Shown piece after piece: positions 1 through 60,200 of a DNA stretch of 60,200 nt. The stretch is taken from assembly GCF_030730205.1 (NCBI RefSeq), contig NZ_JANQVQ010000288.1:1-60200 (forward strand), given 5' to 3'. A model generated the notes under the pieces. That model had not been told where the DNA came from. It made no database searches and worked only from the letters and a program-made list of their open reading frames with translations. Every line of letters begins with the position of its first letter. Position 1 is the stretch's first letter. Position numbers and translations under genes: made by a program. This DNA is from Paraglaciecola sp. (lineage in GTDB: Bacteria; Pseudomonadota; Gammaproteobacteria; Enterobacterales; Alteromonadaceae).

Positions 1-170
1 CAATTGCCTATGTTGATGGCTTTACAGAAAATAGCGGTTTTAAAATAGCCAGTATCGGATTTAAATCTGGACCTGATTTAGGTGGTAAAACCGACGTTAG
101 CGCCCCTAGCTCTTTCGCCCTACTTATTTTAGGCGGCGGTTTAATGGCATGGCGTAGACGCAAAGCCTAA
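1..170 (+). CDS. PEP-CTERM-type surface protein, C-terminal fragment
   Basis: Only the last 55 codons are in the window (frame begins at base 3). The end reads as a short Ser-Ala-Pro-Ser-Ser stretch, a hydrophobic segment (FALLILGGGLMAW) and a terminal Arg-Arg-Arg-Lys-Ala, the tripartite layout of PEP-CTERM sorting signals recognised by exosortases. The canonical Pro-Glu-Pro is replaced by Ala-Pro-Ser, as in relaxed variants. Such proteins are exported, anchored and processed at the cell surface, often in organisms making extracellular polysaccharide. The next gene is the PEP-CTERM-associated TPR protein PrsT, which supports the call. The function of the missing N-terminal part cannot be judged. 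Confidence 0.7.
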   Translation, partial: IAYVDGFTENSGFKIASIGFKSGPDLGGKTDVSAPSSFALLILGGGLMAWRRRKA

Positions 171-192
171 TAAGCAAATTATTTTACAAACT

Positions 193-220
193 AAAAAAGG
201 TGGCTTATGCCACCTTTTTT
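193..220 (+). terminator. Rho-independent terminator after the PEP-CTERM gene
   Basis: A perfect hairpin: A6-GGTGGC, a TTAT loop, then GCCACC-T6. It sits 22 bases after the stop codon. An in-frame ATG of the following gene (base 207) lies in the loop/stem, which argues against that ATG being the real start. Confidence 0.9.
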
Positions 221-266
221 GTTCAAACTCTTGTTATATTTACTCGTAAAACTGAAGTTATTTTTT

Positions 267-3056
267 ATGCCACTAAAACTCATTGCTTTATTCTTTATTC
301 TTATATCCAGTCAATCTAACGCGTTAGCTAGCTCGTTGGGAGACTACGAAAAAGCCTTAACCTCTTATAATGCAAAAAAATACGATGAAGCGTTTATTCA
401 TTTAAAAAATAGCCTGCAACAAGACCCCGACAATTTGGCCGCTAAAATACTAATGGGGCAGATATTGTTGATTAACGGCTATTTAACCGCTGCGGAAGTT
501 GAATTTAACGAGGCCTTACAACAAGGAGCAGATATCAATATTATTGCCGAGCCTTTAGGTAATGCCCTGCTCTTTCAAAATAAATACCAAGAGATTTTGG
601 ATCTCAATTACACCGATAAGCTTATTGTAGAGCAAAAAGTAAAGTGGTTACTTATTCGAGCCACTGCCTGTGTCAGGTTAAAGCAATATGATTGTGCAAC
701 AACAACTTACAACGAAGCGTTAGCGTTAGATGCTAACAGCACCATGTCGTTAAACGGTTTAGCCGCGATTGCCTTGTTTCAAAAAAACTATAAGGCTGCC
801 GAAGGGTTTATTAACCAGTCCATGGCTATTTCACGCACTGAAGCCACAACCTGGCGACAAAAAGGCCAATTATCGCGCGCGATGGGTAACATCGACCAAG
901 CGATAGATGAATTACAACAAGCGCTCAAATTAAACAGCAATGATCCACTGACCTTGCGTAGTTTGGCCGATTTATATTTAGAAAGTAATGACTTTGATGG
1001 GGCTCGAACCTTCGTAAATGAAATTATCGAAAAAACCCCTGATGATCCACTGGCAATATTGTTAAGTAGCTGGTTAGACAGTAAAGACAAAAGCAAACCG
1101 GTAAATAATGAGCGTTTAGACAGGTTGAATAACATACTATCAAGCCTTGGGCCTGATGTTATCGCTGCGCAACCAGAGCTACTTTACATTAGCGGATTAA
1201 CCGCCTTTTTTAATGGAAATACCGAACAAGCGTCTAAAGATTTTGCAAAATACCTAACTAAGAACCCGAATGACATGCAAGCCGTTATTTTGCTCAGTCG
1301 CACTTACATGGCAACGCAGCAAAACAAACAGGCCTTATTATTGTTAGAAAAGTATCAAAGTAAGTTACTTGAAAACTTAGACTCAGCACTTTTACTCGGC
1401 GAGTTATTTATTAACTCTAACCGTGCCTTTAAAGCACAAAGTTTATTAGATGAGCTTGAACCGCTTTACCCTAATGACTCTCGCCTGCAATTATTTAAAA
1501 TTAAACTGATGATGGTGCGGGGTAAACAAGAAGAAGCGTTGGCTATCTTAGACAAGGGTTTAGCACAGAACATCAAAAATCCAACGTATTTGTTCACCTA
1601 CAGTATGCTGAACCTACAAGGGAATAAAAAAGAAAAAGCCCTCGACGGTGCCAATGCCTTAATCAAGTTGTATCCAGATGATGCTAACTTTCTTAATTTG
1701 AAAGCGGGAATTCTTATTCGCTTAAACAAGCTTGATGAGGCCATCGTCTTAATTGAAAAAACCTTGAGTCTTGAGCCTAATTTGTTTCCTGCAAAATTTA
1801 ACTTAGCGTCTATTTATAGCCGCAAGGGCGAGTTGGCTAAATCAAATAACTTAATTGAAAGCTTACTTGCGGTATCACCTACTCACCTGCAAGTTCTAAC
1901 GTTAAAAGCCCATAATTTAGTGGCTGATGGTCAGTTAGATAACGCCATTGCGCTGTATAGCGACATAATTGTATTAAACCCTCGCGATCAGTACGCAAAA
2001 AGTCAGTTGGCTACTATTTATATGCGTATGGGTAACTATGAAAGTGCGTTGTATCATGTTGACCGCTTGTTAGCAGAAAACTTTGATAACGCTGAATATC
2101 AACTGCAAAAAGCACAAATTTTACTGCCTTTAAAACGCTTCACTGAGCTTGATGAAATATTAAAACGGGTCAGTCTGTTTAGTGATTTACCTATTGAGTC
2201 ATTGATACTCACTAGCCAATTACAAAGAGCCATTAAGGATTACACTGGCGCAATTCGCTCACTCACTAGCGCTGAAACATTAGCGCCCAACAATACCTAC
2301 ATCACTCTAGATAAAGTGAAGCTATTGATCGAGTCTTCTCAGCTTGATGAAGCCGCAGCCATTATTAGCCGTATTGAATCAGCTAATCAAAAAAATGCTA
2401 ACTTTTGGCTGATTAAAGCACTGTATGCTAATGCGCTTAAAAGCGAATCAAATGCTGTTAAATATTTAAAAACAGCGTTAGAGCTTGATCCTAATTTTCA
2501 TCAAGCCTTAATTATCTTGTATGACATGAGTATTCGTGGAAGCCAAGAAACAGACTTTGTGAAACAAGCGAGAAAATTGCTTGAGATCAACCCGAAAAAC
2601 ATCTTGGCAAAAAATTTACTGGCGCAGTTTTATTACATACAGCAAGACTTTGCCCAAGCCTCAGCTTTATATAAAGCACTTCTGGAAGCAGAAGTACAAA
2701 TTAACAAGGCAGAAATATACAATAAGCTCGCCATCATGAGCCTAGAAGATGACCTGCAGCAAAGCGCAAACTACATTGAACAGGCCTTTGCATTAAATGA
2801 AAACAACGCCAAAATCCTCGATACTTACGGATGGGTATTAAGCCTGCAAGGCTGGTACGAAGAAGGATTAGGCTTATTGCGCAAAGCCTACGCCCGTGAT
2901 GCAAACAGTCCTGAAATTAGATACCACATCGGTTATACCCTAATTAAATTAGGGCGACTGGAAGAAGCTAAAAATGAACTGACTATGGCTGTTAATGTTC
3001 AACGCCCCTTTTACAATCGCCCTAAAGCACAGGCTTTACTCGATAGTATCAAATAG
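267..3056 (+). CDS. prsT: PEP-CTERM system TPR-repeat protein PrsT
   Basis: A 929-residue protein of tandem tetratricopeptide repeats after an N-terminal signal sequence (MPLKLIALFFILISS, likely cleaved after SNALA). The first repeats (YEKALTSYNAKKYDEAFIHL, then LKNSLQQDPDNLAAKILMGQ) closely resemble the start of PrsT proteins found with exosortase/EPS loci; family members are usually about 900 residues, so it is full length. Many family members are lipoproteins, but no lipobox cysteine is visible here, so it is more likely a periplasmic protein. TPR arrays bind other proteins; a role in export or sorting of PEP-CTERM proteins or polysaccharide is inferred from family context. The longer frame from 207 starts inside the preceding terminator, so 267 is preferred. 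No exosortase gene is in view, so the rest of the system must lie elsewhere. Confidence 0.8.
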   Translation: MPLKLIALFFILISSQSNALASSLGDYEKALTSYNAKKYDEAFIHLKNSLQQDPDNLAAKILMGQILLINGYLTAAEVEFNEALQQGADINIIAEPLGNALLFQNKYQEILDLNYTDKLIVEQKVKWLLIRATACVRLKQYDCATTTYNEALALDANSTMSLNGLAAIALFQKNYKAAEGFINQSMAISRTEATTWRQKGQLSRAMGNIDQAIDELQQALKLNSNDPLTLRSLADLYLESNDFDGARTFVNEIIEKTPDDPLAILLSSWLDSKDKSKPVNNERLDRLNNILSSLGPDVIAAQPELLYISGLTAFFNGNTEQASKDFAKYLTKNPNDMQAVILLSRTYMATQQNKQALLLLEKYQSKLLENLDSALLLGELFINSNRAFKAQSLLDELEPLYPNDSRLQLFKIKLMMVRGKQEEALAILDKGLAQNIKNPTYLFTYSMLNLQGNKKEKALDGANALIKLYPDDANFLNLKAGILIRLNKLDEAIVLIEKTLSLEPNLFPAKFNLASIYSRKGELAKSNNLIESLLAVSPTHLQVLTLKAHNLVADGQLDNAIALYSDIIVLNPRDQYAKSQLATIYMRMGNYESALYHVDRLLAENFDNAEYQLQKAQILLPLKRFTELDEILKRVSLFSDLPIESLILTSQLQRAIKDYTGAIRSLTSAETLAPNNTYITLDKVKLLIESSQLDEAAAIISRIESANQKNANFWLIKALYANALKSESNAVKYLKTALELDPNFHQALIILYDMSIRGSQETDFVKQARKLLEINPKNILAKNLLAQFYYIQQDFAQASALYKALLEAEVQINKAEIYNKLAIMSLEDDLQQSANYIEQAFALNENNAKILDTYGWVLSLQGWYEEGLGLLRKAYARDANSPEIRYHIGYTLIKLGRLEEAKNELTMAVNVQRPFYNRPKAQALLDSIK

Positions 3057-3078
3057 TGCAGTTAATAAACCCGCTTTA

Positions 3079-3115
3079 AATGTGTCCCGTTTAGCCATGC
3101 TAAATGGGACACATT
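3079..3115. terminator. Long inverted repeat between convergent prsT and clpB
   Basis: A 17-base arm (starting AATGTGTCCC) pairs with its complement across a 3-base CAT loop, with a single G-T mismatch. It sits between the stop codons of two convergent genes and could end transcription from both sides, but neither flank has a real T-run, so a rho-independent mechanism is not clear. Confidence 0.5.
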
Positions 3116-3120
3116 ACTCA

Positions 3121-5691
3121 CTAAATAATCGTGAATTGCTGGTCTTTTACATCAATTTTAACCACACCATCAACACCTAGGGTGCCGCCTAATAGCATTT
3201 GCGCTAAGGGGTTTTCAATTTCAGTTTGGATGGCACGTTTTAAGGGTCTGGCTCCAAATACTGGATCAAAACCGGCCTCTGCGAGTTTATCAAGAGCCGC
3301 ATGACTGAGTTCCAACTTAAATCCTTTAACCGCAAGTCGTTCACGTAGTGACAACAATTGAATTTTAGCAATGGATTTAATTTGTTCACGCCCGAGTGGA
3401 TGGAACACCACGGCATCATCGATTCGATTTAAAAATTCGGGTCTAAAGTGCTGCCCTACTTCGCCCATCACTAAGGCTTTCATTTGCTCGTAGTTATTGG
3501 TGCGATTAGATTCTTGAATAATATCAGAGCCCAGATTCGAGGTCATGATGATCACGGTATTTTTAAAATCAACCGTACGGCCTTGTCCATCGGTTAAACG
3601 ACCATCATCAAGCACTTGCAACAGTATATTAAATACATCGGGATGGGCTTTTTCTACCTCATCAAGCAAAATCACTGAATAGGGTTTACGGCGTACCGCT
3701 TCGGTTAAATAGCCGCCTTCTTCGTAACCTACGTAGCCAGGAGGGGCACCTACCATACGAGCGACAGAGTGTTTTTCCATAAACTCTGACATATCGATGC
3801 GTATCATGGCATCTTCGGTATCAAACAAAAAGCCAGCTAAGGTTTTACATAATTCTGTTTTACCCACTCCTGTTGGCCCTAAAAACAAAAAAGAACCAAT
3901 GGGACGATTAGGATCAGAGAGGCCAGCGCGAGAACGTCTGATGGCATTGGACACCGCGTTTACAGCCTCGGCTTGACCTACTACTCGTTTGTGTAGCGCG
4001 CTCTCCATAGACAGCAGTTTTTCTTTTTCGCCTTCTAGCATTTTGGATACGGGAATGCCGGTCCATCGGGATAACACATCGGCAATTTCGTTTTCAGTCA
4101 CTTTATTTTTTAATAAAGTGGTCTCAACGTTTTCGGTTTCGCTGGCGAGTTCTAATTTGCTTTCAAGTTCAGGAATTCGGCCATATTGTAGTTCAGACAT
4201 GCGACTAAGGTCAGAGGCTCGACGGGCAATCTCTAAGTCCAGTTTTGCTTGCTCTAATTCGGAACGAATGTTTTGTGTGCCTTGCATGGCTTGTTTTTCA
4301 GATAACCAAACGGTTTCTAGATCTGAAAATTTATGCTCTGCTTGCTCACGTTCAATTTCAATGAGCTCTAGTCGTTTATGACTGGCCTCGTCTTTTTCTT
4401 TAGACAGCGCTTGTTCTTCTAGTTTGAGCTGGATAATACGTCTTTCTAACTTATCCATTTCTTCCGGTTTAGAGTCCATCTGCAAGCGAATACTCGAAGC
4501 GGCTTCATCGATTAAATCGATGGCTTTATCCGGTAACTGACGATCACTGATGTAGCGGTGTGATAAGGACGCTGCGGCAACAATAGCAGGATCAGTAATT
4601 TCTACCGAATGGTGAAGCTCATAACGCTCTTTTAAACCACGTAATATTGCGATGGTGTCTTCTACACTGGGCTGTTCGACCAATACTTTTTGGAATCGGC
4701 GCTCTAAGGCCGCATCTTTTTCAATATATTGGCGGTATTCATTTAGCGTTGTGGCACCTACACAATGCAGTTCGCCCCTTGCTAACGCGGGCTTGAGCAT
4801 ATTGCCTGCATCCATGGCACCTTCACCTTTGCCAGCACCCACCATGGTGTGCAATTCGTCGATAAACAGGATGACTCGACCCTCTTCTTTAGCCAATTCA
4901 TTAAGCACTGCTTTGAGTCGTTCTTCAAATTCCCCGCGAAATTTCGCGCCCGCGATTAAAGAGCCCATATCTAAAGACAACACTCGTTTATTCTTAAGTC
5001 CTTCAGGTACTTCACCATTGATAATACGCTGGGCTAAGCCTTCGGCAATGGCTGTTTTACCCACACCAGGTTCGCCAATTAAGACCGGGTTATTTTTTGT
5101 CCGGCGTTGCAATACCTGGATAGTGCGACGTATTTCATCATCGCGGCCGATGACTGGGTCGAGTTTGCCCTGCTCAGCGCGTTCGGTTAAGTCTGTGGTG
5201 AATTTATCCAGCGCTTGACGGACATCTTCGGCGTTTTGATCGGTCACTTTTTGACCGCCACGCATTTTTTCAATGGCTTTTTCGATTTTGTCTTGGTCAG
5301 CGCCAAATTGTTTGAGTATGTCGCCTAAACGTCCTTTATCTTGCAAAGCGGCAAGCACAAAAATTTCTGAGGTGATGTACTGGTCTTTGCGCTTTTGCGC
5401 AATTTTGTCACTTAAATTAAGCAGTACCACGGTGTCTTTGCTTAATTGTACATCGCCGCCCACGCCATCAACACGGGGCACCTTGTCTAAAGCTTCAGCT
5501 AAGGCAGAACGTAAGCCATTTACATTTAGCTGAGCTTGGTCAAACAAAGAACGAACCGAACCGCCCTGCTGATTTAACAACGCGCTCAGTAGATGCACCG
5601 GTTCGATATACTGATGATCTCGGCCTAAAGCTAAAGATTGTGCCTCAGAAAGGGCCATTTGTAATTTACTGGTAAAACGGTCTAATTGCAT
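3121..5691 (-). CDS. clpB: ATP-dependent disaggregase ClpB
   Basis: An 856-residue Hsp100 chaperone that, with DnaK, pulls polypeptides out of aggregates after heat stress in the cytoplasm. Visible in order: N-terminal substrate domain ([20 protein letters not shown]), first AAA+ module with Walker A GEPGVGKT, the long coiled-coil middle domain (about residues 410-520), and second AAA+ module with Walker A GPTGVGKT. Length matches E. coli ClpB (857). The frame extends 14 codons upstream, but the start at 5691 matches the family N-terminus and has a GGAG ribosome site 8 bases before it. A sigma-32-like promoter lies about 60 bases upstream. The order rluD-pgeF-clpB is conserved with E. coli. 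Confidence 0.97.
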
Positions 5692-5752
5692 ATTAGGACT
5701 CCAAATGCGGGTAAACCCTGGTCGAATGACCATTAAAACTAAGTTGTTCTAG

Positions 5753-5781
5753 TTATGGGTATAAAATGACCACATTTCAAG
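5753..5781 (-). promoter_or_regulatory. Heat-shock (sigma-32) promoter of clpB
   Basis: On the minus strand an exact -35 CTTGAAA (5781-5775), a 14-base spacer and a -10 ACCCATAA (5760-5753) match the sigma-32 consensus CTTGAAA/CCCCATnT closely. It lies about 60 bases before the chosen clpB start, as expected for a heat-shock gene. Confidence 0.8.
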
Positions 5782-5830
5782 TAAGGTTATACAAGATAGA
5801 AGGGTGAGAAACACAAAATAACAAGGGAGT

Positions 5831-5844
5831 TTGATCTTAATCAA
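5831..5844. promoter_or_regulatory. FNR-type palindrome upstream of clpB
   Basis: TTGAT-CTTA-ATCAA is a perfect match to the FNR/EtrA consensus TTGATnnnnATCAA. It lies in the pgeF-clpB gap, about 50 bases beyond the sigma-32 -35 element, so it could serve another clpB promoter or be coincidental. Binding is not shown. Confidence 0.45.
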
Positions 5845-5888
5845 ACAAGGAACGTTATGCGAGCACACCGCTCGCTAGGCATTCATGT

Positions 5889-6650
5889 TTAGGATATGTA
5901 GATGGAAGTCACTATTCTGCCTGTAGTGCTTAAGCCTTGGTGAGTCGCACGGCGATGAGAGAAAAACAAATCAGCATGCTTATACGTACAATACTCTCCA
6001 CCACTGATATTGTGTAACCCCATCGCGACTAACTTTGCTCGGGCAATGGCATACAAATCTGCTAAGTACTTAGCTTGGTTAGCTGAATAATTTGACGAGG
6101 GCATGAATGCTTCTGGAAAATCAGCAAAGCTGTGTTTCACATCTGCGCCCACTTCAAAATATTGTTGACTAATAGCAGGGCCGAGCCAAGCAAACATAGA
6201 CGAGGTATCACAGGCTAATTTGTCGATGGTTTTTTCAATGATATTATTAGCTAATCCCCGCCAGCCAGCATGCACAGCGGCAACTTTTGTACCTTGGGCA
6301 TTGCACAACAACAGCGGTAAACAATCAGCTGTCATAACGGCACAAACCTGATTTTTGTGTGACGTAAAACACGCGTCAGCGCCAGGTAACTTAGCATCTG
6401 CACTGGCGGAATGTTCATGGGGTAATTCAAGACAGATATCGCTGTGTATTTGGTTGAGCCAATGATAGTGCTGAAAATTAGGTAGTTTGCTGCGATTTTT
6501 TTCAACTACTTGTGGGTCATCGCCAACGTGCTGCGCCACATTTAACGAGTCGAAAGGAGGGGATGATTCCCCTCCTCCACGGCAACTGGTGTAGGCCACA
6601 ATATGAGGTGGTACCTTCCAATCAGGTTTAATAAAATTTGGCAAGGCCAA
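5889..6650 (-). CDS. pgeF: Peptidoglycan editing factor PgeF (YfiH/laccase-domain family)
   Basis: A 253-residue protein of the DUF152/YfiH family, once annotated as polyphenol oxidase. Family members have been linked to keeping non-canonical residues such as serine out of peptidoglycan stems, and some act as purine nucleoside phosphorylases. The conserved metal/active-site blocks TADCLPLLL and AAVHAGWRGL are present, and a late conserved Cys/His region follows (GGEYCTYKHADLFFSHRR). The start lies 2 bases after the rluD stop codon, so the two are almost certainly co-transcribed; clpB follows downstream with its own heat-shock promoter. Confidence 0.92.
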   Translation of the reverse strand: MALPNFIKPDWKVPPHIVAYTSCRGGGESSPPFDSLNVAQHVGDDPQVVEKNRSKLPNFQHYHWLNQIHSDICLELPHEHSASADAKLPGADACFTSHKNQVCAVMTADCLPLLLCNAQGTKVAAVHAGWRGLANNIIEKTIDKLACDTSSMFAWLGPAISQQYFEVGADVKHSFADFPEAFMPSSNYSANQAKYLADLYAIARAKLVAMGLHNISGGEYCTYKHADLFFSHRRATHQGLSTTGRIVTSIYIS

Positions 6651-6652
6651 GC

Positions 6653-7636
6653 TTATACATCTCCACTGCCGTTAATGGTTTTGTCTTCACGAATGACTGA
6701 TAGCAAATGCACAAAATCATCTGGTAAAGGCGCCTGCCAGCTCATCCAATCACCCGTCACAGGATGCACTAACTCTAATTGGACAGCATGTAGGGCTTGA
6801 CGACGAAAAGCTCTCAGTGTTTCGATAAATTCTGGACTAGCTGATTTTGGCGGACGTGGTCTGCCACCATAGCTAATATCACCCACTAATGGATAACGAA
6901 TATGCGACATGTGTACGCGAATTTGATGGGTACGACCCGATTCTAATTTTAATCTGACATAGGTGTGAGCACGGAACTTCTCTTTCACTCGATAGTGAGT
7001 CACCGCTGGTTTACCAGATTCAACCACGGCCATGTTCACTCGTTTTGTCGGGTGTCTGCCAATAGGGGCATCAACCGTTCCACCAGCAACCATAGTGCCA
7101 TACACAATGGCTTCGTATTCGCGACTGACTTCTCTGGCTTGAAGCTGCTCAACTAAATGAGTTTGCGCTATGATATTTTTAGCTACCACCATTAACCCCG
7201 TGGTGTCTTTGTCTAATCGATGCACAATACCTGCTCGTGGCACATTAGCGATTTGAGGTGCGTGGTTTAACAAGGCATTTAAAATTGTGCCGCTAGAATT
7301 CCCCGCGCCCGGATGAACAACTAAATTAGCCGGTTTGTTAATCACCAGAATATCATCGTCTTCATAGACGATATCAAGTTTGATATTTTGTCCTTCATGA
7401 CGAACTTGAACTTCTATTACTGCATTGATCTCAACGAGCTCTTCTCCCACTAATTTTTCACGTGGCGTATTGGCTATTTGCTCGTTTACTTTAACGCAAT
7501 CACTTAAAATCCATTCTTTTAAGCGAGAACGTGAATAATCAGGGAACATTTCGGCTAAAGCTTGATCTAAGCGTTTGCCGAATAAATCTTGCGGTACACT
7601 TGCTTGCAAATGAATTTTTTCACTGTGGGTAGACAT
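6653..7636 (-). CDS. rluD: 23S rRNA pseudouridine(1911/1915/1917) synthase RluD
   Basis: Makes three pseudouridines in helix 69 of 23S rRNA during large-subunit assembly. The N-terminus has an S4 RNA-binding domain (RLDQALAEMFPDYSRSRLKE), followed by the RluA-type catalytic domain with the motif GIVHRLDKDTTGLMVVAKN, whose Asp is the catalytic residue, and a late RTHQIRVHM block. From the start at 7636 the protein has 327 residues, like E. coli RluD (326). The open frame reaches 7687, but the extra 17 residues are not part of the family. Divergent from bamD and followed by pgeF, the same arrangement as in E. coli. Confidence 0.95.
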   Translation of the reverse strand: MSTHSEKIHLQASVPQDLFGKRLDQALAEMFPDYSRSRLKEWILSDCVKVNEQIANTPREKLVGEELVEINAVIEVQVRHEGQNIKLDIVYEDDDILVINKPANLVVHPGAGNSSGTILNALLNHAPQIANVPRAGIVHRLDKDTTGLMVVAKNIIAQTHLVEQLQAREVSREYEAIVYGTMVAGGTVDAPIGRHPTKRVNMAVVESGKPAVTHYRVKEKFRAHTYVRLKLESGRTHQIRVHMSHIRYPLVGDISYGGRPRPPKSASPEFIETLRAFRRQALHAVQLELVHPVTGDWMSWQAPLPDDFVHLLSVIREDKTINGSGDV

Positions 7637-7804
7637 ACAATTAGGATCCAATAAGGTTACATGACGATTTATATGTGCATAGCCCAAAGTGCTGGGGTAG
7701 AATGCGCAACAATGATCGATAAACGTCTATTCTAACGGATTTTTGATACTCAATGAATGGCATATCAAGTATCACCTATATAAATAAGAGTAATTAGAGA
7801 CAAT

Positions 7805-8572
7805 ATGACCAATAGTTCACGAATAAATACATTAATACTGGGAGGCATGCTTGCTTTAATGGCAGGTTGTTCTTCATCTCCTGATGATCAAGATATCGTT
7901 ATTGGCAATCGCGGCGAACAAGCTCTGTATCAAGATGCCAAAGAAAAAATGAAATTAGGCAATTTTAATGCTGCGACTGCAACACTGAGTGCACTTGATT
8001 CTAAATACCCTTTTGGCCCGTTTTCACACCAAGTACAACTTGATTTGATTTATAGCTATTACAAATCGGGCAAGACCCAAGAGGCCATTGCCACTATTGA
8101 TCGTTTCACCCGCTTAAATCCCAATCATTCAGATGTTGATTACGCAATTTATATGCGCGGATTAACTAACATGGAGGCGGATAAAAACTTGTTTCAAGAG
8201 CTTGTTGGAATTGACCGCTCTGACAGAGATCCAAGTAAATCAAGAGAGGCCTTTGAAGATTTCAGACGCTTGATTGAAAAATACCCTGAAAGTAAATATG
8301 CGGCTGATGCGCAAAAAAGAATGTTGCACATTAAAAACCGCTTAGCAAAGTATGAAATTGCCATCGCGCGTTTTTATATGCGCCGTGAGGCTTTTGTGGC
8401 CGCCGCTAATAGAGGTCGTTACGTACTTGAGTATTATTCTGATACCTCGCACGTACAAGAAGCATTAGAAATCATGGTTGAATGTTACGACCAATTAAAA
8501 TTAGAAGAGCTGAAAGTGAATGCGATGAAAACCTTGAAGCTAAATTACCCCAATAGCAGTTTTATCAGCTGA
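7805..8572 (+). CDS. bamD: Outer-membrane assembly lipoprotein BamD
   Basis: Essential lipoprotein of the BAM complex that inserts beta-barrel proteins in the outer membrane. It has a signal peptide with lipobox LMAGC (Cys22), then five TPR-like repeats typical of BamD (for instance LYQDAKEKMKLGNFNAA and LEELKVNAMKTLKLNYPNS). At 255 residues it is close to E. coli BamD (245). It is divergent from rluD with a gap of about 170 bases that must hold both promoters, and is followed by a strong terminator. Confidence 0.95.
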   Translation: MTNSSRINTLILGGMLALMAGCSSSPDDQDIVIGNRGEQALYQDAKEKMKLGNFNAATATLSALDSKYPFGPFSHQVQLDLIYSYYKSGKTQEAIATIDRFTRLNPNHSDVDYAIYMRGLTNMEADKNLFQELVGIDRSDRDPSKSREAFEDFRRLIEKYPESKYAADAQKRMLHIKNRLAKYEIAIARFYMRREAFVAAANRGRYVLEYYSDTSHVQEALEIMVECYDQLKLEELKVNAMKTLKLNYPNSSFIS

Positions 8573-8594
8573 TTGTCTGAATTAATTGAGACAT

Positions 8595-8628
8595 AAAAAA
8601 ACGCGCTAATCAGAAGCGCGTTTTTTTT
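8595..8628. terminator. Bidirectional terminator between bamD and chrR
   Basis: A7, stem ACGCGCT, a 7-base loop, AGCGCGT and T8. The A-run on one side and T-run on the other let it serve both bamD (plus strand) and the convergent sigma/chrR unit (minus strand). Confidence 0.9.
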
Positions 8629-8641
8629 GTTTGATCATTTA

Positions 8642-9325
8642 CTAAAAAAATAAATGGCTGAATGGGTTCAACAGTCTGGCTATACCCGAAGTGAAATACA
8701 GCGGCTTATCGACGATGGTAAACACTAAACAACCTTCGTCTGCTTCAGAATGAGGCAAATGATTATGGGTACCATCAAGCAAAGTAAAATCGCCGCAATC
8801 GTAATTTGCAACGCCATCTCCATACTGCCCATCGATCACTAGCGTCATCTCTGAACCTTTATGAGTGTGCTCTGGAACCTTGCCTCCCTTCTCCATGTAT
8901 ATAAAGTTGGCCTTGCCCATACACCCTAAATCAACTGGAGCTTGCCATAACTTGCCTACTAAACGAGACCAATTACCTGTGTGCTTAGCATATCGTTTCA
9001 AGGTCCTGGGCAATACAAAACGCTTACCTTCAAGCTCGATGTCGAAATGACTCAAGCCAGATCCTTCGAAAGGTGAGTCTGCGATTAGCGTTTTTTGTTG
9101 CTGAGGCAACTGGGTGATGCGAGAAAACATTTTGTCAAGCTCGGGTGTTCTGGCCACCGGCGAACTAAATGCATCAATGGTTTCTACATGTTGTAATTTC
9201 AAACACTTAGCTTGGCACTCTGCACATAGATCCGTATGAGCTGAGATCATTAGCGCTAGAGTTGGCTCACACACACCAGAGACAAAAGCATTTAACTGTT
9301 GCGAGGTTGGATGGTGCTTAATCAT
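8642..9325 (-). CDS. chrR: ChrR-type zinc anti-sigma factor with cupin domain
   Basis: Two-domain anti-sigma factor that holds its partner sigma inactive until a signal such as singlet oxygen releases it. The N-terminal anti-sigma domain carries the zinc motif H-x3-C-x2-C (His30, Cys34, Cys37) plus early histidines (His4/His5). The C-terminal half is a cupin with the signature VPEHTHKGSEMTLVIDG. The start at 9325 overlaps the end of the sigma gene by 8 bases, indicating translational coupling; a further in-frame ATG lies at 9334. This sigma/anti-sigma pair resembles Rhodobacter sphaeroides RpoE-ChrR. Confidence 0.9.
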   Translation of the reverse strand: MIKHHPTSQQLNAFVSGVCEPTLALMISAHTDLCAECQAKCLKLQHVETIDAFSSPVARTPELDKMFSRITQLPQQQKTLIADSPFEGSGLSHFDIELEGKRFVLPRTLKRYAKHTGNWSRLVGKLWQAPVDLGCMGKANFIYMEKGGKVPEHTHKGSEMTLVIDGQYGDGVANYDCGDFTLLDGTHNHLPHSEADEGCLVFTIVDKPLYFTSGIARLLNPFSHLFF

Positions 9326-9932
9326 TAGTATCAATCATCTCTTTCAATCTTTGTAAGGCTAAACGGGTTCTTGATTTCACCGTTCCCAAGGGAATGTTCA
9401 TCTCGTCAGCCACTTCTTGTTGCGACTTGCCTTCTATGTAAATCGCTTCAATGACCGCCTTCTGCTTATCTGGGAGCGATTCAAACAATATGCCTATCTC
9501 GTCCATCGTTACTTGGTGATCATGAGACACTTCATTAACGTCGGCGGTCTGTTCGCACAATATTGGCCACAAGTCGTCGGCACAAATATCTTCCTTACGG
9601 TTTCTTAACTTACGAAGTAAATCAAAGCGAATATTTCGAGCTATTGTAAAGATCCACGTAGACGCAGAACCCTTGGATGCGTCAAACAAATGCGCTTTTT
9701 GCCACACATTTGCCATTGTGTCCTGCACCAACTCCATTGCGAGGGCTTCGTTACCCATCTGCTTTAACGAATACGACAGCAGCCTAGGAGCAAAATAATT
9801 AAAGACGTTGGCAAACGAGCGTTCACAACGTTTTTCTGCAACAGCACTTAAAAATGCAGCCATTTCATCGGCGCATTCTATCGGTTTAACAGAATGAGAG
9901 GACCTAGATTCCAAAGGTATTCCGACTAACAT
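9318..9932 (-). CDS. rpoE: ECF sigma factor, RpoE/ChrR (ECF11) type
   Basis: A 204-residue extracytoplasmic-function sigma factor. Region 2 is visible (YFAPRLLSYSLKQMGNEALA, then ELVQDTMANVWQKA and STWIFTIARNIRFDLLRK) and so is region 4 (LPDKQKAVIEAIYIEGKSQQ followed by EVADEMNIPLGTVKSRTRLA). Its overlap with the cupin-type ChrR gene identifies the subgroup. In Rhodobacter this pair controls the response to singlet oxygen. A TGATCC promoter lies just upstream and overlaps the stop codon of the preceding gene, consistent with autoregulation. It should drive the divergent lipid operon and the LON-domain gene, inferred from matching promoter sites. Confidence 0.92.
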   Translation of the reverse strand: MLVGIPLESRSSHSVKPIECADEMAAFLSAVAEKRCERSFANVFNYFAPRLLSYSLKQMGNEALAMELVQDTMANVWQKAHLFDASKGSASTWIFTIARNIRFDLLRKLRNRKEDICADDLWPILCEQTADVNEVSHDHQVTMDEIGILFESLPDKQKAVIEAIYIEGKSQQEVADEMNIPLGTVKSRTRLALQRLKEMIDTND

Positions 9933-9960
9933 AAGTTACCCAAAAAGTTGATGTTTAACT

Positions 9961-9990
9961 CTTATACTGGGGTTAACTAAAAAAGGATCA
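9961..9990 (-). promoter_or_regulatory. Predicted ECF-sigma promoter of rpoE-chrR (autoregulation)
   Basis: Minus strand: TGATCC (9990-9985), 16-base spacer, AGTATAAG (9968-9961). TGATCC is the -35 typical of RpoE/ChrR-type sigma factors. The -35 shares its TGA with the stop codon of the LON-domain gene; the likely 5' leader to the rpoE ATG is about 20-25 bases. Confidence 0.7.
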
Positions 9991-10560
9991 CTCCACCAAT
10001 TGTGTCAGAAAAGAGAGGGCTTTCATACAATCTTTATCTTTTAACAATTGTTGCTTTTGTTCAGCGTTGACAGGGATCAACTCTAACCAGCGGTAAATGA
10101 CCCAAATAGGATCGTCGAAATGAGGGGTTTCATATAAATTTTTTAACTCATGATATTTTTCAAAAATCTCTACTAGGCGCTCGTTGATTGGGCTTAACAG
10201 TTGTTGATCTTCCGGCAACGTCCATTCTGTTAACCATTCAATTTGCCCCACCCGAAGGCCGTCTGCTTCGGTTTCAACTGATAAAATCTGAAAACATTGC
10301 TTACCCTCGACGGTGATGCCTAACATGCCATCAGGTAATAAATCAAAGTCAACGACTTTTGCATATGTCCCTATTGGAAAAATGTGTTCGTTAGTCTCCT
10401 TAGCACCTTTGGCATTAAACATACATATACCAATACCGGTGTCATTAGCACACGCTTCTTTCACCATCCGAACATATCGCGGTTCGAAAATACGCAACTG
10501 AAGACGCCCGCCTGGCAGTACATGCGCTGATAGTGGAAAAAAAGGGATTATGGGTTTCAT
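9988..10560 (-). CDS. LON substrate-binding-domain protein (no protease domain)
   Basis: A protein of about 190 residues consisting of the N-terminal domain of Lon only (PIIPFFPLSAHVLPGGRLQL, then RIFEPRYVRMV). No AAA+ or Ser-Lys protease domain follows. Stand-alone LON-domain proteins are widespread and poorly characterised; substrate recognition or an adaptor role is inference. The start at 10560 is preferred over the first ATG at 10581, because the predicted ECF promoter ends at 10597 and would leave almost no leader for the earlier ATG. It runs into the rpoE-chrR unit on the same strand. Confidence 0.8.
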   Translation of the reverse strand: MKPIIPFFPLSAHVLPGGRLQLRIFEPRYVRMVKEACANDTGIGICMFNAKGAKETNEHIFPIGTYAKVVDFDLLPDGMLGITVEGKQCFQILSVETEADGLRVGQIEWLTEWTLPEDQQLLSPINERLVEIFEKYHELKNLYETPHFDDPIWVIYRWLELIPVNAEQKQQLLKDKDCMKALSFLTQLVE

Positions 10561-10596
10561 ATATGTACAAAGCTTACTCATTTATTGATGATATCT

Positions 10597-10624
10597 GTTA
10601 CGCCACCTCAATGAGAATGGATCG
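10597..10624 (-). promoter_or_regulatory. Predicted ECF-sigma promoter of the LON-domain gene
   Basis: Minus strand: CGATCC (10624-10619), 16-base spacer, CGTAACAG (10602 downward). It has the same geometry as the sites before rpoE and the SDR gene, with one mismatch in the -35. Confidence 0.55.
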
Positions 10625-10653
10625 CTATTAATAATTAAACTCTTTTGTAAATA

Positions 10654-10681
10654 TGATCTCAATTAAAGTGTATAAGGTATT
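10654..10681 (+). promoter_or_regulatory. Predicted ECF-sigma promoter of the lipid operon
   Basis: TGATCT (10654-10659), 16-base spacer, GGTATT (10676-10681). This is the third site of the same form in the cluster and points into the six-gene operon, about 65 bases before its first ATG. Confidence 0.6.
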
Positions 10682-10745
10682 TATCAACAACAGCTGCGAC
10701 AAAGCAGTTTACTTAATTGAACTTTAAAAGCGGCTAGCAATTTTT

Positions 10746-11468
10746 ATGAAAACAATGTTAATAACGGGAGCAACATCGGGCATCGGGCAAACCTTGGCAA
10801 TACAGGCTGCCGACACTGGCTACCACGTTATTGCCTGTGGACGCAACAAAGCCAAATTAGATGAGCTTGCAGCCCATAAAAATATTGAGTCCCTTGCCTT
10901 CGACGTTAGTGACCTGCAAGAAAGTAAGGATGCATTAGCCAGTATCAAGGCTGATATTTATGTATTCAACGCCGGTGTGTGTGAGTATGTGGATGTGAAG
11001 AGATTTGAATCGGCGTTATTTCATCGGGTTTTTGCTGCTAATTTCTTTGGTATCGTTCATTGCGTAGAAGCCATATTGCCTAAGCTGAAATCAGGCAATC
11101 AAATTGTAATCGTCGACAGCACAGCAAGATTATTACCTTTTACTCGAAGCCAAGCTTATGGCGCCAGTAAAGCAGCCCTGCATTATTTTATAAAAAGTCT
11201 CGAAGTCGATTTAGCTAACCGTCAGGTGCTTGTGCAAAGTGTGTCTCCTGGCTTTGTTGAAACACCTCTGACGGAAAAAAATGACTTCGACATGCCGATG
11301 AAAATTAGCGCTGAGCAAGCGGCAATAAGCATGTTAAAAGGCATAGAAAAACGTAAACGTAGTATTTATTTTCCATGGTTTTTTAGTTTGATACTACGCT
11401 TTTTGCATGTGCTGCCAAATAGTTGGCAAGTGGCTTTGTGTAAAAAGATGAAAGAACAAGAACAATAA
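10746..11468 (+). CDS. Short-chain dehydrogenase/reductase (SDR)
   Basis: A 240-residue NAD(P)-dependent oxidoreductase. The Rossmann motif is at the N-terminus (ITGATSGIGQT, the TGxxxGxG type), NAG is in the NADP-binding region, and the catalytic Ser...Tyr-x3-Lys appears as DSTARLLPFTRSQAYGASKA. The substrate is unknown. It is the first gene of a tightly packed operon with a FAD oxidoreductase and a cyclopropane-synthase-like enzyme, so a lipid substrate is likely by context. Similar SDR genes occur beside CFA-like genes under RpoE-ChrR control in Rhodobacter. The end has basic and hydrophobic residues, perhaps for membrane contact. Confidence 0.88.
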   Translation: MKTMLITGATSGIGQTLAIQAADTGYHVIACGRNKAKLDELAAHKNIESLAFDVSDLQESKDALASIKADIYVFNAGVCEYVDVKRFESALFHRVFAANFFGIVHCVEAILPKLKSGNQIVIVDSTARLLPFTRSQAYGASKAALHYFIKSLEVDLANRQVLVQSVSPGFVETPLTEKNDFDMPMKISAEQAAISMLKGIEKRKRSIYFPWFFSLILRFLHVLPNSWQVALCKKMKEQEQ

Positions 11469-11484
11469 TTAAGGAAATCAATAG

Positions 11485-12747
11485 ATGGACAAAAAAATTG
11501 CAATTATCGGCTCTGGTATTTCAGGTTTAACCTGTGCCCACCTATTGCATCAAGAACACGACATCAGCGTATTTGAATCCAATGACTACATTGGTGGCCA
11601 CACTGCAACCAAAGACGTTGAGATCAATGGCCAGCACTATGCGATTGATACAGGTTTTATCGTATTCAATGATTGGACCTATCCTAATTTCATCAAGTTA
11701 ATGGATAAGTTAGGGGTAAAATCTCAACCAACAGAGATGAGTTTTAGTGTAAAAAACAGCGCCCAAAACTTGGAATATAACGGCAACACACTCAATAGTT
11801 TATTTGCTCAACGTCGAAACGTATTACGACCCAAGTTTTGGCGTATTGTCCGAGACATCCTAAAATTTAACAAATTATGTAAACGTAATGCGGCGCAAGC
11901 GACTGATTATGGTGATATGACCCTGTTTGAATTTATTCAGCAGCACAAACTCAGTGAAGACTTTGCCTACAACTACATCTTGCCCATGTGCGCCGCTATT
12001 TGGTCTACCAGTCTAGAAGACATCAAAGCCTTTCCTTTTCAGTTTTTCCTCAAATTTTTCAATAACCATGGTTTATTGAATATAACTGATCGGCCACAGT
12101 GGTACAGCATTGTAGGCGGTTCAAGAAGCTACATTGCGCCACTGACTCAAGGTTTTGAAGACAAAATTTTCCTCAATAGCGCCGTTACATCTGTCGCAAC
12201 TAACGATAGCGGCTACACCGTTACTGTGAATCAAGTCGAGCACTATTTTGACGAGGTTATTTTTGCCTGCCACAGTGACCAAGCTCTGCGCTTACTAGCT
12301 GAGCCCAGTGAATTACAACAAGACATACTCGGCAGTATCCGATATGCCAAAAACGATGTGGTTTTGCACACCGATACTAGTGTGCTGCCCACACGAAAGT
12401 TAGCGTGGGCTAGCTGGAACTATTCACTCACCGGCGACAAAGACGAGCAAAGTGCGCCCGCCGTATTAAGTTACAACATGAACATTTTGCAAAGATTAGA
12501 ATCAAGCACGACTTTTTGCGTCACCCTGAATAATACAGCGGCAATCGATCCGAACAAAATACTGGGCCAGTATTCCTATGCTCATCCGCAATTTGATCAA
12601 AAAGCTATTTCTGCTCAAGCTCGGCATAAACATATTTCAGGCCAACACGGTTTACATTTTTGTGGGGCGTATTGGTACAATGGATTTCACGAAGATGGGG
12701 TTCGTAGTGCCTTAGATGTCTGTGCTGAATTTGGCGTGTCGCTGTAA
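11485..12747 (+). CDS. FAD-dependent oxidoreductase (amine-oxidase/desaturase-like)
   Basis: A 420-residue flavoprotein. The dinucleotide-binding motif IAIIGSGISGLTCAHLL and the following ESNDYIGGHTATKDV (acidic end of beta-2 plus the GG motif) mark the NAD(P)-binding-8/amine-oxidase fold. A C-terminal FAD block is seen as LHFCGAYWYNGFHEDGVRSA. In homologous clusters this gene sits next to a DUF1365 protein and a CFA-like synthase, and a redox step on membrane fatty-acyl chains is the best inference. The stop and the next start overlap by one base (TAATG), indicating translational coupling. Confidence 0.88.
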   Translation: MDKKIAIIGSGISGLTCAHLLHQEHDISVFESNDYIGGHTATKDVEINGQHYAIDTGFIVFNDWTYPNFIKLMDKLGVKSQPTEMSFSVKNSAQNLEYNGNTLNSLFAQRRNVLRPKFWRIVRDILKFNKLCKRNAAQATDYGDMTLFEFIQQHKLSEDFAYNYILPMCAAIWSTSLEDIKAFPFQFFLKFFNNHGLLNITDRPQWYSIVGGSRSYIAPLTQGFEDKIFLNSAVTSVATNDSGYTVTVNQVEHYFDEVIFACHSDQALRLLAEPSELQQDILGSIRYAKNDVVLHTDTSVLPTRKLAWASWNYSLTGDKDEQSAPAVLSYNMNILQRLESSTTFCVTLNNTAAIDPNKILGQYSYAHPQFDQKAISAQARHKHISGQHGLHFCGAYWYNGFHEDGVRSALDVCAEFGVSL

Positions 12748-13475
12748 TGCATGATGCAATATACAGCGGTCAAGTCATGCATGCGCGGTTTATTCCCAAA
12801 CAGCATCGGTTTAGTTATCGGATTAATTTGTTTTGGTTAGATCTCACTAAACTCGAAGAAACCGTGTCGGCACTCAGCTGGTTTTCAACAAAAAAGTTTG
12901 CTCCTATCCAATTCAGGCGCAGTGACTTTCTAGGTGACCCAGAACGCTTGCTACAAGACTGTGTGATCGAGAAAATGTCAGAGCTAGCAGGTAAACCGCT
13001 CGCAGGAAAGGTATATTTACTGAGCCCAATGCGAACTTTCGGTTTGTATTTCAGTCCAGTTAATTTCTACTACTTACAAGACCAAAGTGGTTATTACAGT
13101 CATCTTCTGGCAGAAGTTAGCAATACGCCATGGAACGAGAGACATTGTTATTTAGTTGATTTATCAGAGCAAAAAGACAGTCAAAAAGTTTTTCATGTAT
13201 CGCCCTTCAACCCTATTGATATGCAATACAAATGGAAAATTGAGCAACCTGCTGAATATCTAAAATTAAGCCTTGCTTGTCATCGAGAAACAAAACACTT
13301 TGTGGCCAATATTAATTTATCCCGTAAAGAATTGAACTCTCACAACCTTAAACGCGTAGTAATCAATATTCCCTTTATGACGTTAAAAACAGTAGTAGGA
13401 ATTTACTGGCAAGCGCTCAAGCTTTTTATTAAGGGCATGCCTATTTATTCTCATCCAGCACAAGGTAAACAGTAG
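12747..13475 (+). CDS. DUF1365 family protein
   Basis: A 242-residue member of DUF1365. The characteristic start (YSGQVMHARFIPKQHRFSYR) and the block SPVNFYYLQDQSGYYSHLLA followed by EVSNTPWNERHCY are present. The biochemical role is unsettled, but the gene almost always accompanies a FAD oxidoreductase and a CFA-like methyltransferase, as here, so it probably acts in the same lipid modification. Starts on the last base of the preceding stop codon and ends 2 bases before the next start. Confidence 0.9.
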   Translation: MHDAIYSGQVMHARFIPKQHRFSYRINLFWLDLTKLEETVSALSWFSTKKFAPIQFRRSDFLGDPERLLQDCVIEKMSELAGKPLAGKVYLLSPMRTFGLYFSPVNFYYLQDQSGYYSHLLAEVSNTPWNERHCYLVDLSEQKDSQKVFHVSPFNPIDMQYKWKIEQPAEYLKLSLACHRETKHFVANINLSRKELNSHNLKRVVINIPFMTLKTVVGIYWQALKLFIKGMPIYSHPAQGKQ

Positions 13476-13477
13476 TT

Positions 13478-14731
13478 ATGGTAAATGGAGAACAAACCCT
13501 CAACGCACCAAGAACCCAGACTTGGTCAGATAAGGTGTGCCGAAGCATTATGCTCAAAATCTTTGCGAGTTTGCCACAAGGGCAACTGGTGATTAAAGAA
13601 AAAGGCGTGCTGATCGACACCTTTGGTGAGCGTAACAGTGATTTGCATGCCGAAATTGATATTAACGACTTATCGACCTATAAAAGATTGCTTTTTGGCG
13701 GCAGTGTCGCTTCGGGAGAAACGTATACTGAAGGATTATGGACAACGCCAAATCTTACCAATGTTATTCGTATATTTGCCCGCAACCTTGACATGCTTGA
13801 TGCGTGGGAAGCAAAAATGGAATGGTTGGCGTTACCGCTGCGAAAAATAAAACATATTGCAAATAAGAACAGCCACAGCGGCGCCAAGAAAAATATTGCG
13901 GCCCATTACGATTTAGGGAATAAACTCTACACTCGATTTTTAGACAATAGCATGATGTATTCATCTGCTATTTACCCTCAAGCAGATGCCTCGTTAGAAC
14001 AAGCGCAGCATAATAAATTAAAGGTAATTTGCGATAAGTTACAGCTAACTGAAAATGACCATCTACTCGAGATTGGCACTGGGTGGGGCGGCCTTGCAGT
14101 ATTTGCAGCGAAACACTACGGCTGCAACGTGACAACAACAACGATTTCAGAAGAACAGCATGCTTATGCAAACGAATGGATTATAAAAGAAGGTTTGCAG
14201 GAAAAAGTTACCTTATTAAAGCAAGATTATCGATTGTTAGAAGGTCAATACGACAAACTGGTTTCTATTGAAATGATTGAAGCGGTAGGCAAAGAGTTTT
14301 TGCCCACCTTCTTCAAAAAGTGCTCAAGTTTATTAAAGAAACAAGGGGTCATGTTATTACAGGCAATCACCATTAATGACCAGCGCCTTGAAAGCTACAG
14401 CAAAAATGTCGACTTCATCCAAAAGCACATTTTTCCAGGTGGTTATCTACCCTCCCAATTATTGATTAACCAACATTTAAAGCGATACACCGATCTGATG
14501 ATCCGCGATTTGCACGACATCGGTTTGGATTACGCCAAAACCCTCCAAGACTGGCATCATCGTTTATTGGAAAATAGAGACGTTTTAGCCAATGATGGGT
14601 ACGACGAGCGCTTTATGAAGATGTGGCGCTACTATTTCAGTTATTGTGAAGGTGGTTTTTTAGAGCGGACCATCAGTACGGTACAATTGGTGGTCAGTAA
14701 ACCAGCATTTAGTGCCCCATTAGCCAGATAA
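13478..14731 (+). CDS. Cyclopropane-fatty-acyl-phospholipid synthase family methyltransferase
   Basis: A 417-residue SAM-dependent enzyme of the CFA synthase family, which adds a methylene or methyl group across double bonds of membrane phospholipid acyl chains. Seen: the family block AAHYDLGNKLYTRFLDNSMM followed by YSSAIY, the SAM motif LLEIGTGWGGLAVFAAKHYG, and the late region VDFIQKHIFPGGYLPS. Whether it makes cyclopropane, methylated or furan-precursor lipids cannot be told from sequence. Related enzymes occur in the RpoE-ChrR regulon of Rhodobacter, where modified lipids help against singlet oxygen. Coupled to both neighbours. Confidence 0.92.
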   Translation: MVNGEQTLNAPRTQTWSDKVCRSIMLKIFASLPQGQLVIKEKGVLIDTFGERNSDLHAEIDINDLSTYKRLLFGGSVASGETYTEGLWTTPNLTNVIRIFARNLDMLDAWEAKMEWLALPLRKIKHIANKNSHSGAKKNIAAHYDLGNKLYTRFLDNSMMYSSAIYPQADASLEQAQHNKLKVICDKLQLTENDHLLEIGTGWGGLAVFAAKHYGCNVTTTTISEEQHAYANEWIIKEGLQEKVTLLKQDYRLLEGQYDKLVSIEMIEAVGKEFLPTFFKKCSSLLKKQGVMLLQAITINDQRLESYSKNVDFIQKHIFPGGYLPSQLLINQHLKRYTDLMIRDLHDIGLDYAKTLQDWHHRLLENRDVLANDGYDERFMKMWRYYFSYCEGGFLERTISTVQLVVSKPAFSAPLAR

Positions 14732-15270
14732 TGAAGCCGATTATGCCCAGGACCAACATAGCGCGCTCCACCTTAACATCTGTGTTTATAGCGGTGTTCC
14801 TGCTGTGTAGTAGCATCAGTTTCGCCAACCCCATTGCTGATTTTAAAATGGTGGGCAAAGCAAAACTCGAAGTGCTTTTTTGGGACGTGTACCGCTCAGA
14901 GTTGTATACGCCCAGTGGCACTTTTGAGGCTAAAATTTTCCCTCAGGCTTTGAAAATCCATTACCTTCGGAACATCAAGTCTAAAGATTTAATCGAACGC
15001 ACCGACGAAGAGTGGCAAAAGCTCGGCATCAGCGCAACGCAAACCGCCCCTTGGCTTGAGCAGCTCACTGCTATTTGGCCAGATATCAAAAAGGGAGATG
15101 AGTTGTTGTTATTGGTCGACCAACAGCATCGCAGCCGCTTTTATTTTAATAACGACATCATAGGTGACATTGAAGATACGGACTTTGGTTTCAATTTCCT
15201 ACGTATTTGGCTGGACGAGAAATCCAGCTATCCCGACTTACAAAGGCAACTCATAGGAGAAAATAAATGA
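14731..15270 (+). CDS. Exported chalcone-isomerase-like protein
   Basis: A 179-residue protein with an N-terminal signal peptide (hydrophobic SVFIAVFLLCSSISFANP, probable cleavage after SFA), so it is likely periplasmic. The body (DFKMVGKAKLEVLFWDVYRS, then a block around KIHYLRNIKSKDLIE) matches the chalcone-isomerase-like family, whose fold can bind fatty acids; bacterial members have unknown function. The operon position suggests it handles a modified acyl product. Starts on the last base of the CFA stop codon; its own stop overlaps the next start (ATGA). Confidence 0.8.
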   Translation: MKPIMPRTNIARSTLTSVFIAVFLLCSSISFANPIADFKMVGKAKLEVLFWDVYRSELYTPSGTFEAKIFPQALKIHYLRNIKSKDLIERTDEEWQKLGISATQTAPWLEQLTAIWPDIKKGDELLLLVDQQHRSRFYFNNDIIGDIEDTDFGFNFLRIWLDEKSSYPDLQRQLIGENK

Positions 15271-15821
15271 ACATGAAGTTTGGTCTTGCTAGTGCCAGCT
15301 TATTGGTGTTAACGAGTTGCAGCAGCTCACTTGAAGACTATAACAATACAGGCCCTGCTTTTGAACTAAGCAGGTATTTTGATGGCAACGTTACTGCGTG
15401 GGGTATTGTTGAAGATTATTCAAAAAAATTGAGCCGCCGTTTTTGCGTCGATATCGTTGGCACATGGGAAGGCAACAAAGGCCAATTACACGAGACCTTC
15501 TACTACAACGATGGCGAAGAACAAATCCGAGTGTGGGAACTCAGCCAAGCTGACGATGGCAAGGTTACAGGCACTGCGGGTGACGTGGTAGGTCAAGCCT
15601 CAGGTAGTGAGAATGGCACGGCGTTTAATTGGAAATACACCTTACGGGTGCCTGTAGATGGGACTGAGTACGATCTTGCAGTAGACGACTGGATGTACAA
15701 GTTAGATGACAATCGAGTAATGAACCGCTCCTACATGAGTAAATTTGGAGTCACTGTGGCTGAAATATCCATATTTTTTGACAAGACGGCGCCGATAAGG
15801 GGCTGTAAATCAGTCAATTAA
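15267..15821 (+). CDS. DUF3833 lipoprotein
   Basis: A 184-residue lipoprotein: signal peptide with lipobox LVLTSC (Cys18), then a DUF3833 body rich in beta-strand (GPAFELSRYFDGNVTAWGIV, later VDDWMYKLDDNRVMNRSYMS). The fold looks lipocalin-like to me, but that is a guess. It is the last gene of the six-gene operon, with a 4-base overlap at its start and a clear terminator after it. A membrane-attached partner for the lipid-modifying enzymes is the likely role. Confidence 0.85.
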   Translation: MNMKFGLASASLLVLTSCSSSLEDYNNTGPAFELSRYFDGNVTAWGIVEDYSKKLSRRFCVDIVGTWEGNKGQLHETFYYNDGEEQIRVWELSQADDGKVTGTAGDVVGQASGSENGTAFNWKYTLRVPVDGTEYDLAVDDWMYKLDDNRVMNRSYMSKFGVTVAEISIFFDKTAPIRGCKSVN

Positions 15822-15824
15822 ACA

Positions 15825-15846
15825 GGGACCATACGGTCCCTTTTTT
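15825..15846 (+). terminator. Terminator of the lipid operon
   Basis: GGGACC-ATAC-GGTCCC followed by T6, just after the DUF3833 stop codon. The motB stop on the other strand is 13 bases further on. Confidence 0.9.
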
Positions 15847-15858
15847 ATTGTTATCGGT

Positions 15859-16803
15859 TTAAGGCAACACGGATATAGGATCTGATATCTTTGGTTTCCC
15901 TTGATTGATCGAAATCTCCACCCTTCTATTTCGACTTCGTGCTTGCTGATCTTCTGCCTCAACTAAGGGCGCAGTATCTGCTTTACCCACAACAGACATG
16001 CGACTCTCGTCGAAGTTAGGAGCTCTGCGCAACTCTTCAGCAACTGCAACTGCGCGCTGGGAAGATAAATCCCAATTAGAGCGATAAAGTTCATTGGAGA
16101 TTTGTTGACTATCACTGTGACCAGAAATTTCAACGTCACCGGGCATGTCAGCTAAGATGGTGCCGACTTTGCGTAAAATTGGCCTAAATTGCGGCTGTAA
16201 AAACGCTGAGCCAGCCGAAAACGAGCCATTTTCTCGAATACGGATCGTGATTTGTTGACCGAGAGCTTCAACTTCGATCGCCCCGTCCATGATTTCCTTT
16301 TCCAACTGCATGCTTACTTTTTTCAAGCGCTCATTGATCTGATCTTGGCTGCTATCTTGGCTTTGGGCACTTTGCGGACTCGCAGCGGCGCTCTCTTCTG
16401 ACGCCGTTTGCTGAGCTGCGCCGCCTCGTTGCTCGCCACGCTGCTTTTGCCTGCCCCCGGCGGAGTCTTCATTACCTGCTTGAAACTCTAGCATTTGCTG
16501 GGTCATTTCAATCGTTTGCTGCTGAATAGTATCAATTGGGGTGGGCTCTGGCCGCCCTGGACGAAATTCCATGGCGATAACGCTGGTTCCTTTGGGAATG
16601 TCTTTTACTTCAATTTTGTTTTGTACCCCGAAGGCGAATTTCATGGAGCCGGCAATTTGCTTAAATTTCAGTACGTCCATCTCAGAAAACGACAATAGCA
16701 GTACAAAGAAACACATTAACAGCGACATTAAGTCAGCAAAGGTCCCCATCCATGCAGGAAGCCCTTCAGGGGGGCATTTAGGGCATTCTTCTTCGTCTGA
16801 CAT
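15859..16803 (-). CDS. pomB: Flagellar stator protein PomB/MotB
   Basis: A 314-residue stator subunit. It has a short cytoplasmic start, one membrane helix with the ion-binding Asp24 (FADLMSLLMCFFVLLLSFSE), a plug/linker rich in Gln/Ser/Ala (about residues 85-150), and a C-terminal OmpA-like peptidoglycan-binding domain (VEISGHSDSQQISNELYRSN...RSRNRRVEISI). The sequence around Asp24 and its partner PomA resemble the sodium-driven Vibrio stator. The start is 3 bases after the pomA stop, so they form one unit. Confidence 0.93.
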   Translation of the reverse strand: MSDEEECPKCPPEGLPAWMGTFADLMSLLMCFFVLLLSFSEMDVLKFKQIAGSMKFAFGVQNKIEVKDIPKGTSVIAMEFRPGRPEPTPIDTIQQQTIEMTQQMLEFQAGNEDSAGGRQKQRGEQRGGAAQQTASEESAAASPQSAQSQDSSQDQINERLKKVSMQLEKEIMDGAIEVEALGQQITIRIRENGSFSAGSAFLQPQFRPILRKVGTILADMPGDVEISGHSDSQQISNELYRSNWDLSSQRAVAVAEELRRAPNFDESRMSVVGKADTAPLVEAEDQQARSRNRRVEISINQGKPKISDPISVLP

Positions 16804-16806
16804 AGC

Positions 16807-17571
16807 TTACTCTGCGTCCGCGGCTTTACCGCGTTTGCTAGCCGCCAAATAGCTTTTCAAAATACCTTCGATGACACGAGGGTTTTGCCCATCTGCAATA
16901 CCAATAATACCGTCTAACACTAAGCTTTGATTTAATTTTTCTTCATCAGCGCGGTTACCCAATTTAACGGAAATAGGCAAGCAAATTAAGTTTGCCAGCA
17001 TTGCACCATATAGCGTGGTCAGCAATGCGACTGCCATCGCAGGACCAATTGATTTTGGGTCATCCATGTTAGACAACATGGCCACTAAACCTACTAAAGT
17101 GCCTATCATGCCCATTGCAGGGGCAACATCACCTAAACCTTTAAAGATAGTTTTACCAAATTCATGACGCTCAGAGGTCATGCTGATGTCTTTGGATAAG
17201 GTGGCTCTTACCACATCTACATCATGACCATCCACCAGCATATCAACGCCTTTTTGCATAAAAGGATTTGCAATTTCTGCTTCTTCTAAAGCCAAAAATC
17301 CCCCTTTACGAGCGGCATCGGCCATTTCAACAATTTTTTCTATTTGTGATTCAGGCGTATCAATTTTAAACATAAAGGCTTTACCCGCAATTTTGCCCGC
17401 ACCAAAAAACTGGCCGAGGGTATACTGAGATAAAACCACAAACAGACTGCCACAAAATACAATGAGTATCGAAGGCACGTTAATAAACATGGCAATGTCA
17501 CCACCTTGGACCATTGCCATGACAACAAAGCCTATCGAGCCTAGCATGCCGATTAGAGTTGCTAAATCCAC
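16807..17571 (-). CDS. pomA: Flagellar stator protein PomA/MotA
   Basis: A 254-residue four-helix stator protein that together with PomB forms the (probably sodium) channel driving the flagellar rotor. The N-terminus MDLATLIGMLGSIGFVVMAM matches PomA, and the long cytoplasmic loop and the paired last helices (MGMIGTLVGLVAMLSNMDDP, VALLTTLYGAMLANLICLPI) are typical. It starts with GTG at 17571, preceded by a good ribosome site (GGGAG). A sigma-28-like promoter lies about 150 bases upstream. The stator genes next to xseB-ispA-dxs recall the Vibrio arrangement. Confidence 0.94.
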   Translation of the reverse strand: MDLATLIGMLGSIGFVVMAMVQGGDIAMFINVPSILIVFCGSLFVVLSQYTLGQFFGAGKIAGKAFMFKIDTPESQIEKIVEMADAARKGGFLALEEAEIANPFMQKGVDMLVDGHDVDVVRATLSKDISMTSERHEFGKTIFKGLGDVAPAMGMIGTLVGLVAMLSNMDDPKSIGPAMAVALLTTLYGAMLANLICLPISVKLGNRADEEKLNQSLVLDGIIGIADGQNPRVIEGILKSYLAASKRGKAADAE

Positions 17572-17717
17572 TATCTACTCCCAATCTTTAACTGATATAC
17601 CTAAATTCATAACGCCAACTACAGGCAGTGTGCCGCATTAAAAGCCTAATTTGCAATGACTTGTTGAAACATTAGTCACATTTTAATCTGATAAAATTAC
17701 CGACATATTTCAATATT

Positions 17718-17745
17718 TTATCGACTCAAGTTGAATATTCTATAG
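17718..17745 (-). promoter_or_regulatory. Possible flagellar sigma-28 promoter of pomAB
   Basis: Minus strand: CTATA (17745-17741), 15-base spacer, GTCGATAA (17725-17718), against the FliA consensus CTAAA-N15-GCCGATAA: two mismatches and exact spacing. It would leave a leader of about 140 bases before pomA. Confidence 0.5.
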
Positions 17746-17818
17746 CTGCAATTTCAGCAATCTGTCAAAGTTACTTTAAATCGCAGAATTTAATGATTTT
17801 TACCAAAGGTAAAAGTGT

Positions 17819-17847
17819 TTGACGGTTTTTTTACGCTCAGGTATGGT
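17819..17847 (+). promoter_or_regulatory. Sigma-70 promoter of xseB-ispA-dxs
   Basis: TTGACG (17819-17824), 17-base spacer, TATGGT (17842-17847), about 40 bases before the xseB ATG. The rest of the 317-base pomA-xseB gap shows only this site and the sigma-28-like site. Confidence 0.6.
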
Positions 17848-17888
17848 GCGCTCAACTTGGCATTAAGGCCAACTAAATTGAAGACATT

Positions 17889-18143
17889 ATGAGCACCCGC
17901 AAAAAAACCGAAATTCTAAGCTTTGAACAATCTATGCAAGAACTTGAATCCATTGTGAGCAAAATGGAACAAGGTGATTTGCCTCTTGAAGATGCGCTAC
18001 AAAACTTTGAGCGTGGCATTCAACTTGCCAGAATGAGTCAGCAAAAATTAAAAGATGCTGAACAAAAAGTGCAAATCTTAATGAGCCAAAATAATCAAGA
18101 CACCTTAGTTGATTTTTCAAACCGCCAAACAGAAAACGAATGA
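17889..18143 (+). CDS. xseB: Exodeoxyribonuclease VII small subunit
   Basis: An 84-residue protein matching XseB ([40 protein letters not shown]). Several copies bind the large subunit XseA (not in the window) to form exonuclease VII, which degrades single-stranded DNA. First gene of the conserved xseB-ispA-dxs operon; its stop overlaps the ispA start (ATGA). Confidence 0.95.
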
Positions 18144-19030
18144 TCTTAACTGACTACCAGCACTATGTGCGTGAAACAGTTGATCAATATTTAGTCGATA
18201 AGATTGACGCCTTACCCGAGCACGCTAAACATTTAAAAGACGCCATGGCTTACACCCTACTGATAGGTGGTAAGCGTATGCGGCCCTTTTTGGTTTTTGC
18301 TACGGGTGAAATGTTAGGTATTGCCAAACAAGACTTAATTGGGCCTGCTGCAGCGATAGAAGCGATTCATGCCTACTCTTTAGTGCATGATGATCTGCCG
18401 GCGATGGACGACGATGAGCTGCGCCGTGGACACCCAACTTGTCATATTAAATTTGATGAAGCGACGGCGATTTTAGCCGGTGATGCATTGCAAACCCTCG
18501 CTTTTGAAATTTTATGTGAGTGTGAGTTAAGTTCTCACCTTGAAAATAAACGTATTGATTTAGTTAAAATATTAAGCCAATCGGCGGGTTATTTAGGAAT
18601 GTGTGGTGGTCAGGCTATGGATTTAGCGGCAACTAACAAACAAATCAAACAAGCTGAACTTGAAGATCTGCACAGCAAAAAGACCGGCGCATTGATCAAC
18701 GCTTGTGTAGCTATGGCGATAAGCTTAGCAGACAGTATAGCGCTCAAAGATAGCCAAACCTTGACCCAATACGCAGCAATTATCGGTTTAGCGTTCCAAG
18801 TGCAAGATGACATACTCGATGTAGTAAGTGATTCAGAAACCCTTGGTAAACCACAAGGTTCTGACCTAGCGTTAAATAAGAGTACTTATCCCGCACTGCT
18901 TGGATTGCAGCATGCTCAGGACTATCTGCATGAATTACATCAACAAGCACTTCAAGCTTTACGCGCTTTGCCCTACAATACCCACATATTAGAATCGTTT
19001 ACTGATTTCATCATTCAGCGTAAGTATTGA
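18140..19030 (+). CDS. ispA: Farnesyl diphosphate synthase
   Basis: A 296-residue trans-prenyltransferase that condenses IPP with DMAPP and GPP to give farnesyl diphosphate for quinones and undecaprenyl phosphate. The first aspartate-rich motif [14 protein letters not shown] (from residue 84) and the second ([11 protein letters not shown], about residue 225) are intact. Length matches E. coli IspA (299). Translationally coupled to xseB and followed by dxs, which feeds the same pathway. Confidence 0.95.
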
Positions 19031-19093
19031 TAAAAATCAAAACCTGCACCCAACTGCATGAAAAATAATAACCAGATAGTTGACTAGCCATAC

Positions 19094-20959
19094 ATGACTC
19101 TAGATCTTGCAAATTACCCTATTTTGGCACTAGCCAACACGCCCGATGAGCTGCGCGCTTTACCACAAGAAAAATTGCAGCAACTTTCTGCAGAGCTTCG
19201 CCAATACTTACTAACCAGTGTGAGTCAAAGTAGCGGACATTTTGCATCCGGTTTAGGCACGGTAGAGCTGACAGTTGCTCTGCACTATGTCTACAACACT
19301 CCATTCGACCGTGTATTATGGGATGTGGGTCATCAAGCTTATCCACACAAAATTCTGACTGGACGTCGCGATCGCATGCCAACTATCAGGCAAAAGGGTG
19401 GATTACATCCCTTTCCTTGGCCACCAGAAAGTGAATACGATACCTTTGCGGTAGGACACTCTTCTACCTCAATCAGTGCCGCTCTTGGTATGGCTGTGGC
19501 CGCTGAAAAAGAAAACAAAGGCCGAAAAATCGTTGCCGTTATCGGCGATGGTGCGATGACAGCGGGCATGGCTTTTGAAGCACTAAACCATGGTGGAGAT
19601 ATCGATAAAGACCTAGTTGTGGTTTTAAATGACAACGAGATGTCTATATCTGAAAACGTTGGCGCATTGAATAGTCATTTAGCCCGATTGTTAACCGGTA
19701 GCTTGTTTAACTCTATTCGTGATGGCAGTAAAAAGCTGCTCAGTAGCGTACCGCCCATCAAAGAATTTGCAAGTCGAGCTGAAGAGCATATCAAAGGCAT
19801 GGTAGTCCCTGGCACTATTTTTGAAGAACTCGGTTTTAACTACATCGGGCCCATTGATGGCCACGATGTAAAAGGCGTAGTTGATACCCTACGTAATATG
19901 CGTTCAATTAAAGGCCCGCAAATACTGCATGTGGTGACCAAAAAAGGTAAAGGCTTCGAATTAGCTGAACGCGACCCGATTAAATTTCATGCTGTTCCTA
20001 AGTTTAATCCTAATGCCTCAGGCCTACCCAAAGCCGCGCCAAGTGATCCAACTTTTTCGGCTATTTTTGGCGATTGGTTGTGTGACATGGCAGCGCAAGA
20101 CCCTAAGTTAATGGCAGTAACTCCCGCTATGCGTGAAGGTTCTGGTATGGTGAAGTTTTCACAAAAATACCCAGAGCAATATTTTGACGTTGCTATTGCC
20201 GAGCAGCACGCAGTAACGTTCGCAGCAGGCTTGGCTAAAGAAGGTCTGCATGCAGTGGTCGCTATTTACTCTACGTTTTTACAGCGCGCATACGACCAGT
20301 TGATCCACGATGTGGCCTTACAAAATTTACCGGTTTTGTTTGCGATCGACCGTGCTGGTTTAGTAGGTGCTGACGGCCCTACTCACCAAGGTGCGTTTGA
20401 TATTCCCTTTTTACGCTGTATTCCTAATATGGTTATCATGGTGCCAGCGGATGAAAATGAATGCCGTCAAATGTTATATACCGGGCATAAACTCGACAAA
20501 CCCGCATCGGTACGTTATCCACGAGGTTCGGCAAGCGGCCAAGTTCCAGAGTCAAGTATGAGCGAGATGGCGATTGGTAAAAGCCGCACCATTAAAAAAG
20601 GGCACAACATTGCTATCTTAAACTTTGGTGTTTTATTGCCGTTTGCTGAAGAAGCGGCAGCCAGTATCAACGCAACCGTGATTGATATGCGATTTGTTAA
20701 ACCTCTCGATACTGCCATTATTGAAGAATTAGCAGCAGATCATAATTTGTTTGTTACCCTCGAAGATGGTGCGATTATGGGCGGCGCAGGTGGCGCCGTA
20801 GCGGAATACTTAATATCTACAAAACATCAATGTAAGGTTTTGCAAGTCGGCTTGCCCGATGAATTTATTATGCAAGGGACTCAGCAAGAAATGTACGCAG
20901 AACTTGGCATGGATAGCGCAGGAATATTGGCCAAAATAGCAGCGTTTCAAACTAGTTGA
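19094..20959 (+). CDS. dxs: 1-deoxy-D-xylulose-5-phosphate synthase
   Basis: First enzyme of the MEP isoprenoid pathway: thiamine-diphosphate-dependent condensation of pyruvate and glyceraldehyde 3-phosphate. At 621 residues it matches E. coli Dxs (620). The ThDP motif is visible as [16 protein letters not shown]...[13 protein letters not shown], and the transketolase-type second domain begins near [20 protein letters not shown]. Downstream of ispA with a 63-base gap, so isoprenoid precursor and prenyl chain synthesis are co-expressed. Confidence 0.96.
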
Positions 20960-21045
20960 GGCTTGAGCAACAAGACGCGCAATGAATAAGTCTTTTTATT
21001 TAGGATTGATGAGTTGTTACTTAAATTACGCTTGTTTATTGTTTG

Positions 21046-22302
21046 ATGAACAAGCGTGACGCCAAGCAACCAGTGCCACTCTCGGTAACCGTTTCAACCA
21101 TGTCATTACCTGGTGAATCCAATGCAGGTCTTACTTCACCGTTATCAATGTATCGCGCTCAACTTGGCCGCAATCTACTAGTTGATGTGGCGCAGCAAGA
21201 AGCCATAGCGGCACTAGATAAACTCTTTCATCAGCTTACCTCAACGTCACCAAGTAATAAGCCCGTAAAAGGATTGTATCTATGGGGTGATGTGGGCCGC
21301 GGTAAGACTTTTTTGATGGACTTATTTTATCAATGCTTACCTGAAGGCAGAAAAACGCGGCTACATTTTCACCGATTCATGGCGCGGATACATCAAGAAC
21401 TTAGGTATTACCAAGGCCAGCAAGCGCCCCTTACTATTATTGCGAATAAACTCGCCAGTGAAACCGCTATTATCTGTTTTGACGAATTGTTTGTCGCCGA
21501 TATTGCCGACGCCATGATTTTAGCAGGGCTTTTTGAGTGTTTGTTTAAAAACGGCGTGATTTTAGTGGCTACCTCAAACATTCCAATTGAGCGTTTATAT
21601 GAAAATGGCTTAGCCAGACATAAGTTTGTGCCTTGTATTGCCTTACTGCAAGCCCACACTCAAATGTTGCATTTAAACGGCGAACAAGACCATCGCCTAC
21701 ATAACATTGATGCTGTGCTTAGCCCTAGTGCCTTAAAACAAAAATCACTTAACATTGGTTTGAACACAGAGCTTGATTTTAAGACGATTTTTAATACCCT
21801 AATTAGCCGTGAAAAGAAAAAACCTAAAATACAATATCAGACAATCACTATTTGTAACCGAGCTATTCCTCTGGTGCAGGCAGCTCAGTTGAACGCTAAT
21901 CAGGCAATTGCCTGGTTTGATTTTTATGCGCTATGCGAAGGTCCGCGCTCTCAACTTGACTACATGGAAATTGCCAATCGATTTACTACTGTCATGATAA
22001 GTGACGTACCATGCCTAGGAGGTAAGGTACGTGATTGGATAAAAACTCGTGGAACTGAAGATGGTATAGGCAAGGATCAAGCAAGTAGCACGGGTGAGCG
22101 CATCATCTCGTACGCAAAAACAGATGACGCAGCACGACGTTTTATCTGTTTGATCGATGAGTTGTATGATCAAAAAGTTAATTTGTACCTCAGCACGGCT
22201 GTTGAATTACACGAACTCTATCAAGGTGGCGCCCTTAGTTTTGAATTTCGCCGCACTTACAGCAGATTGATAGAGATAGCAAAAAATACTATCAGCAAAT
22301 AG
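21046..22302 (+). CDS. zapE: Cell-division ATPase ZapE (AFG1 family)
   Basis: An AFG1-like AAA+ ATPase linked to Z-ring constriction in E. coli. Walker A is GDVGRGKT and Walker B is IICFDELFVADIADAM (usually FDEF). The family N-terminus (SPLSMYRAQLGRNLLVDVAQ) is about 25 residues in. At 418 residues it is longer than E. coli ZapE (375), partly from the N-terminal extension and an insert near residues 220-280. The frame opens with TTG at 21043 directly before ATG 21046; another in-frame ATG lies at 21100. None has a good ribosome site, so the start is uncertain. Confidence 0.85.
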   Translation: MNKRDAKQPVPLSVTVSTMSLPGESNAGLTSPLSMYRAQLGRNLLVDVAQQEAIAALDKLFHQLTSTSPSNKPVKGLYLWGDVGRGKTFLMDLFYQCLPEGRKTRLHFHRFMARIHQELRYYQGQQAPLTIIANKLASETAIICFDELFVADIADAMILAGLFECLFKNGVILVATSNIPIERLYENGLARHKFVPCIALLQAHTQMLHLNGEQDHRLHNIDAVLSPSALKQKSLNIGLNTELDFKTIFNTLISREKKKPKIQYQTITICNRAIPLVQAAQLNANQAIAWFDFYALCEGPRSQLDYMEIANRFTTVMISDVPCLGGKVRDWIKTRGTEDGIGKDQASSTGERIISYAKTDDAARRFICLIDELYDQKVNLYLSTAVELHELYQGGALSFEFRRTYSRLIEIAKNTISK

Positions 22303-22361
22303 AAGAACTCACCGCCCTACAGACCTATTCTGGCTCTGTAGTTAATAGTGATGAGACGAGC

Positions 22362-23849
22362 TTAGACTTTAAAAGTCGATAGCTCTAACTTAATGTCCGC
22401 ACTAAGTGTTCCTAATTTATCACTCAATTCATTCACTTTTACCGCACTTTCGGCGACCTCTAAGGTGATCTTGTTGAAATCTTCAATGTTGTCACTTACC
22501 GATATGGCCATTGCTTTTTCTTCAGTAGTTTCAATCGCAATTCGACTGTTGATGCGCCCTACTTCCGCCACATTTTCCCTAATATGACCGAGAGCTTCCA
22601 TAGTGCCGTTGGCATCGGATATTGATTTTTCTACGTTGGATTTTGTGGTTAACATCAGTGTATTGGCTTGTTCAGAGGAAGTTTGCAAGTCGCCAATGAT
22701 ATTTTCAATTTCAATTGTGGACTCTTGAGTACGTTGAGCAAGGGCTCTTACTTCGTCAGCAACCACTGCGAATCCCCTACCTTGTTCACCTGCTCTGGCA
22801 GCTTCAATGGCAGCGTTTAAGGCCAACAAGTTTGTTTGCTCTGCAATACTTTTGATCACATCGAGAACGGTATTAATCAGTTCACTTTTATGTTTTAGCT
22901 CTACAAGTTTATCAGAGGTCTGTTCTATCGCATTACCTAATAAATTTATTTCACTGGCAGAGCGTTGGACCACCTCATTGCTAGATACGGCCAATTGATT
23001 ACAGTCATCGGTTTTTCTGTTTGCTTCACTGACTATAGTGGATACTTGTTCTGAGACTGTTTTCATATGATTGATGGAGATGGAAATCGACTGTATTTTT
23101 GCTAACTGCTCTTGTGAAACATGATGATTAGTATTTGCATGACTTTTGATGAGCAAGGCACAATTTGCCAATTCTTCTGCTGACCCCACAATCTGATTAA
23201 CCATTTTTTGCAGATTTTGCACAAATTCATTAAAACTCGAAGAGAGCTGCCCCACTTCGTCGGCAGATTTTACATGTAAACGACGTGTTAAATCTCCTCC
23301 TCCTTTTGCGATATCAGCAATGGCGTTAGCAACTAGTTCAATGGGCTCTATCACATATTTTGACAGAACGAAGGCGTTCGCCACTAACATGGCAAATAAA
23401 ATGGCGCTCGCGGTTAAAACAAACAACCAAGTTATCGAAGTTAGTACACCATCATTACTGTCTAACTTAAAAACCACGTCTATGTACCCCACCTTGTTAC
23501 CGTCTTCCCAAACGAGTTCAATAGTCTCTGTTGACACATGTTTGGACATACTCCCGGTACTTTTAGCTTCAGAAATTACTTTGCCGCGATGATCAAAGAC
23601 TTTAATGCTTTGAATGATGGGATAGTCGACAAAAGAAGAAATAATATTGTTTATCAATGTGCTGTCGTAAGAGTAAATTGGCTCTATTAGCACTACCTGC
23701 AGGGATGATTTAGCATCATTAATACTCTTTTCTAAGGTATCTTGAAGGTAGTTTTTAGCCAACAAATAGCTTGTAACAAAACTCAATGTCATGACCAAAA
23801 AAGAAATGAGAGCCAAAATTGTGATTGATTTTTGTTTTATCGATTTCAT
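22362..23849 (-). CDS. Methyl-accepting chemotaxis protein
   Basis: A 495-residue chemoreceptor. In order: membrane helix (about residues 8-30), a small periplasmic sensor of about 110 residues, a second helix ([20 protein letters not shown]), HAMP domain, and the cytoplasmic signalling domain with the hairpin signature [20 protein letters not shown] followed by [20 protein letters not shown]. It signals to the CheA/CheW array. The ATG at 23849 is chosen over GTG at 23858. It directly follows a periplasmic binding-protein gene on the same strand, suggesting that protein presents the ligand. There is no C-terminal NWETF-type pentapeptide for CheR. Confidence 0.92.
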
Positions 23850-23898
23850 TATTTGCACCGTTTATCATTAGGGTCTGATTATACTTGGTAATAATGTG

Positions 23899-24756
23899 TT
23901 AGAGCTTAGAAACGTCCAACCAAAATTCGCTTCTGTTTGTTGGTGTATCTTTGTGCATATAGGGATTGTCAATTCTAATGATGTTTCTTTTCGCTAAATC
24001 CGCTTTACTCAAAGCTTCTTTAATCATCGAATTTGCAAAAAACAAGGCATCGAAACTGCCATCGCTAATAGAAATTTCAAAACCTCGATATAGTTTGTCA
24101 TGTAAGATCTGATTAGACGGGTTAACAAAAAAGTACATAGCATAGGGATAAATGAGCAACACATGTTCTTCAACTATCAAGTCCAGCTCGGGTCGACTTT
24201 CAACTTCTACCCAAGGTTCATGCACTGCCCTTGGAAAGTAGTCAAAACGTCCTCCTTCTAACATTGGAAATAAATTGGGGTACTTAATCGTCGTAGTGGT
24301 TGGAATATTGGCATTTTTTAACACCGCTGTATCCCCCCAAAACGTCCCTTGACCAGCTTTGAAATCGAATAAGTCCTTGAGCTCTGTAACGTTTTTAAAA
24401 CGCTCTTTATCGGCTTTGCGGATAATAAAAATTCGATGCCCTAATAACCCTTTTAAGATTGGAATACGCACCGTCAGCAGCTGTTTTTCTAATGCTTGTG
24501 ACGTCCCAGCCCATATAATATCGACTTGGCCGTCAATTACTGCATCAGTTAGTCTAGCTTCTGACATAGACTCAGTATCAGGTACTAAGCGAGCCGCTGG
24601 ATCGACTTTGCTGAGTATGAGTTGAAGAATATCTGCGGCAAATGCTTCTTTAGCTCCCTCAATTTTTCGAATTTTATAATCACCAGCAAGGCTACTAAAA
24701 GTAAAAAAAGCCATCATTAAAAAGAGCGTTATCTGCCATAGTCTGTTTCGATTCAT
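23899..24756 (-). CDS. Periplasmic substrate-binding protein (SBP_bac_3-like)
   Basis: A 285-residue exported protein. The signal peptide is MNRNRLWQITLFLMMAFFTF with cleavage near SSLA, and the body resembles family-3 amino-acid-type binding proteins (AAARLVPDTESMSEARLTDA, then a region ending in DIIWAG). No ABC transporter permease or ATPase is nearby. The next gene, 49 bases downstream, encodes a chemoreceptor, so the likely role is ligand presentation for taxis rather than uptake. The ATG at 24756 is preferred over 24780 because GAGACC lies just before it. The ligand is unknown. Confidence 0.8.
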   Translation of the reverse strand: MNRNRLWQITLFLMMAFFTFSSLAGDYKIRKIEGAKEAFAADILQLILSKVDPAARLVPDTESMSEARLTDAVIDGQVDIIWAGTSQALEKQLLTVRIPILKGLLGHRIFIIRKADKERFKNVTELKDLFDFKAGQGTFWGDTAVLKNANIPTTTTIKYPNLFPMLEGGRFDYFPRAVHEPWVEVESRPELDLIVEEHVLLIYPYAMYFFVNPSNQILHDKLYRGFEISISDGSFDALFFANSMIKEALSKADLAKRNIIRIDNPYMHKDTPTNRSEFWLDVSKL

Positions 24757-25065
24757 TACGGTCTCTTTTGCGTAACGCATTCATATACAAGAGTATATGA
24801 GTTAAGGGCACGCCGTGATGTTTGTCAAAAATCATCAATAAAAAATCAAACTAAATGTGAAGACTTGCAGGCATAAGCTTGTTTAATGCGATTCTTCTTT
24901 ATTATCATAATTGTGGTGCATAACCGTTAATATTGGTGCAAAGGAATTCAACTAGTAAGTGAAACGGCGGCATAAGCCTACAAAAATAGGCCTTTTTAAA
25001 TGTTAAACAGTGGTGTTCTTCTTGCTTAAGCTCCCCTCCTTTTCTAACTCTTTCTTGGTATCTCA

Positions 25066-26172
25066 ATGTTTCCCATTCGCTTTATTTTTTGTAAAAGTAT
25101 TATTGCTGGCTTTTTTCTATTGTTAGTTTTTCCTGCCTCTGCCGTGAAGGTTATTTACGATACTGATATGGGGATTGATGATTGGTCAGCTATGCTAGTG
25201 GTGGCAAATCACCCTGACATTGAATTACTCGGCATCACCTCTAACGGTGCAGGAGAGGGGCACTGTGAAGCCAATATGCGCAATATCCCTGACTTATTAG
25301 CCTTATCAATGTCGCCAGATGTGCCTTTTGCTTGCGGTTATCATTATCCTCTTGATGGCTACTTTGCATTTCCTGAACCGTGGCGTAAACAAGCTGATAC
25401 CCTTTCAGGTGTTGCCGTTCCGCCTTCTGCACGACAACCATCGAAATTAAACGCGGTTGAATTACTTCATCAACTGCTATCTCAGCAAGATGAAAAAGTA
25501 GTGCTACTAACCGCAGGAAGCTTAACCAATATCGCCTTATGGCTCCAAAAATATCCGCAAGATAAACCTCTGGTATCGCGTTTAGTGATGATGGGTGGAG
25601 GCTTTGATGCCCCTGGTAATATTATCGTTCCTGGTTTTACGACAGATCATCCAAACAAAAAAGCAGAGTGGAATATTTATGTCGATGCCATTGCGGCAGA
25701 CCGCGTATTTCAATCTGGCTTAGCTATTGAGGTAGTGGGACTGGATTTAACTAACCAAGTTAAAGTCACAGCGCAATACGCTCAACGATTTAAAGCACAA
25801 GTAAAAGCAGAGGCCGCTCGGTTTTGGGATCAAGTACTCGATGACAACGATTGGTTTATTGAGTCTGGTGAATACTATTTTTGGGATGTATTAGCCGCAC
25901 TCGTGGTTGCTGACCCACACTTGTGTCAGGGCGATATGCAACCGGTATGGGTAGAGTACCAACACGTTGAGAAAGGTGACAAATGGACAGATAAAAACAT
26001 GCCACCAATGACAGAATCAGGCCAACCTCGACGCCATTACGATCCAGCTACTTTTGGTATTACCCATATCGGAGGTGACAATCCGCCAGTTAAAATATGC
26101 CGGCATACCGAGCCCCAAGTCGCGTTTGATCGATTAATTGAGATATTAAACATAGAGGTTGAAGCGAGATAA
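25066..26172 (+). CDS. Exported nucleoside hydrolase (IUNH family)
   Basis: A 368-residue enzyme that should cleave ribonucleosides to base and ribose. The signal peptide (FCKSIIAGFFLLLVFPASA) sends it to the periplasm, unlike the cytoplasmic Rih enzymes. The calcium/ribose motif is YDTDMGIDDWSAML (Asp32 to Asp39), and the region EWNIYVDAIAADRVFQSGLA is family-typical. The late metal Asp274 is preceded by Trp273 where pyrimidine-acting members have His; Trp at this place is a feature I associate with purine-specific trypanosomal IAG-type hydrolases. The gene stands alone with its own upstream region and probably serves nucleoside scavenging. Confidence 0.88.
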   Translation: MFPIRFIFCKSIIAGFFLLLVFPASAVKVIYDTDMGIDDWSAMLVVANHPDIELLGITSNGAGEGHCEANMRNIPDLLALSMSPDVPFACGYHYPLDGYFAFPEPWRKQADTLSGVAVPPSARQPSKLNAVELLHQLLSQQDEKVVLLTAGSLTNIALWLQKYPQDKPLVSRLVMMGGGFDAPGNIIVPGFTTDHPNKKAEWNIYVDAIAADRVFQSGLAIEVVGLDLTNQVKVTAQYAQRFKAQVKAEAARFWDQVLDDNDWFIESGEYYFWDVLAALVVADPHLCQGDMQPVWVEYQHVEKGDKWTDKNMPPMTESGQPRRHYDPATFGITHIGGDNPPVKICRHTEPQVAFDRLIEILNIEVEAR

Positions 26173-26236
26173 TTAACCTCTCGCTTTTCACCATTCAGAA
26201 CGTGTCGATCTGCAGCCCTTAATGTAAAAACCGCAT

Positions 26237-26263
26237 AAAAAAGCCTGACATATCTGCCAGGCT
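26237..26263 (-). terminator. Terminator of the aminopeptidase gene
   Basis: Minus strand: AGCCTG, 10-base loop, CAGGCT, then T6. It lies between convergent nucleoside hydrolase and aminopeptidase genes. Confidence 0.8.
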
Positions 26264-26294
26264 GTTTCTCATCAATCCTGCAAATTAGCGGGGT

Positions 26295-28187
26295 TTATTC
26301 AACAAAACCTTCATTCGCTTTTACCGTTAAGGGGTGATAACCGTCTTTGGCTTCGGCAAATGCTTTTTGCGCCATCTTCTTACCTTCAGCAGTGTGAGAT
26401 AAAGCTTTATATAAAGGCTTAACTAGCTTATTACGACCAATTGTGACCAAATATTCATGCAGACGCGTAAACGCTGGCTCATACCAATTATTTACGCTTA
26501 TCAGTAACCAACTGTGGGCTATTTCGTTGTTATGGCTTTGAGTTAAATCAAAGGCATCATCGAGCTCAGCGAGTTGCTTTTGGCTCAGTTTTTCAGGCAT
26601 ATTATTTAAAAAATACAGCCATTGATGGGTTGCCCACTCTTTGACTTTAATGTCTTTGGCTTCAATCGTGCCAGCTAACCAATCAGCACGTGCTTGATCA
26701 ACCACCGTAAACGCATCTGATTGCGGTACTGGTGCGTTTTCTGGTACGCCAGGCGAATGTATCCACTCGTTAATACGCCCCATCGATAATACGTCGCTAT
26801 GTTCTTTAACGAGAGTATCTTGCAAATATGCGACAAATTCATCGGTAGTAATACTTTGAAAATTGAAATGTTTAAAGTACGCCAATAGGAACTTATCAAA
26901 CTCGGCTCTACCCACTTTTTGCTCAAGCTCTCGTAAAAAAAGTGCGCCTTTTTCGTAGGGGATATTACTGAATACATCATCCGGATCCCGCCCGCGTAAA
27001 TCGATAGCCAACACTTGATCATTTTTTGCTAAGTTATCGATATCTGCTTGTAACTCTTGACGTCCTAAAACTGCTTCCATCGCGTAGCGTTTTTCACCAT
27101 ACACCATTTCCATGATGCGATAAGTTAGGTAAGTGGTGAATCCTTCGTTTAACCATAGATCGCGCCACGTAGCATTAGTGACGGTATTGCCTGACCAAGA
27201 ATGCGCAAGTTCGTGCGCAATTAACGAAACTAAACTTTTATCTCCAGCGATAACCGTAGGAGTAATAAATGACAATCGTGGATTTTCCATGCCGCCAAAG
27301 GGAAACGACGGCGGCAAAATCAGCAAGTCATATCGATCCCAGCTGTAGGGCCCGAATGTTTTTTCGGTGGCAATTAACATGGACTCCGTATCAGCAAATT
27401 CAGCCGCCGCGGCATCGAGTATCGACGCTTCTGAATATACCCCAGTGCGCTCCCCCATCGCTTTAAAGTGCAAGTCGCCTACCGCCAGTGCAATTAAATA
27501 AGACGGAATTGGCTGCGGCATAGAAAACTCGTATACGCCATCTCGCGGGGTATTAGGATCGTTGGCCGCACTCATCACAGCCAATAAAGCTTCAGGCGTG
27601 CGAATAGTAGCTTGATATGTCACCCTAACTTGCGGCGAGTCTTGTAAAGGGATAAAACTGCGCGCATGGATAGCCTGAGACTGAGTAAACAAAAACGGGT
27701 GCTGTTTACCCGCAGTTTGCGCAGGAGTGAGCCATTGCACCCCTGAGGCTTGTGGAGAGGTGTGATATTGAACAACAATTGAATCACCTACCTGTGGTAA
27801 GTCAATGGTCAAGGCAGCACCTAAAAATGAATCTTGAGAAGCCAGAACAAACGGAATAGTTTTGCCATTAGCACTGACATTGGTAATTGTTAGGTCACGA
27901 GTATCTAAGACTAATTTATCCGCGCTCGGTAACACCTTTTTGTAATCAAGCTGCACTGAGCCGCTTAACATATTTTGTTCAAAATCTACAGTTAAATCCA
28001 GCACTAGATTGGTCACTTTCACTTCATCTGGGTTAGAAAAGGAATGGTAATCTTTCCCCACCTGAATCTCAGTGCTCACGGTCTCGCTAGCGGTTACGAC
28101 TGCCGTTTGCTCTGTTTTACCGTTCGGTGAGCATCCCATAAGCAAAGAGCAGCAAACAACGGCGCTCATTATCAATTTAGTTGTCAT
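26295..28187 (-). CDS. M1 family zinc aminopeptidase lipoprotein
   Basis: A 630-residue peptidase like leukotriene-A4-hydrolase-type and cold-active bacterial aminopeptidases. The signal peptide ends in lipobox LLMGC (Cys19), so it is membrane anchored. The substrate motif GGMEN (in FPFGGMENPRLSF), the zinc motif HELAHSW (His325, Glu326, His329) and the third zinc ligand Glu in LWLNEGFTTYL are all present. A C-terminal helical region completes the fold. The open frame extends to 28265, but the ATG at 28187 has an AGGA ribosome site and gives a proper lipoprotein signal. Probably trims peptides outside the inner membrane. Confidence 0.93.
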   Translation of the reverse strand: MTTKLIMSAVVCCSLLMGCSPNGKTEQTAVVTASETVSTEIQVGKDYHSFSNPDEVKVTNLVLDLTVDFEQNMLSGSVQLDYKKVLPSADKLVLDTRDLTITNVSANGKTIPFVLASQDSFLGAALTIDLPQVGDSIVVQYHTSPQASGVQWLTPAQTAGKQHPFLFTQSQAIHARSFIPLQDSPQVRVTYQATIRTPEALLAVMSAANDPNTPRDGVYEFSMPQPIPSYLIALAVGDLHFKAMGERTGVYSEASILDAAAAEFADTESMLIATEKTFGPYSWDRYDLLILPPSFPFGGMENPRLSFITPTVIAGDKSLVSLIAHELAHSWSGNTVTNATWRDLWLNEGFTTYLTYRIMEMVYGEKRYAMEAVLGRQELQADIDNLAKNDQVLAIDLRGRDPDDVFSNIPYEKGALFLRELEQKVGRAEFDKFLLAYFKHFNFQSITTDEFVAYLQDTLVKEHSDVLSMGRINEWIHSPGVPENAPVPQSDAFTVVDQARADWLAGTIEAKDIKVKEWATHQWLYFLNNMPEKLSQKQLAELDDAFDLTQSHNNEIAHSWLLISVNNWYEPAFTRLHEYLVTIGRNKLVKPLYKALSHTAEGKKMAQKAFAEAKDGYHPLTVKANEGFVE

Positions 28188-28370
28188 TATTATTCCTGAT
28201 AAAAATACTGAGCCATAAATTCTGTCACATTCGTACAAACATCTAAACAAGCAAATGAATACCAATTGTAAATATCAGTCAAGGCTTGATTTTTTAGTGA
28301 TAAACCTCATAAAAAACGCGAGGCTAGTACTCGAGTACGAAGCCCCCGAAAAATTAGAGAGATAAACTGT

Positions 28371-28955
28371 ATGTCACATCACGAAGAGAGCGATGATATC
28401 GACTTTTTTGCACAGTTCAGTGACGTTGTGCCACTAAAGCAGAATACGATTGAATTTGTGCCCCCCACAAAAGACAGTATCGCCAAACAAGCCAGGCGGC
28501 AAAATATTGAACTCAGTATGCAACTGGCCAATAACCACTTGAGCCTAGAATGTTTCCGGCCACTTGATCCTTATGATCATTTAACATTTAAAAAATCTGG
28601 CGTGCAAGACGGGGTATTCAAAAACCTCAGAATGGGCAAGTATAAAATTGAGGGGGTGGTTAATTTACAAAATCAAAAATTTGAACAAGCTAGAAATGTC
28701 GTGTTTACACGGATCAACGAGGCTTATAAAAACGGCAGTAGAACCTTGCTGATAAAACATGGTATCGGGCTGCACAGCAAACCTGTACCCGCGATGTTAA
28801 AAAGTTATGTTAATCAGTGGCTGCAAGAAATGCCACAGGTAATTGCTTTTCATACAGCAATGGCCCATCACGGCGGCAACGGTGCAAGTTATGTTTTATT
28901 AAAGAAAAATGATGAACAAAAAGCAGAAAATCGAGAGTTTCATCGAAAACGTTAA
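28371..28955 (+). CDS. smrA: Smr-domain protein SmrA
   Basis: A 194-residue protein with an N-terminal leader (DIDFFAQFSDVVPLKQNTIE) and a C-terminal Smr domain, a MutS2-related nuclease-type fold. The GHGxG-type motif appears as IKHGIGLHSKPVPAMLKSYV, and the final AFHTAMAHHGGNGASYVLLK block fits SmrA. The usual LDLHG motif at the start of the domain reads VNLQNQ here, so nuclease activity may be altered. Divergent from the aminopeptidase gene. Confidence 0.85.
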   Translation: MSHHEESDDIDFFAQFSDVVPLKQNTIEFVPPTKDSIAKQARRQNIELSMQLANNHLSLECFRPLDPYDHLTFKKSGVQDGVFKNLRMGKYKIEGVVNLQNQKFEQARNVVFTRINEAYKNGSRTLLIKHGIGLHSKPVPAMLKSYVNQWLQEMPQVIAFHTAMAHHGGNGASYVLLKKNDEQKAENREFHRKR

Positions 28956-29031
28956 TCATCTTGTAAAGCGTGACTTAACCAATAAAGCAAGTAATCTTAC
29001 TTCGCTCTCGTCTTACCCTACAGGCAATAAC

Positions 29032-29178
29032 TTACTTACTTTGTTGTTGCGCTTGTGTAGCAGTAGCCGTCGTCGTTTGGTCAGATTTTGCTGAGGCACT
29101 AAAAATAGCAGCGATAATAAGTATGACAACGGTGGCAAACACACCGGTTAACCCAAAGCCTTTGTTCGAACGATTCAT
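29032..29178 (-). CDS. Small single-pass membrane protein, 48 residues
   Basis: Not recognised. The start MNRSNKGFGLTGVFATVVIL leads into one hydrophobic segment (about residues 10-30) and a polar Thr/Ala/Gln tail (DQTTTATATQAQQQSK). The ATG has a good ribosome site (GAGACGG) at proper distance. It lies in the otherwise empty smrA-purL gap, downstream of the purL terminator. The coding call rests on the ribosome site and the sensible membrane-protein layout; conservation was not tested. Confidence 0.6.
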   Translation of the reverse strand: MNRSNKGFGLTGVFATVVILIIAAIFSASAKSDQTTTATATQAQQQSK

Positions 29179-29349
29179 TTCCGTCTCTTATTTTTATTAA
29201 ATTGTGTATAGGTAGTAGGTCAGACACCCACTTAGGCAAAAAATTCCATTTACTTTTTCTTAACAAACAGAGAAGCGACACCTTGTCAATAGAGTAATAG
29301 ATGTTAATGAGTATTTTACTGATTTACAAGGGGTTTAATTTAATCAAGT

Positions 29350-29380
29350 AAAAAATAATTAAGGTTATATGACCTTAATT
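29350..29380 (-). terminator. Terminator of purL
   Basis: Minus strand: AATTAAGGT, a 6-base loop, ACCTTAATT, then ATTTTTTA. A second inverted repeat (CCCATTTAAAT...ATTTAAATGGG, 29401-29433) sits between it and the purL stop but has a poor T-run. Confidence 0.8.
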
Positions 29381-29457
29381 TTAGTTGAGAAATATATCTA
29401 CCCATTTAAATAAATTCCAATCATTTAAATGGGTAGGGAGTGATGTTGAATACTTAA

Positions 29458-32400
29458 CTACGCTAAGTAAACCCGTGCATTTCTGAACATACGCATCCAC
29501 GCGCCGTCTTCTTGCCATTCTTGTGGATGCCAAGAGTTAGCCACGGTCCTGAACACTCTCTCTGGGTGAGGCATCATAATGGTCGCACGACCATCACTGC
29601 TGGTTAAACCGGCAATCCCAAGCGGTGAACCATTAGGATTGGCTGGATAGTGTTGTGTCACTTTTCCGTAGTTATTTACATACTGTAAAGCAATCGCTTG
29701 ATTATTTTGTGCCGCGAATAAATCAGCATCTGACTTAAACTCAGCGCGCCCTTCACCATGCGATACCGCAATTGGCATTCGAGAACCTTGCATTCCATCA
29801 AAGAAAATAGAATTGTTTTGCTGTATTTCTACCATCGCAACTCTAGCTTCGAAACGCTCTGATTGATTAGTGACAAAATGTGGCCACAGCTCAGCACCTG
29901 GGATCAACGATTTCAAATTAGACATCATCTGACAGCCGTTACACACGCCAAGAGAGAAAGAATCAGGGCGAGCAAAGAAATTTGCAAACTGTTCACGTAC
30001 TTGCTGATTAAACAAAATCGATTTTGCCCAGCCCTCTCCTGCGCCTAATACGTCGCCGTAAGAAAACCCGCCACAAGCCACTAAGCCTTGGAAGTTTGCG
30101 AGGGATTGTTTATTGGCTAATAAATCACTCATGTGCACGTCAATGGCATTAAATCCTGCGCGGTCAAAAGCAGCAGCCATTTCTACATGTGAGTTGACTC
30201 CCTGTTCACGTAATATCGCGATTTTAGGTGCAACACCTTTGGCAATATACGGGGCTGCAACATCCTGATTCACATCAAAACTTAACTTGGCGTGCAAACC
30301 TGGATCCTGAGCATCTGCCTTAGCTTGATGCTCTTGTTGAGCACACTCAGGGTTGTCACGTAATTGCTGCATGTGCAGCGTAGTTTGCGCCCAAATTTGG
30401 CGATAATGGATACGGCTATTTTGTAAAATAATTTGCGCGTGATGGCGCACAACTATTTGATCAGTCGTGTTTAAACGTGCCACCGGATGAACGACAGATT
30501 CAAGTCCATGTTCAGCTAATACACTCATCACACGGGCTTTATCAGCAGCACTGACTTGAATAACCGCGCCTAACTCTTCATTGAACAAACTGGCGATTGG
30601 CTCACCTGTTAGCTGACTAATGTCGATATCAAGACCCGTTTTCCCAGCAAAGGCCATTTCAAGTAAGGTTGTAAATAAACCACCGTCTGAACGATCGTGA
30701 TATGCCAGCAATTTTTTCTCGTGTACCAGTTGCTGAATGGCTAAAAAGAACCCTTTGAGCAATGGCGCTGAATCAACATCAGGCGCAACATCACCAAGCT
30801 GTTGATAAACCTGAGCTAAACAAGAAGCCCCTAAACGATTTTGCCCCTGGCCTAAGTCTATGACCAGTAGCTCAGAATCACTGATGTCGGTATTCAATTG
30901 TGGGGTTAGGGTCTTACGCACGTCCTGCACTGCACCAAAGGCAGTAATCACCAAAGATAGAGGAGAGGTGACGGATTTAGCTTCACCGTTTTCTTGCCAG
31001 GTAGTTTTCATCGACATGGAATCTTTACCTACTGGGATAGTCAAATCCAGCGCAGGACATAACTCTTCACCTATCGCTTTCACCGCAGCATACAAACCAG
31101 CGTCTTCGCCGGGGTGTCCAGCTGCAGCCATCCAGTTGGCTGACAAATTAATACGTTTAAAATCGCCAATATCCGCCGCTGCTATATTGGTCAAGGCTTC
31201 ACCTACTGCCATACGAGCAGAGGCCGCGGGGTTTAATAGTGCAATAGGCGTGCGTTCTCCCATCGACATCGCTTCGCCTTGATAGGTATCAAAGGCACTC
31301 GCAGTAACGCCAACATCCGCCACAGGTACTTGCCAAGGCCCTACCATTTGATCACGGCAAACCATGCCTGTTACCGAGCGATCACCGATAGTAATTAAGA
31401 AGGTCTTTTCAGCTACGGTAGGCAAACGTAAAATACGTTCAGCCGCCTCAGCGAGGACAATCGATTGAGTATCTAAGGCTTTAATATCGACTTGAGCGCT
31501 GTGGGCTTCACGGTGCATTTTGGGCGTTTTACCCAATAGTACGTCAAGGGGTAGATCGATGGGTTTATTGCCAAAGTGCGGATCAGCAACGGTTAAATGG
31601 GCTTGTTCAGTGGCTTCACCCACAACCGCAAATGGGGCTCGTTCACGTAAACAAATTTGTTCAAATACCTCAAGATTTTCAGGAGCAACTGACAACACAT
31701 AACGCTCTTGTGACTCATTACACCATAACTCCATGGGTGTCATACCCGCTTCATCATTGGGTACTTTTCGTAGGTCAAATACGCCGCCACGTCCGCCATC
31801 GTTGATGAGCTCAGGAAAGGCATTCGATAGACCGCCCGCTCCTACATCGTGGATAAACTGAATGGGGTTGTTTTCTCCAAGCTGCCAACATTTATCAATC
31901 ACTTCCTGACAACGACGTTCCATCTCTGGGTTACCTCGTTGGACAGACGCAAAATCAAGATCTTCAGTCGACTGCCCTGAGGCCATTGAAGAAGCAGCAC
32001 CACCACCTAAACCGATATTCATGGCAGGCCCGCCTAGAGCGATTAATTTAGCCCCTACAGTGATTTCACCTTTTTGTGTATGTTGTTTGCGAATATTCCC
32101 CAAACCACCAGCAAGCATGATCGGTTTGTGATAGCCACGGACCTCTTCACCATTGAAACTCATGACTTTTTGTTCATAAGTTCTGAAATACCCTAAAATA
32201 CTGGGGCGTCCAAATTCATTGTTAAATGCAGCGCCACCAAGCGGGCCATCCATCATAATGTCAAAGGCACTAACAATACGTTCTGGCTTACCGTAATGCT
32301 GCTCCCAAGGCTGAGCAAATCCGGGGATATTAAGATTTGATACGGAAAATCCAACTAAACCAGCTTTAGGTTTAGAACCGCGACCGGTGGCACCTTCATC

Positions 32401-33357
32401 TCGAATTTCGCCACCAGAGCCCGTAGCAGCACCTGAAAAAGGAGAAATTGCAGTGGGGTGGTTGTGAGTCTCCACCTTCATGAGAATATCAATATCTTCA
32501 TGATGGTAACGATATTCATTCGAGCTTGCTTCAGGAAAAAATCGCCCTGCAAAACTCCCTTCCATAACCGCAGCATTGTCTTTATAAGCAGAATGAACAT
32601 TGGCACCACATTGCTCATAGGTATTTTTAATCATCTTAAACAAAGATTTAGGCTGTACTTCACCATCAATGGTCCAATCAGCATTAAATATTTTATGGCG
32701 GCAATGTTCAGAGTTGGCTTGGGCAAACATGTATAATTCGATGTCGTTTGGATTACGACCTAATGCAACAAAATTCTCAACCAAATAGTCAATCTCATCC
32801 TCGGCTAGCGCTAAACCTAAACTCATATTGGCATCAATCAAAGCCTGTTTACCGCCAGCAAGAATATCCACCGAAGACAAGGTTTGTGGCTCTTCTTGCT
32901 TAAACAAAATCGCTGCATCGGAGATGTCACTAAAAACAGATTCGGTCATACGATCATGTACTAATGCCTTTAGTTCTGACGCCTGTTGCGCTGTCAATTC
33001 AGGCGTTTGAACATAGTAAGCAATACCGCGTTCAATTCGATTAACGGAATGCAAACCACAATTATGGGCAATATCAGTGGCCTTTGAGGCCCAGGGTGAA
33101 ATAGTTCCAGGACGCGGTGTCACTAAAAATAACTGCCCTGAGGGCTCATGTGCTTGCTGCTTAGGCCCGTAAGTAAGAAGCTGCTCAAGAATGCTTTGCT
33201 GCTGACTTGTTAACGCCAATGCGCCTGATTCTAGGTGCACAAAATGAACAAACTCAGCGTAAAGCTCCTTAATAGGTAGGCTGCAAGAGGCAAATTGGCC
33301 TAAGAGTTTATCAATACGAAAATCAGACAGGGCAGGTGTTCCACGAAGCACTAACAT
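29458..33357 (-). CDS. purL: Phosphoribosylformylglycinamidine synthase
   Basis: A 1299-residue single-chain FGAM synthase, step four of purine synthesis: FGAR + glutamine + ATP to FGAM. The N-terminus [20 protein letters not shown] matches E. coli PurL (1295 residues), so 33357 is chosen over the TTG at 33393. The large AIR-synthase-like domains carry [20 protein letters not shown] and [15 protein letters not shown]. The C-terminal class-I glutaminase has its nucleophile in [10 protein letters not shown] and later HGEGR. Divergent from mltF, as in E. coli. Confidence 0.97.
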
Positions 33358-33537
33358 AAGGTCATTACCATTTAGCGAGATTGAAAACCGCAAGGTTTAC
33401 TCAATCAGGTGAGAAGGAATTTTTAAGGCGCGGATTATAGGGTAATTCGATGCAATTGATAAGCGCTTGATGACTATAAAATAGTCTTTTCTGAATTCGA
33501 CTAAGAGAAAAACTAAAGCTGGCTGAAAAGTGATATT

Positions 33538-34995
33538 TTGGTCACAATAAACCCATCGAGATGGTTAATCGGAGAAATTGTCATTCTAGTCAGGTTTTAT
33601 AAGCTTGTCGTTCTGCTTGTGTTAATAAGCGGATGCAATGACCAAAGGCAATCAAGCAGTCTCAATGAAGTATTAGATTCTGGCGTGTTAAAAGTCGGTA
33701 CCTCATATGGCTTAACCACTTATTATAATGGTGCGACGGGGCCAGTTGGATTTGAGTACGAACTTGCCGAAGGCTTTGCCGAATACTTAGGTGTAAAACT
33801 AGAAGTATTTCCCTATTACACTCTCAATGAATTATTCCCTCAGCTACAAAATCAGCACCTCGATCTAATTGCCGCCGGTATTAGCGTTAGCCCTTTGAGA
33901 AGCAAAAAATTTAAATTTGGACCTGCATACCAGCGCGTTAGCGAGAAACTTGTTTTCAAACAAGGAAAGGTTTGGCCTCGTGACATCAGCAGCTTAAATG
34001 GCAATCTTGTAGTGACTACAGGCAGCAGTCATAGCGAATCGTTAAACAATTATCAAGCCCAAAATGAGCAACTCTCGTGGCAAGAAACCGATGAGAAAGA
34101 CGTTGAAGAATTATTGGAATTGGTTCTCAGTGAAGAGCTTGATTACACCATTGTCGACTCCAATATATTAGCGTTAATGCGACGCCGATACCCAGAATTA
34201 GCAATCGGCTTTTCTGTTAGCCCAGAGCAAGATATCGCATGGGCAGTGAACAAAGAACAAGACGATTCTTTACTGGCAGCCGTTATTGAATATTTCGGCC
34301 TAATACAGAGTAATGGTGTACTGGCCGCCTTAGAGGACAAGTATTTTGGGCATTTACGCCAATTTAATTACGTCGATACCGTTGAATTTATAAAAGCCGC
34401 AAATCAGGTTTTGCCCGAGTACAAAGCATGGTTTCAAACCTATGCAGGCGATCTCGACTGGCGCCTGCTGGCTGCCATGAGTTATCAAGAAAGTCATTGG
34501 GATCCTGACGCCGTGTCAGTCACCGGTGTGCGCGGCATGATGATGCTAACCTTAGATACGGCGAAATATCTGGGTATCGAATCTAGATTAGATCCTGAAC
34601 AAAGTATAAAAGGTGGTGGTGCCTATTTATCAGATCTATTGAGACGCATTCCTGATCGGATTGAATTCCCCGATAGGCTATGGTTTGCAATTGCGGCTTA
34701 CAATGTTGGTTTAGGTCACTTAGAAGATGCCAGAGTATTGGCTGAACGCCAAGGAGCAAATCCTGATATGTGGGTGGATGTTAAAATTCGTCTTTTACAG
34801 TTGAGACAAAAAAAATATTATAAAACAACAAAGTACGGATACGCACGTGGCAATGAGGCAGTCATTTATGTAGATAACATTCGCCGCTATTACGACACAC
34901 TTGTGTGGTTGGATGAACAACAACCTGAAACTCCCCCTCGAGCTATTCAGCTTGAAGAAGCATCCCAAGCCCCCTTATCTGAATCGATTGAATAA
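33538..34995 (+). CDS. mltF: Membrane-bound lytic murein transglycosylase F
   Basis: A lipoprotein that cleaves peptidoglycan to give 1,6-anhydro-muropeptides. A lipobox (LVLISGC, Cys33 from the TTG start) precedes a binding-protein-like domain (VLKVGTSYGLTTYYNGATGP, to about residue 265) and an SLT catalytic domain with catalytic Glu318 in AAMSYQESHWDPDAV. The start is uncertain: the frame has no ATG, only TTG at 33538, or a rare ATT near 33577-33583 following a GGAGAA ribosome-like site, which would give a more normal signal-peptide length. The purL/mltF-tadA neighbourhood is conserved with E. coli. Confidence 0.92.
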   Translation: MVTINPSRWLIGEIVILVRFYKLVVLLVLISGCNDQRQSSSLNEVLDSGVLKVGTSYGLTTYYNGATGPVGFEYELAEGFAEYLGVKLEVFPYYTLNELFPQLQNQHLDLIAAGISVSPLRSKKFKFGPAYQRVSEKLVFKQGKVWPRDISSLNGNLVVTTGSSHSESLNNYQAQNEQLSWQETDEKDVEELLELVLSEELDYTIVDSNILALMRRRYPELAIGFSVSPEQDIAWAVNKEQDDSLLAAVIEYFGLIQSNGVLAALEDKYFGHLRQFNYVDTVEFIKAANQVLPEYKAWFQTYAGDLDWRLLAAMSYQESHWDPDAVSVTGVRGMMMLTLDTAKYLGIESRLDPEQSIKGGGAYLSDLLRRIPDRIEFPDRLWFAIAAYNVGLGHLEDARVLAERQGANPDMWVDVKIRLLQLRQKKYYKTTKYGYARGNEAVIYVDNIRRYYDTLVWLDEQQPETPPRAIQLEEASQAPLSESIE

Positions 34996-35201
34996 GCAAG
35001 GAGCTAATCAATCTTGACTCTGGATAAGCTGAGAAAATCACTGTTCAGCCGGCGATAATTTTTACTCTTAGTACTTGAAATATCTTGAATTATTTTTAAG
35101 TTGTGGATAGTGTCATATTTCAGCAATATTGAACTTGTACTGTAACAAATGAACTTTTTATTCAATATTTGTCTATATAACAACACAACAAAGGAGAGTT
35201 T

Positions 35202-35354
35202 ATGAAAAAACGCCACAATATGGTGAACAGAACACGATTTACTAATACCAGCCGTAGACGCCAACTTATCAAACGTTTACATCAAAAGGTAAACATCCGT
35301 CGCCAACAATTTCAAATTTGTGAATCTACCAACGATTTGGCTGAAGCCTGCTAA
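35202..35354 (+). CDS. Small basic protein, 50 residues, unknown
   Basis: Not recognised. The product (start MKKRHNMVNRTRFTNTSRRR) is rich in Arg and Lys up to about residue 36, then has a short acidic end (CESTNDLAEAC). The coding evidence is a near-ideal ribosome site, AAAGGAGAG, 6 bases before the ATG. The stop overlaps the tadA stop region on the other strand by 4 bases. Preceded by about 200 bases of AT-rich DNA without a gene, which may hold its promoter. A nucleic-acid-binding role is only a guess from charge. Confidence 0.6.
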   Translation: MKKRHNMVNRTRFTNTSRRRQLIKRLHQKVNIRRQQFQICESTNDLAEAC

Positions 35355-35854
35355 TCAGCACTCAGCCTAATCGCTTTCTTTTGCGCTCTGCGTAGCTTAA
35401 AAAAACTCGATATTTTCTCTGCACAGTGTGCTTCTAGCACCCCCCCTTGCACTGCAATTTGATGATTTAGTTGAGCATGGCTTACCAAGTTCATCACGCT
35501 ACCCGCAGCACCGGTTTTATAGTCAGAGGCTCCAAACACTAATCGTGAGATTCGACTGTGCACTAATAGGCCTGCACACATCGGGCATGGCTCAAGTGTC
35601 ACATAAAGTGTTGCGTCTAACATGCGATAATTTTGTATTACTTTGCCCGCCTGGCGAATGGCAATCATCTCGGCATGAGCAGAAGGGTCATGCTGACTAA
35701 TAGATTGATTCCATCCCTGCCCTATTATCTCATCATTGACCACCACGACGGCACCTACTGGGATTTCACCTTGAGCTTGGGCCTTGTCAGCCAACGTCAG
35801 TGCATGCTGCATCCAAAAAGCGTCTTGTTCACATTGTTGCTTGGTCGTTATCAT
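35351..35854 (-). CDS. tadA: tRNA-specific adenosine deaminase
   Basis: A 167-residue zinc deaminase that makes inosine at position 34 of tRNA-Arg(ACG). His60-Ala-Glu62 (zinc ligand and proton shuttle) and Pro-Cys90-x2-Cys93 (PCPMC) are intact, as is the early GEIPVGAVVVVNDE block. The frame extends 21 codons upstream, but 35854 matches the family start. Its neighbourhood near mltF and purL is conserved with E. coli. Confidence 0.95.
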   Translation of the reverse strand: MITTKQQCEQDAFWMQHALTLADKAQAQGEIPVGAVVVVNDEIIGQGWNQSISQHDPSAHAEMIAIRQAGKVIQNYRMLDATLYVTLEPCPMCAGLLVHSRISRLVFGASDYKTGAAGSVMNLVSHAQLNHQIAVQGGVLEAHCAEKISSFFKLRRAQKKAIRLSAD

Positions 35855-36047
35855 AATAAATTCTAAAAAGTGGCGTAATTGATTAACTAATTGGTGATAT
35901 TGACGAATTAAATTCACCAGAAGAACCCTAAAAACTATCTAAAGCGTTGAATTATATAAATAATAATTTGTTGGTCGATTATTTGCTTTGATAAAGACAT
36001 AAGCATAAACTTTTTAATCATTGAGACAAGCAAAAGAGGGAAAGGAA

Positions 36048-36281
36048 ATGAACATGACTGCAATCGCAATAGTAGCAATCGTATGTTGGGCAATTGTGGA
36101 GCTAGTAAATGGCACTCGCGGAAAAAAGCAAGGAAAGAAAGACGAGCAAAAAAACAGCGACTTACAACAACAAATCGTCACCTTGAAAGAGCGCATTGAA
36201 ACCTTAGAGAAAATAGTGACTGACGAAAAATATGACTTAAACCGTCAATTTGATGATTTGAAAAAAGAGCGCGTTGCTTAA
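36048..36281 (+). CDS. PspB-like membrane/coiled-coil protein
   Basis: A 77-residue protein: one N-terminal membrane helix (MTAIAIVAIVCWAIVELVNG), a basic stretch (RGKKQGKKDEQKN) and a coiled coil (LQQQIVTLKERIETLEKIVT). This is the layout of PspB, and the LKERIETLEKIVTDE stretch resembles the PspB coil. No pspA or pspC is nearby, so it is an orphan and may not act in the phage-shock response. The ATG at 36048, with AAAGGA just before it, is chosen over the GTG/TTG-type opening at 36021. A strong terminator follows. Confidence 0.6.
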   Translation: MNMTAIAIVAIVCWAIVELVNGTRGKKQGKKDEQKNSDLQQQIVTLKERIETLEKIVTDEKYDLNRQFDDLKKERVA

Positions 36282-36313
36282 TTAAACTGCCCTTTATTGA
36301 TAACTGCATATGT

Positions 36314-36340
36314 AAAAAAACGCCACTGAGGCGTTTTTTT
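36314..36340. terminator. Bidirectional terminator between pspB-like and acyltransferase genes
   Basis: A7-CGCC-ACTGA-GGCG-T7: a symmetric hairpin that can stop both convergent genes. Confidence 0.9.
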
Positions 36341-36363
36341 AGTGTCGAAGGTAAACTTACCAC

Positions 36364-37506
36364 CTATTGAAGGTTTCTATTGCTTTGCTGCTTTTGCCAT
36401 GCATTGGCATACATCTGCAGTAGTTTTTGCTGTTCTTGCTCGTTTAGGCTTACCAGTCTCTCTCGCAAATATGTGATCGCCTGCTGTGTTTCATCGTCCT
36501 CATTAGCCGCTTCTCTCAAACGATTATCTAACATGAGCGCTGCGGCTTTGCCCGTAGAAAAACATTGATAACCGAGAAGAATTTCACGATCAAGATGCTC
36601 AGCAACTTGTTTGGCGTTCTCAAATCCAGCGGGCAATACCTGACCAAAATGCACATGTACTCGACCTTTTTGACCCGTAATCCCATTGACAATACTGCGC
36701 ATATCTTCATTGTCAGGTTTATCGTAGGTGCCTAATAGATCAATCTGTTGAAGTTCTTTGGCTTTGCTGATATCACAAGGGTCGAATTCGTAAGAAATAG
36801 AAACAGGCACAATACGAAGTTGTTGAAGGTAGTCAGAAAATTCAAGTTCTTTAGGTTTGTTGATGGTCAACATCGATATAATAGCCGGATTAGTCACATC
36901 ATTACCGTCTTTCGCACGACCTTCTCGTTGCGCAATCCAAATATGTTGTTGCTCAACATTTAACGTGTAGTGGATATACTCACTGAGTAATTTTGCTGCC
37001 GCTAATTTTTCTCGCCTGTCTGGGGCAGAACGTTTAACGATAAAACATTTGTTCAAGCGTATTAGATCGGCAACCCATTCTTTTTTAAGTAGATTATCAC
37101 CCACTGCAATGCGCACAGTATCTTGCTTATTAATATGTAATACCCAATTTACAAACGCAGGATCCAAGGCGATATCACGATGGTTACTCACAAATAAACA
37201 GGTTTTTGACAAGTCTAGTTGATCCAAACCACTGACGGTGAAGGCTTTGGTCGTGGTATCGATCATCTGCTGCATGTAGGGTTCAACAAGCCGTTGAAAG
37301 CCTCGCAAGCTGCGTATTTGGCCAATTTTTGATTTAATATACAGGCGAGTTAAATAAGCCAATAGTGGTCGAGAAAAACGTGGCCAAGACGCGAACTTAA
37401 AAGCGACAAGCGTACTAATGAACTCGTCATTATTAAATAATTGAGTGAGGACTCGAGGCAGATCAGCATCATCAAAAGGTCTGATTGCATCAAACTTAGC
37501 GTTCAT
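36364..37506 (-). CDS. PlsC-like phospholipid/glycerol acyltransferase
   Basis: A 380-residue membrane-associated acyltransferase-domain protein. The acceptor block is CLFVSNHRDIALDPAFVNWV; the usual H-x4-D motif is seen here as HRDIALD, an arrangement known in a subgroup of PlsC-like proteins. A later block (IWIAQREGRAKDGNDVTNPA) corresponds to the substrate-binding EGTRS motif. The substrate is unknown, most likely a lysophospholipid or acyl acceptor. The ATG at 37506 is chosen; upstream extension to 37560 has no support. Confidence 0.8.
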   Translation of the reverse strand: MNAKFDAIRPFDDADLPRVLTQLFNNDEFISTLVAFKFASWPRFSRPLLAYLTRLYIKSKIGQIRSLRGFQRLVEPYMQQMIDTTTKAFTVSGLDQLDLSKTCLFVSNHRDIALDPAFVNWVLHINKQDTVRIAVGDNLLKKEWVADLIRLNKCFIVKRSAPDRREKLAAAKLLSEYIHYTLNVEQQHIWIAQREGRAKDGNDVTNPAIISMLTINKPKELEFSDYLQQLRIVPVSISYEFDPCDISKAKELQQIDLLGTYDKPDNEDMRSIVNGITGQKGRVHVHFGQVLPAGFENAKQVAEHLDREILLGYQCFSTGKAAALMLDNRLREAANEDDETQQAITYLRERLVSLNEQEQQKLLQMYANAWQKQQSNRNLQ

Positions 37507-37629
37507 ATAACTCAATGTATCCCATATAAAAAATAGCTGCGCATTTTGCCGACTAATCAAGCTAACAGCAAATTCTTTGCCCCTATTTTTAACTAATCAG
37601 ATCAGTATAAAAACTCAATATCGTGCGGT

Positions 37630-38172
37630 TTATTGTAAGATTTGCCAGTTAATTTCAAGTTGTTCGTCGTTGCTAGCCACATAAATAGATTGACCACTTA
37701 GAGTTATTGTCCACTCACTGGTTCGCGCTATCGTGGCACTGAGTGTCTGTATTTCAGTCCAATAAAAACGTCTCACTTCGGCGCTGAGGCTTTCAAACTG
37801 TGGCAAGCTTTGTTTCCACCATACATCGCATTTGCTATTAAAACTGTAGATCAAAGTACGCTTAGACAAACGACATGCTTTTTTAATTCGGTCAAACGCG
37901 GGCTCACCCACATCAATCCAGCAATGTAATTGGTCATCCAGACCTTTTAACCAAATATCAGGCTCATCAATAGCACTTAAACCTTTGGTAAAAGCCATCA
38001 GTTGCTCTTGATCGTCATGAGCGTGTAAACAAAAGGCAAGTAATCTTACCGCCATACGCTCCATTGTTTCAGAGGGATGCTGTGCAAGTGTCAGATTAAA
38101 ATTAGCAAAATGATCATGATTAAGATCGGCCAGAGCAATTTTAAATTTGTAAATGGTAGGCTTTAAGGCCAT
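37630..38172 (-). CDS. yaeQ: YaeQ family protein
   Basis: A 180-residue protein matching YaeQ throughout (MALKPTIYKFKIALADLNHD, later GEPAFDRIKKACRLSKRTLI). YaeQ has a PD-(D/E)xK nuclease-like fold of unknown function and was once reported to suppress rfaH defects. Upstream lies a 550-base gap containing a short tandem repeat. Confidence 0.93.
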   Translation of the reverse strand: MALKPTIYKFKIALADLNHDHFANFNLTLAQHPSETMERMAVRLLAFCLHAHDDQEQLMAFTKGLSAIDEPDIWLKGLDDQLHCWIDVGEPAFDRIKKACRLSKRTLIYSFNSKCDVWWKQSLPQFESLSAEVRRFYWTEIQTLSATIARTSEWTITLSGQSIYVASNDEQLEINWQILQ

Positions 38173-38234
38173 CTATATTCTCTTGATTAAGGCATTGAAA
38201 CTGGGGTGCTATTCATTCGTGGTGTTACTTGATT

Positions 38235-38280
38235 GTCGGGCATCGCATGTCGGGCATCGCATGTCGCACATCGCATGTCG
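38235..38280. repeat. 14-base tandem repeat, 3.3 copies
   Basis: Units GTCGGGCATCGCAT at 38235, 38249 and 38263 (the third reads GTCGCACATCGCAT), then GTCG. The G+C-rich unit stands out in the AT-rich intergenic DNA upstream of yaeQ. No spacers, so it is not a CRISPR array. Confidence 0.85.
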
Positions 38281-38722
38281 TAATACCAGTTTATGCAACC
38301 CGGCTCACAAACAATGCGGTGCTATCAACTGAAACAGTAACGCAAACCAGTTTTGGTTAGAATTTACAGTACAGTAGCACAAAATGTCAGGCAAATTTAG
38401 ATTAAGGGCTTGATGATTAGAATAGGCTCACGAAAGCGAAATTTCCGGCTAAAAGCGGATAATCCTCATAAAAACAAGTGCAGCGAACTTTATATAGACA
38501 AGTGACAAAGCCTTATCCTCCATCAAAAAATAAACATTTTTTATTTGAGAAAAAATCATTGTTTTCAACAATTTAGCATTGTATATATTGAAGTTGCTAA
38601 AATAATTTTTAGTAACAGGTAGCATAATAAATCGACTAATCACGTTGTATCTTTCAGGTTAATCTCTGGCGATTCAGCAGTGGATAGATTGAATAAAAAA
38701 CACAAAAAATTCGGAAGCATAC
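38281..38722. other. Non-coding gap before the first TonB receptor
   Basis: AT-rich, with no credible gene. It should hold the promoter of the receptor; I see no clear Fur box. GGAAGC just before the receptor ATG is a plausible ribosome site. Confidence 0.6.
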
Positions 38723-41302
38723 ATGAAAACTAAACTGTCCTCTTTAACGAAAAACATTCGTTTCATCATAGCGACATCTGCGGCACTTGGTGCAACAGCG
38801 GTTGGCTCGGTAAACGCGCAAGAAACACCACAAGCAGAAGCCAACGTTGAAAAAATTGCAGTCGTGGGCTCAAGAGGTGCACCTCGTTCAGTTCAAGACT
38901 CACCCGTACCGGTCGACATTATTGGCGGCGATGAACTTAATAAAGCAGGTTCAGCAGATATGCTGGATTTATTGGTTGGCGCCATTCCATCCTTTAGCGC
39001 TCGCTTACAACCTATCTCAGACGCGGCAACCTTAATTCGCCCAGTCAATTTGCGTGGTCTACCATCAGACAGCACTTTAGTGCTTGTTAACGGTAAACGA
39101 CGTCACCGTGCATCGGTCATCGCCTTTCAAGGTGGTGGTGTAAATGACGGTGCTCAAGGTCCTGATATTTCTGTTATTCCTAGCATCGCAATTAAACAAG
39201 TAGAAGTGTTACGTGACGGTGCGGCTGCACAATACGGCTCTGACGCGATTGCCGGTGTGATGAATTTTGTTTTAAAAGATGCCGCTGAAGGTGGCTCATT
39301 TGAAGTTAAACACGGCGAATATTACGAGGGTGATGGGGGTACAACAACCTATGCGGGTAACCTTGGTTTACCCTTTACCAAAGACGGTTTCGCCAATTTA
39401 AGTTTTCAGCTAAAAAATGCTGACGCAACAAGCCGTAGCGTGCAACGCCCTGATGCAGCTGGCCTTATTGCAGGCGGCAATACTTCAGTTCAAGATCCTG
39501 CTCAAATTTGGGGTAACCCTGAAATAAAAGACGACATCACTGTGTTCGGTAATGTGGGCTTAGATTTGGGCGATGACAAAGAATTTTACATGTTTGGTAA
39601 CTATTCGGAGCGCGATGTAACAGGTGGTTTTTATTACCGTAACCCCCATAATCGTGGTCAGGTTTATTCAGCAGATGGCGGTGCCACTTTGCTAGTCGGC
39701 GATGTAGGCCAATCACAGGGGCTTGCACGTACGTGTGCAGAAGTACCTGCAAATGTACCCAATGTATTAGTGACCGATGAATACCAAGCGATGGTAGCAG
39801 ATCCAAACTGTTTCTCCATGAACCAAATTTTCCCTGGCGGTTACACACCGGCTTTTGGCGGTAATATTGTTGATACATCACTTGCCATTGGTACAAAGGG
39901 AGAAATAAAAAGCGGTATGTTGGCTGAGGTCATGTATGACATCAGCGGTTCGGTTGGTCGCAGTGAATCTGCATTTAACCTAAAAAACACCCTAAATCCG
40001 TCGTTAGGATTAGCAACGCCTACCGAATTCGATACGGGCAAATACATCCAATTAGAAAAGATGTTTAACCTAGACTTAGTTAAATCAGTCGATGCGGGTT
40101 TATATGAGCCTTTGAGCGTCGCGGGTGGTTTAGAATGGCGTGAAGAGTCTTTCGAAATCATCGCGGGTGAACAGTCTTCTTGGGAAGCTGGCCCTTATGC
40201 TGACCAAGGCTTCAACATTGGCTCTCATGGTTTCAAAGGTTTTGGTCCTGAAAGTGCTGGCGTGAATACTCGACGCAGCGTGGCTGCATATGTCGATGTA
40301 GAAGCTCCACTAACGGAAGATTTGCTTTTAGGCGCAGCTATTCGCTATGAAGATTTTACCACCTTTGGTGATACCACTAACTACAAACTGACGTTCCAAT
40401 ACAGCGTTTCTGAAGACTTTTCATTACGCGGTTCGACAAGCACAGGTTTCCGAGCGCCCACCGTTGGACAAGCCAATGTTGTGAACACGCAAACATCAAT
40501 TGTTGGTGGTGATCTTATCCAAAGTTTCTTAGCACCCCCTACGGATCCCTTGTCCTCGTTTTATGGCGGTAAAGAGTTAACACCAGAAGACTCAACCAGC
40601 TATGCGCTTGGTGCGGTTTATCAACAAGGTGATTTATTCCTCAGCGTTGACTATTACAACATAGAAGTAGAAGACCGTATTGCTCAATCAAGCCAAATTG
40701 ACGTGCAAGCTGATGACTATGACCAACTTCGTGCCCTTGGTGTAGAAAATCCTGAGCTTATTTCAGCAGTGACTTACTTTGCTAACGACTTTGATACCAC
40801 AACTCAAGGCGTTGATGTGGTAGTGAGCTACAAGGCTGAAATATTTGATAGCAGTGATACTAACTTCAATCTTGCTTACAACTGGAATAAAACCGAAGTA
40901 GACAAGTTCAACCCTGCTACTACATCAGTGGGCAAAATTCGTCGTTTAGAAGAAGGCCAGCCTGAGCATAGAGCCACCTTCACCATCTCACAAAACTGGG
41001 ATAATGTGAGTGCCTTTATCCGTGCTAACTACTTTGGTGAATACTTTGCAGTGCATGCTGATGATGCTGAACCAGGCGGCTGGAACGAAATGGCTGATTC
41101 TGCGTTCACTATCGATGCAGAAGTGAGTTATTTTGTAACTGACCAAATAACCCTTTCTGCCGGAGCCACTAACTTGTTCGATCAAAAAGCACAAAAACTT
41201 AACGCAGATTCTTATGCTGCAGTGGGTGGCGTGTATTACGAAAGTGGTCCATTTGATTACAATGGTGGATTTTACTACGTTAAAGCAAGTTACAGCTTCT
41301 AA
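38723..41302 (+). CDS. TonB-dependent outer-membrane receptor (no signalling domain)
   Basis: An 859-residue receptor. Signal peptide to about residue 37 (GSVNAQ), TonB-box-like EKIAVVG, plug domain (DSPVPVDIIGGDELNKAGSA, VLVNGKRRHRASV, VEVLRDGAAAQYGSDAIAGV), then a 22-stranded barrel ending in an aromatic (YYVKASYSF). It imports an unknown ligand across the outer membrane using TonB energy. It lacks the STN domain and is clearly paralogous to the receptor starting at 43191, with near-identical plug motifs. It precedes an ECF sigma and FecR but is separated from them by a strong terminator. Confidence 0.92.
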   Translation: MKTKLSSLTKNIRFIIATSAALGATAVGSVNAQETPQAEANVEKIAVVGSRGAPRSVQDSPVPVDIIGGDELNKAGSADMLDLLVGAIPSFSARLQPISDAATLIRPVNLRGLPSDSTLVLVNGKRRHRASVIAFQGGGVNDGAQGPDISVIPSIAIKQVEVLRDGAAAQYGSDAIAGVMNFVLKDAAEGGSFEVKHGEYYEGDGGTTTYAGNLGLPFTKDGFANLSFQLKNADATSRSVQRPDAAGLIAGGNTSVQDPAQIWGNPEIKDDITVFGNVGLDLGDDKEFYMFGNYSERDVTGGFYYRNPHNRGQVYSADGGATLLVGDVGQSQGLARTCAEVPANVPNVLVTDEYQAMVADPNCFSMNQIFPGGYTPAFGGNIVDTSLAIGTKGEIKSGMLAEVMYDISGSVGRSESAFNLKNTLNPSLGLATPTEFDTGKYIQLEKMFNLDLVKSVDAGLYEPLSVAGGLEWREESFEIIAGEQSSWEAGPYADQGFNIGSHGFKGFGPESAGVNTRRSVAAYVDVEAPLTEDLLLGAAIRYEDFTTFGDTTNYKLTFQYSVSEDFSLRGSTSTGFRAPTVGQANVVNTQTSIVGGDLIQSFLAPPTDPLSSFYGGKELTPEDSTSYALGAVYQQGDLFLSVDYYNIEVEDRIAQSSQIDVQADDYDQLRALGVENPELISAVTYFANDFDTTTQGVDVVVSYKAEIFDSSDTNFNLAYNWNKTEVDKFNPATTSVGKIRRLEEGQPEHRATFTISQNWDNVSAFIRANYFGEYFAVHADDAEPGGWNEMADSAFTIDAEVSYFVTDQITLSAGATNLFDQKAQKLNADSYAAVGGVYYESGPFDYNGGFYYVKASYSF

Positions 41303-41319
41303 GCTACAGTAGACAATAT

Positions 41320-41363
41320 GCCTAGCCTTGAATTGTTTACAAGGCTAGGCCATTTTGTTTTTT
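41320..41363 (+). terminator. Terminator after the first TonB receptor
   Basis: An 11-bp perfect stem GCCTAGCCTTG/CAAGGCTAGGC around a 9-base loop, followed by ATTTTGT7. Confidence 0.9.
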
Positions 41364-41461
41364 TGCAAACAACCTGCTTAACTAGCAATTTATCGCATAC
41401 AAAGGGATAATGTCGCGGAAATAGAATCCAACGCACTCATAGGCCAACCTGCAGCACTAAC

Positions 41462-42025
41462 ATGTCAAACCTTGAAGCAACCTACCTGCGATGTCGCACT
41501 CAATTAGAAAGAATGATCGGACGCATCGTGAAACGGGACGACATCGAAGATATCGTGCAAGAAACCTTCATCAAAAGTTACGAAGCAGAATTGCAAAACG
41601 AAATTACCTTTGAACGCACTTATATGTTCAGAACAGCGAGAAACCTAGCGCTCAACCACGTATCAAGAGCCAGTGAAAAACACAATCAATCCTTAGACGA
41701 TGTTGAAACCTTACCCTCAAGTTTAACCAGTCAAAGCTTAGAAAAACAAATCGAAAGTAAACAACGTTTTCTTGATTTTTACCGTGCAACCGACAACTTA
41801 TCGCCAGAAGTAAAGCGGGTCTTTTTGATGAAAAAAGTGTACGGCATGAGCCAAAAGGACATTGCCCAACATTGTTCACTCAGCGAAAGCACCGTTGAGA
41901 AACATGTGGCAAAAGGACTATTGCAATGTTCCTTGTATCTACAAAGCCTAAATGAACCTACAAAACAACAGACAGGCACAGAAACAACAAAAAAGATGCC
42001 TCAATATCTGCGAAGAAGTAAATGA
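41462..42025 (+). CDS. FecI-type ECF sigma factor
   Basis: A 187-residue sigma-70-family factor. Region 2 has RMIGRIVKRDDIEDIVQETF and TYMFRTARNLALNHV; region 4 has MSQKDIAQHCSLSESTVEKH. A short basic tail (TTKKMPQYLRRSK) follows. In cell-surface signalling the sigma is controlled by the FecR anti-sigma encoded next, with a 4-base ATGA overlap here. Its target is most likely one or both flanking receptors. No strong ribosome site is visible before the ATG. Confidence 0.92.
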   Translation: MSNLEATYLRCRTQLERMIGRIVKRDDIEDIVQETFIKSYEAELQNEITFERTYMFRTARNLALNHVSRASEKHNQSLDDVETLPSSLTSQSLEKQIESKQRFLDFYRATDNLSPEVKRVFLMKKVYGMSQKDIAQHCSLSESTVEKHVAKGLLQCSLYLQSLNEPTKQQTGTETTKKMPQYLRRSK

Positions 42026-43068
42026 CCAACATTAAAACATTTAACAGTAAAGAAACCATTCAGCAGCAAGCAAGTGAATGGATCAGCCGAATCGACCGTG
42101 GCCTTCGCGCTGATGAACACAAAGCCTTTAAAAACTGGGTAAATAGCAGTGAGTCTCATCGACAAATTTTATTCGACATGGCCCAAACCTGGGACGACAT
42201 GAGTGCCTTAAATGAACTTAAAGATTTGATGCCACTGAATAAATTAGCGGCGGGGCCACAAAAGCCATATCGCTCACCCCGCTTAGCCTTAGCTGCTAGC
42301 GTGGCTTTTGTGATGTTTTCTGTGTTGAGCTTTTTAATGTTTAAGCCATCTCAATTGAACGGCAACGACGCCCTAGCACACCAACTGATGACCCATGTAG
42401 GAGAACAAAAACCCGTTACCTTAGATGATGGCTCGGTCGTGTATTTAAATACCAATTCTGAACTTAGTGTTCATTTTACTGAGCAAACACGCCACATTAC
42501 TTTAATAAGAGGCGAAGCCTTATTTGAAGTTGCTCATGATACCGCGCGACCCTTTATTGTATCTGCAGCAGGTAATACTGTAACCGCAGTAGGCACCGCA
42601 TTTAATATGCAACTGCTCGACGAACAACGCTTTGAATTATTGGTCACCGAAGGCAAAGTCTTACTCAAAAATGAAATGACCAGCCATGCAGATGCTTCCG
42701 ATGAAGTACTTGACCCACTTGCAACACAACATGGCGGTTTACTGCTAGTGGCTGGGCAAAAAGCCTTAGTGGCTGAAAACTCAGCCCAAGAGCATGACTT
42801 GAGTATCGAACAAATCCAAAATGAGCTTGCTTGGCGACAAGGTATTGTGGTTTTTCATGGTGAACCACTGGTCAAAGCCTTAAATGAAATTAGTCGCTAC
42901 ATGCCAGTAAACTTTAATTTTGATAATGAAAAATTGAAAGAGAAACGCGTTGCCGGTTACTTCAAAGCGGGCGATCTTGATGGTTTACTTGCTGCATTAA
43001 ACAATAATTTCAACATTCAATATAAAAAAGTAAACGACAACACTATCTTATTGTTCTCCGATATTTAA
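42022..43068 (+). CDS. FecR family anti-sigma/signal transducer
   Basis: A 348-residue inner-membrane protein. Cytoplasmic N-terminus (EWISRIDRGLRADEHKAFKN, DUF4880-type) binds the sigma; one membrane helix (LALAASVAFVMFSVLSFLMF) crosses; the periplasmic FecR domain (VTLDDGSVVYLNTNSELSVH, RGEALFEVAHDTARPFIVSA) follows, then a C-terminal domain (PVNFNFDNEKLKEKRVAGYF) that contacts the receptor's STN domain in this family. It relays ligand occupancy of the outer-membrane receptor to the sigma factor. Its start overlaps the sigma stop. Confidence 0.92.
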   Translation: MTNIKTFNSKETIQQQASEWISRIDRGLRADEHKAFKNWVNSSESHRQILFDMAQTWDDMSALNELKDLMPLNKLAAGPQKPYRSPRLALAASVAFVMFSVLSFLMFKPSQLNGNDALAHQLMTHVGEQKPVTLDDGSVVYLNTNSELSVHFTEQTRHITLIRGEALFEVAHDTARPFIVSAAGNTVTAVGTAFNMQLLDEQRFELLVTEGKVLLKNEMTSHADASDEVLDPLATQHGGLLLVAGQKALVAENSAQEHDLSIEQIQNELAWRQGIVVFHGEPLVKALNEISRYMPVNFNFDNEKLKEKRVAGYFKAGDLDGLLAALNNNFNIQYKKVNDNTILLFSDI

Positions 43069-43090
43069 TATTTCTATCCGCAAAAACTAG

Positions 43091-43121
43091 GCATCAAGAG
43101 TCATGTTATCACTCTTGATGC
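43091..43121 (+). terminator. Hairpin between fecR and the second receptor
   Basis: A perfect 11-bp stem GCATCAAGAGT/ACTCTTGATGC with a 9-base loop. The T-run after it is weak, so it may attenuate rather than fully stop transcription into the receptor gene. Confidence 0.6.
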
Positions 43122-43190
43122 ATCTTCTAAATTTAACGAAGCGTGCTAAACTGCCAAAATCGCTGCAATTAAATTTCATTATTATTCGAT

Positions 43191-46055
43191 ATGCGCCATG
43201 TTTTCTACATACTGTTGTTGTTTTCATCTTATGTATCTGCAGAAGGCGTTTATCAATTTAACATCCCTGCACAGCAAGCAGACAAAGCGCTAACCTTATT
43301 TGCAAAACAAGCAAACACCACATTATTGTTTCCCATCGACATCGCCGAACTAGAAACAGCCAATAGCGTAGTGGGTGAATACAGTTTAACCATCGGTATC
43401 GTTAAATTACTCGAAGGTACGGGCTTATACCCCGTCAAAGAGCAAGACGGTAGTTTCAGCGTTAAGCCTATTCGTTTTGTAGAAGTGCAAACTAAAGAGT
43501 CAGCGCAAAGCGTTCAACAAACTGAATTTGTTGATACACAAAGTATTGAAACGATTGCCATTTTAGGCAGTCGCTCGTCGGCTCGATCCATCATTGACTC
43601 AGCCGTTCCTTTGGATATTTTAAATGTTGAAAAATTGACTCGGCAAGGCTCTACTGATATCAATTCAATGCTCGCCGCCCTTGTGCCGTCATTCAATGTC
43701 AACGACCAACCGATAAACGACGCATCAACATTAGTCCGCCCCTCTAATTTAAGAGGCATGGCTTCTGATCACACGCTTGTGCTGATTAACGGTAAACGAA
43801 GGCATCGCTCAGCAGCAATTACTTTTTTAGGAGGCGCCTTATCTGACGGTGCACAAGGCGTAGATTTATCAACAATTCCGGTCTCATCAATCAAACAAGT
43901 CGAAATTTTGCGCGATGGAGCGGCCGCACAATATGGCTCAGATGCAATCGCAGGGGTCATTAACTTTGAATTAAACGACAGTGATGCAGGTGGTCGGTTT
44001 GAGGCGCGTATTGGGTCTTACGGCCAAGGCGATGGTGAATTACTGCAATTGTTAGGAGACGTAGGCTTTTCATTAAACGACAAAGGGTTTGCACATATCA
44101 GTGCTGAATATAAACAGCAAGAAGCCACCTCTAATAGTGTACAACGCTCTGATGCCGCTGCGCTTATTAATGCAGGTAATACAGCAGTTAACACACCAGC
44201 CCAACAATGGGGCATTCCTACCTTGCATTACGATGCCAAATTTGCGGCAAACGTAGGCTATCAGCTTGATGAAAAAGAACTGTATCTTTTTACCAATACC
44301 TCTGAGCGGCGCATAGAGGGTGGCTTTTATTTTCGTAATCCACAAACTCGTCAGGGCGTGTTTGAAAGTGAGCCAGACAGCAGTGGCATGCATCAATTGC
44401 TCGTTGCTGATTTAGATGGACTGGGACAGGGTATTAGCTGCCCTATTATTTATTTAGCGGATGATAACGTACTTGATGATGCAAATTATGGCTTAATTGC
44501 CGATAACACAACAGCCGTCGGCGCGAATTGCTTTGCTTTTAATGAGATATATCCTGGCGGGTTTACGCCTCAGTTTGGCGGTACGGTGCGAGATGGCGCG
44601 ATGGTAGCCGGCCTAAAAGGGCAAACAACAAATAATTGGAACTATGATCTCAGTGCTGGTTTAGGCTATTCAGAAATTTCCTATCATATTAGCCAAACGG
44701 TTAACCCCTCATTGGGTATTTACTCGCCTAGCGAATTTTCCCCCGGCACGGCCACACAATACGAACGCACTCTTAATTTTGATGTATTTAAGCCTTATGA
44801 GCTCAATGACGATGCCGTGTTAACGATTGCCGCTGGCTTAGAGTGGCGCCGTGAAAGATATAGACAAAAAGTCGGAGATTTAGCCTCTTATCAAATTGGT
44901 CAATTTGCTTACGACCCCGCTACTGGTTTGTCGCAAGGATTCAGTGCTGGCTCCAATGGCTTTCCTGGCTATAGCCCTAAATCTGCAGGAAGCTGGCAAC
45001 GCAGCAACTGGGCCATTTATAGCGACGCAGAACTGAAGTATCAGCAAACTTTGCTCGGTTTGGCCATGCGCTTCGAAGACTTCACTGATTTTGGCACAAC
45101 CTTAGATGGCAAATTCTCGTTGCTTACACCAATTAACGATAGGGTTAAGGTTAGAGGCTCTATTAGTAGTGGCTTTAAAGCCCCAACGGTCGGTCAAAGT
45201 AATGTTGTGAATGTAACAACTGCATTTTCTCCCAAAGGCTTGGAAGATCAGTCAACGCTGCCGCCAACTCACCCTATTTCTGCTCAGTTAGGTGCGCAAC
45301 CTTTAAAAGCTGAAAAATCGATAAATACCAGCTTGGGTTTAGTGAGTCAGCCCACTGAAAATTTATTTATTACCTTGGACTATTTTAGGATCCGCTTAAA
45401 CGACCGAATCAGTACCACATCGCCTTTATATTTAAGTAGTGACGACATAGCCTCGCTTCTGGCTAATGGCATTACAGAAGCGAGCAATTACGGCAGTGCC
45501 AAATTTTTTACTAACGATTTTGATAGCACGACTCAAGGTATAGACCTAGTGATGCATTACGACACCACCTTGTTAGGTGCGCGCAGTCGTGTGGGACTCA
45601 TCTATAATTGGACGGATACCCAAATAGATCGCGTGAACACCTACCCCTTGACTGCAGAAAACGGCGAAATCATTCTTTCTAGTAATTTAACGCCTCAGCG
45701 CATTAAAATGCTGGAAGACAACCTACCCAGCCAACGTGCTAGTGTCACCCTTGAGCAAAGCTTCAAGCAATTCAGTAGTAATTTACAATTGAATTATTAC
45801 GGTGGATATTATGAAGATCATCTCAACGCTGCTGCGGGTTATGATATTGAGGCTGGTTCAGAAATCACCTTAGATGTGGACTTGAGCTACTATTTACATC
45901 GACATTTTCGTCTATCGGTGGGAGCCAAAAATTTGTTTGATGATAGAGCAGATAGCAATCCCTATGCGGATGTTGCAGGCGCTAAATACCCAGCAACAGC
46001 GCCTCAGGGATTGAGCGGCGGCTTCTATTATTTACGTGCAATTTATGAATATTAA
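43191..46055 (+). CDS. TonB-dependent receptor with STN signalling domain (FecA type)
   Basis: A 954-residue transducing receptor. Signal peptide MRHVFYILLLFSSYVSA, then an STN domain (about residues 20-95: FNIPAQQADKALTLFAKQAN, YSLTIGIVKLLEGTGLYPVK), a linker with TonB-box-like ETIAILG, plug (DSAVPLDILNVEKL, VLINGKRRHRSAAI, VEILRDGAAAQYGSDAIAGV) and barrel ending in FYYLRAIYEY. The STN domain is what talks to FecR, so this receptor is the probable sensor for the sigma/FecR pair encoded before it. The ligand is unknown; no siderophore genes are near. Paralogous to the receptor at 38723. Confidence 0.93.
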   Translation: MRHVFYILLLFSSYVSAEGVYQFNIPAQQADKALTLFAKQANTTLLFPIDIAELETANSVVGEYSLTIGIVKLLEGTGLYPVKEQDGSFSVKPIRFVEVQTKESAQSVQQTEFVDTQSIETIAILGSRSSARSIIDSAVPLDILNVEKLTRQGSTDINSMLAALVPSFNVNDQPINDASTLVRPSNLRGMASDHTLVLINGKRRHRSAAITFLGGALSDGAQGVDLSTIPVSSIKQVEILRDGAAAQYGSDAIAGVINFELNDSDAGGRFEARIGSYGQGDGELLQLLGDVGFSLNDKGFAHISAEYKQQEATSNSVQRSDAAALINAGNTAVNTPAQQWGIPTLHYDAKFAANVGYQLDEKELYLFTNTSERRIEGGFYFRNPQTRQGVFESEPDSSGMHQLLVADLDGLGQGISCPIIYLADDNVLDDANYGLIADNTTAVGANCFAFNEIYPGGFTPQFGGTVRDGAMVAGLKGQTTNNWNYDLSAGLGYSEISYHISQTVNPSLGIYSPSEFSPGTATQYERTLNFDVFKPYELNDDAVLTIAAGLEWRRERYRQKVGDLASYQIGQFAYDPATGLSQGFSAGSNGFPGYSPKSAGSWQRSNWAIYSDAELKYQQTLLGLAMRFEDFTDFGTTLDGKFSLLTPINDRVKVRGSISSGFKAPTVGQSNVVNVTTAFSPKGLEDQSTLPPTHPISAQLGAQPLKAEKSINTSLGLVSQPTENLFITLDYFRIRLNDRISTTSPLYLSSDDIASLLANGITEASNYGSAKFFTNDFDSTTQGIDLVMHYDTTLLGARSRVGLIYNWTDTQIDRVNTYPLTAENGEIILSSNLTPQRIKMLEDNLPSQRASVTLEQSFKQFSSNLQLNYYGGYYEDHLNAAAGYDIEAGSEITLDVDLSYYLHRHFRLSVGAKNLFDDRADSNPYADVAGAKYPATAPQGLSGGFYYLRAIYEY

Positions 46056-46122
46056 CCGTGTAACAGACTTAGTGCTTAGGTACACTTTACTTCTTTGTGC
46101 TATCAACTAGGCCACTGACACT

Positions 46123-47517
46123 TTGTTTAAACCACTTCCAGCTACCACTATTGCACTGATTGTTGTGTGCCTTGGTTCCTTTATCGGTCCACTGGGTATG
46201 GCTTCGGTCAATATTGCCATTCCTGATCTGGCAGCAGACTTACATGCAAATGCGAGATTAGTCGGCTGGTTACCCACCATTTTTCTTCTTAGCAATGTGG
46301 CGTTCATGTTGCCTTTTGGAAAATTGGCAGACAATTACGGCCGGAAACGTATTTATACCTATGGTTTGCTTCTAAACGCACTGTCGTCGTTAATGTGTGC
46401 TTGGGCTGACGTGATCGAGTGGGTCTTGTTTTGGCGCTTTGTACAAGGTGCCGCATCGGCGATGATTTTTGGTACCGGGGTGGCAATTCTAAGTTCAGTG
46501 ACCCCTGCCGATAAACGAGGGTTTGCGCTTGGATTAGCGGCCACCTGCGTTTATGTAGGTTTAACGGTGGCACCTGCTATTGGCGGATGGCTGACCGAAT
46601 TATGGGGCTGGCGAGCGGTGTTTTTGTTTCAAGTCCCCTTAGTGTGTTTGTTAATACTCGTGATCAAATTAGGCCTTAAAGGTGAGTGGAAATCAGCACG
46701 CCATTCAAAATTTGATTGGCGTGGCACCAGCATTTTCGCCATTTCCACCAGTGCCCTCGTGTTTGGTCTGAGTTTGCTGCCTAGCGTGTTAGGATTTGGT
46801 TTATTGGCTGTGGCCATTGCAACCATGGTGCTATTCGTGTTTCATCAAAGCCGCCATTCAGAACCTCTAATCAGGGTGCAAATGTTTCGTGAGAGTCGGG
46901 TGTTTTCGATGTCTTTGAGCACATCGTTTTTAATGTACGCCAGTGTTTACCCCCTGTCTTTTTTGCTGAGCTTGTATTTGCAGTATGTAAAAGGGTTTAG
47001 TCCCGCCCATGCTGGTCAAATTATTCTTTTACAGGCTTTTTCTATGGCTATCGTTGCGCCTTTTGCGGGTAAATTCTCTGACCGTGTGCAACCGCGAAAA
47101 ATCGCTTCAGCGGGCTGTGCGATTGTGGCATTAGGCTTTATTATTCTCAGTCAAATCGGGATCAATACCTCAGCCACCTATATTGGCGCCTCATTATTGT
47201 TAATTGGCCTAGGCTTTGGTTTATTTTCTACGCCCAACAATAATGCCATCATGGGCGCGGTCAATAGTCGAGAACTAGGTGTGGCATCTGCCAGTATGAA
47301 TTTATCGCGTACCATCGGAAATCTAGTGGGAATGAGTGTAGTTAATTTGCTCGTTCATTTGTATCTTGGGGATGCGAGACTCACTGAACAACAATATCCT
47401 GCATTGTTGAATACCATCTCATTGTCTTTATACATATCAGTGGGTTGCGTTGTACTGGCTAGTTTTTTCTCTGCTTTTAGGGGACGAGAAACTAAAAGTA
47501 ATCAGCCACAACAATGA
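46123..47517 (+). CDS. MFS drug/multidrug efflux transporter (DHA2-like)
   Basis: A 464-residue membrane transporter with about 14 hydrophobic segments. Motif A-like GKLADNYGRKRIYTYGLLLN after helix 2 and motif C-like APAIGGWLTELWGWRAVF near helix 5 mark the 14-helix EmrB/QacA branch of the major facilitator superfamily. The substrate is unknown. The start is TTG at 46123, needed to include the first helix (TTIALIVVCLGSFIGPLGMA); the first ATG in frame would cut it. Its stop overlaps the methyltransferase start (ATGA), so the two are co-translated. Confidence 0.88.
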   Translation: MFKPLPATTIALIVVCLGSFIGPLGMASVNIAIPDLAADLHANARLVGWLPTIFLLSNVAFMLPFGKLADNYGRKRIYTYGLLLNALSSLMCAWADVIEWVLFWRFVQGAASAMIFGTGVAILSSVTPADKRGFALGLAATCVYVGLTVAPAIGGWLTELWGWRAVFLFQVPLVCLLILVIKLGLKGEWKSARHSKFDWRGTSIFAISTSALVFGLSLLPSVLGFGLLAVAIATMVLFVFHQSRHSEPLIRVQMFRESRVFSMSLSTSFLMYASVYPLSFLLSLYLQYVKGFSPAHAGQIILLQAFSMAIVAPFAGKFSDRVQPRKIASAGCAIVALGFIILSQIGINTSATYIGASLLLIGLGFGLFSTPNNNAIMGAVNSRELGVASASMNLSRTIGNLVGMSVVNLLVHLYLGDARLTEQQYPALLNTISLSLYISVGCVVLASFFSAFRGRETKSNQPQQ

Positions 47518-48731
47518 GTCAGCACGTCACTATGTTCCAGCAACTCAGTGAGCAACTGTTACATCACCAGCATTTTTGGCGACCCGTTGCGTTTTATCAT
47601 AACACCCTAGCATGGATGACTGAACACCCTGATTTAGTTAAGCGCTTATACGCCTTATCCCACGACCAAATAGACCAGTTAGCTGGCTGCTCTGAGACAC
47701 TAACAGCGTTTTTATCCGACAATATTCCCGCAGCACCAGCACTTTTTGCCTTATCTCAACTTGAGCTGGCCCCTGTAAAAACCTTATCCGATGTTTCTCC
47801 CCATTTTTATGCTGGCATACCGGGGCGGAAGTGGCAGCAAATTAAAGCGTTTACGCAGAGCATGGACCACACCTCACCCAGTATTACTGAATGGTGTGCA
47901 GGTAAATCCCATTTGGGATTTTATTTACAACATGTGCATAAATCGAAGATAGAGGCACTAGAATGGGACTCAAACCTAGTTGAACAAGCCAATCAAAGGG
48001 CTCAGCAGCACAATGTACCGCTGCATTCTCACTGCATTGACGTACTGAATCCTGAGGCTGAGCAATATTTACGACAATCGCAACATGTGGTGGCCTTACA
48101 TGCCTGTGGTGAACTGCACGAGCACTTATTGCAACTGAGTATTGCGCACAACGTAAATGCGTTACACCTTGCCCCCTGCTGTTACCATAAACGCCGCGGG
48201 ACAGTCTATCAGCCCTTATCCACTCTCGGCCGCTCCTTGGATTTAGGACTTAACAAGACTGAACTGCATACCGCTGTTATGGAAACCGTAACCGCTGGGG
48301 CCACAGTGCAAAGGCAACGCAAGCAATTGCAAATCATGCGACTGGGTTTTGACTGTTTGCAACGGGTTTTACTGGCTAAGAATGAATTTTTGTCTGTCCC
48401 TTCCCTACCGATGAGTTGGGCCAAGGCTGAATTTAGTGACTTTTGCCGCCACTGTGCCCACTTAGTCAATATTGAGTTACCACTAAACATTGATTGGAAT
48501 GACTACTTACAACAAGGTGAAACCCGCTTTAAACAAGTTTCAGCCTTAGATTTAGTGCGGTTTTTATTTAGACGGCCCATCGAAGTATGGCTGGCCCTCG
48601 ATCGCGCTCTGATGCTTGAAGAACAGGGTTATAAGGTGAGTGTTACTCGGTTCTGCTCACCTGCAGTGACCCCTCGTAACATTCTTATTCAAGCCACTTT
48701 AAAGGCTAATCTTCAGCCTTATTCAATCTAA
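47514..48731 (+). CDS. SAM-dependent methyltransferase domain protein
   Basis: A 405-residue protein. The central region has a Rossmann-type SAM-binding pattern (ITEWCAGKSHLGFYLQHVHK, ALEWDSNLVEQANQRAQQHN) and a conserved stretch ending HLAPCCYHKRRG, which resembles the Methyltransf_32-type family. Flanking N- and C-terminal regions are not recognised. The substrate is unknown. It overlaps the MFS gene by 4 bases at its start and the YkgJ gene by 4 bases (opposite strand) at its end. Confidence 0.78.
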   Translation: MSQHVTMFQQLSEQLLHHQHFWRPVAFYHNTLAWMTEHPDLVKRLYALSHDQIDQLAGCSETLTAFLSDNIPAAPALFALSQLELAPVKTLSDVSPHFYAGIPGRKWQQIKAFTQSMDHTSPSITEWCAGKSHLGFYLQHVHKSKIEALEWDSNLVEQANQRAQQHNVPLHSHCIDVLNPEAEQYLRQSQHVVALHACGELHEHLLQLSIAHNVNALHLAPCCYHKRRGTVYQPLSTLGRSLDLGLNKTELHTAVMETVTAGATVQRQRKQLQIMRLGFDCLQRVLLAKNEFLSVPSLPMSWAKAEFSDFCRHCAHLVNIELPLNIDWNDYLQQGETRFKQVSALDLVRFLFRRPIEVWLALDRALMLEEQGYKVSVTRFCSPAVTPRNILIQATLKANLQPYSI

Positions 48732-49030
48732 TCGGTGATACCTAAAACCTCTGCTCGTTCAATCTTACATTCATAGGAGCCCATTTCAAATTCTCTGCAA
48801 ACTAAGGGCCTGTAAGCATATATAGTACACATTAGGGTATTGCGATCCAGCGCTGCACACCAGCCGTCAGCATGACGCTTCATGACCTCTACATGATGGG
48901 CATTTTCAGTAATAAAATACTGAGGGACGCCAGTATCAGTCAACAATCTAACTTCAAGTCGACAACAACAGGCTTGGCAGTTTTGGCAGGTGATGGTGGG
49001 GTCTGGAAGGACACTATATTCTATTGTCAT
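48728..49030 (-). CDS. YkgJ family cysteine-cluster protein
   Basis: A 100-residue protein with the conserved cysteines of the YkgJ/CxxCxxCC family: ITCQNCQACCCRLEV, then WCAALDRNTLMCTIYAYRPL followed by VCREFEMGSYECK. The cysteines likely hold a metal or iron-sulfur cluster; the function is not established. Convergent with the methyltransferase gene (4-base overlap). Confidence 0.88.
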   Translation of the reverse strand: MTIEYSVLPDPTITCQNCQACCCRLEVRLLTDTGVPQYFITENAHHVEVMKRHADGWCAALDRNTLMCTIYAYRPLVCREFEMGSYECKIERAEVLGITD

Positions 49031-49166
49031 AATTAATTCGTAACCTGAGTGAAGCGCTATGTTAACGCAAATACCCTGTAAGGAGTGAATTTCGTGGTTG
49101 TATCAAGGTCTTATGCTCAGTAATATGTAATATCATGACAACTAAGCGACGATAGTAGCAGCGCAC

Positions 49167-49982
49167 GTGTTTCACCCTTACCTATTAAAAACAATACTGC
49201 TCTTTAGTTTATATGCAAGCTGCGTGTCTGATGTTTATTCAGCAACAAACAAACACCTCGTAATATCAGTTAACTCTCCAGGTTCAATGCCTTATTTGTA
49301 CTTCGATGCAAAAAATCAAAAATATGCAGGTTTGGTCGTCGACTTTTTTGTTCAATTGCACGAGCAAGGACTATTTGATACCGAATACATTGATTCTAAC
49401 CAAATGCGCAGTGAACAATTTTTATTAAGTGGTAAAGCAGATATCTACTTGGCTAATAAAGCATGGTTGGCCCAAGCGGATAAATTCATTTTTAGTGAGC
49501 CAATAATTCAACACGCGACGTACTTGTATAGCCTCAGTCCGTTCGATGAATCGTTTTCTACGACTAACTTGAACAATAAACTTATTTGCACCCACCAAAA
49601 CTTTATCTATAGCGGCTTAACTGACTCTTTTGCAGAGAAAAAAATAAAGCGCGTTGATGCCAGTGATCAGCAGACCATGGCCACAATGTTTAAAAATGGT
49701 CGCTGTGATTATATGGCTATGAACAACTACAATGCGGCTGAGATATTTTCAAAGCAGACATATTGCGATATTAAAGTGTATCAAAGTCCGCAACCTACCA
49801 GCATGGTTAATCTGTACTTTGTGATGCGCCCCGAATTTACTGAGGTTAAATCTGTTATCGACCAGTACTTGCACGTTTTTAAAAACAGTGGAAAAGCCGA
49901 AAAGTCTTTAGCAAGCCACGCAACAAGCCCTAATTTTCCACTTGAGACCCCCTGTCTCACACTTGTAAATCCCCACCCCTAA
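49167..49982 (+). CDS. Exported solute-binding protein (SBP_bac_3-like)
   Basis: A 271-residue protein with a signal peptide (LKTILLFSLYASCVSDVYSA) and a periplasmic-binding body (VISVNSPGSMPYLYFDAKNQ, YAGLVVDFFVQLHEQGLFDT, MATMFKNGRCDYMAMNNY). It starts with GTG at 49167. No transporter genes adjoin, so it may be a stand-alone sensor or orphan binding protein. The ligand is unknown. Confidence 0.75.
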   Translation: MFHPYLLKTILLFSLYASCVSDVYSATNKHLVISVNSPGSMPYLYFDAKNQKYAGLVVDFFVQLHEQGLFDTEYIDSNQMRSEQFLLSGKADIYLANKAWLAQADKFIFSEPIIQHATYLYSLSPFDESFSTTNLNNKLICTHQNFIYSGLTDSFAEKKIKRVDASDQQTMATMFKNGRCDYMAMNNYNAAEIFSKQTYCDIKVYQSPQPTSMVNLYFVMRPEFTEVKSVIDQYLHVFKNSGKAEKSLASHATSPNFPLETPCLTLVNPHP

Positions 49983-50289
49983 GCACTCAATCAGGGTTAG
50001 CCTGTATTTACCCCCTTAAAAGTGTCCTACACTTTGGCCCATTGCAAAAATACCTAAGGATTTCAACTTGTGTATATTGCACAGTGCTTTGTAAATATTT
50101 CATTTTTCAAGCAAAGCTAAAAGTGATTTATTGGCTCAAGCCCTTTTAAAATGAGGAATAAAGGGCTGGTACATGATTTGAATGCCTTGTCGTCAGAGAT
50201 AAAAACCAAGAGTCAATTTATGCAAGCCTTTCAAATTGGCTTGTAAGCACCATTTGGCCCAAGCACTAGAGACGACGATAGGAAAAACA
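49983..50289. other. Gap between solute-binding protein and mscS
   Basis: 307 bases without a credible gene. Contains short inverted repeats such as AGTGT-CCT-ACACT near 50021. No confident terminator or promoter seen. Confidence 0.5.
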
Positions 50290-51222
50290 ATGAAATTTGA
50301 AGCACTAGATAAATTTTGGCACCTCATCAATGAAAAATTGCAGCTGTGGTTAGAAGTCAGTATAAAAAATCTACCCAATTTCGTAGTGGCCTTATTTATT
50401 GCCATTAGTTTTGCCTTCATATCTCGTGTCGCGAGTAATGCATTACGAAAACTGCTCCACTCAACTCTAGAATCCCGCCAAATTGCCGACTTGCTAGCCT
50501 CCATATTCAGAATTATCGTATTAGTAATAGGCCTATTTATCGCGCTAGATTTTTTAGGTTTGTCTGGCACCGTAACATCACTATTGGCGGGAGCAGGAAT
50601 TGTAGGCTTGGCCATTGGATTTGCCTTTCAAGACATGACGGAGAATCTGATTGCAGGCATTGCCATGGGGATCCGAAAACCTTTTAAAATAGGTGATGTG
50701 GTTAAAGCTGATGATGTCTTTGGTAATGTAAGAACCATTAATTTACGCAATACCTTAGTTGAAACATTTTTTGGCCAACTCAAAATTGTTCCCAACAAAA
50801 TTTTGTTTAGGGAAACCTTAACCAATTATTCAGTATTAGGGATCCGCCGAATTGAGGTTCCAGTAGGTATATCCTATGGAGACGAACCTCAAAAGGCCGC
50901 AGAGTTGATTGTGGAAAAAGTGAATGAGCTGGATTTCGTCATTAAAAAGGAAGAAACCGCAGTGTACGCTGAAGGGTTCGGCGACAGCAGTATCAATTTA
51001 TTAGTGTGGTTTTGGATAGACTATCCGGGCGAAACGGGTTACATGCAAGCAAGACATACAGCCATAGTAACAATCAAAAAAGCGTTAGAAGACGCTGACA
51101 TTCTTATCCCCTTCCCCATCAGAACCCTTGATTTTGGGGCTAAGGGCGGTGAAAAGCTTGATACTATGTTGTCGAGCAAAGTGGCTCAAGCCAAAATAAA
51201 ACCAGATGAATCTGCCAAGTAA
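50290..51222 (+). CDS. Small-conductance mechanosensitive channel, MscS family
   Basis: A 310-residue channel relieving hypo-osmotic pressure. Three hydrophobic segments (LPNFVVALFIAISFAFIS; IFRIIVLVIGLFIALDFLGL; GTVTSLLAGAGIVGLAIGFA) end in the pore-lining TM3, with the typical FAFQDMTENLIAGIAMGIRK, then the beta domain (PFKIGDVVKADDVFGNVRTI) and the alpha/beta C-terminal domain. The ATG at 50290 has AGGAAAAA before it; the upstream TTG-opened frame from 50236 is unlikely. Confidence 0.92.
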   Translation: MKFEALDKFWHLINEKLQLWLEVSIKNLPNFVVALFIAISFAFISRVASNALRKLLHSTLESRQIADLLASIFRIIVLVIGLFIALDFLGLSGTVTSLLAGAGIVGLAIGFAFQDMTENLIAGIAMGIRKPFKIGDVVKADDVFGNVRTINLRNTLVETFFGQLKIVPNKILFRETLTNYSVLGIRRIEVPVGISYGDEPQKAAELIVEKVNELDFVIKKEETAVYAEGFGDSSINLLVWFWIDYPGETGYMQARHTAIVTIKKALEDADILIPFPIRTLDFGAKGGEKLDTMLSSKVAQAKIKPDESAK

Positions 51223-51253
51223 GTGGGCATCATCTGGCTTTGATTATTCGCGT

Positions 51254-51661
51254 TTAGTTTCCCAAGTGAGGTAAGTGCTTGATGGTTTTGTAAGTGAATG
51301 CCATTTTCACACATTGGCGGAATATTAATGCGGGAATAGGAGAGTTGAGATTGAGCACAATAGCTCGATTGCCTTGCAAAATTAGCAGATCGGCATAACG
51401 TTCTCGAAAGGTCTCAACCAGGGAAGTGTGGCAATTAAAAAACAGGAAACATTGTTGTGGAGTAGTGGCTTTCCAGCCCATGCAAACTGGCGTACCGCCT
51501 TTGACGCTATAACTTGGCTCACCCCACTTGATGCTCTCGTGCACTTCACCTAGTTGGTGAGATGCCGCGACATCGAAAATAATAGCTCTAAGTTGCATTA
51601 GGGTTGTTTGAACCGAGTTTGGGTGACAACTTAATGTACTTAGCACCTGTTTATTCATCAT
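51254..51661 (-). CDS. DUF1801 domain protein
   Basis: A 135-residue member of the DUF1801 (YdhG-like) family: SIKWGEPSYSVKGGTPVCMG is the conserved core, with a two-layer fold of unknown function. It begins 5 bases after the stop of the diguanylate cyclase gene on the same strand, so they are probably co-transcribed. Confidence 0.85.
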   Translation of the reverse strand: MMNKQVLSTLSCHPNSVQTTLMQLRAIIFDVAASHQLGEVHESIKWGEPSYSVKGGTPVCMGWKATTPQQCFLFFNCHTSLVETFRERYADLLILQGNRAIVLNLNSPIPALIFRQCVKMAFTYKTIKHLPHLGN

Positions 51662-51666
51662 CCATC

Positions 51667-53070
51667 TTATTTTTCTATTGCGCTAACTAACATCACTTCA
51701 ACCTTATTTCTGCCATCCCCTTTGGCCTTGTAAAGCGCGATATCAGCCTTCTTGAGCTGAGTATCAACCGAGAGCGAGGGCGTTGCCTCACTGACACATA
51801 CCCCAATGCTCGCAGTGATAGTAAAGTTTTCATGTGTTTCTGAGGTAAAACAAAGTGCTGAAATACTCACTCTTAATCGCTCACAAATACCAACTGCCTG
51901 AGAGTCGTCTTCTAGTAATATACAAAAGCCAAACTCTTCTCCACCGTAACGACCGAAGACATCTTCTTGTCTAAAGAACAAAGAAAAACACTCAGCTACC
52001 TTTATCAGCACTTTGTCGCCCATATCATGGCCAAAGGTATCGTTAATGTTTTTAAAATAATCGACATCCACGATACCGACCAAAAAAAACATGCTCCCTC
52101 GTTTGGCTCTACTAAGTAGTTTTTCTGCTTGGTCTAAAAAGCATCTTCGATTCGGAATTTGCGTTAATACGTCGTAGTAGGCATATTGAAAGAGTTTTTT
52201 ATTGGCATCATGTAGCTCAATTGTTCTTTCTCTTATTAACCTCTCAAGATCAACTTTTAGCTCTTTAAGCTTCTTGTTATTGCTTTCTAATTGCTCGGCA
52301 CTATAAATTTCTTGGGTGATATCTCTTTGAATTGCCGCAAAATGCGTCACTTCATTATAGCGATTCGTTAAAGGGAAAATATTAATGTCCAACCAGTAAG
52401 GGTGACCCGTTTTTGTGTAGTTACGTACTTTAGCTGACACACTTGAACGATTTTTTAGCGCTGTACTGATGCGCTTAAGCTCTGCCGGATCAGTTTCTTT
52501 GCCTTGCAGTATTCGAGGCGTCTCACCTATTGCTTCCTCGCGGCTATAGCCTGTCAGTTTCACAAAAGCCTCGTTTACGTAGACAATGCGAGGCCCCAAT
52601 GGCGCAGCCAGATCGTCCGCTTCAGTAACAATCACTATTTCGGCAGAATTATCTGCAATAGCTTTAAACGAGAACAAGCCTTTCTGCTCGGTAATATCGC
52701 TAAAGGTAATAACAATAAAACTGTCTTTTTCTTTACTCGCTATTTCAGGATAGGCATTGACCATAAACCAAGACGGTTTTACTTGAGCACTGTCTATCAC
52801 CCCCATAATCATATTATTCACAGGTCCTTTAAATCGCTTTACCTGTGTGACAGGAAATTGGTCACTGGACAAAGGATGTTTGTCTTCATCAATAAAGCGC
52901 CATACAGGATCAAGAGCATCTTTCCCTAAGATTTGCTCATGAGTAAGTCGCAGCAAACGCAAAGCGGTTGGATTAGCATAAACCACCGAGGTGTCCCACC
53001 GATGTATCACAACGGCAATATTAGCATTTTCGAGCAGATTTTTTAGAATTGGACTTTCAAAATTCCCCAT
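51667..53070 (-). CDS. PAS-PAS-GGDEF diguanylate cyclase
   Basis: A 467-residue soluble sensor that should make cyclic di-GMP. Two PAS domains (about residues 8-125 and 130-255) are followed by a coiled coil (SAEQLESNNKKLKELKVDLE) and a GGDEF domain. The active site is GGEEF (376-380), with an inhibitory I-site RQED (367-370) exactly 5 residues before it, so the product likely feeds back. The second PAS has the LOV-like block IGETPRILQGKETDPAELKR, but lacks the photoactive Cys (Pro in its place). No membrane segment is seen. An FNR-type site lies about 95 bases upstream. Confidence 0.92.
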   Translation of the reverse strand: MGNFESPILKNLLENANIAVVIHRWDTSVVYANPTALRLLRLTHEQILGKDALDPVWRFIDEDKHPLSSDQFPVTQVKRFKGPVNNMIMGVIDSAQVKPSWFMVNAYPEIASKEKDSFIVITFSDITEQKGLFSFKAIADNSAEIVIVTEADDLAAPLGPRIVYVNEAFVKLTGYSREEAIGETPRILQGKETDPAELKRISTALKNRSSVSAKVRNYTKTGHPYWLDINIFPLTNRYNEVTHFAAIQRDITQEIYSAEQLESNNKKLKELKVDLERLIRERTIELHDANKKLFQYAYYDVLTQIPNRRCFLDQAEKLLSRAKRGSMFFLVGIVDVDYFKNINDTFGHDMGDKVLIKVAECFSLFFRQEDVFGRYGGEEFGFCILLEDDSQAVGICERLRVSISALCFTSETHENFTITASIGVCVSEATPSLSVDTQLKKADIALYKAKGDGRNKVEVMLVSAIEK

Positions 53071-53165
53071 CAGACATCCTTTTGCTAGTTAAAAGTCAAT
53101 GGAAACCGCTAAAACGAAGAGTAGACCAAAAATCGACATAGCCGAGGTATTTTTAAAAATAAATT

Positions 53166-53179
53166 TTGATGTAAATCAA
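53166..53179. promoter_or_regulatory. FNR-type palindrome upstream of the diguanylate cyclase
   Basis: TTGAT-GTAA-ATCAA, a perfect TTGATnnnnATCAA match about 95 bases before the cyclase start, in the 411-base gap that otherwise shows only the csp terminator. It is the second such site in the window. Confidence 0.45.
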
Positions 53180-53334
53180 TGCCATTTGTATGTAGTTAAC
53201 AGAAATAGAAAACAGGAGAGAACTATTTTACACCAGCGTCAATCTGGCTGAATCACGCAAAGGTTAATAGTAGGCTGGCGCTAGAGAGTGGTAATGAGTG
53301 GATGAGAAGTGAGCCAAGGATCACTGGCCTTTAA

Positions 53335-53396
53335 CAAAAAAGGTGCTGTGGCCACTATACCCACTCAATGAAGCGGTATAACCAAACCAGCACCCT
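53335..53396 (-). terminator. Structured terminator downstream of the cold-shock gene
   Basis: Minus strand: GGGTGCTG ... CAGCACC-T7, with a nested inner stem TATACC/GGTATA. The roughly 45-base loop region between the outer arms is larger than in ordinary terminators. It lies about 85 bases after the csp stop codon. Confidence 0.65.
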
Positions 53397-53481
53397 TTGT
53401 ATTCAATCAAATTAGCTTTGTAAATCGTCTTTACGCAGCCGTTTTATCATTCAAGCGCCCAAAAGCCCTTGTATCGTCAAA

Positions 53482-53688
53482 TTAGATTGCAACAACTTTG
53501 TTTGCACATGGGCCTTTTTGACCCTGGCCAACTTCAAATTCAACCGCTTGACCATCGTTCAAAGAGGCGAACTGGCCACCAGCTTGAATTTCAGAGTGGT
53601 GAACGAAAAGGTCCTTACCGCCATCTTCAGGAGTAATAAAGCCGAAACCTTTATCTGCGTTGAACCACTTAACTGTACCTTTACTCAT
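53482..53688 (-). CDS. CspA-family cold-shock protein
   Basis: A 68-residue single-stranded nucleic-acid-binding protein. RNP1 (KGFGFI) and RNP2 (LFVHHS) are both present in [20 protein letters not shown]. The body ends in the usual [10 protein letters not shown]. It acts as an RNA chaperone. The ATG has a purine-rich AAAAGAG before it. The 218-base upstream gap could hold a long structured leader, as in cspA genes, but I cannot confirm one. Confidence 0.96.
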
Positions 53689-53906
53689 TTAATTTACTCT
53701 TTTAATTTGGTGAAATGTTGTTTAATAGTATCCGAACTCACCAATCCGCATACCCAGAAACTGATGGGGCGTAGCTTACACGCATTAGGGCTTAAGCAAT
53801 ACAACTAACTTCACTATCTGGTAATTAGTTGCCAAAACAACAACAAATCCTCCTTTCCTATAAAAATCCCAGTATATTTGCCAGATAGGTGAAGCAAAAG
53901 GCTCGT

Positions 53907-54899
53907 TTAATTCTGTTTGCTTTTTCTTGTTAAGGTCCGCCAAACGAAATCCAAGTCTTGCGACTTAAACTGATAAGGTAACAAGACACTGTCGATTTCA
54001 GAGAACTGCGATACGTTAAGCTCTGCTACCGCATGGTTAAATACATAATTATCAGAAAACCCCATTCTAATATCAGACACTACTAATTGGCCCTCTATTA
54101 TCTCACTTTGCATAAAACCATGAGTAAACCACGCCAAACGCTTCACTGCATTTAAGTCTTTGGCCTGGTTCAATAAGTCATTATTCAGTTTAAAACGGTT
54201 AAATTCGATGGCTTGGTCAGATTCTAACAAGGAATAAAAGCCCTCTAAATAATGGGTATCTTGCAATACAACCACACGCCATAGTAGCGAATTAAAAGGC
54301 GTGGGGGTGCTGAATATCTGTGTTTGATTTTGTTTGGTTGAAACCAATACCTGCTGATCGACAAAAAATTTAGCGGCCCATGTCCACATTAAATAGACAG
54401 AACTGAGGGCAACCCCTGCTGCTAAAACCTTAGGCGAAATAGAAGCCCTAGGTTTAATTAAAATAAATAAGGTTCCTACTAATAAGGGCAAGGTATAAAG
54501 CGGGTCAATAATAAATATGGTGCTCCAAGACACGGGGGGAGAACTTAAGGGCCAAAACAGCTGGGTACCATAAGCGGTATGGGCATCTAATACAGGGTGA
54601 GTGATTAAGGCCAAAAAAATCGCAGCAAACCAGGCGTAAGGCGCCTCTTGCACAGGGCGATACCAGCGTTTAAGCAGAGTCCAAAGCACTAACGAGACAG
54701 GTATTAAAACAAATAAGGAATGACTGAATCCACGATGATAAGTAAAGTTCGTCACCGCATCACCGTAATCAATAAAAACATCGAGGTCTGGTAACGTACC
54801 TAGCGCAGCACCCATTATCGCTGCCTTACGTTTAGCACCTTGCGGTACGCACACTGCAGCAACGGATGCTCCCAAAACGATTTGTGTCAAAGAATCCAA
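53907..54899 (-). CDS. Membrane-bound metal-dependent hydrolase, YdjM family
   Basis: A 330-residue integral membrane protein of the YdjM/DUF457 family. The N-terminus MDSLTQIVLGASVAAVCVPQ (from TTG at 54899), the motif LPDLDVFIDYGDAV and FTYHRGFSHSLFVLIPVSLV, plus a later ITHPVLDAHTAYGTQLFWPL, supply the Asp/His residues typical of the family. Several membrane helices follow; the C-terminal third looks soluble. The TTG start is preferred because GGAG lies 6 bases before it and homologues begin MDxLTQ; upstream ATG 54911 and GTG 54917 lack this. No LexA box was found. Confidence 0.82.
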   Translation of the reverse strand: MDSLTQIVLGASVAAVCVPQGAKRKAAIMGAALGTLPDLDVFIDYGDAVTNFTYHRGFSHSLFVLIPVSLVLWTLLKRWYRPVQEAPYAWFAAIFLALITHPVLDAHTAYGTQLFWPLSSPPVSWSTIFIIDPLYTLPLLVGTLFILIKPRASISPKVLAAGVALSSVYLMWTWAAKFFVDQQVLVSTKQNQTQIFSTPTPFNSLLWRVVVLQDTHYLEGFYSLLESDQAIEFNRFKLNNDLLNQAKDLNAVKRLAWFTHGFMQSEIIEGQLVVSDIRMGFSDNYVFNHAVAELNVSQFSEIDSVLLPYQFKSQDLDFVWRTLTRKSKQN

Positions 54900-54964
54900 A
54901 GCCCACTCCATCTTCACTATGATTAATTACTAGCTAACAACGACGGTTAGTTTGTATAAGTTCA

Positions 54965-55930
54965 TTATTCCAACGCTAAGGCTGTTTGCGTGTGCATAAA
55001 GTCATTAATTTTAGGATGTTCAGCACTCCAACCTAACAAAAAGCGATGAAAATCAGCCCATACAAAAGGAATAAGCGCACGCCATTCTTGCTCTAGATGC
55101 TCAAACTCAGTTTGACTGTATTGGCTCATCACCTGCTTAAGCACTGAAAAATAGTAATCGATAAATTGATCATGTAAGGCCCATAACTGTTTGTCTTGCA
55201 AGCAGCTTCCTAAAAAGTACATCACGTCTTTAACCCCTACCCCTGTACCGACGTATTGAAAATCCACTGCCGCGACAGCATTGCTTTGACTGAAACAAAA
55301 ATTGGCCAACTTAGCGTCACCATGCACTAAGGTACGAAAGCGTGCAGCTTCTATGGTATCGGCAATATATTTTGCATTGTCTTTTAGCATTCCTTTTGGC
55401 ATTGCTTGGTATTCATCTTGACGCGTGGCAAAGTGCCAATAGCTACCTATTGGCCATAAGCCGGGCGTTTCGGTATTAATAAAACGCCCATGAAAATGAG
55501 CTAACCAACTCAGCACCGCTTTTATTTGGATCTCGTTTATTTTGTGGTGTACTCGGTTAAAACCTGTGGTGTCGAGGTCTTCCATAATAAGTGTCTGTTG
55601 CTCACCTTGCTCAGAGCACTGTATTAAACCGACAAATTGCGGCACGTAACACGCTTCGTCACAAAAAGAGGCAAAAGATTGATAAAAATTAGCTTCTACA
55701 GCATAGGAAGTCACTTTGCGCTGATGACTCACATCACTATGCCACCCCCGAGGATGAAGCACTTCTGAGGGCGGTTTAACATGCTTCACTATTATGCTCC
55801 TATTAAGTTTGGGGCTAAAGTAACGAGCAATTTCACCGTAGTTGCTCCATAAGCGCTGCAGAATCTTGCGCTTACACAGATGATTATCGTCAAAATACTC
55901 ACGAAGCAGTTGGTCTAAGGATGAATACAT
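54965..55930 (-). CDS. Kinase-like phosphotransferase (ecdysteroid-kinase/APH-like)
   Basis: A 321-residue protein with the aminoglycoside/choline-kinase fold. The catalytic loop is LVHGDAKLANFCF (HGDxxxxN) and the metal Asp is in AVDFQYVGTGVGVKDVMYFL; an upstream ATP-site block is LIMEDLDTTGFNR. The best resemblance is the EcKinase-like branch; the substrate is unknown. It is 5' of the YdjM-like gene on the same strand, with a gap of 50-65 bases. Confidence 0.8.
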   Translation of the reverse strand: MYSSLDQLLREYFDDNHLCKRKILQRLWSNYGEIARYFSPKLNRSIIVKHVKPPSEVLHPRGWHSDVSHQRKVTSYAVEANFYQSFASFCDEACYVPQFVGLIQCSEQGEQQTLIMEDLDTTGFNRVHHKINEIQIKAVLSWLAHFHGRFINTETPGLWPIGSYWHFATRQDEYQAMPKGMLKDNAKYIADTIEAARFRTLVHGDAKLANFCFSQSNAVAAVDFQYVGTGVGVKDVMYFLGSCLQDKQLWALHDQFIDYYFSVLKQVMSQYSQTEFEHLEQEWRALIPFVWADFHRFLLGWSAEHPKINDFMHTQTALALE

Positions 55931-56043
55931 ATTTGCCTAATAGGGTAACTGACTGATTAATAAATAAAACTATAAGTAAAATGACCTTAATTAGGTTAAT
56001 TTACGTTAACAAAATACCATAAATTACAAAAAACAGGGGTTCT

Positions 56044-58116
56044 ATGAAAAAAACGATACTTGCTGCAAGCGTCGCTAGCCTATTGTTACTCAGTGCATGC
56101 AGTCAACCCACGAAACAAAGCCAAACCGTTTCACTGCCAGCTGCAACCGAGACTACTAGCGCCCAACTCGGACGTTTTGGTATCGAGTTAGATGCACGTG
56201 ATGAGACAATTAAACCTGGTGATGATTTTTTCCAATATGCAGGAGGGACGTGGTACAAAAACTTTGACATGCCCAGCGATAAAACGCGGTATGGCGCATT
56301 TGATAAATTAGCAGAACAAAGCGAAACCCAAATTAAAGCCATCATCGAAGAAATCAGTATGGCGTCAGAATTAAGTGATGAACAGCAGATGATTGCTGAT
56401 TTCTACGCGTCTTTTATGAATGCAGAACAAATCAATCAAGCAGGTATTACCCCCATTCAGCCGGTACTGGATAAACTCAATAACATCAGCACAATGCCAC
56501 AACTCACTGAGGCTTTTGGCCGAGCATGGTTAGATGGTTCAGTGAGCCCGATTTCTGGCGGTATGGGCTTTAACCGGCTTGATCCAAACCAGTATCAAAT
56601 GTCTATTGCGGTTAGTGGCTTAGGCATGCCAGACCGCTCTTATTATTTAGAAGATAACGAACGCTTTATTAGCATTAGGGCCGCCTATGTGCAGCACATC
56701 GAGCAAATGCTGAATTTTGCCAATGTAGAAAATGCCGCAGATAGAGCAAAACACATCTTGGCGCTTGAAACCAAAATTGCCGAAGCACAATGGCCACGAG
56801 AAAAACGTAGAAACCGCGATTTAAGCTTAAACCAAATAGAGCGAGCAAATCTGTCTAGCGAATACCCCAACTTTGCTTGGGATAACTATTTTGCGCAAAC
56901 TGAATATCAAGTTCCTCACCTAAATGTATCTCAGCCTGAGCCCATCAAAAATGTTATCAACATCATTAACAATGAACCGTTAAGCGTTTGGAAAGACTAT
57001 CTTACCTATCACACTATTTCTAATCATGCCGACTTGCTGTCAGACGATATTTTTAATGCCAATTTCGATTTCTACGGAAAAACCTTAAACGGTCAACAAG
57101 AGCCGCGTCCTAGATGGAAACGAGCAATATCCGAGATGTCTGGTACCCAATCTTTAGGATTCGCCATTGGCAAAACCTATGTGGAAAAACACTTTCCCGC
57201 TAGTTCAAAAGCGCAAATGGCTGAACTGGTAGAAAACCTGCGCAAAGCCTTGGGCGAACGTATCGAAAACCTAGACTGGATGAGCGAAGCGACCAAAGTC
57301 AATGCTCAAGCAAAATTAGCTGCCTTTAATCCTAAAATCGCTTACCCCGATGTCTGGCAAAGTTTTACGGGTCTCGACATCAAAGCTGACGACTTAGTGG
57401 GAAATGTAGTGCGTATGCGCCAATTCTTTAGAAGTGACAGTGCCGCTAAAGAACTAGCAAAAACCGATCGGGAGCGCTGGGGTATGGCACCGCAACGTGT
57501 AAACGCGTATTACAATAGTTCTTTCAATGAAATCGTATTCCCTGCCGCAATTTTACAGCCGCCTTTCTTTGATCCCAATGCCGATCCTGCCGTTAACTAC
57601 GGTGCGATAGGCGCCGTTATTGGTCATGAAATGGGCCACGGCTTTGATGACCAAGGTTCTAAGTCTGATGCCAACGGTATTCAACAAAACTGGTGGACAG
57701 ACCAAGATAGGGCCGCATTTGAACTCAAAGCAGATGCCCTCGCCGCGCAATACAGCGCTTACGAACCCATAGAAGGAAATTTTGTTAATGGCCGCAATAG
57801 TTTAGGAGAAAACATTGGTGATGTGGGTGGCTTAGCGATGGCCTATCATGCCTACAAACTAAGCTTGAATTCACAGGAAGCCCCGATAATTGATGGCACT
57901 ACTGGAGATCAACGTTTTTTCTTAGCTTGGGCGCAAGTCTGGCGTGAAAAACGGACCGAGCAAAGTATGCTATCGCAGCTTAAAGCAGGCACCCATGCAC
58001 CAGGCAAATTTAGGGCCTTAGCACCTCGTAACCACGATGCATGGTATAGCGCATTTGACGTAAAAGAAGGGGATGCCCTTTACCTCGCACCTGAACAACG
58101 AGTTAGAATTTGGTAA
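56044..58116 (+). CDS. pepO: M13 family zinc metallopeptidase lipoprotein (PepO/neprilysin-like)
   Basis: A 690-residue oligopeptidase. The lipobox LLSAC (Cys19) anchors it in a membrane. The zinc motif HEMGH (His528, Glu529, His532) and the third ligand in SLGENIGDVGGLAMAYHAYK are present, as is the neprilysin block NAYYNSSFNEIVFPAAILQP. The C-terminus ends in VRIW, close to the family's conserved Cys-x-x-Trp, but with Arg-Ile-Trp. Probably degrades peptides in the periplasm. Monocistronic, with its own terminator. Confidence 0.94.
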   Translation: MKKTILAASVASLLLLSACSQPTKQSQTVSLPAATETTSAQLGRFGIELDARDETIKPGDDFFQYAGGTWYKNFDMPSDKTRYGAFDKLAEQSETQIKAIIEEISMASELSDEQQMIADFYASFMNAEQINQAGITPIQPVLDKLNNISTMPQLTEAFGRAWLDGSVSPISGGMGFNRLDPNQYQMSIAVSGLGMPDRSYYLEDNERFISIRAAYVQHIEQMLNFANVENAADRAKHILALETKIAEAQWPREKRRNRDLSLNQIERANLSSEYPNFAWDNYFAQTEYQVPHLNVSQPEPIKNVINIINNEPLSVWKDYLTYHTISNHADLLSDDIFNANFDFYGKTLNGQQEPRPRWKRAISEMSGTQSLGFAIGKTYVEKHFPASSKAQMAELVENLRKALGERIENLDWMSEATKVNAQAKLAAFNPKIAYPDVWQSFTGLDIKADDLVGNVVRMRQFFRSDSAAKELAKTDRERWGMAPQRVNAYYNSSFNEIVFPAAILQPPFFDPNADPAVNYGAIGAVIGHEMGHGFDDQGSKSDANGIQQNWWTDQDRAAFELKADALAAQYSAYEPIEGNFVNGRNSLGENIGDVGGLAMAYHAYKLSLNSQEAPIIDGTTGDQRFFLAWAQVWREKRTEQSMLSQLKAGTHAPGKFRALAPRNHDAWYSAFDVKEGDALYLAPEQRVRIW

Positions 58117-58130
58117 GGCAAGCTTGACGT

Positions 58131-58153
58131 AAAAAGCGCTTCGGCGCTTTTTT
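58131..58153 (+). terminator. Terminator of the M13 peptidase gene
   Basis: AAAAAGCGC-TTCG-GCGCTTTTTT: a hairpin with the extra-stable C(UUCG)G tetraloop. Confidence 0.92.
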
Positions 58154-58364
58154 AACATGCTAATTTGGCGCCCAATATGGCTAAAGTGAAGTGTTGAGAC
58201 TGAGTTGATGATAAAAGGATGTGGCGAGTAGAAAAAACGACCAACAATACGTTCGCGGCCAAAACCGCTCCTAAAAAAACAGCTTGCCTTAACGCAAAAC
58301 GTGCAGCCGAAGCTGCACGTTTAATGACATCTAATCAGGTAAATAGCAACTAAAGCTTAGATGC

Positions 58365-59945
58365 TTATTCCCATTCAATGGTGGCAGGTGGTTTACCTGA
58401 AATATCGTAAACGACCCGTGAAATCCCGTCAATTTCATTAATAATACGATTCGATACTTTACCCAAAAAGTCATAAGGTAAGTGGGCCCAATGTGCCGTC
58501 ATAAAGTCGATGGTTTCTACCGCACGAAGCGATACAACCCAATCGTATTTGCGCGCATCGCCCATGACGCCAACCGACTTAACCGGCAAAAATACCGTAA
58601 AGGCTTGGCTGACTTTATTGTATAAGTCCGCGTTGTGCAGCTCTTCAATAAAAATAGCATCCGCGCGGCGTAACAAATCGCAATATTCTTTTTTCACTTC
58701 ACCTAATACCCGCACCCCTAAACCCGGTCCGGGGAAAGGATGACGGTATAACATGTCGTAAGGTAAACCCAGCTCTAAGCCCACTTTACGGACTTCGTCT
58801 TTAAACAATTCGCGCAGTGGTTCAACAAGGCCCATTTTCATGTCAGCGGGTAAGCCGCCTACATTATGGTGAGATTTAATCACATGGGCTTTACCGGTAG
58901 CAGAGCCAGCAGATTCAATGACATCAGGGTAAATAGTTCCTTGGGCAAGCCATTTAGCATCCACTAGCTTTTTCGATTCTTCGTCAAATACTTCAACAAA
59001 TACCCGACCAATAATTTTACGTTTAGCTTCTGGTTCATCAACGCCAGCCAAGGCAGACAAGAAACGCTCTTCGGCTTCAATTTTACGAATATTTAAACCA
59101 AAGTGGTCGCCAAACATGTCCATGACTTGTTTGCCTTCATTAAGACGCAACAAGCCATTGTCGACAAAAACACAGGTAAGTTGCTTGCCAATGGCGCGGT
59201 GCAACAGCATGGCTACGACAGAGGAGTCAACGCCGCCTGATAAACCTAAAATCACTTCATCGTCGCCAATTTGCGCTTTCATACGAGCAACGGCATCTTC
59301 AATAATCGCGCCCGGAGTCCATAGTTTTTCACAGCCACAAATGTCTAGTACAAAATGCGATAAGATGCGCTGACCTTGACGGGTATGGGTCACTTCAGGG
59401 TGAAATTGTACACCGTAAAATTGTTTTTCAGGGTTTACAAAGGCCGCAAACGGACAGCTATCCGTTTTTGCCGCCGTAATAAATCCAGGAGGCGCCGCAC
59501 TCACTTTATCGCCATGGCTCATCCACACATCCAGTAAGGCATTGCCATTACCGCCAATGTGATCTTCGATGTTATTCAATAATGCCATATCAGGTGCGAT
59601 AACTTCGACTTGAGCATAACCAAACTCACGCTTGTCAGAGCCTTGTACCGCGCCGCCGAGTTGCTCTGCCATGGTTTGCATACCATAACAAATCCCAAAT
59701 ACGGGTACGCCTGCTTCAAATACGTATTGTGGGGCCCGAGGCGAATCGGCTGCATGCACTGATTCAGGACCACCAGACAAAATAATACCATTTGGATTAA
59801 ATTCGCGAATTTGTGCTTCGCTCACATCCCAAGCCCAAAGTTCACAGTAAACACCGATTTCACGCACACGACGCGCAATCAACTGGGTATACTGCGAGCC
59901 AAAATCAAGGATCAAAATTCGTTGGTCATGGATATTCGTGGTCAT
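58365..59945 (-). CDS. guaA: GMP synthase (glutamine-hydrolysing)
   Basis: A 526-residue enzyme converting XMP + glutamine + ATP to GMP. The N-terminal glutaminase has [18 protein letters not shown] (nucleophile Cys) and [10 protein letters not shown] (His/Glu of the triad). The ATP-pyrophosphatase P-loop is [20 protein letters not shown], and the C-terminal dimerisation domain ends [20 protein letters not shown], the classic GuaA end. The ATG at 59945 is chosen over 59963 to match the family start and its GAG ribosome site. Lies 198 bases after guaB on the same strand. Confidence 0.97.
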
Positions 59946-60143
59946 GTAGTTACTCTTTTGCAAAAAAAAAAGGACTGAGAACGCTCAATTCCTAATTACA
60001 ATGTAAATGCTGTCAATCATAGGAGTTGCAGCACGGATGTAAAACAAAGCCGTCAAATTATTTAGTCCCATGAACGCAAAAATAATACATGATAGGGATT
60101 CATAATGACGACAATGCTGCTGCCACTTCTAGGATGCTCAGCA

Positions 60144-60200
60144 TCAACCTAATCGGTAGTTTGGCGCTTCTTTGGTAATGCTTACATCATGCACATGGGA
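60144..60200 (-). CDS. guaB: IMP dehydrogenase, C-terminal fragment
   Basis: Only the last 18 codons plus stop are in the window: SHVHDVSITKEAPNYRLG, which matches the end of GuaB (HVHDVTITKESPNYR in E. coli). It oxidises IMP to XMP, the substrate of GuaA encoded next, so guaB-guaA is retained as a neighbouring pair. Confidence 0.92.
   Translation of the reverse strand, partial: SHVHDVSITKEAPNYRLG

Follow-up and report, generated by a model that had tools for sequence, protein, structure and literature searches.

A probable, well-conserved Paraglaciecola-like version of the ECF11 RpoE-ChrR regulon with candidate sigma sites before rpoE, a LON-domain gene and a lipid operon

The window, that is, the whole stretch of 60,200 nucleotides of Paraglaciecola sp. 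DNA analysed here, contains a gene for a stand-alone LON-domain protein directly upstream of rpoE and on the same strand, followed by chrR, whose ORF overlaps that of rpoE, and a lipid operon that runs on the opposite strand (Table 1). The rpoE product carried sigma regions 2 and 4 only, as ECF sigma factors do. The chrR product scored 158.5 bits against a TIGR02451 cut-off of 124.5 (search run on ORF 8642-9334) and contained the motifs H-x3-C-x2-C (HTDLCAEC) and H-x-H-x3-E (HTHKGSE), which would correspond to the zinc-ligand patterns of the anti-sigma and cupin domains. For the LON gene, the Pfam search was performed with the 197-aa ORF 9988-10581, the likely start at 10560 being taken from the alignment of relatives, and neither the AAA+ ATPase nor the serine-lysine protease domain of the Lon protease was detected in this product. 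Genes of the UfaD, UfaO and UfaM kinds were consecutive in the operon (PF01593, PF07103 and PF02353, assigned by family and not by direct comparison with RSP1091, RSP1090 and RSP2144), suggesting that it likely carries the furan fatty acid genes ufaD, ufaO and ufaM. The ufaM-like protein scored 290 bits where one NCBIfam cyclopropane-synthase model requires 400, and 286 bits where the other requires 600. The scan that gave the hairpin after the operon found 9 terminator-like sites against 6.8 in shuffles.

Table 1. Genes and sequence features of the rpoE-chrR locus in the window
Feature	Position	Strand	Basis
chrR-like anti-sigma factor, cupin-type C-terminal domain	8642..9325	-	TIGR02451
rpoE-like ECF sigma factor, 204 aa	9318..9932	-	Sigma70_r2 and r4; NCBIfam NF008890 above cut-off
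Sigma site before rpoE	9965..9990	-	TGATCC-N16-AGTA
LON substrate-binding-domain protein, stand-alone, 190 aa	9988..10560	-	PF02190 only
Sigma site before the LON-domain gene	10599..10624	-	CGATCC-N16-CGTA
Sigma site before the lipid operon	10654..10679	+	TGATCT-N16-GGTA
Short-chain dehydrogenase (SDR), first operon gene here	10746..11468	+	PF00106
ufaD-like FAD-dependent oxidoreductase	11485..12747	+	PF01593; role by comparison with RSP1091
ufaO-like DUF1365 protein	12747..13475	+	PF07103
ufaM-like SAM-dependent fatty-acyl methyltransferase, CFA superfamily	13478..14731	+	PF02353
Chalcone isomerase-like (CHI) protein	14731..15270	+	PF16036
DUF3833 putative lipoprotein, last operon gene	15267..15821	+	PF12915
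Terminator-like hairpin after the operon	15824..15841	both	consensus match only

The initial annotation had proposed three matching promoters for this sigma factor, and all three sites were found in the window sequence with the letters given and an identical 16-base spacer. The -35 elements of the LON and operon sites lay back to back, 29 nt apart. The distance from the -10 element to the start codon was about 32 nt for rpoE (ATG at 9932), about 38 nt for the LON gene (likely ATG at 10560) and about 66 nt for the SDR gene (ATG at 10746), and the TGA stop codon of the LON gene provided the first letters of the -35 element before rpoE, an overlap that 18 of the 47 rpoE-proximal sites in the named loci (described below) share. 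TGATCC had been given as the known -35 of RpoE/ChrR sigma factors, and TGATC indeed agreed with the motifs published for this sigma type, which are TGATCC-N16-CGTA in Shewanella oneidensis (PMC4336711) and Pseudomonas syringae (PMC5507510), and with TGATC-N16-18-CGTAW in Vibrio cholerae. The promoters matched one another in spacing and less so in their -10 boxes: the published CGTA was present at the LON site only, the rpoE site having AGTA and the operon site GGTA, both of them departures that recurred among relatives. The promoter of rpoE itself matched the ECF11 motif TGATCC-N16-CGTA in its -35 element and spacing, and its -10 element was off by one letter.

When the window was searched with YGATCY-N16-NGTA, 4 matches were obtained against 0.87 expected and none of 100 shuffles reached 4; the fourth match (1043-1068) falls within a 949-aa ORF (207-3056). 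The genome-wide motif scan that the initial annotation had named as a check gave no excess, since in 5.18 Mb we found 60 matches against 86 for the reversed control and, with the stricter TGATC-N16-18-CGTA, 45 against 62, so that neither motif was enriched. A hand calculation at the genome-wide density gives an expectation of about 0.002 for three correctly oriented matches within some 300 upstream nt, with a pattern that was fitted after the sites were known. Because the motif was not in excess genome-wide, the case rests on conservation among relatives, and no regulon list is claimed from the motif search.

Two sets of relatives were used; they share genomes, and the counts given for both ignore kinship. 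The first started from ChrR: of 247 genomes of the order, 108 gave a homologue, a figure that counts the window's own genome, and the stretches around the other 107 chrR loci were all collected. In 79 of these 107, the gene immediately upstream of rpoE was a LON gene with the same orientation, and in 7 more a LON gene of that orientation lay further upstream. Only 18 of 108 loci (a set that contains the window) had genes similar to both ufaD and ufaO within the stretch collected, so that LON is the steadier neighbour of rpoE-chrR in the order. The pattern [CT]GA[TA]C-N15-17-CGTA was found upstream of LON in 66/87 and upstream of rpoE in 83/108, a test that scores the rpoE site of the window and most of those of its nearest relatives as misses. 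The corresponding means for 200 permuted strict motifs were 0.13 and 0.14, with maxima of 3 and 2. Among spacings from 10 to 23, 16 was the commonest (53 in each set) and 15 the next. The operon-facing pattern TGATCY-N15-17-nGTA was present in all 17 divergent loci inspected (window, L064-L077, L080 and L192), including the nearest eight (8/8; permuted mean 0.08, maximum 4). No site was found upstream of the LON-like gene adjoining rpoE in L071-L077.

The second set was chosen by LON similarity among named genomes: of 451 LON relatives the best 80 were kept, most of them from Alteromonadaceae. In all 80, LON was followed downstream by rpoE-chrR, and lipid-operon genes ran on the other strand, a shared layout that is partly due to selection, as the closest 80 were taken. 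Conservation of the sites upstream of orthologues, the test on which the initial annotation had staked its proposal, was observed for most loci: nGATCY-N15-17-CGTA faced LON in 63/80 (failing in 17), TGATCY-N15-17-nGTA faced the operon in 71/80 (failing in 9) and TGATCn-N15-17-nGTA preceded rpoE in 47/80 (failing in 33), the last element being the one found in 83/108 of the wider set. All three sites were present in 29 loci and none in 1. The control regions gave few matches with the LON, operon and rpoE patterns, respectively: 0/71 for each upstream of bamD, 0, 0 and 1 of 80 upstream of chrR, 0, 1 and 1 of 80 for the DUF1365 gene, 0, 0 and 1 of 78 for the CFA-like gene, and 0, 4 and 5 of 80 for the FAD gene, with which the operon begins in some Paraglaciecola. 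One permuted operon motif scored 27/80, the next highest scoring 3; this motif, TTACG[CT]...GAT, agrees with the LON-facing site read from the other strand. The sites before LON and rpoE at first seemed to trade off against each other (Fisher p = 0.0002); this was dropped as an artefact, because our first LON pattern did not admit AGATCC and GGATCC with CGTA, which made up most of the LON misses and which nGATCY recovers.

The gene content at the start of the operon varied among relatives. In many Alteromonas-type relatives the first gene was SnoaL/NTF2-like (a label given by sequence look and not by family search), and about 500-650 nt separate LON from the SDR gene in L064-L070, where such a gene sits. 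A search of the window's own genome, run without a positive control, gave no match to the SnoaL-like gene. Some Paraglaciecola had no SDR gene, and their operon starts at the ufaD-like gene.

The arrangement of the three sites bears on the transcription units. Because the LON gene is on the same strand about 55 nt upstream of rpoE, we count two transcription units and not three: LON-rpoE-chrR probably forms a single unit that has two starts, so that of the three promoters first proposed the three starts stand, and three separate units do not. The short gap (53-222 nt in the 80 named loci), the simple window scan, which detected nothing terminator-like in the interval from LON to rpoE, and the degenerate rpoE-proximal -35 of many Alteromonas, which keep the LON site (28/80 with the LON and operon sites only), would also suit a reading in which only the divergent LON/operon pair is real, rpoE is preceded by a mere relic, the AGTA site, and read-through from LON accounts for the autoregulation of rpoE-chrR. 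We regard this as improbable, given that a TGATCY site preceded rpoE in all seven Paraglaciecola-named loci (L243, L244, L245, L247, L249, L251 and L259), that rpoE-upstream sites are as frequent in the wider set as noted above, and that in S. oneidensis the rpoE2 start was mapped after such a site (PMC4336711). The -10 element in these seven loci was AGTA in five (including L251) and TGTA in two. The LON site was present in 6/7 and the operon site in 4/7, each of those four with GGTA; the operon-facing pattern was not found in L249, L251 and L259.

LON genes located away from rpoE-chrR allowed the site to be followed independently of the neighbourhood. LON homologues were detected in at least 135 of the 247 genomes, including genomes without chrR and second copies, and 40 genes of this kind were hand-picked, not drawn at random, among the matches listed. 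When the genome bore chrR and its best LON gene lay elsewhere, a site was found about 60 nt upstream of LON in 11 of 15, seven being TGATCn-N16-CGTA and four TGATCY-N16/17-GGTA, the latter from four chrR-bearing genomes of family f15. Upstream sites were found in 0/9 second LON copies that accompany an rpoE-linked copy in the same genome and in 0/16 genomes without detected chrR. In one batch of 20 of these genes, 3 matches came up and 2 were counted, as the match in L342 was inside the coding sequence and so was no upstream site; that in L350, at 166 nt upstream, was left out of the count, and L348, L349 and L351 had no site upstream of LON. L357, which lacks chrR and comes from the family that holds the GGTA group, had CGATCT at the matching place and no -10 element, which looks like decay. 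The site that follows the displaced LON gene is the best evidence that LON would be a member of the regulon and not a mere neighbour. A diverged LON-like gene also adjoins rpoE in L339, L340 and L343-L348. In one family (L071-L077, L339, L340 and L343-L347) this rpoE-adjacent gene had no site and the better-matching second LON elsewhere had one.

The sites before LON and the operon differed from the consensus at different ends. In the named set the operon site retained the TGATC -35 (by pattern), and the first letter of its -10 was not C in 65/71; the LON site retained CGTA (by pattern), and the first letter of its -35 was not T in 63/63. In the wider set of the order, that letter was T in 49/60 LON sites. 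These data suggest that the LON and operon promoters of Alteromonadaceae depart from the consensus in opposite, conserved ways, being weakened at different ends, and the departures may set promoter strength. The same two departures could be taken to mean that the sites serve another ECF sigma factor, or that GGTA and AGTA are read by a different one and the sigma factor of ChrR uses the LON site only; this seems very unlikely, as sigma factors of this type are known to use TGATC as their -35, binding and induction were reported in P. syringae for an aGATCC-CGTA site before phrB, no LON gene of the 16 chrR-less genomes had an upstream site, and GGTA sites precede LON in the four chrR-bearing f15 genomes. 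That the matches arose by chance in AT-rich intergenic DNA, as the genome-wide counts below the reversed controls might suggest, is scarcely credible: the permuted motifs, the scan of spacings and the controls on neighbouring genes all speak for conservation and contradict it, as does the dependence of the LON site on the presence of chrR.

The locus was compared with three published regulons. In S. oneidensis (PMC4336711), the LON gene SO_1987 is numbered next to rpoE2, TGATC-N16-CGTA precedes both, rpoE2 expression raised the chrR and SO_1987 transcripts in qRT-PCR, and cfa is in the RpoE2-ChrR regulon; however, cfa and phrB are at a separate locus (SO_3374-SO_3386) with CGTA -10 elements, whereas in the window the lipid operon and LON are divergently arranged, and AGTA and GGTA stand in place of CGTA at two of the sites. 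In Rhodobacter sphaeroides (PMC3818230, PMC6852236, PMC7380195), rpoE-chrR is beside RSP_1091-1087 (ufaD, ufaO and others) and both operons have an RpoE-dependent promoter; singlet oxygen leads to degradation of ChrR, which requires RSP_1090 (UfaO, carrying DUF1365) and RSP_1091 (UfaD), and these two proteins together with UfaM make furan fatty acids. In contrast to the window, those descriptions of the regulon name no LON-domain gene, and ufaM (RSP2144) is located elsewhere and not inside the operon. In P. syringae (PMC5507510), binding data for PSPTO_1043-1042 gave the consensus TGATCCn16CGTA, aGATCC and cGATCg variants precede induced genes, and SDR, ufaD-, ufaO- and cfa-like genes share one locus, but this locus is apart from the sigma gene and the regulon lists seen in that source do not include a LON gene. 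The terms chrR and ECF were not found in the main text of the Alteromonas primary transcriptome paper (PMC5864184). The regulon idea is not new, then, induction of LON having been published for S. oneidensis and the neighbouring lipid operon for Rhodobacter.

We read the locus as a well-conserved version, in Paraglaciecola-like form, of the singlet-oxygen regulon known from ECF11 RpoE-ChrR systems, and we estimate at roughly 0.88 the probability that it represents the Alteromonadaceae form of this singlet-oxygen/peroxide response, with the sigma factor driving the three sites. The basis is formed by the sites, their positions, their conservation and the gene families shown here. The use of the sites by the sigma factor, the read-through, the operon chemistry and the inducing signal are proposed from the corresponding regulons of R. 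sphaeroides, P. syringae and S. oneidensis. Inactivation of ChrR would release the sigma factor to start transcription at the three sites; one start, before LON, would read through LON-rpoE-chrR, a second one immediately before rpoE would provide positive autoregulation, and the divergent start would drive SDR-ufaD-ufaO-ufaM-CHI-DUF3833, whose products would make furan fatty acids. The proposal that one sigma factor drives itself, LON and the lipid operon most likely holds, being supported by the conservation of the sites in most relatives. It would mean that a large marine bacterial group has the published singlet-oxygen regulon, furan fatty acid genes included, with promoters of the same logic and with the LON-domain gene as a steady part.

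A conserved LON partner beside rpoE-chrR is also a concrete candidate for a role in ChrR degradation outside Rhodobacter. Profile matches of the LON protein included the small LON-domain structures 7cay and 1zbo, cereblon (E ~1e-10) and Lon N-domains. Cereblon is a LON-domain substrate receptor, and a similar principle might apply here, the stand-alone LON protein being a dedicated adaptor of the circuit that recognises ChrR or oxidised ChrR and passes it to a protease or shields it. We consider this idea unlikely; if true, the regulon would make its own anti-sigma disposal part, which would explain why a protease-less LON is kept under the sigma factor even after relocation of the gene. In the PMC literature we found no paper proposing a role for LON in ChrR recognition or delivery, and among the papers listed only PMC4336711 joins both proteins, by regulon only.

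To look at further members, the coding context of 78 sites from the two genome-wide searches (L001-L030, L164-L191 and L201-L220) was inspected; 27 were outside ORFs of at least 150 aa, and two of the genes concerned were plausible candidates, with weak conservation of their sites. The first, at L019:1501-1526 (C103 of the window's own genome), has TGATCC-N16-CGTA 46 nt before a secreted protein of at least 485 aa, presumably DUF4397/CHRD-like; homologues were present in 4/10 relatives, with a TGAACT-N16-CGTA site in 1/4. The second (L169) is a photolyase gene with TGATCA-N16-CGTA 36 nt before its ATG (L085:4319-4344, which equals C29:62318-62343 of the same genome), and its homologues were present in 10/10 relatives, 3/10 with a nearby site. 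The photolyase gene is likely a further member, and the regulon would not be the purely local one described at the outset.
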